Assembly: GCA_937899725.1 (NCBI GenBank)
Contig: CALCCA010000106.1
Coordinates: forward strand, 1-42,596
Source of the DNA: an uncultured Halomicronema sp.
GTDB lineage: Bacteria; Cyanobacteriota; Cyanobacteriia; Phormidesmidales; Phormidesmidaceae
DNA: 42,596 nucleotides
Direction of reading: 5' to 3'
In this document: in pieces, positions 1 through 42,596 of the stretch
How positions within the stretch are numbered: position 1 is the stretch's first letter
Layout: each line of letters opens with the position of its first letter
Translations under genes and position numbers: made by a program
The notes under the pieces: generated by a model
What the model was told of the DNA's origin: nothing
Databases searched by the model: none
What the model saw: only the letters and a program-made list of their open reading frames with translations

Positions 1-109
1 AGAAACGATATCTTCTAGGATATTTTTTCTACCATGAACGGATGACGTGCTCCCTTCAAAACTCCTGGTTGGTGAACCGATGCGTGGAACTCGGCGCTTT
101 TGGAGAAAC

Positions 110-934
110 TCATTTTGCCGAGTAATCGCTCGCCACCCAATCAACCAAGGGGCGGAACTGCGCCACCAAATCAGCCCGGTTGGTAACCAAAGTGGGAAAC
201 GGACGACTGCGGTAATTTTCGCCTACGGTGAGGGGAAAGGGCGGGCGATCGTCCAGCGCCGTCCAGGTGGCTCCAGCCGCGTGCACAATCGGCCAGATGC
301 CCGCAATATCCCACACTTTCGGAGTAGCTTCGACCGCCCCGATCGCATAGCCTGCAGCCACAATTAGCAAATTGTAGGTAGCGACTCCCAGCATCCGCAC
401 CTTGCAGGGAAAGGGCTGCTGCAACACATCGGTACTGCGAGCACAGAGGCTAAAGAACTGATTTTTGCCCGGATCATCTGAGCGCACCTGAATCGGCTGA
501 CCATTCAACCAAGCCCCGGTCGACATGTCCAAGCCGCTATCACCCGGCCAATAGCCATAGAAATGCTGGTTCAATGTCGGTACGTAGACATATCCGTATA
601 CAGGCGTTCCCCGATAGAGCAGTCCCAGCGAAACGGCCCAGAGAGGAATTCCTTGAGTAAAGTTAGTCGTGCCATCAATGGGATCGACAATCCAGCACCA
701 GTCCCTATCGGGAAAGACATGCAGGGTTTCTTCACTCAGCACCCCGTGCTCAGGAAAGGTTGACTGAATGGCCGTTCTCAAGCGTTCGTCCGACCACTTA
801 TCAAACTCGGTGACCAGGCTACCATCCTGTTTTTCTTCAGCCGTAACGCGGCCAAACACCTCCAGCAGCTTGGCACCGACTTCAGTCGTGATGGATTTCG
901 AGAAATCGAGTACCTGATCCCAAAAATCATCCAC
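110..934 (-). CDS. Inositol monophosphatase family protein
   Basis: Predicted Mg2+-dependent phosphatase of the IMPase/FBPase superfamily, 274 aa, soluble. The metal-site residues are visible: Glu68-Glu69 in LSEET, the DPIDGT motif (Asp84, Asp87, Gly88, Thr89), and the C-terminal WDIAG motif with Asp209. Length is normal for the family (about 260-280 aa). The start is a GTG (932-934) lying just 3 bp after the stop of the MFS carrier gene upstream on the same strand, so the two are almost certainly co-transcribed and perhaps translationally coupled. Substrate cannot be told from sequence: inositol-1-phosphate, histidinol-phosphate and 3'-phosphoadenosine-5'-phosphate phosphatases share these motifs. 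Family assignment is firm; the precise reaction is inference. Confidence 0.93.
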   Translation of the reverse strand: MDDFWDQVLDFSKSITTEVGAKLLEVFGRVTAEEKQDGSLVTEFDKWSDERLRTAIQSTFPEHGVLSEETLHVFPDRDWCWIVDPIDGTTNFTQGIPLWAVSLGLLYRGTPVYGYVYVPTLNQHFYGYWPGDSGLDMSTGAWLNGQPIQVRSDDPGKNQFFSLCARSTDVLQQPFPCKVRMLGVATYNLLIVAAGYAIGAVEATPKVWDIAGIWPIVHAAGATWTALDDRPPFPLTVGENYRSRPFPTLVTNRADLVAQFRPLVDWVASDYSAK

Positions 935-937
935 GGG

Positions 938-2359
938 CTAGTCCAAATCCAGTTCCATCAGGGTCGCGATCGCTTTACCAGATTCAGTCTTGAACTGCTG
1001 CACATTAATCCGCGTCAGCAGCGCAAAGGCTATTACCATGCCGATTGCCTGCACCGCAAACACTAGCGCAAAAGCAAAGAAGGTCTGACTGAATATCTGG
1101 CGACCCAAATCGAGCAGCGCCCCACCAAGAACAGTCGCACTGGCCTGCGCCATCGCTTGGGCCAATCCCCACGCCCCAATAAAGGTGCCAGCAGTTTCGG
1201 CAGCGGTAAAGTCGAGCATCAAACTCACAGCGCTGTTGGTCAAAATGCCCGAGGCTAAGCCAAACAGCATCACCGCGCTGCGGAGCGTGGTGGGGTTCGC
1301 CGTGACGCCCGCGAGAATCACCAACACAAAACAGACAGAAGAGAACAAACAGCCGATCATTGCCGTGCGCTGCTTACCCAGACGCGGCACGATGAGAAAT
1401 CCGGCTAAGCCGATACCCGCCAAAATGCCATAGCCCCAAAACTGGTTCAATCCAGCACTTTCGCCAATGCTGAGACCAAACACCTCGCGCGCATAGGGCT
1501 CTAACACGGGCTGCTGGAGAAACAGGCTGACGGTCATCACCAGCAAGAAGACAAAGAAAACCCCGGTCTGTTTAGAAGCGGTCAGCACCGAGAGCGCTTG
1601 TCGTAAGGTGATCTGGTCTTCGCGGCCCGCTAAGGAAGAACGGCTGGCGTAACGGGAATATTTTTTTTCAATGCCCACGGTAGCGAGCATGCCCAATCCG
1701 ACAACCGTGATGGGAAACAGAATGAACAGGCGCGTGATGGCCGCCTGGAGTTCTTCCGCCGAGATGTTCTCTAGCAGTACCTGACCGACGATCGCCCCGG
1801 CCACAATACCCACCATCAACATGGCCCAGACAATGCCGACCAGTTGCGAGCGGTTATCCTCATCGGAGACATCCACCAACAGCGCCGCAAAAGGCGTCGA
1901 ACTCACGGAAATGCACAGACCATAGAGGGCAAACATGCCCGCCAACAGGGCCAACCAGCCCCAGGTCACGGCAGTCCAACCGGCGGCAGCACTGGCTCCC
2001 AGTTGCCACACCACCTGAATCGCCACAAATAAGCAGATCGCCTGGAGCGCCATGCCCAGCCACACATATCCCGTGCGGTGATAGCCGCGAATCGGCTTGG
2101 AGTCGGAAATTTGACCAATCCAAACGCGGGCCGGAGCGACGAATTGATACATCGCAATCGCCCCGGAGGCCAAAATCGCAGGAATCTGTAATTCCGAAAT
2201 CAGGACCTGATTCAAAATGCCGAGGGTCAGCAACGACAGCAGCCCCAGACCCATCTGAAACAACCCCAGGCGGAACATCGTGAACAGATTGATGCGAGGC
2301 GGTGGGGTGGTCGGCAACGGCAAATGGGATGAACGAGACAGATCGCTAGTAGCCATCAT
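938..2359 (-). CDS. BCD/PucC-family MFS transporter
   Basis: Membrane protein of 473 aa with about 12 hydrophobic segments. The N-terminal stretch (FRLGLFQMGLG, then ELQIPA, then VAPARVWIGQISD with the following GYHRTGYVWLG) is typical of the bacteriochlorophyll-delivery (BCD/PucC) branch of the major facilitator superfamily. Oxygenic phototrophs carry homologues thought to act in chlorophyll or pigment-protein assembly; the substrate here is not shown by sequence. It is the first gene of a two-gene unit with the IMPase-family gene 3 bp downstream. The start has two consecutive ATG codons at 2354-2359, without a clear Shine-Dalgarno. Family call is strong, transported compound unknown. Confidence 0.9.
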   Translation of the reverse strand: MMATSDLSRSSHLPLPTTPPPRINLFTMFRLGLFQMGLGLLSLLTLGILNQVLISELQIPAILASGAIAMYQFVAPARVWIGQISDSKPIRGYHRTGYVWLGMALQAICLFVAIQVVWQLGASAAAGWTAVTWGWLALLAGMFALYGLCISVSSTPFAALLVDVSDEDNRSQLVGIVWAMLMVGIVAGAIVGQVLLENISAEELQAAITRLFILFPITVVGLGMLATVGIEKKYSRYASRSSLAGREDQITLRQALSVLTASKQTGVFFVFLLVMTVSLFLQQPVLEPYAREVFGLSIGESAGLNQFWGYGILAGIGLAGFLIVPRLGKQRTAMIGCLFSSVCFVLVILAGVTANPTTLRSAVMLFGLASGILTNSAVSLMLDFTAAETAGTFIGAWGLAQAMAQASATVLGGALLDLGRQIFSQTFFAFALVFAVQAIGMVIAFALLTRINVQQFKTESGKAIATLMELDLD

Positions 2360-2463
2360 TGGTCAGGGGGTGAAGGACGCTCAAACCAAAGTTGTCGAGG
2401 TCATGCCATCAGCCATGCCTCGACAGTTAACAGCATAGGACGTGTTTTGCCCAGCTGACTTGT

Positions 2464-3159
2464 TTAAGCCGGTACCTGATTGAGCACCGTCATTACCGCG
2501 ACCGCTGTGGGAGCCGATGACGGGGGATTTTGTCCGGTCACCAAATTGCCGTCGGTGACGACGTGGGGTTGAAAAATATCCGCCTGGCTAAACTCGCCGC
2601 CCAGTTCCCGCAATCGAGTTTCTAGCGCGAAGGGGACAACTTGAGCGAGTTCCACCGCTTTCTCTTCCTCATTGGTGAAAGCAGTGAGCTGTTTACCTTT
2701 GAGAATCGAGTCACTGTTGGACGTCTTGGCATTGACGAAGGCGGCTGGTCCATGGCAAACGGCGCTGACTACTTTGCCCTGTGCATCAAACGCGGCCACG
2801 AGTTTGGCCACATCCTCACTTGTGGCCAGATCCCACATGGGGCCGTGCCCGCCGGGGAAGAAAATCGCTTCGGCATCATCAACGCTGACGTCCTTGAGCA
2901 AAACCGGATTAGCTAGCTTGGCCTGCGCCTCGGCATCATTCTCAAATCGTTGAGTGGCTTCGGTCTGATTTTCAGGCGCACTACTGCGCGGATCAATCGG
3001 CGGTTTACCCGCTTGGGGAGCCGCAATGATCACTTCAGCATCGGCATCGATAAAGGCATAGTAAGGAGCCGCAAATTCTTCCAGCCAAAAGCCGGTTTTC
3101 TCGCCCGTGTTACCCAACTCACTGTGGGAGGTCAACACCATCAAAATCCGCATCTGCAT
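2464..3159 (-). CDS. DJ-1/PfpI family protein (Hsp31-like type 1 glutamine amidotransferase fold)
   Basis: A 231-aa cytosolic protein of the DJ-1/PfpI superfamily, closest in layout to Hsp31-type glyoxalase III/chaperones. The nucleophile elbow is AVCHGPA with Cys135 and His136; the preceding FFPGGHGPMWD (about 100-110) is the other conserved block of this class. Hsp31-like members detoxify methylglyoxal or act as holdase chaperones; which applies here is inference. A good ribosome site (GAGGAG about 8 nt upstream) supports the ATG at 3159. It lies between the MFS carrier gene and msrA on the same strand, a setting compatible with damage response. A 10-bp-arm hairpin (3187-3229) sits just upstream in the likely leader. 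Confidence 0.92.
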   Translation of the reverse strand: MQMRILMVLTSHSELGNTGEKTGFWLEEFAAPYYAFIDADAEVIIAAPQAGKPPIDPRSSAPENQTEATQRFENDAEAQAKLANPVLLKDVSVDDAEAIFFPGGHGPMWDLATSEDVAKLVAAFDAQGKVVSAVCHGPAAFVNAKTSNSDSILKGKQLTAFTNEEEKAVELAQVVPFALETRLRELGGEFSQADIFQPHVVTDGNLVTGQNPPSSAPTAVAVMTVLNQVPA

Positions 3160-3186
3160 AAAAATCTCCTCAATCTGTATCGTCTG

Positions 3187-3229
3187 AGCCTGCCAGCCGT
3201 TCTTTATCCTAAACAGCGACTGGCAGGCT
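3187..3229. promoter_or_regulatory. Stable inverted repeat in leader of DJ-1 family gene
   Basis: AGCCTGCCAG (3187-3196) and CTGGCAGGCT (3220-3229) are perfect 10-bp complementary arms around a 23-nt loop. It is 28 bp upstream of the DJ-1-family start and 67 bp downstream of the msrA stop. No T-run follows on the minus strand, so it is not a classic intrinsic terminator; a leader structure, RNA-processing site or operator are all possible. Confidence 0.5.
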
Positions 3230-3296
3230 GTCTTCTATCGGAAGTTATTGCTACGACCCATCCGACCAAACTTAGGTCAAACCACTGCTCTACTGG

Positions 3297-3788
3297 TCAA
3301 TTTGATACGGCTTTCTGCGAAGCTCGCTTCTCAAAATATTGCTGGTGATCTTCAGAAGCGAGCCAGTAAGTACTAGCCGGTTCAATTGGTGTGACGATCG
3401 CCTGATCGTAGCGCCCTGATTGTTCTAGCTCAGCTTTAGACCGCTGCGCGATCGCCCTCTGTTCCGGCGTGTGGTAGAAGATGACGGAGCGATATTGCTC
3501 GCCGCGATCGGCTCCCTGACGATTTAGGCTGGTGGGATCATGGCACTGCCAAAAGTTTTCCAGCAGGGTTTCGTAGCTGATTTGTTGGGGATCGTATTCC
3601 ACCTGTGCAACTTCCGCATGGCCGGTGATACGCGAAAGCACATCCAAATAGCAGGGGTTCTCAAAATGGCCGCCCATGTACCCCACTGAAGTTTTAACCA
3701 CCCCAGTTAGTCGACTAAAGGTGGCTTCCGTGCCCCAAAAGCAGCCCGCGCCAAACGTGGCAAGTTCGATCAAAGGCTGAGTCATCAT
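3297..3788 (-). CDS. msrA: Peptide-methionine (S)-S-oxide reductase MsrA
   Basis: Reduces methionine-S-sulfoxide in proteins and free methionine, using thioredoxin. The family signature GAGCFWGTEATF is present with the catalytic Cys16, followed by VGYMGG and by the HAEVAQVEYDP block. The HDPTSLNRQGADRGEQYRS segment is also typical. At 163 aa it is a normal single-domain MsrA without a fused MsrB. Two adjacent ATG codons mark the start (3783-3788). It is divergent from the TPR/CD225 gene to the right and shares strand with the DJ-1-family gene downstream. Confidence 0.97.
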   Translation of the reverse strand: MMTQPLIELATFGAGCFWGTEATFSRLTGVVKTSVGYMGGHFENPCYLDVLSRITGHAEVAQVEYDPQQISYETLLENFWQCHDPTSLNRQGADRGEQYRSVIFYHTPEQRAIAQRSKAELEQSGRYDQAIVTPIEPASTYWLASEDHQQYFEKRASQKAVSN

Positions 3789-4107
3789 TCACGGAAGAGG
3801 AAGTTTCTAGCTTTATTGTGACGCAGCGATGACCTTGATCAGGCAAACGGGCAGCGATCCCGCCGGCTGATTACACAAGCTCATAGCTATGATGCGATGC
3901 GCTCACTCCGGTCGATGACGGTTAGGCTGCGACAGACAATTTCTGAAAATGCTCGTCTGTAGGATCACGTAGGAGTTCAGGGAGAGGACGTTCAAGGCTT
4001 GCTGTGGAAGGTTTTGAGCGCTTTGAGATCGCGCCACCAGTGGTTGTGACGGTTGCCCTGCTGGTTGTCGTTACGGAATAAGTTTGTCACCCTTTGAAGT
4101 GGGCACT
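3789..4107. other. Divergent intergenic region between msrA and TPR/CD225 gene
   Basis: About 320 bp that must hold the promoters of two divergent genes. I see no RNA gene, no convincing sigma-70 box pair and no open reading frame with coding character. The last 24 bp could be coding if the downstream gene uses a TTG at 4084. Confidence 0.5.
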
Positions 4108-5313
4108 ATGGAACTGTCCAATGAGGCGGAAGCAATGACACGATCACTGCGAACTTGGGTGCAGCGTCAGCAGGGCAGATATTTACTGCGGCGTGGGTTG
4201 AACATGCAGCAAAAAAACCTTGACACATCCATTCGGTTACTAACAGCGGCATTAAACTCTCACCAAAATCCCACAGAAGTATTGATTCGACGGGGATTAG
4301 CGTATTTTCAACAGGACACTCTAGAGCAAGCGCGACTTGATTTTGATCAGGCGATCGCCCTGAGCCCAGACGATGCCCGCGCCTATGGTCATCGGGGGCT
4401 GCTCCGTTACCAACGGTCAGACGTGGACGGCGCTTTAGCGGATTGGGACCATGCTCTGCGTCTAAAACCGCATGATGCCACCACTCGCTATCACCGAGGT
4501 CTAGTGCTGGCTCAGCAAGAGCAGTATGCCGACGCCTTAGTCGACTTTGACATCGCCCTAGAACAAAACCCGCTGCTGGCTGAAGCTTATCTGCATCGGG
4601 GCAAAGTACAGCAGCTGTTGGGCAACTTGCCCGCCGCCATTCAAGATTGGGAACTAGCTCTGTGCAATGATTTGCGCCTTGATGAAGCTTACGAACTGTT
4701 GGCAGAAACCCGAGAACAGACCAATACCTTGTCTCTGCAGGAACAGTTTTCGGATCTGCTCCCTGACAATTTCTCTTTAAGTGCCGAACCGCAGGACAAG
4801 CTGCTGATCTTGACCTTGCATCGCCCAGTGGGGGCACCAGTCAATTACTTTAAGCTGCCCAATACGTTGCGCGATCGCCTCGTTGAGCTACAGCTACCGG
4901 TTGTGAGACGTTTTCGCTTAATTGCGAAAGCCGGGGACTCTTCTCTCTCAGAATGGGATCACACCTACAACATTTATGACAAAGCGCCTTGCCCACCCGC
5001 TCACTGGCGGGATGCTGTGGCCACAACGCTGCTCCTATTTCCCCCATTTGGCGTCGTGGCTTTGGTGTTAGCGGCCCAAGTTAAACCGGCTTACCGGCGG
5101 GGCGACTATCCCATTGCCGCTCGCACCTCTCAAGCCGTGCGAAAGCTCTGCCTCAGCAGCAGTGCCATTATGGGCATGATGCTGTTTGGCTTGGCCAGCT
5201 ATGGGGTTTACACCTATGTGGAAGGCGAATATCCCAATCCAGCAGCTAAGACCGCGTTGACCGAATCTACAGACCCTGCAGACGAATCACTGTCTTCAGA
5301 CGAATCACTGTAA
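4108..5313 (+). CDS. TPR protein with C-terminal CD225/dispanin-like membrane domain
   Basis: About 401 aa. Residues roughly 30-190 form four to five tetratricopeptide repeats, with recurrent AxxxRGLxxxxxxxxxxAxxDFDxAIxLxPxxAxAYxHRG character, a protein-binding scaffold. A middle segment (about 210-300) is unassigned. Near the C-terminus come two hydrophobic spans separated by a polar loop, LLLFPPFGVVALVLAAQV then GDYPIAARTSQAVRKL then SSAIMGMMLFGLASYGVYTY, which matches the CD225/dispanin pattern of an intramembrane helix, a G-D-x-xxA-xxxS loop and a second helix. The start is uncertain: ATG 4108 is used, but ATG 4135 has the better ribosome site (GAGG at 4123-4126) and a TTG at 4084 would also fit. 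The last codons hold an 18-bp tandem duplication (5279-5296 and 5297-5311). Function unknown; membrane-anchored scaffold is inference. Confidence 0.85.
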   Translation: MELSNEAEAMTRSLRTWVQRQQGRYLLRRGLNMQQKNLDTSIRLLTAALNSHQNPTEVLIRRGLAYFQQDTLEQARLDFDQAIALSPDDARAYGHRGLLRYQRSDVDGALADWDHALRLKPHDATTRYHRGLVLAQQEQYADALVDFDIALEQNPLLAEAYLHRGKVQQLLGNLPAAIQDWELALCNDLRLDEAYELLAETREQTNTLSLQEQFSDLLPDNFSLSAEPQDKLLILTLHRPVGAPVNYFKLPNTLRDRLVELQLPVVRRFRLIAKAGDSSLSEWDHTYNIYDKAPCPPAHWRDAVATTLLLFPPFGVVALVLAAQVKPAYRRGDYPIAARTSQAVRKLCLSSSAIMGMMLFGLASYGVYTYVEGEYPNPAAKTALTESTDPADESLSSDESL

Positions 5314-5403
5314 TGCCCGCAACGCTCCCGAGCCAGGGAATCATCGCAGAACACCCTGCAGCAAGGGCAAGGCCCTACGGCTTGTCGAGATTAGAAAAAG
5401 CCC

Positions 5404-5455
5404 GCCAGATAGTGATTACAGCTATCTGGGGTGACCTAATCAAACGGCGGCTTGC
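5404..5455. repeat. Diverged direct repeat, copy a
   Basis: About 52 bp aligning without gaps to 5656-5707, roughly 77% identical over the whole and 22 of 24 over the last part (5432-5455). Its first half folds as a hairpin, CCAGATAG (5405-5412) with CTATCTGG (5422-5429), which is lost in copy b. Confidence 0.65.
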
Positions 5456-5475
5456 GACAGGCTGCTGGATGCTTA

Positions 5476-5615
5476 TACCAGTTCTACAAATTACAACTAC
5501 ACAGACAAGTCGGCTTTCTCCCTCGGGGAGACGCGATGCGAACGCCGCCGCTCAGCCGACGTTCCTTGAGCGGAGTCGAAAGGAAGATCTGTAATCCAGT
5601 TTCAGAGAATTGGTA
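5476..5615 (+). mobile_element. MITE-like element, copy 1 (140 bp)
   Basis: A 140-bp non-coding element with imperfect terminal inverted repeats: TACCAGTTCT at the left end and AGAATTGGTA at the right (9 of 10 complementary). It is flanked by TA on both sides (5474-5475 and 5616-5617), as expected for a TA target-site duplication. Inside, GTCGGCT and AGCCGAC form an outer stem enclosing further palindromes (CTCCC/GGGAG). A copy of identical length, about 94% identical by hand alignment, lies in the opposite orientation at 34404-34543. No transposase is encoded, so this is a non-autonomous element presumably mobilised in trans. Confidence 0.8.
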
Positions 5616-5655
5616 TAGCAGAATGCAGAGTTCGTAATGCGGAATTAAAATGCTT

Positions 5656-5707
5656 GCCAGATATTGGACTCAGCCATCCAGATTGACCTGATCAAACTGC
5701 GGCTTGC
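5656..5707. repeat. Diverged direct repeat, copy b
   Basis: Second copy of the ~52-bp sequence at 5404-5455, offset 252 bp and on the other side of the MITE-like element. The best-preserved part is 5684-5707 (22 of 24 identical). Confidence 0.65.
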
Positions 5708-5798
5708 TATATTAGCCGGTGCCAAGGGCAGATTCTAAAGTCTCCCTTCTAGTCGATAACGACCTGCGGGGAACGCTCTTGACCATCACCCGCGATCG

Positions 5799-7286
5799 CT
5801 ACAGCTCGCCAAAGCCCTTTTTCTTTTTGCCTTTCTTTTTCTTTTTGCCGCCGCCCCCCATCCCTGGATAGCCGCGAAAGCCCGGTTGAGCGCCGCCGCC
5901 CATGCCCGGCATGCCACCACCACCCATACCGGGGAAACCACCGCCCATACCAGGCATACCACCACCCATACCGGGCATACCCATCTGGCCAGACCCCATC
6001 TGCTGCATCATGGTGCGCATTTTTTGAAAATCGCTGACTAGCTTGCTGACATCGCGATCCTGATAGCCCGCCCCTTTAGCAATGCGGCGACGGCGACTGG
6101 GGGAGCCAGAGAGCAACTCAGGATTTTTACGCTCCTGCTTGGTCATGGAATTGATCATGGCTTCGACCCGGCGGAGCTGGGTTTCACCCTGACGCAGCTG
6201 ATCGTCAGAAATTTTTCCCGCCATCCCCGGAATCATCTTCATGATGCCGCCGAGAGAGCCCATGTTTTTCATCAGTCGCGTCTGCTTGAGAAAATCGTCG
6301 AAGTCAAACTTCGCTTCGAGAATCTTCTCCTGTAGCTTTTCAGCATCGGCAATATCGACCGCTTCCTGAGCCTTTTCGACCAGGGTGAGCACGTCACCCA
6401 TACCCAAAATGCGCGACGCCATGCGATCAGGATAAAACGGCTGGAGCGCCTCCACCTTTTCGCCCACCCCGATGAACTTAATCGGCTTACCCGATATCTG
6501 CCGCACGGAGAGCGCGGCCCCACCCCGCGAGTCGCCATCCATCTTGGTGAGAATGGCACCCGTAATCCCAATCTCATCGTGAAAGGTGCGGGTCAGGCTA
6601 GCAGCCTCTTGGCCGGTCATCGCATCCACCACCAGCAGCACTTCGTCTGGTTGAATGGCGGTCTTAATCTGGGCCAGCTCCGCCATCATGGCGGGGTCAA
6701 TTTGCAGTCGTCCCGCCGTATCGACGATGACCGTATCGACGCCCTCGGCTTTAGCGCGGGCGACCCCTTCACGAGCAATATCCACCGGGTTAGCATCGGT
6801 GCCCATGTCAAACACCGGCACGTCAATCTGCTTACCCAATGTGATCAGCTGATCGACTGCAGCAGGACGGTAGACGTCGGTCGCCACCATCATGGCGGAG
6901 CGCGATGATTTGCGGAGGTGCAGCGCCAGCTTGGCAGAGGCGGTGGTTTTACCCGTGCCCTGCAGGCCCGCCATCAAAATAACCGTGGGGGCCGCTTCTG
7001 CCTCAGCTAGAGGGCTATTCGTTTCACCCATTAGCTGGGTGAGCTCATCATTCACAATTTTGATAAATTGCTGGCCGGGGTTGACGCCCGAAACCACTTC
7101 GGCGCCCAACGCCTGCTCTTGCACGCTGGCGATGAAAGACTTGACTACCTGTAAATTAACATCGGCTTCTAACAGTGCTCGACGCACATCCCGCAAGGCT
7201 TCTTGCACATTGGCTTCACTAATTTTGTCTTGGCCTCGGAGCTTTTTCCAGGCCGAGTCAAAACGTTCAGAGAGGGCTTCAAACAT
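5799..7286 (-). CDS. ffh: Signal recognition particle protein Ffh (SRP54)
   Basis: GTPase of the signal recognition particle, targeting nascent membrane and secreted proteins to the translocon; 495 aa. The N-domain helical bundle spans about 1-90. The G domain has GLQGTGKTT (107-115), the DTAGR G3 motif, TKMDGDSRGG, and the later GVGEKVE. The M domain (from about 300) binds SRP RNA through the SPSRRRRIAKG helix. Unusual is the tail: a run of Gly-Met-Pro repeats (GMPGMGGG-like, encoded at about 5860-5995) and then a Lys-rich cluster ending KGFGEL. Flexible Met/Gly tails occur in Ffh, and the strongly basic end could add RNA or membrane contact (inference). No ffs RNA was recognised nearby. Confidence 0.98.
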   Translation of the reverse strand: MFEALSERFDSAWKKLRGQDKISEANVQEALRDVRRALLEADVNLQVVKSFIASVQEQALGAEVVSGVNPGQQFIKIVNDELTQLMGETNSPLAEAEAAPTVILMAGLQGTGKTTASAKLALHLRKSSRSAMMVATDVYRPAAVDQLITLGKQIDVPVFDMGTDANPVDIAREGVARAKAEGVDTVIVDTAGRLQIDPAMMAELAQIKTAIQPDEVLLVVDAMTGQEAASLTRTFHDEIGITGAILTKMDGDSRGGAALSVRQISGKPIKFIGVGEKVEALQPFYPDRMASRILGMGDVLTLVEKAQEAVDIADAEKLQEKILEAKFDFDDFLKQTRLMKNMGSLGGIMKMIPGMAGKISDDQLRQGETQLRRVEAMINSMTKQERKNPELLSGSPSRRRRIAKGAGYQDRDVSKLVSDFQKMRTMMQQMGSGQMGMPGMGGGMPGMGGGFPGMGGGGMPGMGGGAQPGFRGYPGMGGGGKKKKKGKKKKGFGEL

Positions 7287-7596
7287 AGGTTGAGTTGATG
7301 CGATTAAGCGGGATGGAACGAAAAAATAGGGCAGAATGAAGGTAACTTTGTGACCTTTTACCCTCCTTCTAGGATTTCTATTGTAAGGGGTTGTTGCCGC
7401 AGGCTACAGCGCCAGGCAAGGGCGGGTTTCTGGAAACGGGGCAGCTGCCGTTGAGGTTGTCAGCAGCGGTCTGCCAGCGGGCAAAAGGGGCAAAGTGCAT
7501 CAGGGTGTCCAGCGAAATCAATCAATTGAGGTTTTCTCGACTCGCGATCGCGGGCTTCCTCCGCACGACTGTCAAGAGAACCCAGGGGACACCACT
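7287..7596. other. Divergent intergenic region between ffh and GAF gene
   Basis: About 310 bp containing the promoters of ffh (minus) and the GAF-protein gene (plus). Reading frame upstream of ATG 7597 stays open back to 7495, but I consider it non-coding because a good ribosome site (AGGGGA, 7584-7589) precedes ATG 7597. No RNA gene or operator was recognised. Confidence 0.5.
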
Positions 7597-9837
7597 ATGG
7601 CCTTTCAGCCCACCGAGCCCGTCGGGCAGACGAGCGTTGCCAGCAATGGCCATTTGTTAAGTCAGGCACCCCCGGCGATGCCGGGCTGGTGGTCAGTCTT
7701 AGAGCACCACAGTCGGTTGTTGGTGGCCGCTGTCAATTTGGCGACCCATCGCATCGAGTGGACGAGCAATCGCTTTCGGCATCTGGTGGGGATGGTGGAG
7801 TCTCCACCGTCCCTGGGTGATGTCGTGCTGCAGCGGCTTGAGCCCGATGATCAGCTCTGGGTGCGAGAGCGCATTCGTCGCCATGTTTTGAATGCGATTT
7901 TGACCCGTCGCTATCACCAGGATGACCTCTTGCCGTCGCGCTGGCTGCATGAATCGCTGATTTTATCGGTGCGCCCGCTCGACGGCGATCGCGCCCGCTT
8001 TGTGGAATTTACGGTGAGCAGCGATCACGTGCGGTTACTGGCCCTCGATCCGGCTGTGGATGCGGCTCTGGATGGCTGCTGGAGCACCCCGCCCGATGCA
8101 TCGGCAGTGATGCAGCAGCTTAACCAACCCCAGTCGCCCCTTCAAAAAGCGATACAGCTGCTGAATCCGCAGACATATCAAGCTAGCGGCATGATTTTGA
8201 TCGAAGGGATGGACGTGAGCGATCGCGAGGTCACCCAGCGGCTCATGCATCTCTTGTTAGACCGCGAGTCGATTCTGCAGCCCCATCGATTTCAGCAGGC
8301 CAATCACTTGCTGAAGCGTCTATTTCGCGCCACGGATAGTCTGATTCTCACGGCTGAGGGGGGCAACGCCGAACTTTATCTCGATCTAGATGGTACCGAG
8401 TGGACGGTGCATCCACTCCCGGTCGAGTCTTTGCAGGGGTCAGTGTTGTTTGAGGCCGCCTCCCAGGGCGCCGTCTTGAATCTGCGAGACCTCAGTAGCC
8501 CTGCCCTCTCGACCTGCGAAACCCTGCTGCAAGCGCGAGCGGCCAAATCCATGCTGATTTTGCCGTTGGTGGTCAAACCGGCACAGTTGCATGATGCCGC
8601 GCGCCGGCTCGGCGTGGTGGGCTTAATCAGTGACCAGCCTGATGCCTTTGATGCAATTGACGAACACAATGGCAAAACTCTGGCGCCGGCCCTGACGATC
8701 GCCATGCGCCAAACCGTGAATGAACGCTTTCACCACGTTCACGAATCGGTTCGTTGGCGGTTTGAAGAGGAGTCAGAGCGCCGGGGGTTGGGCCTGCCCC
8801 CCGCGCCGATCACCTTCAGCGACGTGTATCCGCTCTACGGTATTTCTGACATTCGCGGCTCGTCCCACGAGCGCAATCGCGCCATTCAGCAGGATCTGCT
8901 AGAGCAGTTTCGGCTGGGATTAGCGATCATCAACAGTGTCTGCGCCGCCGTCAACCAAGCCTTTGCCCATCAGTGCCGCGACGATCTGCTACAAAAAATT
9001 GAGCACCTGCAGGGGGGCGTCACGGTGGATGCCGAAATCACCCTGCTGCGGTACTTACAGGAGCATGTGGAAGCCCACTTCGACTTCTTTAACACCTGTG
9101 GTGAATCGGCCCAAGCCGCGATCGCGGCCTATCAATCGGCCAAAGATCCCGAGCAGGGCTGCATTTATCGAGCGCGATCGATTTACGACAAAACCGTGCA
9201 GCAGATTAATTTATCGCTGCGCGCGACCTGGCAGCGCTGGCAGCACACGATGCAGGCCGTCTCGCCCCACTATTGCGACATCGAATCGACCGACGGCATT
9301 GACCACATGATTTATACGGGGAAAACGATCGATCACAACTTTTCCCCCTTTCACCTGCGCAGCCTGCGCTACGAGCAGCTACGCGCCGTCTGCGATTGTG
9401 CCCGCACGGGCTTTCGTCTCAAGGCGCAACACACGACTGAAATGGACATCACCCATCTGGTGTTGGTGCAAGACTGCACCGTCGATATCACCCACGACGA
9501 AAACACCGAGCGGCTGTTTGAGGTGCGCGGCACCCGAGATACTCGCTATGAAATCGTTAAAAAGCGCATTGACAAAGCCCTGGATGCCAAGACTCACGAG
9601 CGCATCACCCAGCCCGGTTGCCTGACGCTGGTCTATTCCACCAGCGACGAATGGCAAGAATATCAAGACTACTTGCGTTATTTGCAGCGAGCAGGGTGGG
9701 TCGGCGCTGATATTGAGCAGGGCAGAGTTGAACCTCTGCAGGGCGTCACCGGCTTGAAGTTTGCGCGAGTGCGAGTGCTGGAAGACGACCCAAGCAACGC
9801 GAATGCAGTGACCTCAAGCAATCCACGTGAGAACTAA
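7597..9837 (+). CDS. GAF domain-containing protein of unknown function
   Basis: Soluble protein of 746 aa. The start chosen has AGGGGA 8 nt upstream. A GAF-like fold is likely around residues 230-400, including the AAKSMLILPLVVK and RRLGVVGLISDQ strands and the LAPALTIAM helix. After it comes the conspicuous PLYGISDIRGSS motif (412-423) followed by ERNRAIQQDL, a conserved block I recall from GAF proteins of cyanobacteria and Bacteroidota. The rest is mostly helical and ends in an alpha/beta region (EMDITHLVLVQDCTVDI onward). No kinase, cyclase, GGDEF or response-regulator motif is visible, so it is a possible sensor without a recognised output. No chromophore cysteine can be assigned. It is a single gene between divergent ffh and convergent ABC-F. 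Confidence 0.8.
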   Translation: MAFQPTEPVGQTSVASNGHLLSQAPPAMPGWWSVLEHHSRLLVAAVNLATHRIEWTSNRFRHLVGMVESPPSLGDVVLQRLEPDDQLWVRERIRRHVLNAILTRRYHQDDLLPSRWLHESLILSVRPLDGDRARFVEFTVSSDHVRLLALDPAVDAALDGCWSTPPDASAVMQQLNQPQSPLQKAIQLLNPQTYQASGMILIEGMDVSDREVTQRLMHLLLDRESILQPHRFQQANHLLKRLFRATDSLILTAEGGNAELYLDLDGTEWTVHPLPVESLQGSVLFEAASQGAVLNLRDLSSPALSTCETLLQARAAKSMLILPLVVKPAQLHDAARRLGVVGLISDQPDAFDAIDEHNGKTLAPALTIAMRQTVNERFHHVHESVRWRFEEESERRGLGLPPAPITFSDVYPLYGISDIRGSSHERNRAIQQDLLEQFRLGLAIINSVCAAVNQAFAHQCRDDLLQKIEHLQGGVTVDAEITLLRYLQEHVEAHFDFFNTCGESAQAAIAAYQSAKDPEQGCIYRARSIYDKTVQQINLSLRATWQRWQHTMQAVSPHYCDIESTDGIDHMIYTGKTIDHNFSPFHLRSLRYEQLRAVCDCARTGFRLKAQHTTEMDITHLVLVQDCTVDITHDENTERLFEVRGTRDTRYEIVKKRIDKALDAKTHERITQPGCLTLVYSTSDEWQEYQDYLRYLQRAGWVGADIEQGRVEPLQGVTGLKFARVRVLEDDPSNANAVTSSNPREN

Positions 9838-9880
9838 ATTGCACCCGCACCGACAATCGCCTTGATCAGCCATTCAGCCG

Positions 9881-11608
9881 TTAAGACTGAGCCGCTTTGC
9901 GAGCCGCCGCTTTAGATTTCTGCTTTTCTTTCTGCTTGCTTCGCTTCGCCGCTTGTTTCGCCGCTTGTAGAGCTTCCGCCGCCTGGCGCTTCGCCTGCTC
10001 TTTTTCTGCTTCTAGCTTCTCTAGGTAATAGTGATAGTCGCCGCGATAAAGACGCAGCTCACCGTCGCGAATTTCGACAATCTTAGTCGCGACCTGAGAA
10101 ATAAAGTAGCGATCGTGCGATACCAGCAAAATGGTGCCGTCGTACTGGCGTAAAGCGGCCTCTAAGGTTTCCTTGGCGGGAATATCGAGGTGATTCGTCG
10201 GCTCATCCAAAATCAGCAGATTCGCCGGTTGAATTAACATTGCCGCCATCGCTAAGCGAGCTTTTTCACCCCCGCTGAGTGCTTCGACCTTTTTGTAAAC
10301 CATGTCGCCGCTAAACAAAAACTGACCAAGTAGCGTCCGCACCTGCTCTACCTTCCAGTCGGGGACGATGTCTTGCAGCGTATCCATCACGGTTTTATTG
10401 AGATCGAGCGCTTCGGCCTGATTTTGCTCAAAATACTTTGGCAACACGTTGTGCTTACCGGTGCGCACAATGCCGTCGGTGGGTTGCTCTCGCCCTAAAA
10501 TCAGACGCAGCAAGGTCGATTTGCCCGCGCCGTTAGGGCCTAAAAAGGCAATGCGATCGCCCCGCTCAATTTGGAGGCTAGCCCCTAAGAATAAAATTTT
10601 GTCTTCATAGCAGTGGGTCATCTCTTCAATCACCACCACCTCTTCGCCACTGCGCGGCGCCGGGGGAAACTGAAATTTCAGCGTCCGCACGTCCGATTCG
10701 GGCGCTTCAATGCGCTCGACCTTATTCAGCTGCTTTTCGCGGCTTTTTGCCTGGGTGCTGCGAGTGGCACTGGCGCGAAAGCGATCAATATACGCCTGCT
10801 GCTGGGCAATGTCCTTTTGCTGCCGTTCGTAGGCGCTGAGTTGAGCCAAGCGGTTCTCAGCTTTTTGCTCTAAATACTTGCTGTAGTTGCCAAGGTACGT
10901 GGTCGAAACGCCGCGCTCAGTTTCCACAATTTGCGTGCAGAGGCGGTCTAAAAACTCGCGGTCATGGGACACGATAACCATCGGCGTGTTGACGCCTTTC
11001 AGATAATTCTCTAGCCACTCAATCGTTTCTAAATCCAAGTGGTTCGTCGGCTCATCCAGCAGCAGCAGATCGGGATCTTGCAGCAACACTTTGCCCAACC
11101 CCATGCGCATCTGCCAGCCGCCGCTGAATTCACTCACCAGACGATCGCCATCGGCAGCAGTAAACCCCATTTCGGGCAAGATTTTTTCGATCCGGGCATC
11201 CAAGCCGTAGCCGTCCAGCGCTTCGAATTGACGCTGTTGCCGATCGAGCTCATGGATCAATTTGTCTAACTCGTCGGCATCCGCCGTTTCCATATGGTGC
11301 GGAATTTCCATCAGCCGATGGTGAATCGCATTGGCTTCGTGAAACACTGTCCAAAACTCGTCGCGCACCGTGCGCTCAACCTCGACCTCAAATTCTTGAT
11401 TGAGATAGCCAATTTTGAGGCTGGCGGGCCGCACCACGCTGCCACTGGTCGGCTCCACATCCCCGCGAATAATTTTGAGCTGCGTTGATTTACCAGCCCC
11501 ATTGACGCCCACCAAACCGATGCGATCGCCAGATTTGACTTCCCAATTGACGTCCTTCAGCACTTCGCCAGTGGGATAGATCTTGCAAATATTTTCGAGG
11601 CGCAGCAT
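9881..11608 (-). CDS. ABC-F family ATPase (ribosome-associated)
   Basis: Two tandem ABC nucleotide-binding domains and no membrane segments, 575 aa, the ABC-F layout. Domain 1 has GVNGAGKST (34-42), FSGGWQMRMGLGK and LLLLDEPTNHLD. Domain 2 has GPNGAGKST, LSGGEKARLAMAA and LLILDEPTNHLD. Between them lies the charged helical linker (QKAENRLAQLSAYERQQKD) that reaches the ribosomal P-site in the family. The C-terminus is a Lys/Ala/Gln-rich coiled coil (EKEQAKRQAAEALQAAKQ), as in Uup/YdiF-type members. The likely role is rescue or gating of stalled ribosomes (family knowledge); antibiotic resistance is less likely for a core gene. The gene converges on the GAF gene. Confidence 0.95.
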   Translation of the reverse strand: MLRLENICKIYPTGEVLKDVNWEVKSGDRIGLVGVNGAGKSTQLKIIRGDVEPTSGSVVRPASLKIGYLNQEFEVEVERTVRDEFWTVFHEANAIHHRLMEIPHHMETADADELDKLIHELDRQQRQFEALDGYGLDARIEKILPEMGFTAADGDRLVSEFSGGWQMRMGLGKVLLQDPDLLLLDEPTNHLDLETIEWLENYLKGVNTPMVIVSHDREFLDRLCTQIVETERGVSTTYLGNYSKYLEQKAENRLAQLSAYERQQKDIAQQQAYIDRFRASATRSTQAKSREKQLNKVERIEAPESDVRTLKFQFPPAPRSGEEVVVIEEMTHCYEDKILFLGASLQIERGDRIAFLGPNGAGKSTLLRLILGREQPTDGIVRTGKHNVLPKYFEQNQAEALDLNKTVMDTLQDIVPDWKVEQVRTLLGQFLFSGDMVYKKVEALSGGEKARLAMAAMLIQPANLLILDEPTNHLDIPAKETLEAALRQYDGTILLVSHDRYFISQVATKIVEIRDGELRLYRGDYHYYLEKLEAEKEQAKRQAAEALQAAKQAAKRSKQKEKQKSKAAARKAAQS

Positions 11609-11806
11609 AGTGGCAATTCCTATAGGGATCTTGGCAACAGCAAGGATAATCGAGCGATTTCACCGCTCAAAACAGGGCGCTCCCCCAGGCATTTTGCTCA
11701 CCGCCGTCTGGAAGCACTTTAACAAATGTAACGGAGCGATCGCACTTTTATCCCCCAAGAATGCAAGGCCGCAAGCTAGGATCGGGTGAACGCCTTCTCA
11801 TCACCC

Positions 11807-12142
11807 ATGAAGACCATTTTAATTTGGAGCATTCAGGGGTATCGCAGCGTGATTTCACCGCTGCTACCGCCCACCTGCCGCTTTACGCCCACCTGCTCGC
11901 AATATGCGCTGGAAGCCATTCGTCGCTTTGGGGCAGTGCCAGGGTCAGGGTTAGCCCTCCGCCGCATTAGCCGCTGTCATCCGTTTAATGCCGGAGGCTA
12001 TGACCCGGTGCCCGAATTGATCTGGCAAATTGGCGACACTCAACTCACCGATGTCATCGCCTCAAGCGGTGAGCCGCCACGGCCCTCGACACCCACCTCA
12101 GAGTCCCAGACAACGTTGCCGTCAGACTCAATTGGGGAATAA
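11807..12142 (+). CDS. yidD: Membrane protein insertion efficiency factor YidD
   Basis: Small YidD-family protein of 111 aa that assists YidC/Oxa1-dependent insertion of inner-membrane proteins. Signature residues are clear: an N-terminal amphipathic stretch with [29 protein letters not shown], then [19 protein letters not shown], with three conserved cysteines. ATG 11807 is preferred because the family begins close to this hydrophobic segment; a GTG at 11786 would add seven residues. The Ser/Thr/Pro-rich tail (about the last 35 aa) is a non-conserved extension. It is divergent from the ABC-F gene. Confidence 0.95.
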
Positions 12143-12272
12143 TAGGACATCAAACATCAACGACGGCATCTTGTGACGTCGTGGTGCATTCTTGGCTCAA
12201 TAACACCCGCACGGCCCTGAGTGAAAACCAGGGCATAACAGACCGAGCAACTTACTCAAATCGACGATTGAA

Positions 12273-12560
12273 ATGACTGAAATCCTATTAGCAGTAATGG
12301 TATTGGGGATTTTGGGATGGTGGTTAAGCCGCCGTCGGCGCTCACCCAGACGCTTGGGTACAGCGCCTCACTTGGGGCGATCGCGGTCGGGAGCAGCCTC
12401 TGCTTCCCCGCAGCTCATGCGACGTTTAGACCGGTTAACCAAAGATCGGCGAGTCTCTGAACGGTTGATTGAACGCGTTGAGTTCAACCATCCAGGTCGC
12501 TCGAGAAGTTGGTGTATTGAGAAAGCGATTTACGACATCCAGCGCGATCGTCGTAGCTGA
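12273..12560 (+). CDS. Small conserved membrane-anchored protein
   Basis: Protein of 95 aa. Residues 4-18 (ILLAVMVLGILGWWL) form one transmembrane segment, followed by an Arg-rich positive-inside stretch and a cytosolic tail. The C-terminal part (RLDRLTKDRRVSERLIERVEFNHPGRSRSWCIEKAIYDIQRDR) resembles a short helical motif I know from uncharacterised cyanobacterial proteins, in which an ERL-V-x-(K/N)-PG-x-x-x-x-W-x-x-E-K-A-I-x-D-x-x-R-D-R pattern recurs. No enzymatic motif. It lies 130 bp after yidD on the same strand, possibly co-transcribed. Function unknown. Confidence 0.75.
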   Translation: MTEILLAVMVLGILGWWLSRRRRSPRRLGTAPHLGRSRSGAASASPQLMRRLDRLTKDRRVSERLIERVEFNHPGRSRSWCIEKAIYDIQRDRRS

Positions 12561-12721
12561 GAGTGCCGCTAGCCATGCCATCGATTCAGTCACCTTACTG
12601 ATTTTCTAAGGGATTGACGACCGGCAAGTTTGTTAGTTTAAAGAAACTCGATCTTTTCGGGGTGCCATCTTTAATCGAGTGTTTTGCTGTTGTAGTTCTA
12701 GCTGTTGCACGCTGTTGGTCC

Positions 12722-13456
12722 ATGCCCCGACGTATTTTTGTTGGCGATGTTCACGGTCATTACGCTGGCCTGATGAGCCTCTTTGAGGCAGTCGCCCCAG
12801 ACTCAGCCGACCAGGTTTACTTTGTCGGCGACTTAATTGATCGCGGTCCCCAAAGTTCTCAAGTGGTGGACTATGTGCGTCAGCAGGGCCACCGCTGTGT
12901 TTTAGGCAATCACGAGCGGCTGCTGCTGGATGCCCTCGCGACTAAACAGGGGGCAGGGCAAACGCTGCACGCCTGGCTCTACAGCGGCGGGCAGTCAACG
13001 CTGAACAGCTACAACCAGAATGTTGACTTGCTAACCCGTCACATTGAGTGGTTTAGGACGCTACCTCTATATTTAGACTTAGGCGATATCTGGCTGGTGC
13101 ATGCGGGGATCGACCCCACCCTCAAAATTTCGGAGCAGACCTCTGAAGAGTGCTGCTGGATTCGGGATGCCTTTCACAGCGAGCCCGAGCCTTACTTTCA
13201 GAACAAGCTAATTTTGACCGGTCACACAATTACGTTTACGTTCCCCGACATCAAGCCGGGGCAACTGGTGGAAGGACCGGGTTGGCTCAATATTGACACC
13301 GGCGCCTATCATCCCAAAAGTGGCTGGCTCACCGCGTTAGACATTGATAATGAACTGGTTCACCAGTTCAACGTGTTTGAAACGACCTACCGGCGGCGAT
13401 CGCTGGAAGAATCCTGCAGTCCCTTTACCCATGGTCGGCGACGCATCATGGCCTGA
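12722..13456 (+). CDS. Metallophosphoesterase, PPP-type serine/threonine phosphatase-like
   Basis: Protein of 244 aa with the complete PPP dinuclear-metal motifs: GDVHGH (8-13), GDLIDRG (36-42) and GNHE (62-65), then LVHAGIDP and TGHT carrying the distal metal-binding histidines. This arrangement is that of bacterial PrpA/PrpB-like or ApaH-like phosphatases. The predicted reaction is dephosphorylation of phosphoproteins or dinucleoside polyphosphates; substrate not determinable. The frame is open back to 12614, but homologous sequence starts at MPRRIFVGDVHGH, so ATG 12722 was chosen, although no strong ribosome site precedes it. Confidence 0.92.
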   Translation: MPRRIFVGDVHGHYAGLMSLFEAVAPDSADQVYFVGDLIDRGPQSSQVVDYVRQQGHRCVLGNHERLLLDALATKQGAGQTLHAWLYSGGQSTLNSYNQNVDLLTRHIEWFRTLPLYLDLGDIWLVHAGIDPTLKISEQTSEECCWIRDAFHSEPEPYFQNKLILTGHTITFTFPDIKPGQLVEGPGWLNIDTGAYHPKSGWLTALDIDNELVHQFNVFETTYRRRSLEESCSPFTHGRRRIMA

Positions 13457-13895
13457 GGTCATAACCTACCAAAGGAGCCTTCAGAGCGATACGTGAAAGC
13501 CACATTCCAGCGATCGGAGTGAGGCGAACGGCCATTCGCCCGTACATCTCGCTAGCAGCGGGATATTTTTTGTCGGCTAATCTCTAACGCCAGTTCGGGT
13601 TAAGCTAAAACCCATTTCTTTCCCCTCCGGGGAAAGTCTAATGGAGTGGGTTGACGCACTCTCAACAGGAGGATCGACACTCACCCCGCCTTTGGCAACC
13701 CGCCCCAGAGAGGATAGTCGCCTCAATCGGCTGGTAAGCCTGCCTCAGGCCCTGATCCCGGACTCAGGTTATCTAAAGAAGTGGCTCCAAACATTAGCGC
13801 CCTCGACCTTCCAGGATTGGCAGTGCTAAACCCTCACAAAAACCTGTCTGTCCTGGAAATAGCCTTAAAGCGCAGTTCCCGCAAGTCGAGACCGC
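13457..13895. other. Intergenic region with two hairpins between tail-to-tail genes
   Basis: About 440 bp without a supportable gene. GGCGAA (13523-13528) pairs with TTCGCC (13535-13540), and about 20 bp later a T-run (13565-13571) follows an imperfect CCCG/CGGG stem, together a possible terminator for the phosphatase gene. CTTTCCCC (13618-13625) and GGGGAAAG (13629-13636) form a perfect 8-bp stem with a 3-nt loop. Confidence 0.5.
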
Positions 13896-15917
13896 TTATA
13901 GCGATCGCGAGTAAGCGGCAGGAGCAATCTCCGGCTGCGATGAGGAACCGGCGAGCAAGACGTCGCGAATAAACCGGGCGGCGGCTCGTTGGGTCAAATT
14001 GCCCACGATGCGCTGCCCCATATCGCGGGTTTCAGGTTTCACCAAGACCTGCGGCAGTTGACGCGCCAGCAAACTGGCATCAAATCCGTTGCTCTGGCGC
14101 AGCATATCCACAATGCGCAGGATGCGGTTGAGGTTGCTGTCGTCATCTTGAGCGGCCACTGGCCCGGTCGATGCGGTAGCCATGTCGTCTGCAGAACCCC
14201 AGCCTAAGCGCCGCTGCACCGATTGCTGAACGGTTTGCACCATATTTTGTCCCAGGTTGTCGAGTTCTTTAGCCACTTCATCAGCAATGCGATCGCGAAT
14301 AAATTCGCCCCGTTCTGAGAACAAAAACTCGACCGTCTGATCGACCATCCGCTCCATGTCGTAGTCGTCACTACTCCCCGCATTTCTCAGCAAATTCTCC
14401 AGGCGGTTCCAGCGAAACTCACCATCCTTAAAGAGCAAATCTTGCAGAGAACCGCGCAACTGCGGCGAGGAATCGGTCAACAGTCGTTTCGCAACGTAGG
14501 GATAGGCCTTGCTCAACACCTTGAACTCAGGATCAACGTTGATCGCAATCCCCTCCAAGGTGACGAGAGAGCGAATAATCAACGCGTAGTAAGCAGGCAC
14601 CCGAAAGGGATACTCGTACATCAATGCCGAAAACTCATCCGTAATGCTTTTGAAATTCAGCTCAGCGACGCTGGCCCCCAGCGCGTTGCTAAAGACCTCC
14701 GTTAGAGCCGGAATAATTGGGGTGAGATCGGTTTCGGGTGTCAAAAACTCGAGCTTGACATAGTCACCTGCCAGCCCTTCAAAATCCCGATTGACCATGT
14801 GCACCACGGCTTCGATTAGGCCGTAGCGCTGGTAAGGCTTAACCTCACTCATCATGCCGAAGTCGAGATAGGCCAACTTGCCATCGGGGGTCGCCAGCAA
14901 ATTGCCCGGATGCGGATCCGCATGGAAAAATCCATGCTCTAGCAGCTGTCGCAGCGAACATTGCACCCCCACATCAATCAGGTAAGTGGCATCAATGCTC
15001 TGACGCTGGAGTTCATCTAATTGCGTCAGTTTGGTACCGTCAATCCACTCCATGGTCAGCACCCGACGAGCCGTGTAGTCGCCGTAGATGCGGGGCACGT
15101 AAATATCTTTGAGATGGCCATACAGCTCGGCAAAGCGAATGGCATTTTCACCCTCATGGGTGTAATCCATTTCTTCAAAAATGCGAGCGCCAAACTCATC
15201 CATGATGGCGACGAGATCGCTGCGAATGCGGCTGACATTATTTGTGGCCCACTGCGCCAATCGGCGGAGAATATACAGATCTAAGGCGATGCGCTGGGCC
15301 AAGCCCGGACGCTGCACCTTGACCGCCACGGTTTCCCCCGTTTTGAGGCGACCTTTATAGACTTGGCCCAACGAAGCCGCGGCAACGGGATTCGGCGATA
15401 GCTCAGCATAGACTTCAGCCGGCGGCGCGCCGAGTTCTTCTTCGATATAGCGAAAGGCCACCGCATTGGGAAAAGGGGGCAGCTGATCTTGCAGGCGGGT
15501 CAGCTCGTCCAGATAAATCGGTGGCACCAAATCGGGCCGAGTCGATAGGGCTTGGCCAATCTTGATATAAGCCGGGCCGAGATCGGTCAACAACTCTCGC
15601 AGCCGCTTCGCTTGCCGCTGCTGCGTGGCCTCAGAGACGGTGCCACGACGGTGCCACCAAACCCCGGTCAAAAAGGTAACAAAGGGCCAAACGATGGTAA
15701 ACAGACGGCCAATGACCTGAGGCCAGCGCCCTTGATAGTGGGCATTAATGGCGTCAGGATCGTAGGCAAAATCTTCAAAAGGGTCGAGCTTGCGCGGCGA
15801 TCGCGACGGCTTCGGAGTCAAATGAGTCGGCGGTGCTGCGGCCCGATCAGGGAGCGTCGCTTCAACATCTACTACAGTTACAGTGCGAGGTGAGGGAGTG
15901 GTCTGTGTCACCGTCAC
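13896..15917 (-). CDS. AarF/ABC1/UbiB kinase family protein
   Basis: Atypical protein-kinase-like (ADCK/UbiB) ATPase of 673 aa. It has the family N-terminal KxGQ block (LGPAYIKIGQALSTRPDLVPP), the Ala-rich loop (AAASLGQVYKGRL), the VAVKVQRPGL lysine, MEWIDGTKL, the catalytic HADPHPGNLL and the metal-binding DFGMM. A C-terminal region of about 200 aa follows the kinase fold, usual in cyanobacterial and chloroplast ABC1K proteins. Homologues act in ubiquinone or plastoquinone/prenyl-lipid metabolism and thylakoid lipid homeostasis. The N-terminal 55 aa are Pro/Thr-rich and probably disordered. The start is GTG at 15917. Cyanobacteria usually hold several paralogues; this copy has no diagnostic neighbour. 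Confidence 0.95.
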   Translation of the reverse strand: MTVTQTTPSPRTVTVVDVEATLPDRAAAPPTHLTPKPSRSPRKLDPFEDFAYDPDAINAHYQGRWPQVIGRLFTIVWPFVTFLTGVWWHRRGTVSEATQQRQAKRLRELLTDLGPAYIKIGQALSTRPDLVPPIYLDELTRLQDQLPPFPNAVAFRYIEEELGAPPAEVYAELSPNPVAAASLGQVYKGRLKTGETVAVKVQRPGLAQRIALDLYILRRLAQWATNNVSRIRSDLVAIMDEFGARIFEEMDYTHEGENAIRFAELYGHLKDIYVPRIYGDYTARRVLTMEWIDGTKLTQLDELQRQSIDATYLIDVGVQCSLRQLLEHGFFHADPHPGNLLATPDGKLAYLDFGMMSEVKPYQRYGLIEAVVHMVNRDFEGLAGDYVKLEFLTPETDLTPIIPALTEVFSNALGASVAELNFKSITDEFSALMYEYPFRVPAYYALIIRSLVTLEGIAINVDPEFKVLSKAYPYVAKRLLTDSSPQLRGSLQDLLFKDGEFRWNRLENLLRNAGSSDDYDMERMVDQTVEFLFSERGEFIRDRIADEVAKELDNLGQNMVQTVQQSVQRRLGWGSADDMATASTGPVAAQDDDSNLNRILRIVDMLRQSNGFDASLLARQLPQVLVKPETRDMGQRIVGNLTQRAAARFIRDVLLAGSSSQPEIAPAAYSRSL

Positions 15918-16465
15918 GGCCCCTTAAAATATTTTACCTTTCTTAACTATTGTAATGAGTTTGCGCCATAACCACCGGTAGAAAAGCCCGACCCTGCTTG
16001 AAGTGGTTCATCTGTACTTTTTGCGATAGTTTTAAGAAGGGATCATCCGGCTCTGCTGGGCGATCGGCTTCGACCACACTGGCAGCTGCCGAAGGATGGC
16101 ATTGAGCCTGTCTGGGGATTGCCGATCTGAATACCTGTGCAGGCAGCGGCCACAGTTACCCGAGTACAAACTCCCCCGATGCGCAATTCGCCGCTCCGGC
16201 AGTCGGGAAATGCCCGAACAATTCGTGCCATAGTGTCTTTGGATGGTTCATCAAGGCTGCTGATGCGGATATCAAGTTTTGGGAGAACTGCTCCAACATT
16301 GCTCCCAGATTGCCGCGAATTTCGACTGTTACCCCCCGACAGAGCACCGTTCTGTTCTGAGGATATGATTGAAGCGCAGAACCCTTGGCTACCGGCGGCG
16401 ATCGCCTAGCCAGGGGCTTGGTTCCTGACCCCGATTCGCATTCTCGCCCTCAGTAAATCGTCCCC
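15918..16465. other. Divergent intergenic region between AarF gene and recN
   Basis: About 550 bp expected to hold promoters for both divergent genes. Short overlapping frames on both strands (16043-16409) lack recognisable domains, good ribosome sites or coding bias, so none is called. No RNA gene, LexA-like box or repeat was recognised by eye. Confidence 0.45.
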
Positions 16466-18226
16466 ATGCTGGTTGCTCTGAAGATAGAAAATTTCGCCCT
16501 CATTGACCATCTAGCATTAGAGTTTCAGGCTGGGTTAAATGTGCTGACCGGCGAAACCGGTGCGGGCAAGTCAATCATGCTGGATGCGCTAGATGCCGTC
16601 TTGGGCGGGCGCGTCAGTCAGCGCATGATTCGAGCCGGCGAAAAACGCGGCGTGATTGAAGCTACCTTTGCCGTGACGGATCGCACTCGACAATGGCTCG
16701 AAGCGCACGAAGTCCCATTGGCGGGTGATCGCCTCGTGTGTACACGGGAACTGACGGCAGGTAAAAATACCGTACGCAGCCGCTCGCGGCTGAATGGTGC
16801 CACAGTTAATAAACCTCAGGTTGAAGCACTGCGGCTGCACCTGGTCGAAATTACGGCGCAGGGCCAAACCCTGCAGGTGGGCGACCCGCAAATGCAGCTG
16901 TACTGGCTCGATGGCGTGGGGGGAACCGCGATCGCTCAGCAGCGTCAGGTTGTCGCGACTCAATACGAGGCCATGGTCGAGGCGCAAACGGCCTTAGAGC
17001 GCCGGCGGCGGGCCGAGCAGCAGCGCCAAGATCAGCTCGACCTGTTTGACTATCAGTGGCAGGAATTAAGCGCTGTCGGCCTGGCAGATCCCAACGAGCT
17101 GATCCAGCTGGAGCAAGAGCAGCAGCGGCTGAGTCACGCGGTGGAGCTGCAGCAACAAAGCTATCAGGTCTATCAGCGACTCTATGAAAACGACCAAGAT
17201 GGTACCGCCTGCGCCGATTTGCTCGGTCAGGCGGTACAAACCTTGGAAGACATGCTGCAGTACGACAATACCGTTGAGCCGATTCTCGACATGGTGAATG
17301 AGGCGCTCGCGCAAATTGAAGAAGCCGGTCGCCAAATCAACACCTATGGCGAAGACATGGAGACCGATCCGCAGCGACTGCAAGAGGTGCAGACCCGCAT
17401 GAGTCAGCTCAAGCAGTTGACTCGCAAGTACGGCAAGACGCTGCCCGACCTGATCGACTACACGCAGGAAATTCAAGCTTCATTGGCTTTGCTCAATGGT
17501 GAGGGTCAGTCATTAGAGGCCCTGGAAGCCGCTCAGCAAGCTGCTCAAGCCGCTCTGGCTAAAGCCTGTCAAAAACTGACGAAGCTCCGGCAAAAGGCCG
17601 CTAAGGAATTAGAAGCCAGTTTGATTGAGGAACTCAAGCCTCTAGCGATGGAGCGGGTGCAGTTTCAGGTCAGCCTCACCCCCATTGAGCCCACGATCAC
17701 AGGCGCTGATAAGATTCAGTTTCGCTTCAGTCCCAATCCGGGAGAACCGCTGCAGCCCTTAGCCGAGACGGCCTCTGGCGGCGAAATGAGCCGCTTTTTA
17801 CTGGCCCTCAAGGCGTGTTTATCGCAGCTAGACGTCGTGAATACGCTGGTGTTTGACGAGGTTGACGTTGGGGTATCGGGGCGAGTGGCTCAGGCGATCG
17901 CTGAAAAGCTACACCACCTGGGGCGCTCGCAGCAGGTGGTGTGTGTGACCCACCAGCCGATGGTGGCCGCCATGGCCGATGCCCATTTTCGAGTTGGCAA
18001 AGAAGTGATTGAGCAAGCAGCGACTGGCGCTAGCAAGAAATCTAAGTCAAAAGGTAGCAGTGCTAACGACGCGACCTCCGAAAGAACGGTGGTCAGAGTG
18101 ACACCCTTAGATGACGCCATGCGTCGCGATGAACTGGCGCAGCTCGCAGGCGGTCAGTCACACCAAGATGCCCTCTCATTTGCCGATGCATTGCTGAAGC
18201 AGGCCAAGAGTTTGCGGCAGATGTGA
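16466..18226 (+). CDS. recN: DNA repair protein RecN
   Basis: SMC-like ATPase of 586 aa used in recombinational repair of double-strand breaks. The Walker A motif GETGAGKS is at 29-36 within the typical RecN N-terminus (MLVALKIENFALIDHLALEF). A long antiparallel coiled coil (about 150-380, rich in Gln, Glu and Leu) follows. The C-terminal head has the ABC-like signature ASGGEMSRFLLALK and Walker B region VFDEVDVGVSGRVAQ, then VTHQPMVAAMADAHF. An Ala/Ser/Lys-rich insert (ASKKSKSKGSSANDATSER) near the end is a lineage-specific addition. Length is close to the family norm (550-560 aa). Confidence 0.97.
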   Translation: MLVALKIENFALIDHLALEFQAGLNVLTGETGAGKSIMLDALDAVLGGRVSQRMIRAGEKRGVIEATFAVTDRTRQWLEAHEVPLAGDRLVCTRELTAGKNTVRSRSRLNGATVNKPQVEALRLHLVEITAQGQTLQVGDPQMQLYWLDGVGGTAIAQQRQVVATQYEAMVEAQTALERRRRAEQQRQDQLDLFDYQWQELSAVGLADPNELIQLEQEQQRLSHAVELQQQSYQVYQRLYENDQDGTACADLLGQAVQTLEDMLQYDNTVEPILDMVNEALAQIEEAGRQINTYGEDMETDPQRLQEVQTRMSQLKQLTRKYGKTLPDLIDYTQEIQASLALLNGEGQSLEALEAAQQAAQAALAKACQKLTKLRQKAAKELEASLIEELKPLAMERVQFQVSLTPIEPTITGADKIQFRFSPNPGEPLQPLAETASGGEMSRFLLALKACLSQLDVVNTLVFDEVDVGVSGRVAQAIAEKLHHLGRSQQVVCVTHQPMVAAMADAHFRVGKEVIEQAATGASKKSKSKGSSANDATSERTVVRVTPLDDAMRRDELAQLAGGQSHQDALSFADALLKQAKSLRQM

Positions 18227-18302
18227 CCGATTTAGGCCAGTTTGGCAGGATGCGATCGCTGGCGACGGATTGCAAGCAAGAAGCTATAAGGTAATGTTTT
18301 GA

Positions 18303-19952
18303 ATGGCAATTTGTCCTCAATTCGCAGCGCCCATGCATTTTCCACTGCTCTTAACCGAAGCCGCCCTCGAAGATCCCCTCATTGAGGAAGGACTGCGGAG
18401 ATTTTTGCTCGTGCTGTCAGTGTCGCTCGGGGTGGCCACCCTCTCAAGAGCGCTGAGCTGGTTACGCAACATTCCCTACACGCTGCTCTTGCTGCTGGTT
18501 GGCCTGGGTTTGGCAACGATTGATGTGCGCCTGATCAACCTGTCCCCTGAGTTGATTCTGTTTATCTTTCTACCGCCCCTCCTATTTGAAGCCGCCTGGA
18601 ATATTAAATGGTCTAATCTCAAAAACGACTGGCTGCCCATTAGCCTGTTTGCCATTATTGGCGTCATCATTTGCGTCGGCGGGCTGTTTTTAGGCTTGCA
18701 GCAATTTGCCGGGGCCTCTTTAGCCACGGCTTTGCTGGTGGGGGCAGGCTTATCAGCCACCGACCCCGTATCCGTGGTGGCGCTCTTTCGAGAGCTGGGC
18801 GTCGATAAACGGCTCACTACCTTGATGGAAGGCGAAAGCCTGTTTAACGACGGGGTGGCCGTCGTCGCCTATAACCTGCTGCTTGGCATCGCATTAGGAC
18901 TAGAGCAGTTCGACATTCCCGTGACTGTGTCGCGTTTTTTGGTGTTTGTGGGCATCGGGCTCAGTATTGGGGGGCTGATTGGTTTCGGCATTTCTTACCT
19001 GACCCAGCGATTTGACTTGCCGCTTGTGGAGCAGTCACTCACCTTAGTTTCAGCCTATGGCACTTATCTCGTTGCCGAACAACTGGGCGGGTCAGGCGTG
19101 ATTGCCGTCGTCACAACCGGCCTCATTTTGGGCAACTTTGGCTCTCGCATTGGCATGAGTCCCCGCACGCGGCTCTCCGTTTCAGAGTTTTGGGACTTCG
19201 TGGCTTTCTTTGTCAATTCCATCGTCTTCTTGCTAATTGGCGACCAGGTAATTTTCCAAGGTCTAATCGACAATTTACCGACCATTGTGATTGCGATTTT
19301 GGTGATGCTGTTAGCGCGCGCAGTCAGCATTTTTGGCCTCAGCCAAATCAGCAACTGGTGGGATGACTCCGACATCAACTGGCAAAATCAGATTGTGCTG
19401 TGGTGGGGCGGCCTACGAGGATCGGTATCCGTCGCGTTGGCTCTAAGCGTGCCCGAGTCTCTGCCCGAGCGCGATGACATTATTGCGATTATTTTTGGTG
19501 TCATGCTCTTTACCCTGCTGGTACAAGGACTGACGACTAAGCCAATTTTGCAAGCGCTCAAGCTGCTGGGTGATCAGCCGCTGCGGCAAGAGTTTTCGCA
19601 GACCATTGCCCGACGTGTTGCCCTCAGTCGCGTGTTAGACGAACTGCAGGATGTCAAACAGAAAAATCTGATCGATAGTGAGTACTGCGATTATCAAATC
19701 GCGTTAGTGGGAGGACAGCTGGAGGAAATTCAGGAAGAGATGCGGGTACAGCAGCGCGATCATCCTGAGCTATCGGAGATCTTGATTGGCCGACTGAATG
19801 AAAACCTGGTGGCTATTGAAGCGGATACCTATGCGCAGTTCATTCGCGCTGGCTATTTGAAGGAAGAGATCACGCCGCTCTTAGAATCTTTGCTAGAGAA
19901 AACGGACGCCCAAGAAAGCAAAAAGAGTGAGGCCCCTGAATTGTTGTCATGA
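18303..19952 (+). CDS. Na+/H+ antiporter, CPA1 (NhaP/NHE-like) family
   Basis: Polytopic membrane protein of 549 aa, with 11-12 hydrophobic spans over residues about 20-410 and a cytosolic tail of about 120 aa. Family hallmarks are FIFLPPLLFEAAWNI, the AGLSATDPVSVVALFRELG ion-binding region, EGESLFNDGVAVV, and WWGGLRGSVSVALALS. It exchanges Na+ (or Li+/K+) for H+, giving pH and salt homeostasis. The tail has predicted helices (LDELQDVKQKNLIDSEYCDYQ). ATG 18303 is preceded by AAGG about 11 nt away; ATG 18333 is an alternative start. Individual cyanobacterial NhaS numbering cannot be assigned without comparison. Confidence 0.95.
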   Translation: MAICPQFAAPMHFPLLLTEAALEDPLIEEGLRRFLLVLSVSLGVATLSRALSWLRNIPYTLLLLLVGLGLATIDVRLINLSPELILFIFLPPLLFEAAWNIKWSNLKNDWLPISLFAIIGVIICVGGLFLGLQQFAGASLATALLVGAGLSATDPVSVVALFRELGVDKRLTTLMEGESLFNDGVAVVAYNLLLGIALGLEQFDIPVTVSRFLVFVGIGLSIGGLIGFGISYLTQRFDLPLVEQSLTLVSAYGTYLVAEQLGGSGVIAVVTTGLILGNFGSRIGMSPRTRLSVSEFWDFVAFFVNSIVFLLIGDQVIFQGLIDNLPTIVIAILVMLLARAVSIFGLSQISNWWDDSDINWQNQIVLWWGGLRGSVSVALALSVPESLPERDDIIAIIFGVMLFTLLVQGLTTKPILQALKLLGDQPLRQEFSQTIARRVALSRVLDELQDVKQKNLIDSEYCDYQIALVGGQLEEIQEEMRVQQRDHPELSEILIGRLNENLVAIEADTYAQFIRAGYLKEEITPLLESLLEKTDAQESKKSEAPELLS

Positions 19953-20152
19953 CCTGGGGTCAGAGTAAGCCTCGCCCTTGCGATAGCACAATTGCCTCGC
20001 TCAGCCGGAACCTTGAAATCTGACAGACCGCATGTTGACAGCTGCAGTCAGCAGGTTGGGTGATATTGCCAATCTCCTTGACTGAAGGAGAGGTCTCACA
20101 GGCGGCAAGGTTTCCCTAAGGTCAAAGCTCCAGTTCTCAATTGAAATGAGAG
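19953..20152. other. Convergent intergenic region with two small hairpins
   Basis: Between the 3' ends of the antiporter and MarC-family genes. CTCCTT (20074-20079) pairs with AAGGAG (20085-20090). AGTTCTCA (20132-20139) pairs with TGAGAGCT (20147-20154, one G-T pair), overlapping the MarC stop codon. Neither is followed by a clear T-run, so transcription ends are not located. Confidence 0.4.
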
Positions 20153-20737
20153 CTAGTTCTGCAAATATTGCTCAACGCCATCCAGCATCATCTGTACCGA
20201 AAGCACGATGAGCAACATTCCCATCAGCCGTTCCACCGCCACCGCACCACGCGGGCCTAGACGCTGAAAGATCCAGGGAGAAGCACATAAAATCAGGCCG
20301 GCAATGCCCATTGCTAAGGTCAATGCCGCCCACCAGTTCAACAACAGATCGGGGTCAGAGCGAGCCAACACGAGCAGCGCCGCGATCGCTGTGGGACCAG
20401 CAATTAATGGCATCGCGATGGGGACGATAAAGGGCTCTGAGTCGAGCGTAGACGGCAGAGCAGACCGAGTTGGGAACACCATTCCTAGTGCAATCAAAAA
20501 CAGAATGATGCCACCTGAAATCCTCAGGGTGTGAGACTCGACGCCAAAAAACGACAGTAACGGGTTGCCACCCAACAAAAACACCACCAAAATGCCATAG
20601 GCAATCGAGGTTTCCCGCAGAATAATGCGCTGTCGTCGTTGCTTAGGCACCTCCGATAGCAGCGTATTGATGGTCACTAAGTTGCCAAAGGGATCCAAAA
20701 TTAGTAGCAATACAATCGCAGCAGAAATAATCGTCAC
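20153..20737 (-). CDS. MarC family integral membrane protein (YhgN-like)
   Basis: Protein of 194 aa with six hydrophobic segments. The opening LLLILDPFGNLVTINTLLSEVP and the central block LRISGGIILFLIALGMVFP followed by FIVPIAMPLIAGPTAI are diagnostic of the MarC/UPF0056 family. The family is annotated as NAAT transporters, but a role in antibiotic resistance has been withdrawn for E. coli MarC, and the substrate is unknown. The start is GTG 20737. It is convergent with the antiporter and transcribed away from the gene at 21127. Confidence 0.93.
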   Translation of the reverse strand: MTIISAAIVLLLILDPFGNLVTINTLLSEVPKQRRQRIILRETSIAYGILVVFLLGGNPLLSFFGVESHTLRISGGIILFLIALGMVFPTRSALPSTLDSEPFIVPIAMPLIAGPTAIAALLVLARSDPDLLLNWWAALTLAMGIAGLILCASPWIFQRLGPRGAVAVERLMGMLLIVLSVQMMLDGVEQYLQN

Positions 20738-21126
20738 AGGACTCTCTCAGCTAAACCATCGTTAAGCATGATGCTTAGCAGTCACACTGTTTTGACTGTA
20801 AGCGCTCGGGGGCCGGTAGCGGTAAAACAGGGAGATTACTAATGGCGGAACTTCTTTGACCGAAGGGTAATGAAGCCAACGTTTCTAGCCTCTCTCGACA
20901 ACAGTCATCGAGCCCAGGCCATGACCTTTAAGAAGTCCACTCAATTTAGGTGGGGGCAACCGGTAGAGGCAACATGCCGTGCTATGAATGGAGGCCAAAG
21001 CTGCAGTCAATACGGCTGTAAATCCGCTTTTAAGCCATTTGTTGGCCCCTGCAACTGTAATTTCAGTTGGACTAGCGATCGCCAATCACAGCATCACCGA
21101 GAGTTAACAATTCGCGATAACGAGTG
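20738..21126. other. Divergent intergenic region between MarC gene and two-span membrane protein gene
   Basis: About 390 bp. An 85-codon frame (20870-21127) ends exactly at the next gene's start, but its Cys/Gln/Ser composition and lack of any motif suggest it is not a gene. The stretch presumably holds promoters of both neighbours; no boxes could be assigned. Confidence 0.4.
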
Positions 21127-22017
21127 ATGAGCAAACAACGCATGCGCTATCAGTGGTACCAAGACGTGCCACGCCACGTTACCCGTCGCGAATATCAGCG
21201 GCTGCAGTGGCTCAACTTTTGTCGGCTAGGCCTGGGAGGGCTGGCGGTGGCGATGGCGATCGCCGCCATTATCGGTCTGCCTCTGCAGTCAGCGCGGCAA
21301 CTTGAAAAAATCGAGAGCCTGACAGTTGAGGCAGCTCTGGCCTATACGGGAGAAGATCTAGAGCAGGTAAAAATCGAGGGCTTCTTGGTTGCTGCTGAAC
21401 CGCTGACGATGCCCGATGAGGCTTCGCAGTCGGTTATTCGCGGTCAGATCAAAATTACGGCCCGCGATGATGCTGAGTCATCAGACGCCGAGGATGCCCC
21501 CCAAACAGCGGTGCTGTATGAGTGGGCTGAGACGGCTGAGGTGGTTTTTTTGTCCGATGGCGATCGCCGTTTGCCGCTGACGTTTGACCTCAGCGCATTA
21601 CCGCTGGTTGATGCCGTAGATACTCAATCTCCCACTGTCGTCTACACAGACGAGTCCAGTAGAATTAGCCGTCCTGTCGCCGTTCAGTATGGTGACGAAA
21701 CACTGCCGTTGCCATTAGCCGACTGGGGGGAGGTAGATAGCGTATTTGTGGATTTTGACCGACAAATACTACCCGAGGGGCAGTCGGTCGTAGTGGTCGC
21801 TGGACTCGAAACGACCCCCCAAGGCAATCAAATCATCGATCCACTGGGAGATCGCCTGCAGGTGATGCTCGGCACTGAAGCCGAAATTCGCAGTACGGGT
21901 CAACAAACCCGCCTGATGTTTGCCGTATTGTGCGTGCCATTCGGCATTGGAAGCTGGTTAGTAGGGCGATCGGCACATGCCCTACGGCGAGAATTCGTCC
22001 AACGGTCTAATCAGTAA
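21127..22017 (+). CDS. Two-span membrane protein with extracytoplasmic domain, unknown function
   Basis: Protein of 296 aa. A basic N-terminal region (about 1-33) precedes transmembrane segment 1 (LGGLAVAMAIAAIIGLPL). A large acidic domain of about 210 aa follows, rich in beta strands (VKIEGFLVAAEPL, VVFLSDGDRRLPLTFDL, QSVVVVAGLETTPQ). Transmembrane segment 2 (LMFAVLCVPFGIGSWLVG) sits near the C-terminus. The layout, two helices bracketing a beta-rich domain, recalls GIDE-like proteins, but I could not establish homology. ATG 21127 was chosen; a GTG overlaps just before it. It is convergent with the HNH gene, about 50 bp away. Function unknown. Confidence 0.7.
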   Translation: MSKQRMRYQWYQDVPRHVTRREYQRLQWLNFCRLGLGGLAVAMAIAAIIGLPLQSARQLEKIESLTVEAALAYTGEDLEQVKIEGFLVAAEPLTMPDEASQSVIRGQIKITARDDAESSDAEDAPQTAVLYEWAETAEVVFLSDGDRRLPLTFDLSALPLVDAVDTQSPTVVYTDESSRISRPVAVQYGDETLPLPLADWGEVDSVFVDFDRQILPEGQSVVVVAGLETTPQGNQIIDPLGDRLQVMLGTEAEIRSTGQQTRLMFAVLCVPFGIGSWLVGRSAHALRREFVQRSNQ

Positions 22018-22069
22018 GCCAGAAAGCTGTGCCTTTCCTACCAGTATCAAGCCCAAAGGCTGTGAGAGT

Positions 22070-23083
22070 TTACCGATAAGATCTCAAAACGCTTTTGGCC
22101 TTAGATAAGTGGATAGCAACTTTCGTTGCTTGTTCCGCATTGCCACCAGGGAACAGAGAATTGCTAAATTCTGCAATATATTTCTCCATGTCTTCTACAG
22201 TGCAAGAAACTTTGCTGCCGCCCATCCATTGGTGAAAATGAGCATGCGTATCAGAAGCTATTGCAATGAGATTCAATTCCATATCGGCAAACTGGGGAGA
22301 AGACCTTTTATCAAACAGATGATGAACTTCTAAATCAAACTTGTGCACGCTCTGGCGACGATTGGTGATTTGACAGCGTCCTCGGGCTTGCCGTCTGACG
22401 CGATCCATTACTTTTTGGATGCGCTTATCCTTATCCGCTTCGTATTTCTCCAATGTGCTCAAGGCCTTAGGAGCGTAATCAGCGACGACCTTTACCCATT
22501 CTCGGCGATGCTTTTGAGTGAGTCGTACCCCCAGGTGTTTTCCCACTGCAGCAAGGCCAGAACGGCTGAGATATTTATGTTCAGATTCCTTTACCAGAAA
22601 GTCTTCTTCGATTTTAAGCGGCTCAATCTCTGTATTCTCACTGCGCTGAATTTCGATAAAAGTTCGATTTAAGACGTCTTGGCGCCTACCCAGGCCTAAA
22701 ACTCCCCGGCATGCTCTCGGTGCCAAAAAGGCTCTGCCAGACTCAAATACGAGTTGGCCATCACCCAGATCACTAATTTCCTGAACTCGCTTGGCCACCA
22801 TCAACCCTTTGAGGCGTCGATCTCGTTGTAATAGCCAACGCTTCCAGCGCTTTAAGAGTGGACGCTCCTCTTTTTTATGCTCTAAGTAGTTACAGATTTC
22901 TACTGCACCTTCAGGACTAAAAAGCCGCGAGCCAAACGGTCCCTGCTCAAAATGAACTTCCTTCAGCAATTCCCAATCATCATCGGGATCAGCGTCAAAA
23001 AAATCACATATATCAGCCAGCTTATCAAGCGTAATATCTAGCGCTTCTGCAAGCTCTTCATCGGTGATGTTGCACTTTCCCAT
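22070..23083 (-). CDS. HNH endonuclease-domain protein, second gene of a J-domain/HNH pair
   Basis: Protein of 337 aa. The C-terminal third carries an HNH-type beta-beta-alpha metal motif: CQIT (Cys237), then LEVHHLFDKRSSPQFAD (His254-His255), Asn271 in NLIAIASDTH, and His280 and His284, followed by QWMGG and CTVEDM. Only one of the usual zinc-ribbon cysteine pairs is present. The N-terminus (1-70) is acidic and helical, starting ITDEELAEALDITLDKLADICDF, which could be a DNA-binding or partner-binding head. Residues 75-230 are Arg/Lys-rich. The start has AGGAG 8-12 nt upstream. It follows the J-domain gene by 34 bp on the same strand, so the two form an operon. Nuclease activity is a prediction from the motif; the biological role is unknown, with defence, mobile-element or DNA processing functions possible. 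Confidence 0.85.
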   Translation of the reverse strand: MGKCNITDEELAEALDITLDKLADICDFFDADPDDDWELLKEVHFEQGPFGSRLFSPEGAVEICNYLEHKKEERPLLKRWKRWLLQRDRRLKGLMVAKRVQEISDLGDGQLVFESGRAFLAPRACRGVLGLGRRQDVLNRTFIEIQRSENTEIEPLKIEEDFLVKESEHKYLSRSGLAAVGKHLGVRLTQKHRREWVKVVADYAPKALSTLEKYEADKDKRIQKVMDRVRRQARGRCQITNRRQSVHKFDLEVHHLFDKRSSPQFADMELNLIAIASDTHAHFHQWMGGSKVSCTVEDMEKYIAEFSNSLFPGGNAEQATKVAIHLSKAKSVLRSYR

Positions 23084-23117
23084 CAGATTCTCCTGCTTTT
23101 CTTTAAGCGCACACTGA

Positions 23118-23663
23118 CTAATAGGCCGCCAACAGGCTGTCTCGCATCGTCTTCAGTTTCTCGAAGACTTCAGCACGCCCGCCCTGATCGGGATGATGCT
23201 CTTTAGCAAGTTGATTGAAGGCAGACTTAATATCTTCAGCCGTCGCCATTTTGGGATCGAGCTTGAATACTTTCCAAGGCAAAAAGTTACGGAGTACATC
23301 TACCCCATTAATGGAAGTTGTGCCAATTGAGTCCCGCTCATTATTGGGCAGTCCCACAAACTTCCGATAAATCTTAAACCACGCATCCTTCTTATTCATT
23401 CTGAGATTATGCTCTTGCACAAAAAGGCTAAAGATACTGTTTTTCTTGAGATCTTTGTAGGAAGCACAATTGAATTCGGCAATGACCGCCTTTTTTAAGT
23501 CCTGCATGCTGGGCTCAACGGCTTTAAAGGCTCCACCATTAACGAACTCAGCAAAAGACAATAGAACCTGTGGCTCGTATCCATGTTCTTCAGCTAATTC
23601 ATGGATTCGTGTTCTCACCTTATTGATGTTGGGACGATTTCTTCGGCTTGCTTTCTTTGCCAT
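23118..23663 (-). CDS. J-domain protein with C-terminal J domain, first gene of a J-domain/HNH pair
   Basis: Protein of 181 aa. The last 50 residues form a J domain: WKVFKLDPKMATAEDIKSAF, then LAKEHHPDQGG with the Hsp70-activating HPD at 157-159, and a final helix FEKLKTMRDSLLAAY. The J domain is at the C-terminus, as in some specialised co-chaperones and viral or mobile-element proteins, not the N-terminus as in DnaJ. Residues 1-125 are Lys/Arg-rich and helical (NKVRTRIHELAEEHGYEPQ) with no match I can name. A strong ribosome site (AAGGAG, about 8 nt) supports the ATG at 23663. It heads the operon whose second gene encodes the HNH protein. Recruitment of DnaK to a nuclease complex is inference. 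Confidence 0.82.
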   Translation of the reverse strand: MAKKASRRNRPNINKVRTRIHELAEEHGYEPQVLLSFAEFVNGGAFKAVEPSMQDLKKAVIAEFNCASYKDLKKNSIFSLFVQEHNLRMNKKDAWFKIYRKFVGLPNNERDSIGTTSINGVDVLRNFLPWKVFKLDPKMATAEDIKSAFNQLAKEHHPDQGGRAEVFEKLKTMRDSLLAAY

Positions 23664-24385
23664 CTGTTTTCTCCTTATGAAAATTCACTTCCAGTACAAG
23701 TTAATCCTAGTCAAGAGAGATTTAAAAAATTACTGAGAAGCTTAACCCCTAGCAGCAGGGAGTTAATCAGATGAGAGAATATAGCTTCTAAGAATCTTTA
23801 AGCAATAGCATATGGACACACCCAATCTCTCATCCACTTCTGTTCAACAGGTATTTTTCATGATCTATACAGCCATAAGGCCTCAGAGAACCATAAGGAT
23901 TCTAGAACGCTTATTTGTTGACAAGTAGAAGTCAGGAGTCAACAAAACAAATGTTTTGTAGAGAGCATCTGGTTGTTACTTTCCTGGCATCTCATTTTAT
24001 TTGGCTAGGCATAGACTATCTTTAATGATCTCTTTTAAGCCTCAGCACCCTCAGCCATTCGCTCTAATTTTCGGTGACCTCATAGTGCCCAAAACCTAAA
24101 GTTGGTCATCATCAATTACTCGTAAATCAACAGCCGTTGATTATTCTTGCCGATAGCTTAAACTGTTGACCAAACAAGCAAATATTTAGAGTAGAAGTGA
24201 TAGAAATCACAGCCGTTTTATTATCCGGCTTGCACAAATCGCTCTTCACTGAGACGTGCATTCGCTCAGCAGCCCTGCTCCTGGCTGACGGTTCTCGCCC
24301 AGGGCACCAGAATCAGTCCTAAATTCTGCCATTGCCTGAGCTGGGAAGCACCACCGCCAGCCGTCATGAATTTTATTAGCGATCG
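23664..24385. other. AT-rich 720-bp gap upstream of the J-domain/HNH operon
   Basis: Clearly AT-richer by eye than the rest of the window and without a coding frame of note. It should contain the operon's promoter close to 23664-23760. It also holds the overlapping palindromes at 23914-23958 and a small GTGAT/ATCAC dyad near 24200. The composition suggests acquired or decayed DNA. Confidence 0.55.
23914..23958. promoter_or_regulatory. Overlapping inverted repeats, possible operator or element end
   Basis: TTTGTTGAC (23914-23922) is perfectly complementary to GTCAACAAA (23938-23946) across a 15-nt spacer. Overlapping it, CAAAACA (23943-23949) pairs with TGTTTTG (23952-23958) over a 2-nt loop. 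They lie about 250-300 bp upstream of the J-domain gene. They could be a repressor site, a decayed transposon terminus or a hairpin RNA; sequence alone cannot decide. Confidence 0.4.
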
Positions 24386-25297
24386 CTACTGCCAGTTTTC
24401 GCGACGTAGCAAGGGATTGACGAGTTCATTTAATCCTTCACCAACAAGTGATAGCCCTGTGACCATCAGCGTCAGTGCCATGCCAGGAAACAGGGCTGTC
24501 CACCAGATGCCTGTGGGCAAGGCATCTAATGCCTGGCGAATGTCAGCGCCCCATTCCGGGGTTTGTTCTGGGAGACCTAATCCTAAAAAGCCCAGCCCAC
24601 CCAAAATTAAAATGGCGTCGGCAGCGTTGAGCGTAAACAACACCGGAATGCTCTGCACGACGTTCAAAAACAAATAGCGGCTCAACACCACCCAGGTCGA
24701 AGCTCCCATCGCTTGAGCCGCTTCGATGAAGAGTTCTGTTTTAACGCTCACCGTGTGATTGCGCACCACCCGGTAATACTGCGGAATGTAGGCAATACTG
24801 AGAGCGATCGCCGCATTGATCACCCCCCGCCCCACCACAAACGCCAGCGTCACCGATAAGAGCAGCCCCGGCAGCGTGTAAATCGTATCCATAAAAAAGA
24901 GCAGCGCGCGATCGAGCTTGCCGCCCAAATAGCCACTCACCATGCCAATGGGCACGCCGATAAACACGCTCATCGCCGTCGCCAGCAGCACCACCTGCCA
25001 AGCCGCGCGGCTGCCAAACAGCACCCGCGATAGCACGTCATACCCTTGGCGCGTGGTGCCCAACCAGTGCGCTGCCGAGGGGGGCTGATGCACCGGATTT
25101 TGTAGCGCTGCCGTCGGATCTTGCAAAATGCCCCACGACTGCAACAGCGGGGCCAACAGCGCAATGAGCACAAACAAGCCGGTAATGATCAGGCCCGTGA
25201 CCATAAAGAGCACTGAAATATTAGCCCCCTGACCTTTGGGTTTCAGCAGGCGCAGCCAGGCAAAAGGACGTTTGGCATTCGCAGAGGTCATGGGCAT
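24386..25297 (-). CDS. Oligopeptide/dipeptide-type ABC transporter permease (OppC/DppC-like)
   Basis: Inner-membrane permease of about 304 aa. It has an N-terminal span (VLFMVTGLIITGLFVLIALLA), the LGTTRQGYDVLSRVLFGSR entry motif of DppC/OppC proteins, and five more spans. The EAA loop, which docks the ATPase, reads ELFIEAAQAMGASTWVVLSRYLFLNV. It would form half of a peptide or nickel importer channel, but no partner permease, ATPase or binding protein is in this window. The frame is open to 25420, overlapping proA; ATG 25297 (or 25291) matches the family N-terminus and leaves a 100-bp gap after proA. Confidence 0.9.
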   Translation of the reverse strand: MPMTSANAKRPFAWLRLLKPKGQGANISVLFMVTGLIITGLFVLIALLAPLLQSWGILQDPTAALQNPVHQPPSAAHWLGTTRQGYDVLSRVLFGSRAAWQVVLLATAMSVFIGVPIGMVSGYLGGKLDRALLFFMDTIYTLPGLLLSVTLAFVVGRGVINAAIALSIAYIPQYYRVVRNHTVSVKTELFIEAAQAMGASTWVVLSRYLFLNVVQSIPVLFTLNAADAILILGGLGFLGLGLPEQTPEWGADIRQALDALPTGIWWTALFPGMALTLMVTGLSLVGEGLNELVNPLLRRENWQ

Positions 25298-25397
25298 TTC
25301 AGTCAGATCGGCTTGCGCCCCATTATTGCAGACCTCACCCACTCCCCCCGAAAGGAGTTGCCCCCACCCCCACATGGCGTCAGGTCGATGAGAAAAG

Positions 25398-26648
25398 TTA
25401 ATACTCGAGACCCTGCACAACAGCCTTATGGGTGAGCAGCGTGTCTAAGGTGATGCGACCGCCCTTGAGTCCCCGCTGAGCCGACATCCCTAAGGCGATT
25501 TCACTGACCTGAGTGCTGTTCCGCTGAAACCGAGGAGAAGCATTCACATACACCGAGGCGCTGCGCACCTGACTCGCAAACTGCACGCTTTCCGTATAGG
25601 AATGAGTCGCGATGCCATCAGCATGACCGTTGCTATAGCAGTTAATCAGCGCGATCGCGGTGACCAAATCAGGCACCCGCGCCACCATCACGGAGTGATC
25701 GAGTTGGGCCTCGTGCCAATGCTCCTCTGCTTCTGGGTTGGTGAAGGGCGACATAGATGGTGGCGGCACGATTTTTACCGTTAACTGCTGCGCTTTGAGC
25801 AGCTGGCTCAGCGCCTGAATGTCACTGTCAGACACCTTGTCATCGACCAAGATCTTTTCGATGCCGTTGACCGGCTCGGGATTGCCGCAATGACTGTCGA
25901 TCACCATACTGGCGACCCGCTCAGTGGGTACCGCGTGAGACCAGTACAAATAGCAGTTGGCGATCGCCGTCGATAGACTCGGCGAATTGGCTTCTCGCAT
26001 CACCTGCTCTACCAGACTGGTGCGTCCGTAGGGAATCAGCAAATCCAGTTCGGTCGTTTGCATTAACCACCGCCGCGCCGCTTCGCCCTCACTGGGCGAA
26101 ATAGCCAGGACGACTTGTGCGGGCAGGTCAGCCTGGGTCAGCGCTGACTGAAACACCTGAGCGATCGCCTGATTGGTTTGACTCGCCTCGTGCCCCCCCT
26201 TGAGCATGAGGCCATTCCCGGCGCGCAGACACAGGCCCGCCACCACGATCGCCAGTTCCGGAAACGCTTCATACACAAAGGCGACAATCCCCAACGGTTC
26301 GCCCAACAGGTAGGAATGAGTCGTCGGCGCGATCGCTAGCTGCGAATCATAGGTAAAGCTGGTCACCGCATCCAGATTGGCCAAGCGTTCCACAATGGTA
26401 ATGGCCGTGTTGAGGCGTTCGGGCGTCAGCTTTAACCATTCCACCACGGTCTCTGGCACCGCCATTTCGAGGCTGGCTTCTAGATCTAAGGTGTTGGCCT
26501 CTAAGATCGTATCGGTAGCTGCTCGCAGCGACTTCGCTAACCGATGGAGGGCCTGGGTCGTATGCTCAACTTTGGCTAACGCTTTGGCCGCTTGACGAAC
26601 TTGTTGGATCAACGCCGAAAGCTCGGCCAAAGACTGAACAGAAGTCAT
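25398..26648 (-). CDS. proA: ProA-like gamma-glutamyl phosphate reductase paralogue lacking the catalytic Cys
   Basis: Member of the glutamate-5-semialdehyde dehydrogenase (ProA) family within the aldehyde dehydrogenase superfamily, 416 aa, normal length. Conserved parts include LGEPLGIVAFVYEAFPELAI, AGLCLRAGNGLMLKGG and the C-terminal HADGIATHSY and SVYVNASPRFQ blocks. The segment that normally reads NAKTQRPxxCNxxE aligns without gaps to DSHCGNPEPVNGIE (251-264). The catalytic cysteine position is Val260, and the only nearby Cys is 254. The nucleotide-site block is also altered (LIPYGRTSL for LIPRGGxxL). It may be an inactive or repurposed paralogue; cyanobacteria often encode two ProA-like proteins. 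The small zinc-ribbon membrane protein gene lies 30 bp upstream on the same strand. Confidence 0.85.
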   Translation of the reverse strand: MTSVQSLAELSALIQQVRQAAKALAKVEHTTQALHRLAKSLRAATDTILEANTLDLEASLEMAVPETVVEWLKLTPERLNTAITIVERLANLDAVTSFTYDSQLAIAPTTHSYLLGEPLGIVAFVYEAFPELAIVVAGLCLRAGNGLMLKGGHEASQTNQAIAQVFQSALTQADLPAQVVLAISPSEGEAARRWLMQTTELDLLIPYGRTSLVEQVMREANSPSLSTAIANCYLYWSHAVPTERVASMVIDSHCGNPEPVNGIEKILVDDKVSDSDIQALSQLLKAQQLTVKIVPPPSMSPFTNPEAEEHWHEAQLDHSVMVARVPDLVTAIALINCYSNGHADGIATHSYTESVQFASQVRSASVYVNASPRFQRNSTQVSEIALGMSAQRGLKGGRITLDTLLTHKAVVQGLEY

Positions 26649-26678
26649 TGCATCATCCAGAAAACAAATACGGCAAGG

Positions 26679-27113
26679 CTAGCGCCGACAAGACAGCCAA
26701 AAGACGACTAAAAATAACAGCGCCACCGCCGCGACTGTTAACAGCCGCAAAAACATGCCCAGGCTGCTGGGCGGTTGCAAAATCGCCAACAACAGCACAA
26801 ACATGCCAACGCCAAACAACATGGTGGCCAAGGGTAGGTAGTGATTGCTCAAAACTGAATGATCGAGCCGCCACTGCTGCCCCGTCCAATACCAAACGCG
26901 CTTGTAAGGATAATGGGTCGAAAGCTGCTCTAACAGGTAGCCTTCTTCCTGCACGACAAAAATTTGCTGACAGCGGTTACACCCAAAAGCCTCCGTCAGC
27001 GCAATGGGAACTAAGGTGCCATTACGACGACAAGGGCAGGGATACTCTGCTTGTAAGTCCAGCTTTTGAGCTTTTCTAGAGCGCACCGATCGCCATCCTA
27101 GGGGACATCTCAA
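26679..27113 (-). CDS. Zinc-ribbon, two-span membrane protein, unknown function
   Basis: About 135-144 aa. The N-terminal half carries four cysteines in a ribbon-like order: CPC in EYPCPCRRNG, then CNRC in EAFGCNRCQQIFV. The C-terminal half has two transmembrane segments (YLPLATMLFGVGMFVLLLAI and LLTVAAVALLFLVVFWL). A central YPYKRVWYWTGQQWRLD block looks conserved. There is no ATG: the longest frame begins at TTG 27113, and GTG 27086 with AGGA upstream is a good alternative. It is followed by the proA-like gene after 30 bp and probably shares its transcript. I recall similar uncharacterised cyanobacterial proteins; function unknown. Confidence 0.75.
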   Translation of the reverse strand: MRCPLGWRSVRSRKAQKLDLQAEYPCPCRRNGTLVPIALTEAFGCNRCQQIFVVQEEGYLLEQLSTHYPYKRVWYWTGQQWRLDHSVLSNHYLPLATMLFGVGMFVLLLAILQPPSSLGMFLRLLTVAAVALLFLVVFWLSCRR

Positions 27114-27388
27114 GCCGCGAGGCCGACCTCTCTGAGGTTGCTCACACCATAACTAACCCAATTTGAGAAGGCAATATTATTATTACGCGACGGGACATCG
27201 ATGGGTGGGTAGCTTTCTGCAAGGTTTTATAGCATTAGGGTTTACCGCATTCAATGCTCCCGCTGCTGGATCTTTCAGTACATTCTTGGCATGACGTCTG
27301 CTGATGCGTTATCACCTCAGCCGGAACTGGAGCGATAGGAGCCTAGATGTAGCAGCAGGTTCGGGGATGGGGAGCGGTGATCGCCCGA

Positions 27389-29143
27389 CTAGCTAGCCTG
27401 GTGCAACAGCTGCCAACAGGGCACAAAATAATCAGCCAAGACATTGTCGATTTGCCAAAACTCAGCGTAGCTGTCGCCAGAACAGTAGCGGCTAATAAAG
27501 ACAATCATTAGGTCTTGAAACGGCATTGTCGCTTGCTCCGTAAACTGTGGGTCGGTGTAGAGCGTATTAATGACATTTTGTAACTGCAGCAAATTGAGCG
27601 CCGCTTCGGCAAACAGGCTTTCTTCTGCTTCGATGCTGGGCAGGCAGGTATTGCCATGCTCGGTCAAAAAAATGTGATGCAGCTGGGCGATCGCCCGCTT
27701 CAAGTTCAGCTCTAAGCGAGGCACCTGTGCCGCGGGCAGATCACGCCACGGCGAGTCGTCTAACAGCTCAATTTCTAATGGGGAGGGCGTCAGCGGGGAG
27801 AGATGAATTTCGAGCAGCGGCTGCAAAATCCGCAAAAACAAAAAGTCGAGGTCAGCCAAGCTCAGATCCAGGTTAGCCGGATAGTCGGTGAACGCCGACG
27901 AACTTGGCAGCTGATGAGCCGACTGCGGATTCGTCCACACAAATTTGAATTCAGCAATGTCAGCGACCAGTTCTCCCAACAGGTGCGTAAACAATAGCCC
28001 TAGCCGCTGCCGCACTTCCCCTCGAAAAAACTGCAAGGCCCGCTCGGCGTCAATCAGCACATCGGTTTCGACAAACCGAAAGAGCTGACGACAGGTCAGC
28101 GGTCCCTCAGGGGTATAGGCCGTTTCGTCGGCCCGCAGCGCTTCGTCGCAGTCGGCGAGCAGGGCATAGTCACTGGCAAATTGGCTAAATAATAGTTGCC
28201 AATAATGCCCCCAAATGTCATGAACCAAGAACATTTCGGCATCTTTGCGGGGCAATACGCCCACACTTTTAGACAGCCGCTGAATCACTTGCTCAGGCGT
28301 GACCAGTGACCGCTGGTGGGGACGGGCATTGAGGCGATCGCAGATTTGTTGCACCCATCCGCGATGAATGCCCAGCGGGTCGCAGGGGCCAAAAGTGGGA
28401 AATCGCTTAAATTTCTGAAACGTGAACTCCGAGAGGCTTTGATACAGGGCCTGGAGATTTTCCTGATGTTCTGGCGGGCTGAGCCGCTCCCAGGAGTGAG
28501 CATCTTCTAAGGGCGGGAAGTCGACACAGAAGTAGAGCTGGCTCGGGGTAAACACGATAGCCAGGCAATCAGGATTCACGAGAATGCCCCCAAACAATTC
28601 TTGAAACAGGGAGGCTAAAGGCTCTGTCGAGAGCGGCACCGCCTCGTTGGTGGATAGCCCTACTGACTGCAGCACCGCCTCGATTAATTCGCCCTGCCAG
28701 GCAATTTCAGCATCCACCTGCTCTAGCTGACAAACAATGTGATCCAGTGTGGGGGGCGGCAAGGCGAAGCGATCGCCGAGGGCTGCCACCCCAGCGGCAG
28801 TTGCCCAATCAGCCGGCACCGGGTCAGAGCGATACTGCGCTAGCGTGGGGGAATCGAAGGAGCCTCGCCAGCCACTGCCCCCAGCCGCAAAATAGCGACT
28901 CACCAATAGCGCCGCTTCGACAAACGCCTGCCGTATGGGCAGAGGAATTTGCGCCGGCAAACTGGGCTGCTGGTTGATGGGATGAACATAAGCCTGTAGC
29001 TCTTGCTGAATGGCACGCAGGCGATCGCGCCGCCGCTGCACCACCTCACTATCGGCAGCTTTGCTCTGTGTAGTCAAAAACCGGGATAGGGTCAGCGCCT
29101 CAGCCATTTGCGATCGCTGCAGCGCGGTCAAGTTAGGGGCCAT
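27389..29143 (-). CDS. Large conserved hypothetical protein with HDIWGHYWQ motif
   Basis: Soluble protein of about 584 aa when started at ATG 29143 (MAPNLTALQRSQ); the frame is open to 29233, but those 30 residues look unlike coding sequence. It is mostly helical and Leu-rich. The most striking segment is MFLVHDIWGHYWQLLFSQF (about 304-322), with a His-Asp...His arrangement that could bind metal, followed by Asp/Glu-rich LADCDEALRADE and later FVETDVLIDAERALQFFRGE. No known domain is recognised. No partner gene is close: the nearest same-strand gene is the SWIM protein, 500 bp upstream. Possibly a cyanobacterium-specific family; function unknown. Confidence 0.7.
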   Translation of the reverse strand: MAPNLTALQRSQMAEALTLSRFLTTQSKAADSEVVQRRRDRLRAIQQELQAYVHPINQQPSLPAQIPLPIRQAFVEAALLVSRYFAAGGSGWRGSFDSPTLAQYRSDPVPADWATAAGVAALGDRFALPPPTLDHIVCQLEQVDAEIAWQGELIEAVLQSVGLSTNEAVPLSTEPLASLFQELFGGILVNPDCLAIVFTPSQLYFCVDFPPLEDAHSWERLSPPEHQENLQALYQSLSEFTFQKFKRFPTFGPCDPLGIHRGWVQQICDRLNARPHQRSLVTPEQVIQRLSKSVGVLPRKDAEMFLVHDIWGHYWQLLFSQFASDYALLADCDEALRADETAYTPEGPLTCRQLFRFVETDVLIDAERALQFFRGEVRQRLGLLFTHLLGELVADIAEFKFVWTNPQSAHQLPSSSAFTDYPANLDLSLADLDFLFLRILQPLLEIHLSPLTPSPLEIELLDDSPWRDLPAAQVPRLELNLKRAIAQLHHIFLTEHGNTCLPSIEAEESLFAEAALNLLQLQNVINTLYTDPQFTEQATMPFQDLMIVFISRYCSGDSYAEFWQIDNVLADYFVPCWQLLHQAS

Positions 29144-29643
29144 ATAGCGGTAGAAAAAAGCAACATAACGAGAAGACTCACGGCAACAGACGTTGCTGAA
29201 CACCCCTTTTGATCCTAGCCTTTCAGCCCCCAATTCCGGGAGAGACCAGCAGTTCCAATTCCCTGAGAATTACACCCTCTCGGCACGCTTCACACAGGGG
29301 AAATATAGAGGGTGGGCTAGCAGGGAAAGTCCAACCAGAGAGGGAGACCGCCGCTGATCAAGCAGGCCAGCAACAGTTGGGGAGTTGTGCAGCAATCGGG
29401 CCTCGATTGCAGGGGTTGAACACTGTCAAACCCTGACCGACAATGCGTCTATTCTAAGCAGCTGAACTGAATTAAAGATTAAACAAGTCGCTGATTGAGC
29501 GGCGTCAAAATCAGCTAGATTGCATGTCAGGTAGGCAGTTGAGGGTTAAGCGGAGTCGTTCGCGTTAGCGTCTCCGCCAGGAGAAAATCCATCGGCAAGA
29601 GATTATGCCTGCCGACTTAGCCTGTGACTCAAGTGCGCCCCCC
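29144..29643. other. Intergenic region with a MITE-core-like fragment
   Basis: About 500 bp between the unknown 584-aa protein and the SWIM gene. It contains the partial repeat at 29550-29590. No RNA gene or believable coding frame is visible. Confidence 0.45.
29550..29590 (-). repeat. Partial copy of the MITE-like element core
   Basis: GCGGAGTCGTTCGC (29550-29563), then GCGTCTCC and GGAGAAA, matches the core of the 140-bp element in the orientation of 34469-34504, with a few inserted bases. Neither terminal repeat is present. It may be a decayed copy or an independent member of the same palindromic repeat family. Confidence 0.5.
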
Positions 29644-30492
29644 TTAAGAATCGTTGGGCGACAGCGCCTTCATCGCCGCTTGCTGCCCCACAGTTTGATA
29701 CAGATCACGCAGGTGGGCCATCACAATACGTGCATCGCTAACGGGTAGCGGAATGTTGTCGAGCATATCCAGCACGGTCGAACTGGAGGGCGTCACGACT
29801 ACCAAAGAAGACTCCAGAGGCTGATCGTATTGCCAAAAGGTGCTGATATCCACCGGCGCAGCGACGGGCTGGACGATCGCTGCTGGCACACTCGTTGAGG
29901 TAGCTGAGGCAGCTGCCGTCACCGTCGTGCCATCAACTGACTGCTGGCGCTTTTGCCGCAGTGAATCGAGAATCTGGGCGCGATCGCGTCCCCGCAGCTG
30001 AAACAGAATAAACGGATCTTCGCGAAAAAAGTCGCCCAGTTGATAGTACACAGCAGCGATATGCTTGCAGGGATTCTTCGGATCGGGGCAGTCGCATTTG
30101 GAATGCACCTCCGACAGCTGAAAGGGGAACAAACTCAACCCATTGGCGGTAAATACGGCCTCAATGTCATCGGGCATCTCGCCCGCCAAAAGCTGAGCCG
30201 AAAACAACGCATGTTCTGCCAGGCTATCGACCACATAGTTCCAGTCTTCATCGGTGAAGGCATCCAGCCAGATTGAGAGCTTGTAAGGTTCTTCTGCAGT
30301 GCCCTGCACCAAGGCAATCACCTTCGCTCCTTTGTATTCAATGTTAAGAATATTGCCTTCACGGGCATAGCGACGCCCCCTTTCGAGCCGTTTCTTAAAG
30401 CGATAGTTGTTGAGCAAATCAACCCAACGCTGCACCCACCACGCTTCTTCTTCGAGCTCAAAATTGGGAGCGGCTTGAAAGCTGTTAACCAT
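29644..30492 (-). CDS. SWIM zinc-finger protein
   Basis: Protein of 282 aa with a SWIM-type CxCx(n)CxH zinc finger: Cys133, Cys135, Cys142 and His144 in KCDCPDPKNPCKHIAAVYY. The N-terminal 130 aa are typical of bacterial SWIM proteins that accompany SNF2-family helicases (WWVQRWVDLLNNYRFKKRLERGRRYAREGNI). The C-terminal 100 aa are Ser/Val/Ala-rich and probably disordered before a last helical segment. In many bacteria the gene sits beside an SNF2 helicase, but none is present here within 12 kb. AGGAT about 9 nt upstream supports ATG 30492. Likely nucleic-acid or protein binding; detailed role unknown. Confidence 0.92.
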   Translation of the reverse strand: MVNSFQAAPNFELEEEAWWVQRWVDLLNNYRFKKRLERGRRYAREGNILNIEYKGAKVIALVQGTAEEPYKLSIWLDAFTDEDWNYVVDSLAEHALFSAQLLAGEMPDDIEAVFTANGLSLFPFQLSEVHSKCDCPDPKNPCKHIAAVYYQLGDFFREDPFILFQLRGRDRAQILDSLRQKRQQSVDGTTVTAAASATSTSVPAAIVQPVAAPVDISTFWQYDQPLESSLVVVTPSSSTVLDMLDNIPLPVSDARIVMAHLRDLYQTVGQQAAMKALSPNDS

Positions 30493-30725
30493 ATCGCAAA
30501 TATCCTACCGATCACTTCATCTTACAGGGATCACTCATGTGTAAATGCCAAGACCATTGGCTAGCGGTCGAGAGATAGCGTCAGCATGGCAGTTCGCTTC
30601 AGGCAAATGACACGAATCTGACTTAAAGAACCCGGCTCTTAACAAAACCAAGAGGAGCCCCACCCTGATTTCCCAGGAAAACTCAGAAATAACAGAGCCG
30701 TTTCACAAGTATCCCTGATCTCCTT

Positions 30726-31721
30726 CTACAGGCTGACTTGGCTCAGGTGGCTGCGCGGATCGCGAGTCCGTTGATTTTTGATCTGTTCATATAGCTGACG
30801 TTCTTGATCAGACAGAGACTTGGGAGGCGTGATCACTACTCGCACCAACTGATCACCTCGAGCCCCTTTAGGGCTGGGCCAGCCTTTGCCCCGCAGCCGC
30901 AGCGACTGCCCCGACTTGACGCCGGCCGGCAGGTTCATAGTGACGCTGCCATCGGGGGTCGGCACCTGAATTGGGCCACCGAGGACGGCCTCATCTGGCG
31001 CGATCGGCACTTCGCACACCAGCTTATCCCCGTCGAACTGAAAAATGTGGTGAGGCAATAGGCTGACAATCAGGTAGATATCACCTCGTTGCTTTGAGTA
31101 GGGATTCAACTGTCCTTTACCCCGCAGGCGCACCTTGGTTCCTTGCTTTGCCCCGGCTGGAATGCGTACTTCGACCTCATTTTCGCCAATTTTCAGGCGC
31201 TTTGAGGTACCTCGAAAGGCTTCACTAAGACTCAGCGAGATTTTTGCCTCTTGGTCAAAGGTCTTCTGTGACGGCCCGCCCACATTCGGATCGGTGCCAA
31301 AGCCTCCCCTAGGTGCCGTACGATAAGACGTGTAGCCCCCCGGTGCAGCGCCCCCAGTGCCCCCAAAACCGCTGTTGCCAAAGCGGCCTAGCAGCTCGTT
31401 GATGAACTCATCAAAACTGCCATAATTGCTAAAGTCAAAATTGCCATCGCCGGGAGCTCCGCCACCGTAGGCTGTACCTCGGCTAGCCTGCTGCCAATAG
31501 CGACCAAATTGATCATATTTTTGGCGTTTGTCGTTATCCGACAACACCTCGTAGGCTTCACTAATTTCTTTGAATTTGGCTTCAGCAGCACTGTTATTGG
31601 GGTTAACGTCAGGATGATACTTCCGAGCTAATTTACGAAACGCTCGTTTGATCTCATCAGCGCTGGCCGATTTGCTGACTCCCAGCGTTGAATAATAGTC
31701 TTTGAAGTCTGTCGCTGCCAT
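30726..31721 (-). CDS. Type II DnaJ/CbpA-like co-chaperone
   Basis: Co-chaperone of DnaK, 331 aa. The J domain (about 5-70) has the invariant HPD at 36-38 ([10 protein letters not shown]), then a Gly/Tyr-rich linker with several GGAPG-type runs. The C-terminal substrate-binding domains begin [20 protein letters not shown] and continue with [25 protein letters not shown]. There is no CxxCxGxG zinc-finger module, so this is a class B (CbpA/DnaJ2-like) protein, not DnaJ itself. AAGGGA about 8 nt upstream supports ATG 31721. No dnaK or grpE is in the window. Confidence 0.95.
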
Positions 31722-31979
31722 TCACACATCCCTTCCCACAAATTTCGCCGCTCTAACGCTGTTTGAGTCAATAATCGCATCTGACGCTAACGCGCTCTCC
31801 CTATACACCCAAAGCCTCAGGGTTGGTCTGCTCTGTCTGCTCACAGTCGGGTGAATCGCAGCGGTTTTAGAGCAATCGCTAGCAGTTCCTTATTTATAAG
31901 CTACCAAAGGGCATACGAGATAGAAGTTCGGTTTTCACCGTAGCGATCGCGGTCAGCGACTAAAGAGCAATCACACCAT

Positions 31980-32351
31980 TCAAGGTAAGAAGCGATCGAG
32001 CGCTGCCTTCAGCTCATCAATCTCAGCTTCAATATTGCCTTGTTCTGAAGCTCGCGTGATGCACTCACTCAAATGCTCATCCAAAATAATCCGTGCGACC
32101 CGATCTAACGCTCCCCGCACAGCGGCAATCTGCACCAAAACATCGGGACAGGGGCGACTGTCTTGCAGCATCGTTTTGATACCGCGAATATGGCCTTCGA
32201 TACGAGCAAATCGATTAAGAATCCGCTGTAGGGATTCCGAGTCATGCACATGGGCATGTTCAGTACCTGAGCCATGCCCATGGGCGTCAACGTTGCCATC
32301 GGGGCGGGCAAAACCTTCATTATCTGGTTGTCTAGGCTGGGCGATCGCCAT
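31980..32351 (-). CDS. CsoR/RcnR-family metal-sensing repressor, InrS-like
   Basis: DUF156-family transcriptional regulator of 123 aa. The three-helix core (LQRILNRFARIEGHIRGIKTML to the C-terminus) is clear. Candidate metal ligands are Cys68, His93 and Cys97. Their spacing (25 and 29) and that of His36 before Cys68 (32) equal those I recall for the nickel sensor InrS of Synechocystis (His21, Cys53, His78, Cys82). The His-rich N-terminal segment (HGHGSGTEHAHVH) adds metal capacity. It likely derepresses a metal exporter when Ni(II) or Co(II) binds, but no exporter is adjacent. Gene order suggests co-transcription with the thioredoxin lipoprotein upstream (52 bp gap). TTAGGGATTT precedes the start. 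Confidence 0.88.
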   Translation of the reverse strand: MAIAQPRQPDNEGFARPDGNVDAHGHGSGTEHAHVHDSESLQRILNRFARIEGHIRGIKTMLQDSRPCPDVLVQIAAVRGALDRVARIILDEHLSECITRASEQGNIEAEIDELKAALDRFLP

Positions 32352-32403
32352 ACAAAATCCCTAAAAGTTAAGCGAGACGGACGGGGAAAACGGCACTGTG
32401 TGA

Positions 32404-32820
32404 CTACTGGGGCGCGGCGAAATCAGACAACTCAGCGAGTTCCTTCAGAGAATGGGGACCCAGATAAAACTCACCGTTGATTTCCCAAGTGGGATACCCT
32501 TGAATGCCCTTCTCCTGACAAAGCTGTGGTTGAGGATTCTTACCGCCCGGATCGCACTCAACATAGGGCATCGCCGCTACTGAGCGGCCAAACAGGGCTT
32601 TTTGGTCTGCACAGTGGGGGCACCAATAGGCCCCGTACATGACCGCATTTTGAGCCGTGAGGTGATTCGCTAGCTGCTCTGCATAGGTTGAACCGGTTGC
32701 CCCCGTCAGGCTCGCGACTGAGCTGCAACTCGTCAGCATCAGCCCTAAGCCAATCGCGCAACTGGCGACAGCCCATCGGGTGAAGTGGCGTATCCCAAAG
32801 AGCTGGCGAACTGATGTCAT
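32404..32820 (-). CDS. Thioredoxin-fold lipoprotein with CPHC active site (VKOR-partner type)
   Basis: Protein of 138 aa. Residues 1-32 are a lipoprotein signal: a basic start, the hydrophobic stretch VASCAIGLGLMLTSC and a lipobox-like MLTSC with Cys32. The mature part has WCPHC (67-70), then VECDPGGKNPQPQLC and GYPTWEINGEFYLG, which match the C-terminal thioredoxin-like domain usually fused to vitamin K epoxide reductase (VKOR) homologues. It lacks the VKOR membrane part, so it is a free-standing periplasmic or thylakoid-lumen thiol-disulfide protein. ATG 32820 has TTAGGGA about 8 nt upstream; a TTG at 32853 is less likely. It precedes the InrS-like gene on the same strand. Confidence 0.85.
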   Translation of the reverse strand: MTSVRQLFGIRHFTRWAVASCAIGLGLMLTSCSSVASLTGATGSTYAEQLANHLTAQNAVMYGAYWCPHCADQKALFGRSVAAMPYVECDPGGKNPQPQLCQEKGIQGYPTWEINGEFYLGPHSLKELAELSDFAAPQ

Positions 32821-33051
32821 TAAATCCCTAAGTAAATGTTGCGACCGTGACAATTTATCTTAGCCAGCCCATCGGCTACTGACTTGCGCGATCTTTGGGC
32901 CGATTCGGGAATCTCTGCCTGAGAGCCAGGATTTCCTCACCTACCTTAGCTCGTTAACATAGAACACGATAGTTCTCATAGTAGCTTTCGAAAATATCCT
33001 TGGCTGACTGGCTAAGTATTTTCTCTCAATTCACCCCTTGCGGAGACTGTA

Positions 33052-34224
33052 ATGACGGTAATGGCTCGGCTGCGCTCTTGGCAAAATTCTCTTTGGCGGC
33101 TCGTGGCTGCCGCTCTGTGTGCCCTCTTATTGATGGTGCTAGACCCACCTTTAGCCCAAGCGCAAACGTTACCGGAGCTGGCCAACCCGACACCTGGTCA
33201 AAGAAGCTTTGTGGCCGTGGCCGTTGAGCAAGTCGGTGCCGCTGTTGTTCGCATTGATACCGAAAAAACCATTGTCAGAGATGCTCCCGATTTATTTTTC
33301 GACGACCCCTTCTTTCGCGGGTTTTCCGGCCCGAATGGTTTTCCCAACTATCCTCAAGAACAGCTCTTGCGAGGTCAGGGGTCAGGCTTTATCGTCTCTA
33401 CCGAAGGGGATATTCTCACCAACTCCCATGTGGTGGATGGGGCCGATCGCGTCACGGTAACGCTCAAAGATGGTCGCCGCTTTGAAGGCATTGTCGAAGG
33501 TCAAGACAGTGTGACTGATCTGGCCGTAGTGAAGATTGAGGCTGATGATGAAGCGCTGCCAGTCTCTCGCTTGGGCAACTCGGATGAGGTGATTGTCGGT
33601 GATTGGGCGATCGCGGTGGGCAATCCCCTCGGTCTCGATAACACCGTCACGCTGGGCATCGTCAGTACCCTCAAGCGATCTAGTGCGTCAGTGGGCATTC
33701 CCGATAAGCGGCTTGACTTTATTCAAACCGATGCCGCCATCAACCCTGGCAACTCGGGGGGGCCGTTACTTAATCAAGAGGGTGAAGTGATTGGCATCAA
33801 CACGGCCATTCGTGCCGATGCGATGGGTATTGGGTTCGCCATCCCCATTAACAAGGCAAAGGAAATTAAAGATCAGCTGGTGCGCGGTGAAAGCATCGCT
33901 CATCCCTATTTGGGTGTCCAAATTGCCACGCTAACCCCAGATATTGCACGCCGCAATAACGAAGACCCCAACGCTGGTGTTCTCTTGCCAGAAATTGATG
34001 GCGTCCTGGTGATTCGGGTGATCTCGAACACGCCGGCAGCCGAAGCGGGGTTACGTCGCGGCGATGTGGTGTTAGAAATCGACGGTCAACCGGTGGTTTC
34101 TGCAGACACCTTACAGCGCCAGGTTGAAAATAGCGCGATCGGGCAAACGCTGCAGCTCAAAGTCAAACGAGGCGAACAAACTGAGCAGCTAGCTATTACA
34201 ACGGCTGAGCTGCAAGATAGCTAA
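33052..34224 (+). CDS. HtrA/DegP/HhoA-family serine protease
   Basis: Periplasmic or lumenal protein-quality-control protease of 390 aa. It has an N-terminal signal or anchor (about 14-37, [17 protein letters not shown], with an AQA site). The trypsin-like catalytic triad is complete: His126 in TNSHVV, Asp156 in TDLAVV and Ser235 in GNSGGP, with the [14 protein letters not shown] block. One C-terminal PDZ domain (about 280-385, [17 protein letters not shown]). This is the cyanobacterial HhoA/HhoB/HtrA layout; which paralogue cannot be decided by eye. A GGAG ribosome site (33042-33045) precedes ATG 33052. Confidence 0.96.
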
Positions 34225-34718
34225 GCGATCGCCAATCAATCGGCATCGGCAAACTCGTCGCGTCCCCGCTGGGCTCCTGAGGCTGGCTTTGCACCCTGGG
34301 TCTCCTGCAGGCCGTCGAGTGAGTTCAGCGTTGGCGGCACCAGGCCACAGGCGTGGCTATACCCCCACAGATTAAGGACTTACTCAGGCGAGGGAGGGCA
34401 TCATACCAATCCTCTGAAACTGGGCTACAGATCTTCTTTTCGACTCCGCTCAAGGAACGTCGGCTGAGCGGAGTCGTTCGCATCGCGTCTCCCCGAGGGA
34501 GAAAGCCGACTTGTCTGTGTAGCTGTAATTCGTAGAACTGGCATTGGCTTTGAGGAGCAAACGCACAATCGGGCGCTTCATTCAAAAGAGAACGAACGCC
34601 CGATAATGGCTCATTGCCATGGGAGATACAAGTTGTACAGCCTTTGCCAGCGGATTCAGACCAGCCAGATGTCAAGTCAAGCCAGCCGTATCATCCTCGT
34701 AGCCGAGAAGGCTTTGAG
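34225..34718. other. Convergent intergenic region with MITE-like copy 2
   Basis: About 495 bp between the 3' ends of the protease and sigma-factor genes. It holds the 140-bp element (34404-34543). Reading frames crossing it on either strand mirror those across copy 1 and are not genes. No intrinsic terminator was identified. Confidence 0.65.
34404..34543 (-). mobile_element. MITE-like element, copy 2 (140 bp)
   Basis: Same length as the element at 5476-5615 and about 94% identical in reverse-complement orientation, with roughly nine substitutions and no indel. The left end is TACCAATCCT and the right end AGAACTGGCA; both are slightly decayed. No TA duplication is seen here (flanks CA and TT). 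Like copy 1, it lies between tail-to-tail genes. Internal GTCGGCT/AGCCGAC and CTCCC/GGGAG palindromes are retained. Confidence 0.8.
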
Positions 34719-35972
34719 CTATAGCGCTTCCAGATAGTCGCGAATGCGATTGCGTCGCTTGGGTTGACGCAATTTTTGTAGCGCCTTGGATTCAATTTGG
34801 CGAACCCGCTCACGCGACAGCTCCAAGGTGCGACCAATCTCTGCCAAAGAATAGGGCGTACCGTCTTTGAGACCAAATCGGAGGTGAATAACATCACGTT
34901 CGCGCTCGGTCAGCTCAGACATCAGCTGTTTGAGATCGCGACGCAGCGATTCGCGCATCATCAGCTCTTCGGGGGAGATGTGGTCAGTCTCTAAAAGCTC
35001 ACCCAACTCGGTATCACGCTCTTTACCAACTTTGGTATCGAGAGAGACTGAGCGGGGCACGCGCACTAACACTTCCCGGACTTGCTCCGGCGTCATCTCT
35101 AACTCTCGAGCGACATCATCCAGACTGGGAGTGTGGCCTTTGTCTTGCGAGAGCTTGCGCTGAGCTTTCTTAATTTTGTTCAGCTTTTCCGTAATGTGAA
35201 CGGGCAGGCGAATCGTGCGGCTTTGGGTTGCGATCGCCCGCGTAATCCCTTGACGAATCCACCAGTAAGCATAGGTGCTAAAGCGATAGCCCTTAGTGGG
35301 GTCAAATTTCTCAACGGCGCGCTCTAGCCCTAACGTGCCTTCTTGAATCAAGTCGAGCAGTTCGAGGCCGCGATTTTGATACTTCTTTGCAACTGAGACG
35401 ACCAAGCGCAGGTTGGCCTTAATCATGTGCTCTTTAGCCCGAATGCCTTCTCGAATCACCAGGTCTAGCTCATCAGTGGAAATATCGGCGAGGCTAGCCC
35501 AAACTCGTTTACCCTCCGAGAGGGTCGGCTTCAGCTCCAGCAAAGGCACCTCAGATTCTTTTGCCCAACGCTCTAGAGAAGGACGATAGCCAAGGTGAGA
35601 GGTGAGGCGATCGCGGGTCTGCATCAGGCGAGCATAGACTTCTAGAACACCGCCGCTTTGCTCACCAGTGCTGTCTCGCAGCTCAATGAGTTCCATGTAG
35701 CGGCGCACGTACTGCGCTTCTGAAACTTCTTCGTCCCTTTGCAGCAGCCGCACACGGCCAATTTCTTGCAAATACAGGCGCACCAGATCAGTAGTACGTC
35801 GAGTTTTAGTCTGACTGACCCCGAGGGTGACCCCCACCAGCAAATCGTCATCTGACGACATTAACTCATCATCTTCGGGTGGATTGACTTCCCTTAAATC
35901 TTGTTCATCCTCATCAAATTCACCTTCAGTCAGAGCCTTGGTATCAGTTTCTGGTGGAGTTGTATAAGTCAT
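34719..35972 (-). CDS. sigC: Group 2 RNA polymerase sigma factor, SigC-like
   Basis: Sigma-70-family factor of 417 aa. Region 1.2 starts TDLVRLYLQEIGRVRLLQRDEEVSEAQ. An unusual 90-aa insertion follows (LTSHLGYRPSLERWAKESEVPLLELKP), which I associate with SigC. Region 2 has NLRLVVSVAKKYQNRGLELLDLIQEG and YRFSTYAYWWIRQGITRAI for -10 recognition. Region 3 is LPVHITEKLNKIKKAQRKL. Region 4 has the -35 helix-turn-helix SLAEIGRTLELSRERVRQIE. The acidic N-terminus is short, unlike the principal SigA. Start ATG 35972 is preferred; a GTG at 36002 adds ten residues. Symbol is tentative. Confidence 0.9.
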   Translation of the reverse strand: MTYTTPPETDTKALTEGEFDEDEQDLREVNPPEDDELMSSDDDLLVGVTLGVSQTKTRRTTDLVRLYLQEIGRVRLLQRDEEVSEAQYVRRYMELIELRDSTGEQSGGVLEVYARLMQTRDRLTSHLGYRPSLERWAKESEVPLLELKPTLSEGKRVWASLADISTDELDLVIREGIRAKEHMIKANLRLVVSVAKKYQNRGLELLDLIQEGTLGLERAVEKFDPTKGYRFSTYAYWWIRQGITRAIATQSRTIRLPVHITEKLNKIKKAQRKLSQDKGHTPSLDDVARELEMTPEQVREVLVRVPRSVSLDTKVGKERDTELGELLETDHISPEELMMRESLRRDLKQLMSELTERERDVIHLRFGLKDGTPYSLAEIGRTLELSRERVRQIESKALQKLRQPKRRNRIRDYLEAL

Positions 35973-36535
35973 AGGATGTTTACGATAGTTCCAGGGGTGC
36001 ACGACAAGGTGCAGGTGACTCTGGGCTTAATGTGCCCAGTTGCTAAGACCAAGCATCAAGCAGCTTGGTTCCGGAAAGATTTACAAGATGCACCCTAGAA
36101 AGACCAGGGAAGAGTTGACCTTAGTGTACGGAGTCTCTCTACATTGCTATGTGACCTGCATCAGACCGATGCGATAATCTTCATCACGCGATCGCTAAAT
36201 TCCAGAATTCTGCACCGTCAGCGACACAACGCGACACAAATATCTGACTCCCAGCGATCGCGACGCTCATCATCAGGCGATCAAGAGTAACGACCTAAAG
36301 TTTTATCCCTAGACAGCCATAGAACTGCATATCGATGCTCCGAAACCGCACGATAAATCTGCGGCGATTGCGCCTAAGTTCCCTGGCTTTTCCAGGTTGC
36401 CCAGGCATCCTAACGCTCAGAAGCCATATCAGCAGGGAGTTAGAGAAGTCATGCCAACTAGCCATCTTTTCTTTGTGACCGACAAAAAAGCGTCAAGTCA
36501 GTCACCATACGGTTAATACCGTTGAGAACAGCATC
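35973..36535. other. Long divergent intergenic region upstream of sigma factor and SDR gene
   Basis: About 560 bp. The sigma-factor promoter and leader should lie here (minus) and the SDR promoter near 36450-36530 (plus). A CCTGG/CCAGG hairpin occurs around 36380-36395, and three HIP1 cores are present. No gene or RNA is called. Confidence 0.45.
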
Positions 36536-37300
36536 ATGACCTTTGGGAAAACATTGCAGCAAGCCAACGCTCTTGTCGTGGGAGCCAACCGGGGCATCGG
36601 TCTGGGCTTTGTGCAGCAGTTGCTGCAAGATGAGCGCTTCGGCACTGTTTTTGCGGCTTGTCGCCAACCCCAAACGGCTCACGACCTATTAGCGCTACAG
36701 GATTATTCCCAACTCGTCTGCTTGCCGATGGCAGCGACGCAAGCAACCAGTATTGCCGCAGCGGTGACCCAGATTCAGGCTCAGGTCACTCACCTTGACC
36801 TCGTCATCAACTGCGTGGGCATGCTGCATCAAACGGATTTACAGCCAGAAAAGAGCCTGCGCCAGATTAAGGCAGATCAACTATTGCAATATTTTCAGAT
36901 CAACAGCATTCCAGCCGTGTTGCTGGCAAAACATCTACAGCCTTTGTTCAAAAACAGCGATCGCAGCGTGTTTGCCAATATTTCCGCCAAAATTGGCAGC
37001 ATCGAAGACAATCGGCTGGGCGGTTGGTATGGCTATCGGGCGTCTAAGGCAGCCCTCAATATGTTCTTAAAGACGATTGCGATCGAATACAGCCGCAAAA
37101 CGCCTCACACAACCGTTGTTGCCCTCCATCCCGGCACGACAGCCACTCAGCTATCAGCGCCCTTTCAGCGCCACGTCCCCCCTGACAAGCTGTTTTCGGT
37201 AGAGCGAACGGTGAAGCAGCTTCTCACAATCATTGATGGCCTGGCAGAGGCGGATAATGGCTCGTTTTTTTCATGGGATGGGAGCCGTTTACCCTGGTAG
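36536..37300 (+). CDS. SDR-family oxidoreductase (CsgA-like)
   Basis: Short-chain dehydrogenase/reductase of 254 aa. The nucleotide-binding motif is VVGANRGIGLG (14-24), the NCVG strand end follows at 92-95, and the catalytic set is Ser150, Tyr167 and Lys171 (YRASK). HPGTTATQLSAPF marks the cofactor side after the active site. This pattern is that of C-factor/CsgA-like SDRs, NAD(P)-dependent with unknown substrate. The C-terminus GSFFSWDGSRLPW is also typical. A strong terminator lies about 250 bp downstream. Confidence 0.93.
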   Translation: MTFGKTLQQANALVVGANRGIGLGFVQQLLQDERFGTVFAACRQPQTAHDLLALQDYSQLVCLPMAATQATSIAAAVTQIQAQVTHLDLVINCVGMLHQTDLQPEKSLRQIKADQLLQYFQINSIPAVLLAKHLQPLFKNSDRSVFANISAKIGSIEDNRLGGWYGYRASKAALNMFLKTIAIEYSRKTPHTTVVALHPGTTATQLSAPFQRHVPPDKLFSVERTVKQLLTIIDGLAEADNGSFFSWDGSRLPW

Positions 37301-37622
37301 ATCAGTCTATGGAGGAGCTTTTGAACTGGATTCTCCTGGAACAAGGATGCCCCCTTAACGCTCACCGGAAAACGCGACTTGATGAGCCAGATCACAGTGT
37401 TGTCACGGTGTTCGTCACCCACATGAGGGGGGAAATCTACGATTATGTGGATATCGAGAGTTTCGGAAACTGCAGGCCATTGAGTCTGACTTTTATCGTC
37501 ATCGGTAATTAGCTTCCCTCTTCTCTTAAATCAACAGACAGCACACTTAAAATCCCCTCGATGAGTGACTCATCGAGGGGATTTTTTTGTCAGCGCTGCG
37601 GCGGGCTGCCAACGACCCAGGC
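37301..37622. other. Intergenic region ending in a strong terminator
   Basis: About 320 bp between convergent genes. A 79-codon frame (37273-37512) overlaps the SDR end and shows no motif, so it is not called. The terminator at 37551-37590 is the only clear signal. Confidence 0.5.
37551..37590 (+). terminator. Rho-independent terminator, probably bidirectional
   Basis: A perfect 15-bp stem, AATCCCCTCGATGAG (37551-37565) with CTCATCGAGGGGATT (37569-37583) around a TGA loop, followed by a T-run (37582-37588) on the plus strand. On the minus strand the stem is followed by a shorter U tract (TTTT), so it can end both the SDR transcript and the small secreted protein transcript. Confidence 0.93.
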
Positions 37623-38009
37623 TTAACGCTGCTGCGTAAACAAGTGAGACCGGGTCAAACGACTCGCCGTCAAACTCGCGCTCGTCAACGCGCCATGCCG
37701 CAACCGATTGGCCGTTTCGGCGTCATATTCCCGGTAAGAACCGGCAACGGAGGACGGACGGGAAACCACAGCTGCAGTCACAGAATTTGAGTTGACTGTG
37801 CGAACAAATTCTCGACTAGGCCCAGTGGCACTAGATATATCCGCTGCGGCAGCTTGTTGTCGCGAATCAATCCCCACTGCAGTCATAAAAACTGCCACAC
37901 CGAGCAGCAACATGAGGCTGACGGTCAGGCGACGCCATAGTGAACGCAGCCACAGACTCGGTTGAGCCGTGCCAATAGCAACTTCTGCTGAATTCTGATG
38001 GTGACGCAT
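37623..38009 (-). CDS. Small secreted or membrane-anchored hypothetical protein
   Basis: Predicted 128 aa. Residues about 20-45 look like a signal peptide or single span: RSLWRRLTVSLMLLLGVAVFMTAVGI, followed by an Ala-rich region. The rest is Ser/Thr/Arg-rich and of low complexity. The upstream 150 bp are AT-rich and promoter-like, and the terminator at 37551-37583 follows, which supports a real transcription unit. No ribosome site is evident and no homologue is recognised, so the gene call is moderate. Confidence 0.5.
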   Translation of the reverse strand: MRHHQNSAEVAIGTAQPSLWLRSLWRRLTVSLMLLLGVAVFMTAVGIDSRQQAAAADISSATGPSREFVRTVNSNSVTAAVVSRPSSVAGSYREYDAETANRLRHGALTSASLTASRLTRSHLFTQQR

Positions 38010-38410
38010 CGCGCGAATACTCTCGAACCCAAGTCACCGCTCCACGCAACGTCAACGAGGAGGTTATCTACGCCGAGCAGTGACTTAGCAAATGTTTACA
38101 TAGGTACATTATCAGAGCTTCGCTGATTAAGCTTTATAAGACTCTGTAAAGATTAGGAAAACTTGTCTGCCATAGAAGTAATTCTCATGAGGGAGAGCGT
38201 GAGGCCGATGGCAGAGATCGCAGTGCTGCTCCGTCGCTGGCTAATCACAACTCAGTGCGACGCAGGCTTACAAAGCGAGTAATTCGAGTTTGCGGAGGGG
38301 CATAAACCCATGAAGAGGCCATGACCGAATCCGGCGTATAGATCTCCCGCCAGCGTCAGGCAGCGATATGGAAGCGCCTCTTCAAAAGTTCTATCCGGCG
38401 TCAGGTAAGC
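38010..38410. other. Intergenic region upstream of the small secreted protein gene
   Basis: About 400 bp between two minus-strand genes. The AT-rich part (38085-38170) should carry the promoter of the small secreted protein. A 31-codon frame near 38188 (plus) has no support. No RNA gene was recognised. Confidence 0.4.
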
Positions 38411-39193
38411 TCAGTTCTGAGGAGTCAGCGGCAGTTTGGCAGGAATGCCGGGCAATCGCGGAAAATCTTCATTGGTCAGGGTGTGCTTGCCTACATAGAC
38501 GCAATGTCGCACGCCTTGCGTTAGCGGCGTCTGACTAGATGCAACCGAGAGCAGCTTGCCCCCAAGTTGTTGGGCCACTGCAGCAGTGTTGCGGGAGTCT
38601 TCGTCGCTCCACTGGCCCCGATAGAGCACTGCAACACCGCCCACCTTCACTAAGGGCAGCGCATATTCCAGGCAGGTGGGCACCGGGCCAACCGCTCGCA
38701 GCAAGGCCAAGTCGTATTGTTCGCGGTGGCTAGGCTGATGGGCCAAAAATTCGGCGCGATCGGCGATCGCTCGCACATTCTTGAGTCCAATCGACTCAGC
38801 TGATTCGGTCAAAAAGCGCACCTTTTTTTGAGTCGCATCCAGCAAGGTGATTTGCCACGACTCAAAGGCGATCGCTGCGGGCAATCCCGGAAATCCCGCG
38901 CCTGTACCAATATCGATCACCCGAGCCGTCGCTCGCGCAGTCGCCCAGGCGGGGGCACCAATAGACGTCAACCAAGGAGCTAGGCCGCTAAGTGAATCCC
39001 ACAGATGCTTTTCCCAAAAGGTGTCTGGGTCAGTGAGTCGGGTTAAGTTCATCTGCTGGTTACCCTGCAAGATGGCCTCATACACCCGCTGAAACAGTGT
39101 TTGCTGCTCAGGCGTGGGCTGCCACTGCAACGTTTGCTGCCACTGCGGTTCATAATCGAGCAGTGGCGACGGAGCCGGTTCACCTACAGTCAC
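38411..39193 (-). CDS. rsmG: 16S rRNA (guanine527-N7)-methyltransferase RsmG
   Basis: SAM-dependent methyltransferase acting on G527 of 16S rRNA, 260 aa. The N-terminal helices include QMNLTRLTDPDTFWEKHLWDSLS. The SAM-binding glycine loop is VIDIGTGAGFPGLPAAI, and LLDATQKKVRFL and RAIADRAEFLA follow, all family marks. Starts at GTG 39193, overlapping the stop of the ABC ATPase gene by 4 bp (GTGA), which implies translational coupling. Length agrees with cyanobacterial RsmG (about 240-260 aa). Confidence 0.95.
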   Translation of the reverse strand: MTVGEPAPSPLLDYEPQWQQTLQWQPTPEQQTLFQRVYEAILQGNQQMNLTRLTDPDTFWEKHLWDSLSGLAPWLTSIGAPAWATARATARVIDIGTGAGFPGLPAAIAFESWQITLLDATQKKVRFLTESAESIGLKNVRAIADRAEFLAHQPSHREQYDLALLRAVGPVPTCLEYALPLVKVGGVAVLYRGQWSDEDSRNTAAVAQQLGGKLLSVASSQTPLTQGVRHCVYVGKHTLTNEDFPRLPGIPAKLPLTPQN

Positions 39194-39846
39194 GCGGTGG
39201 CCTCCGCTGGGGTCATGAGCGTATAGGGCTGTAAGACGCCATGATCAAGGGTCCAGGCGCGATCGGCGAGTTCAATCAGCTCACTGGCATCGTGGGTCAC
39301 AATCAGCAGGCTCCAATTTTTTTTGAGTTGCTTCAAGAGGCTGACCACTTGACGGCGCATAGACCAGTCGAGTCCGGCGGTGGGTTCATCCAATAATAAT
39401 AAATAGGGCTGGCGAATGAGCTGCACGGCCAAGGCTAAGCGCCGCTGCTGTCCGCCGCTCAACGCATGGGGCTCCGCCTGTAGCGAGAGATGACCGAGAC
39501 CAACGGATTCGAGAGTTTGCGTGATACGACCTTTAGACAGCTCAGGATGACCCAGGCGCAGTTCCTCCAACACGTTGTGACCGCAAAAGTGCCGCTCCGG
39601 AAATTGAAACACCAACCCAGCTAGCTGCTGCAACGCTTCAGGCAGCAATACTTGATTGCGCCAGCGCACCTCGCCCGCCGTCGGATAGGCTAACCCGGCC
39701 AAGATTTCGAGCAAAGTCGTTTTTCCAGAGCCGCTGGGGCCAATAACCAAACCGAGTTCTTGCGGGCCGAGATCTAAAGACAGATTCTGCAGAATTGGTT
39801 GAGGCGTTGAAGCTGGGTGATATGACAAATCGCAAAGATTGAGCAT
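39190..39846 (-). CDS. ABC transporter ATP-binding protein, EcfA/CbiO-like
   Basis: ABC ATPase of 218 aa. It has Walker A GPSGSGKT (36-43), a Q-loop of the FQFPE type (80-84) followed by NVLEEL, the signature LSGGQQRRLALA (129-140) and Walker B LLLLDEPTAGLD (149-160), then the switch His in VTHDA. The FQFPE Q-loop and 'H-N-V-x-E-E' are usual in energy-coupling-factor (EcfA) and cobalt/cation importers. No transmembrane partner is in the window, so the transported compound is unknown. It is the first gene of a two-gene unit with rsmG. Confidence 0.92.
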   Translation of the reverse strand: MLNLCDLSYHPASTPQPILQNLSLDLGPQELGLVIGPSGSGKTTLLEILAGLAYPTAGEVRWRNQVLLPEALQQLAGLVFQFPERHFCGHNVLEELRLGHPELSKGRITQTLESVGLGHLSLQAEPHALSGGQQRRLALAVQLIRQPYLLLLDEPTAGLDWSMRRQVVSLLKQLKKNWSLLIVTHDASELIELADRAWTLDHGVLQPYTLMTPAEATA

Positions 39847-40193
39847 GCCGTCCGCTAGGCTGATGACTTTTATTTAAGGTACCCGCAATTGATCCAAGGC
39901 GTGGGCGATCGCCCTGAAGAAATGCCAAGTTTATCTCTTTTACGATTGCCACAACAGCGCGATGGGCTGAGCTGACTGGTCTTAAGGCTGTGGAACTCTT
40001 TCCGGAATTCGCCCGTCAAGCGGGGGAGATGTATCTGCCAATACAATATCGAGAAATCAACACGCTTTGCCGCTGAGGCGGCATATTAGATGCAGAGAAT
40101 TGAGTCGTGTTCTAGAAGACTCACACTAGAGTCATGATTTTGCTAAAAACTCAGCAGTCACTTTGTCAGTCAACCTTTACGCTCTCCACAGAT
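39847..40193. other. Divergent intergenic region
   Basis: About 350 bp with promoters of the EcfA-like gene (minus) and Sll0314-like gene (plus). TGCCGC (40068-40073) and GCGGCA (40078-40083) form a perfect 6-bp hairpin with a 4-nt loop. The last 60 bp could be coding if the next gene starts at ATG 40134. Confidence 0.4.
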
Positions 40194-41144
40194 ATGTCAA
40201 ACTTCGTAACAGGTATTATTCATCAACCGTTCACACGCAAAATTGTTCGGCGTCTGGGCTGTTTGCTGATGGGCGCTAGCCTTGCCATTATTCCCCTAAC
40301 TCAAACGGCCTTGGCGGGCGACCCCTTTCGCACTGAGGCCCCCCGCGACATCAGTGATACGAGCGAACAGATTTTTTACGCGATGTTTCGCGATGGCGAC
40401 TACGTAGCAGCTCGTGAATATTTAGACAGTGCGGGCGTTGAGGCGGAAGCCGATCCCCTATTTCACGCCTTGGGCGCGGCCCTTGCCTACCTCGACGAAG
40501 ATTGGGCCACGTTAGCCGCAAAAGCAGCGCTGACTCAGCAAACGGCGACTGAATTGGCAGGGTCTGATGATCTGCGGAGCAATTTATATGAAGCCGTGGG
40601 CGTATTTTTAGAAGGTGCCCACATCTTGCAAACTGAAGGGGTGGCTCAGGGCACGCCGAAAGCGCTGGGAATGCTGCAGCGAGTGTTTGACCGTATGGAT
40701 GCGGCAGAGGCGATTGACCCGGAAGACCCAGAATTAAGCTTGCTCAAGGGCTACATGGATTTGCTGTTGGCGGTCAATTTGCCCTTTGCAAACCCTGAGA
40801 AAGCGATCGGTCGCCTAGAAACCTATGGCTACCCAACCTATGTCGCCTATCGCGGGATTGCTCTCGGCTATCGTGACCTTGACCGCGACGCCGAGGCGCT
40901 GGAAGCGCTTGATGTAGCCCTGGGGGAAGCGCCGAATAATCCTGATTTGCTTTATCTCAAGGCGCAGCTTCTACGCCGCTTGGACCGCACCGCAGAAAGT
41001 CAGGAATATTTCGCTCGGGCAATTGAGTATGCCGATCAGCTCCCCGCTGCCACCAGCCGACAAATTGCCTTTGAGCAGTGCCACATAACCGGAGAAGATC
41101 GGGCGGTTTGCAATGCTCGCGCGGCAGAACAGTTTGGCGAATAG
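40194..41144 (+). CDS. Sll0314/Alr1548-like secreted TPR protein
   Basis: Protein of 316 aa with a signal peptide (RKIVRRLGCLLMGASLAIIPLTQTALAG) and a mature part made of helical repeats, including a TPR-like block near the end (YRGIALGYRDLDRDAEALEALDVALGEAPNNPDLLYLKAQLL). The opening of the mature protein, GDPFRTEAPRDISDTSEQIFYAMFRDGDY, matches what I recall of the cyanobacterial Sll0314/Alr1548 family of exported TPR proteins, function unknown. ATG 40194 was chosen because the signal peptide then sits at the usual position; ATG 40134 adds 20 residues. No ribosome site distinguishes them. Confidence 0.82.
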   Translation: MSNFVTGIIHQPFTRKIVRRLGCLLMGASLAIIPLTQTALAGDPFRTEAPRDISDTSEQIFYAMFRDGDYVAAREYLDSAGVEAEADPLFHALGAALAYLDEDWATLAAKAALTQQTATELAGSDDLRSNLYEAVGVFLEGAHILQTEGVAQGTPKALGMLQRVFDRMDAAEAIDPEDPELSLLKGYMDLLLAVNLPFANPEKAIGRLETYGYPTYVAYRGIALGYRDLDRDAEALEALDVALGEAPNNPDLLYLKAQLLRRLDRTAESQEYFARAIEYADQLPAATSRQIAFEQCHITGEDRAVCNARAAEQFGE

Positions 41145-41427
41145 GTTCGCGATCGCAGTGGCCGATCCGCGCTCCCATTATTAGCCACACCGCTGGTGAA
41201 GTTCAAGTGCTGTCCCTGGATGTCTTCAGAGGCAGCGCTTTTGATGTGGCCAGGCATTGTTTCCCAGCCGGCCCCGTTGAGGGCCCAACAACAGATTTTT
41301 TTCATCCAACAATTACGATAGTTGGTCAGACTTTCACAATTCGCATTCAAATCACCAGCTCAAACCGGGAAAAACTAATCTAAGAGTTCCTGATATCTGC
41401 GTTGAATTCTTTGCGAGGCCATGAGCC

Positions 41428-42057
41428 ATGTTGTTTGATCGAGTTTTAGAGGATAGTCTGGGCTATATTCGGCGAAAGCTCTGGTATGACAGGGGATACA
41501 GTCCTGAATCGGCTCCCAAAACGTTTCAACCGGATCAATCAGTCAGGGGTGAATCGGGTGTGCTTCATCGCCTCGAAGGACGGGATACGCCGCGTGCCGT
41601 GCGGACGTGGGTATATTCACCAAACCGACAAAATTTGAACGCGGCTGAACCGGCAAGCAGCCCGATGGATTTGCATATTTATACAGATTTTTTGCGACCG
41701 TTGCCCCACAACATCACCCCGATGGGCATTGAGCAAAGAGCCTTTCGCGATAATCAGCGTCAGCACAGCATTCCCGTGATGACCCATCGGCTGCAAATAT
41801 TGAAAGCTAGCCATTGTGTCACTGCAGAAGGTTTCTACAGTTGGGATATGGTGTTTTGGCAAGACATTGATCTTTTTCCACCCCTCAGAAGTAAGCTATC
41901 GAGCAAAACTGCCGATCGCTTAGCGATGCTACTGACTGACAAAGTCGCTTTCCGATGCTTAGAGATGGCTGATCCGTTGGAGACGGAGCCAGAGGTTTGG
42001 GAAAAAATCGTCAGCGAAGTGATGCCCCCAGTCTTGGCCAAACTGCTCCGGTTCTAA
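41428..42057 (+). CDS. Hypothetical protein, unknown
   Basis: Predicted soluble protein of 209 aa, starting at ATG 41428 with GAGG about 10 nt upstream. The N-terminal half is basic and probably unstructured (many Pro, Arg, Ser). The C-terminal half is helical (YSWDMVFWQDIDLFPPLRSKLS to the end EVWEKIVSEVMPPVLAKLLRF). No signal peptide, membrane segment or known motif. It stands alone between the Sll0314-like gene and the tRNA fragment. A coding sequence is likely from its length and ribosome site, but no family is recognised. Confidence 0.55.
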   Translation: MLFDRVLEDSLGYIRRKLWYDRGYSPESAPKTFQPDQSVRGESGVLHRLEGRDTPRAVRTWVYSPNRQNLNAAEPASSPMDLHIYTDFLRPLPHNITPMGIEQRAFRDNQRQHSIPVMTHRLQILKASHCVTAEGFYSWDMVFWQDIDLFPPLRSKLSSKTADRLAMLLTDKVAFRCLEMADPLETEPEVWEKIVSEVMPPVLAKLLRF

Positions 42058-42596
42058 AGAGCGATCGCGATCAATACGTCACACCATCAGCGCGCCATAT
42101 CCCTGCCAGCTCAATAGCCGGACCCTTTTAACGCCTGGGCAACCACAAATTGAGCCCTGATGGGCGATACTGGGCTCGAACCAGTGACATCCTGCTTGTA
42201 AGGCAGTATCTCAAATTCCAGAAGCTTTTCTATATAAAAATTCTGGCATCCTTGAAAAGACCTGATCTAATTCTGATCTAGAAAATGTGGTCAAGGAATC
42301 ACTGCGGAGGAGGAGTACAACCGCCGGTTTGTTCAGTCTGGCGAATAGGTTGATGATTTCTGGTTAGTATTTCTAATGCCCGCAAATTATTTGTCTTACC
42401 CTCTTGAGGCTGAGCCCGGAGAATCTTCCTAGCTGGAAAAGAATATCGATATCCCTAAGCAGTTCGTAGCTGCCAAATTTGCGAGCTGCCGAATTTGTAT
42501 ATTGACCTGGTGACGATTCCACTTGGCCCAGCAATATCCCTATTAGACCTTATCGGAAATTGAACCGATAGGATGATTCATATCAGACGCATCGAC
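42058..42596. other. Intergenic end of window with tRNA-Val fragment
   Basis: About 540 bp. It includes the tRNA fragment (42161-42206), a hairpin beside it (CCAGAA 42218-42223 with TTCTGG 42241-42246), a direct repeat CTGATCTA twice (about 42262-42280), and 42334-42351, which matches 17 of 18 bp of 41130-41147. No gene is called. Confidence 0.5.
42161..42206 (-). tRNA. Truncated tRNA-Val(UAC), 3' fragment only
   Basis: On the minus strand, 46 nt match the 3' half of a tRNA: anticodon loop CTTACAA (anticodon TAC at 42198-42200), anticodon stem GCAGG, variable loop, T-arm ACTGG-TTCGAGC-CCAGT, acceptor 3' strand ATCGCCC and discriminator A. The identity is Val(UAC). The D-arm and the 5' acceptor strand are absent: beyond 42206 the sequence does not resemble a tRNA. 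It is therefore not a functional gene but a remnant, probably an attachment-site copy. CCA is not encoded, as is common in cyanobacteria. Confidence 0.85.

What the first reader, a model, noticed from the sequence alone, without database searches (positions are those of the whole stretch)
22070..23663. Two-gene unit: C-terminal J-domain protein plus HNH-nuclease-like protein in an AT-richer island
Seen: same strand, 34-bp gap, both with strong ribosome sites; the first gene has an HPD J domain at its very C-terminus (157-159), the second an HNH motif (His254-255, Asn271, His280/284). The flanking 720-bp gap is AT-rich and gene-poor, unlike the rest of the window. Known: HNH nucleases are common in defence, homing and phage systems; J proteins recruit Hsp70 to specific clients. 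Inference: the pair could be a defence or DNA-processing module in which DnaK/Hsp70 remodels or releases a nuclease. I do not know of a described system with this exact pair.
Basis: partly seen in the sequence, partly recalled or inferred. Interest (0 to 1): 0.62.

Follow-up and report, generated by a model that had tools for sequence, protein, structure and literature searches.

The report
J-protein plus HNH nuclease gene pair
A conserved two-gene cassette, scattered through cyanobacteria, pairs a DNA-cutting-type enzyme with its own helper that should summon the cell's Hsp70 chaperone; it looks like an undescribed conflict system, possibly antiviral, but its function is untested.

Summary
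In 386 genomes of the window's phylum, all 31 full-length HNH genes lie beside the J gene; in a named set, 53 of 56 J genes have HNH sequence directly downstream. Otherwise no gene family occurs in more than 6 of 57 loci, so this is no housekeeping locus. A 95%-identical relative lacks the pair. The HNH protein has two tandem MerR-like winged-helix modules plus an HNH domain with conserved H-N-H residues. The J protein ends in an HPD J domain; the domain before it is shared with phage proteins, some of 'polyvalent' type. Both genes are under purifying selection and their trees mirror each other. Microcystis alleles differ chiefly in the first winged-helix module, as if recognition had been swapped. 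Best reading: an accessory DNA nuclease controlled by a dedicated Hsp70 co-chaperone, most likely against phage or mobile DNA. Activity, DnaK recruitment and defence are inferred. The defence-island test was inconclusive; homing and toxin-antitoxin readings remain open.

The parts
23118..23663 (-). J-protein gene, 181 aa; first gene of the pair
23250..23504 (-). Pre-J domain (residues 54-138; motif W..xYR+..G....E....G...INGxDx.K...PW.V..L), shared with phage proteins
23121..23288 (-). J domain, residues 126-181, HPD at 157-159; protein ends with the helix after HPD
22070..23083 (-). HNH-nuclease gene, 337 aa; second gene of the pair, 34 bp after the first
22868..23077 (-). First winged-helix module, MerR-like (residues 3-72); its counterpart differs between Microcystis alleles
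22514..22750 (-). Second winged-helix module (residues 112-190), an internal duplicate of the first
22169..22432 (-). HNH (beta-beta-alpha-metal) domain, residues 218-305: C237, H254, H255, N271, H280, H284, C294
22041..24378 (.). Segment absent from the close relative G416, which has 347 bp there instead, within an ORF of 129 aa with a KTSC domain
23664..24385 (.). AT-rich 722-bp intergenic region upstream of the pair; no Rfam family found in the window

Best explanation
The pair is one accessory genetic unit of cyanobacteria. Its second gene makes a DNA nuclease: two tandem MerR-like DNA-binding modules choose or grip the target, and a C-terminal HNH domain nicks or cuts it. Its first gene makes a dedicated co-chaperone: a client- or signal-binding N-terminal part plus a C-terminal J domain that recruits DnaK/Hsp70. 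The co-chaperone most likely brings the nuclease to DnaK, to keep it folded but restrained until invading DNA or phage proteins appear, or to load and release it on DNA. The most likely use is defence against phage or other mobile DNA. SHOWN by computation: the fixed pair, conserved catalytic and HPD residues, purifying selection, mirrored trees, patchy distribution with gain or loss, a divergent first module between alleles at one locus, no full-length family nuclease without the J gene in the set searched. INFERRED: nuclease activity, DNA binding, DnaK recruitment, contact between the two proteins, and the defence role.
For: 31 of 31 full-length HNH places in 386 genomes have the J gene adjacent; 3 of 34 J places lack HNH. 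In a named set seeded by J, 53 of 56 J loci have HNH sequence directly downstream, 4 of the 53 truncated or split. Where a member is broken or absent it is the HNH alone or both. H254, H255, N271, H284 invariant in 41 of 41, H280 in 40 of 41. HPD invariant in 40 of 40. AlphaFold pLDDT 92.6 and 89.4; HNH part resembles EcoKMcrA (Z 6.9) and phage T5 SciA (Z 6.2), N-terminus resembles MerR regulators (Z 6.6); J domain resembles the DnaK-bound J domain (Z 7.2, 1.7 A over 55 residues). Internal duplication of the winged helix E 5e-6. Mirror trees r 0.73, best of 2000 permutations 0.25. dN/dS 0.04-0.39 for both genes in the 10 pairs of loci compared. Absence in G416; divergent copies in one genome. 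Microcystis alleles. Divergent second pair in G080. Pre-J-J module in phage proteins.
Against: No PADLOC or NCBIfam system recognises it; defence-gene enrichment around it not shown; no phage-resistance data; no methyltransferase or other self-marker that recurs beside it, so how host DNA is spared is unexplained. Z values of 6-7 are middling by the tool's own note. The module difference is seen in one genus; family-wide that module is not the most variable part. The mirrored trees were not corrected for host relatedness. No complex could be predicted.
Confidence: 0.45

Rival explanations
1. A selfish, homing-like cassette: the HNH nuclease cuts cassette-free sites so that repair copies the cassette in, and the J protein helps fold or turn over the nuclease.
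For: Phage HNH families are the nearest profiles. The cassette is absent in a close relative, and in Microcystis G357 and G253 it sits elsewhere while the usual right flank is found without it. In 1 of 43 loci scanned (L176) a tmRNA gene, a classical integration site (recalled), lies 240 bp upstream of the J frame.
Against: Neighbourhoods differ; in the other 42 scanned loci no tRNA lies nearer than about 5 kb; in the window no inverted repeats, and the only direct repeat (14 nt) has one copy inside the HNH gene. In the window the site is replaced rather than simply interrupted (347 bp against 2338 bp). A fixed J partner is not typical of homing enzymes (recalled).
Confidence: 0.2
2. A toxin-antitoxin-like pair: the nuclease harms its own cell unless the J protein (with DnaK) holds it, giving stabilisation or abortive infection.
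For: J gene first; 0 of 31 full-length HNH without J, while J is found alone or beside broken HNH.
Against: No match to either protein in 72,556 plasmid records; toxicity untested; the two N-terminal DNA-binding-like modules suggest targeted rather than general cutting.
Confidence: 0.2
3. A domesticated phage module kept for a host DNA-repair, recombination or gene-control role.
For: The pre-J-J module occurs in phage proteins. Foldseek rows among viral models include regulatory, antirepressor and Bro-N proteins at E 0.02-0.3, and one uncharacterised Staphylococcus phage protein at 5e-4.
Against: No HNH relative in the stretches of viral contigs that carry the J module. Patchy presence (29 of 386 genomes with a full-length HNH) argues against a core role.
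Confidence: 0.12
4. Chance neighbours in an AT-rich island.
For: None beyond the local composition.
Against: 31 of 31 and 53 of 56 adjacency, mirrored trees.
Confidence: 0.01

Closest known systems
J-domain proteins other than DnaJ/CbpA (class C, also called type III; names recalled)
   Same: HPD J domain with helices on both sides and a unique client-type region
   Different: J domain at the very C-terminus, a conserved pre-J domain, and a fixed nuclease partner gene
HNH endonucleases of phages and McrA-type (type IV) restriction enzymes
   Same: HNH domain; nearest phage profiles phrog_119, 144, 8048; fold match to EcoKMcrA Z 6.9
   Different: N-terminus is two tandem MerR-like winged helices; co-chaperone gene always beside it
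Phage polyvalent proteins (Iyer et al. 2017, PMC5512222; passages seen)
   Same: The pre-J-J module is the C-terminus of open frames of about 930 aa in 18 closely related viral contigs (the one scanned, L064, has LPD1 and matches phrog_616; the five translated have HEW[GA]HALD), and of a protein in L236 beside a protein with a weak ART-PolyVal match
   Different: The cyanobacterial J protein is small and free-standing; the paper's held main text has no occurrence of DnaJ or J domain
Chaperone-linked conflict systems: Hsp70/GrpE and DnaJ-fused proteins in GAP1-N2 GTPase systems and SecB-type toxin-antitoxin-chaperone systems (PMC7159879, passages), Hsp70-McrB fusions (PMC11090510, passages), DnaJ-dependent bNACHT25 (PMC12169576, abstract)
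   Same: A folding chaperone or co-chaperone gates an effector or is needed for phage sensing
   Different: None of the passages seen describes a two-gene J-protein plus HNH nuclease unit; here the co-chaperone belongs to the unit, and dnaK was not found within the fetched flanks of the 56 named loci

Membership tests
J-domain proteins | HPD tripeptide between helices II and III | tested here: met
   HPD invariant in 40 of 40 aligned proteins; helices 142-156 and 164-180 around it; fold Z 7.2 to DnaK-bound J domain
J-domain proteins | binds DnaK and stimulates its ATPase | not testable with these tools
   needs biochemistry
Class A/B DnaJ | J domain followed by the DnaJ C-terminal domain (and CXXCXGXG zinc centre in class A) | tested here: not met
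   only the DnaJ domain, at 133-171, was matched in Pfam
HNH (beta-beta-alpha-metal) endonucleases | His, Asn, His on the two strands and helix | tested here: met
   H254, H255, N271, H284 invariant in 41 of 41, H280 in 40 of 41; strands 251-255 and 272-276, helix 277-286 in the model
HNH (beta-beta-alpha-metal) endonucleases | DNA cleavage | not testable with these tools
   needs biochemistry
MerR-type winged-helix DNA-binding domains | fold of the N-terminal module | tested here: inconclusive
   residues 4-74 match 5d90 Z 6.6, 3.1 A over 60 residues, with several MerR regulators close behind; Z below 8
Catalogued anti-phage defence systems | match to a catalogued system protein | tested here: not met
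   PADLOC: J none; HNH only two weak rows at E 0.005 and 0.03
Defence-island gene | enrichment of defence genes next to it | tested here: inconclusive
   near: 153 PADLOC families hit, commonest matches 3 of 150 proteins; far: 75 families, 1 of 100 each among those shown. Only the top 25 families are shown and the number of proteins with any match is not given. Pfam near: Uma2 3, PIN 3, C5 methylase 2, phage integrase 2 of 150, no far control
Type II restriction-modification | adjacent cognate methyltransferase | tested here: not met
   a C5 methylase family occurs in 3 of 57 loci (L167, L175, L178); 2 C5 methylases among 150 near neighbours
Homing endonuclease cassette | fixed cognate insertion site | tested here: not met
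   neighbouring families differ between loci, at most 6 of 57 share one, and the cassette lies at more than one place within Microcystis; a short cut site inside varied neighbourhoods was not looked for
Toxin-antitoxin system | effector not maintained without partner | tested here: met
   0 of 31 full-length HNH without J; 3 of 34 J without HNH
Toxin-antitoxin system | effector toxic alone, neutralised by partner | not testable with these tools
   needs an expression test
Phage polyvalent proteins | large multi-domain packaged or injected protein | tested here: not met
   the J protein is 181 aa; the shared part is the pre-J-J module

The most novel reading that the evidence does not exclude
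A new class of bacterial immune system: a sequence-targeted HNH nuclease whose activity is gated by Hsp70 through its own J protein, with the J protein's pre-J domain, shared with phage polyvalent-type proteins, acting as sensor or decoy for phage attack on the host DnaK machine. Exchange of the first winged-helix module between alleles would change the nuclease's target, as target-recognition-domain exchange does in restriction systems.
Probability: 0.3. Interest if true: 0.88.

Novelty: new variant of a known kind. Interest (0 to 1): 0.68.

Why it matters
I know of no described system that pairs a dedicated J-domain co-chaperone with an HNH nuclease, and none appeared in the listings of eight full-text searches (for only 15 of 50 and 12 of 117 papers were listed). 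It would make the role of Hsp70 in controlling a DNA-cutting effector directly testable, and it links phage polyvalent-type proteins and host cassettes through a shared J module.

Tried and rejected
Fixed housekeeping neighbourhood: rejected; apart from J and HNH the commonest family recurs in 6 of 57 loci (56 named loci plus the window; many contigs end within the 10-kb flanks). Defence islands: inconclusive, because the tool gives family counts and not the number of proteins with any match. Plasmid carriage: no match at E 1e-5 for either protein. Isolated phages: no HNH match; J matched only the dnaJ of one Bacillus phage, in two records. Sequence search of solved structures with the HNH profile: six rows at E 0.016-0.26, none a nuclease. 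Foldseek against PDB: nothing at E 0.001 for the HNH model; top rows Septu PtuAB (0.29) and a retron HNH chain (0.79). J model against viral models: nothing at E 0.001. No Rfam family in the window. A clean Microcystis empty site could not be drawn: the empty alleles share the right flank but the left side differs. dnaK beside a cut-short J remnant in G157 was not seen at the 56 named loci, so I treat it as coincidence. Family-wide hypervariability of the first winged helix: looked for, not found; in some pairs of loci that module is the better conserved part (e.g. L149/L150, L184/L186).

Full report
WHAT IS THERE. The J domain is one bit below Pfam's cut-off (26.8 against 27.8 bits, E 5e-6) and at the very C-terminus. 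The HNH protein has no Pfam match at a cut-off; its phage HNH family matches have best E 2e-6. The 722-bp region upstream of the J gene is 39-41% GC.

THE PAIR IS REAL AND CONSERVED. A first search of 386 genomes of the phylum gave 31 full-length HNH places; the 29 fetched as loci were examined, and in all 29 a J gene lies directly upstream on the same strand, gap -10 to +100 bp, most often 2. Profile searches of 386 genomes found 31 full-length HNH places in 29 genomes, all 31 with a J place beside them by coordinates, and 34 J places in 32 genomes, three without HNH: G022, G121 and the cut-short G157. In three of the 31 rows the match runs over the gene's own stop codon; the reading frames themselves are open. 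Four further genomes gave partial HNH matches: G237 (pieces, one with stops), G221 (fragment with stops), G121 (a 203-aa HNH protein with no J gene seen beside it) and G080 (see below). A separate scan of named genomes, seeded by the J protein's pre-J domain, returned 56 loci, all cyanobacterial by title; 53 have HNH sequence directly downstream, of which L141, L174, L179 and L188 look truncated or split, and L156, L185 and L195 have none, the last two with a broken J gene. This second set was found by J, so it cannot show lone HNH genes; the 386-genome set can, and shows none at full length.

SURROUNDINGS. Apart from J and HNH no gene family recurs in more than 6 of 57 loci, and among 150 near neighbours the commonest Pfam families occur 3 times. 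So this is not a housekeeping operon. Whether defence genes are enriched is open: PADLOC hit 153 families near (commonest 3 of 150 proteins, a methyltransferase; PDC-S03 2 of 150) and 75 far (1 of 100 each among those shown), without a count of matching proteins. Pfam shows Uma2 in 3, PIN in 3, C5 methylase in 2 and phage integrase in 2 of the 150, without a far control. Some loci share synteny (L159, L162, L173, for example), so part of the spread is vertical. Of 43 loci scanned for tRNA, one has a tmRNA gene 240 bp upstream of the J frame and two have tRNAs about 5 kb or more away.

GAIN AND LOSS. A relative of the same genus, G416, matches the window at 95.5% up to 22040 and at 94.3% from 24379; the 2338 bp between, with both genes, are missing, and 347 bp lie there instead, most of a KTSC-domain ORF. 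The genus of G095, which I take for Microcystis because four of its contigs have the lengths of named Microcystis contigs, has 12 genomes held; 10 gave an HNH match, two of those partial. Of nine cassettes aligned, six share the downstream flank; G357 and G253 carry the cassette elsewhere while the usual right flank occurs without it; the ninth ends early. Several divergent copies can sit in one genome or MAG: two in Myxacorys californica and in Nodosilinea FACHB-131, three in a Prochloron MAG.

THE HNH PROTEIN. AlphaFold gave pLDDT 92.6. Residues 4-74 resemble MerR-family regulators and other winged helices; residues 217-333 resemble EcoKMcrA, phage T5 SciA and Cas9 HNH domains; Z values are 5-7, which the tool calls middling. 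Residues 3-68 and 117-185 are an internal duplication (profile comparison E 5e-6; the HNH domain as control gave 0.2-0.3). C237, H254, H255, N271, F283 and H284 are invariant in 41 of 41.

THE J PROTEIN. pLDDT 89.4. The chain ends with the helix that follows HPD, so a fourth J-domain helix is missing; HPD is invariant in 40 of 40. Before it lies a conserved domain with the motif W..xYR+..G....E....G...INGxDx.K...PW.V..L. A scan of viral contigs for this domain gave 20 loci. Eighteen, closely alike, are the C-terminus of open frames of about 930 aa; the one scanned has LPD1 and phrog_616, and the five translated have HEW[GA]HALD. L079/L235 is a 270-aa stand-alone protein. L236 lies beside a protein with a weak ART-PolyVal match, below Pfam's cut-off. 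The HNH relative is absent from the fetched stretches (for L061-L140; for ten loci including L236).

EVOLUTION. Trees of J and HNH (51 pairs) correlate at r 0.73; the best of 2000 permutations reached 0.25. Relatedness of hosts contributes to this and was not separated. dN/dS was 0.04-0.39 for both genes in 10 pairs of loci. In Microcystis two allele groups, three members of each at the same downstream flank, are 92-99% identical over the J gene and most of the HNH gene but 65% over the first 100 and 81% over the next 100 bases of the HNH gene; within groups these stretches are 97-99%. dS there is 0.44-1.01 against 0-0.15 elsewhere in the gene. The simplest account is replacement of the first winged-helix segment by recombination. 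Across the family that module is not the most variable part, and in some pairs of loci it is the better conserved one.

A SECOND FORM. In G080 a 348-aa protein whose C-terminal part is this HNH domain (E 1.4e-18 for one genome; 65 bits) follows, after 10 bp, a 222-aa protein with a C-terminal HPD J domain (17 bits to the J part of the family profile; Pfam DnaJ E 0.001, below the cut-off). Neither N-terminal part matched the family profiles. It is one case in 377 genomes, and its J domain rests on weak scores plus HPD in place, but it suggests that J and HNH stay together while the rest is replaced.

MECHANISM. The anatomy says: DNA-binding-like modules plus nuclease domain in one protein, Hsp70 recruiter in the other. 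From the established role of J proteins (HPD-dependent stimulation of DnaK, recalled), the J protein should deliver a client to DnaK; the nuclease is the obvious client because the genes are so rarely parted. The one-sided loss pattern suggests the nuclease is unsafe or useless without its J protein. Mobility, patchiness, several copies per genome, module exchange and the phage link fit a conflict role best; defence against invading DNA is the likeliest form, at under even odds.

LITERATURE. Eight searches of the held library showed no J-protein/HNH pair in their listings; only part of the papers was listed. Related ideas: DnaJ is needed for phage sensing by bNACHT25 (PMC12169576, abstract); Hsp70 and GrpE with DnaJ-fused proteins occur in GAP1-N2 GTPase conflict systems (PMC7159879, passages); Hsp70-McrB fusions (PMC11090510, passages); J-domain co-chaperones in jumbo phages, predicted to recruit host Hsp70 (PMC7824862, passages); polyvalent proteins (PMC5512222, passages, no DnaJ or J domain in the held main text). 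Passages of PMC3720927, PMC3710099 and PMC11237433 held nothing on such a pair. Most subscription papers, and bioRxiv as such, are outside that library.

Noticed in passing
window 30726-31721 and 29644-30492: An ordinary DnaJ/CbpA-type gene (J domain plus DnaJ_C) lies 7 kb away on the same strand, next to a SWIM zinc-finger protein gene.
   Followed up: no
L217 3553-3942: In the relative G416 a KTSC-domain ORF occupies the site where the window has the pair; the site may be a variable slot.
   Followed up: partly
L061-L078, L236: A J domain forms the C-terminus of polyvalent-type phage proteins (LPD1 in the one scanned; weak ART-PolyVal neighbour in L236), not mentioned in the held main text of the polyvalent-protein paper.
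   Followed up: partly
L267 860-2585: Divergent J plus HNH pair in G080 with both N-terminal parts unlike the main family.
   Followed up: partly
L176 9200-9589: A tmRNA gene, 240 bp upstream of the J frame in one locus.
   Followed up: no
L244 595-743: A repeat of about 130 bp with many copies per Microcystis genome lies just upstream of the cassette.
   Followed up: no
L028 and L029 (HNH C-termini): Two HNH proteins carry long C-terminal extensions, one rich in Pro-Thr repeats.
   Followed up: no
L269 370-2910: A J-gene remnant cut before its J domain sits directly upstream of dnaK in G157.
   Followed up: yes
L268 1751-2359: A shorter HNH protein (203 aa) related to this HNH domain, with no J gene seen beside it, in G121, which also has a lone J gene elsewhere.
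   Followed up: partly
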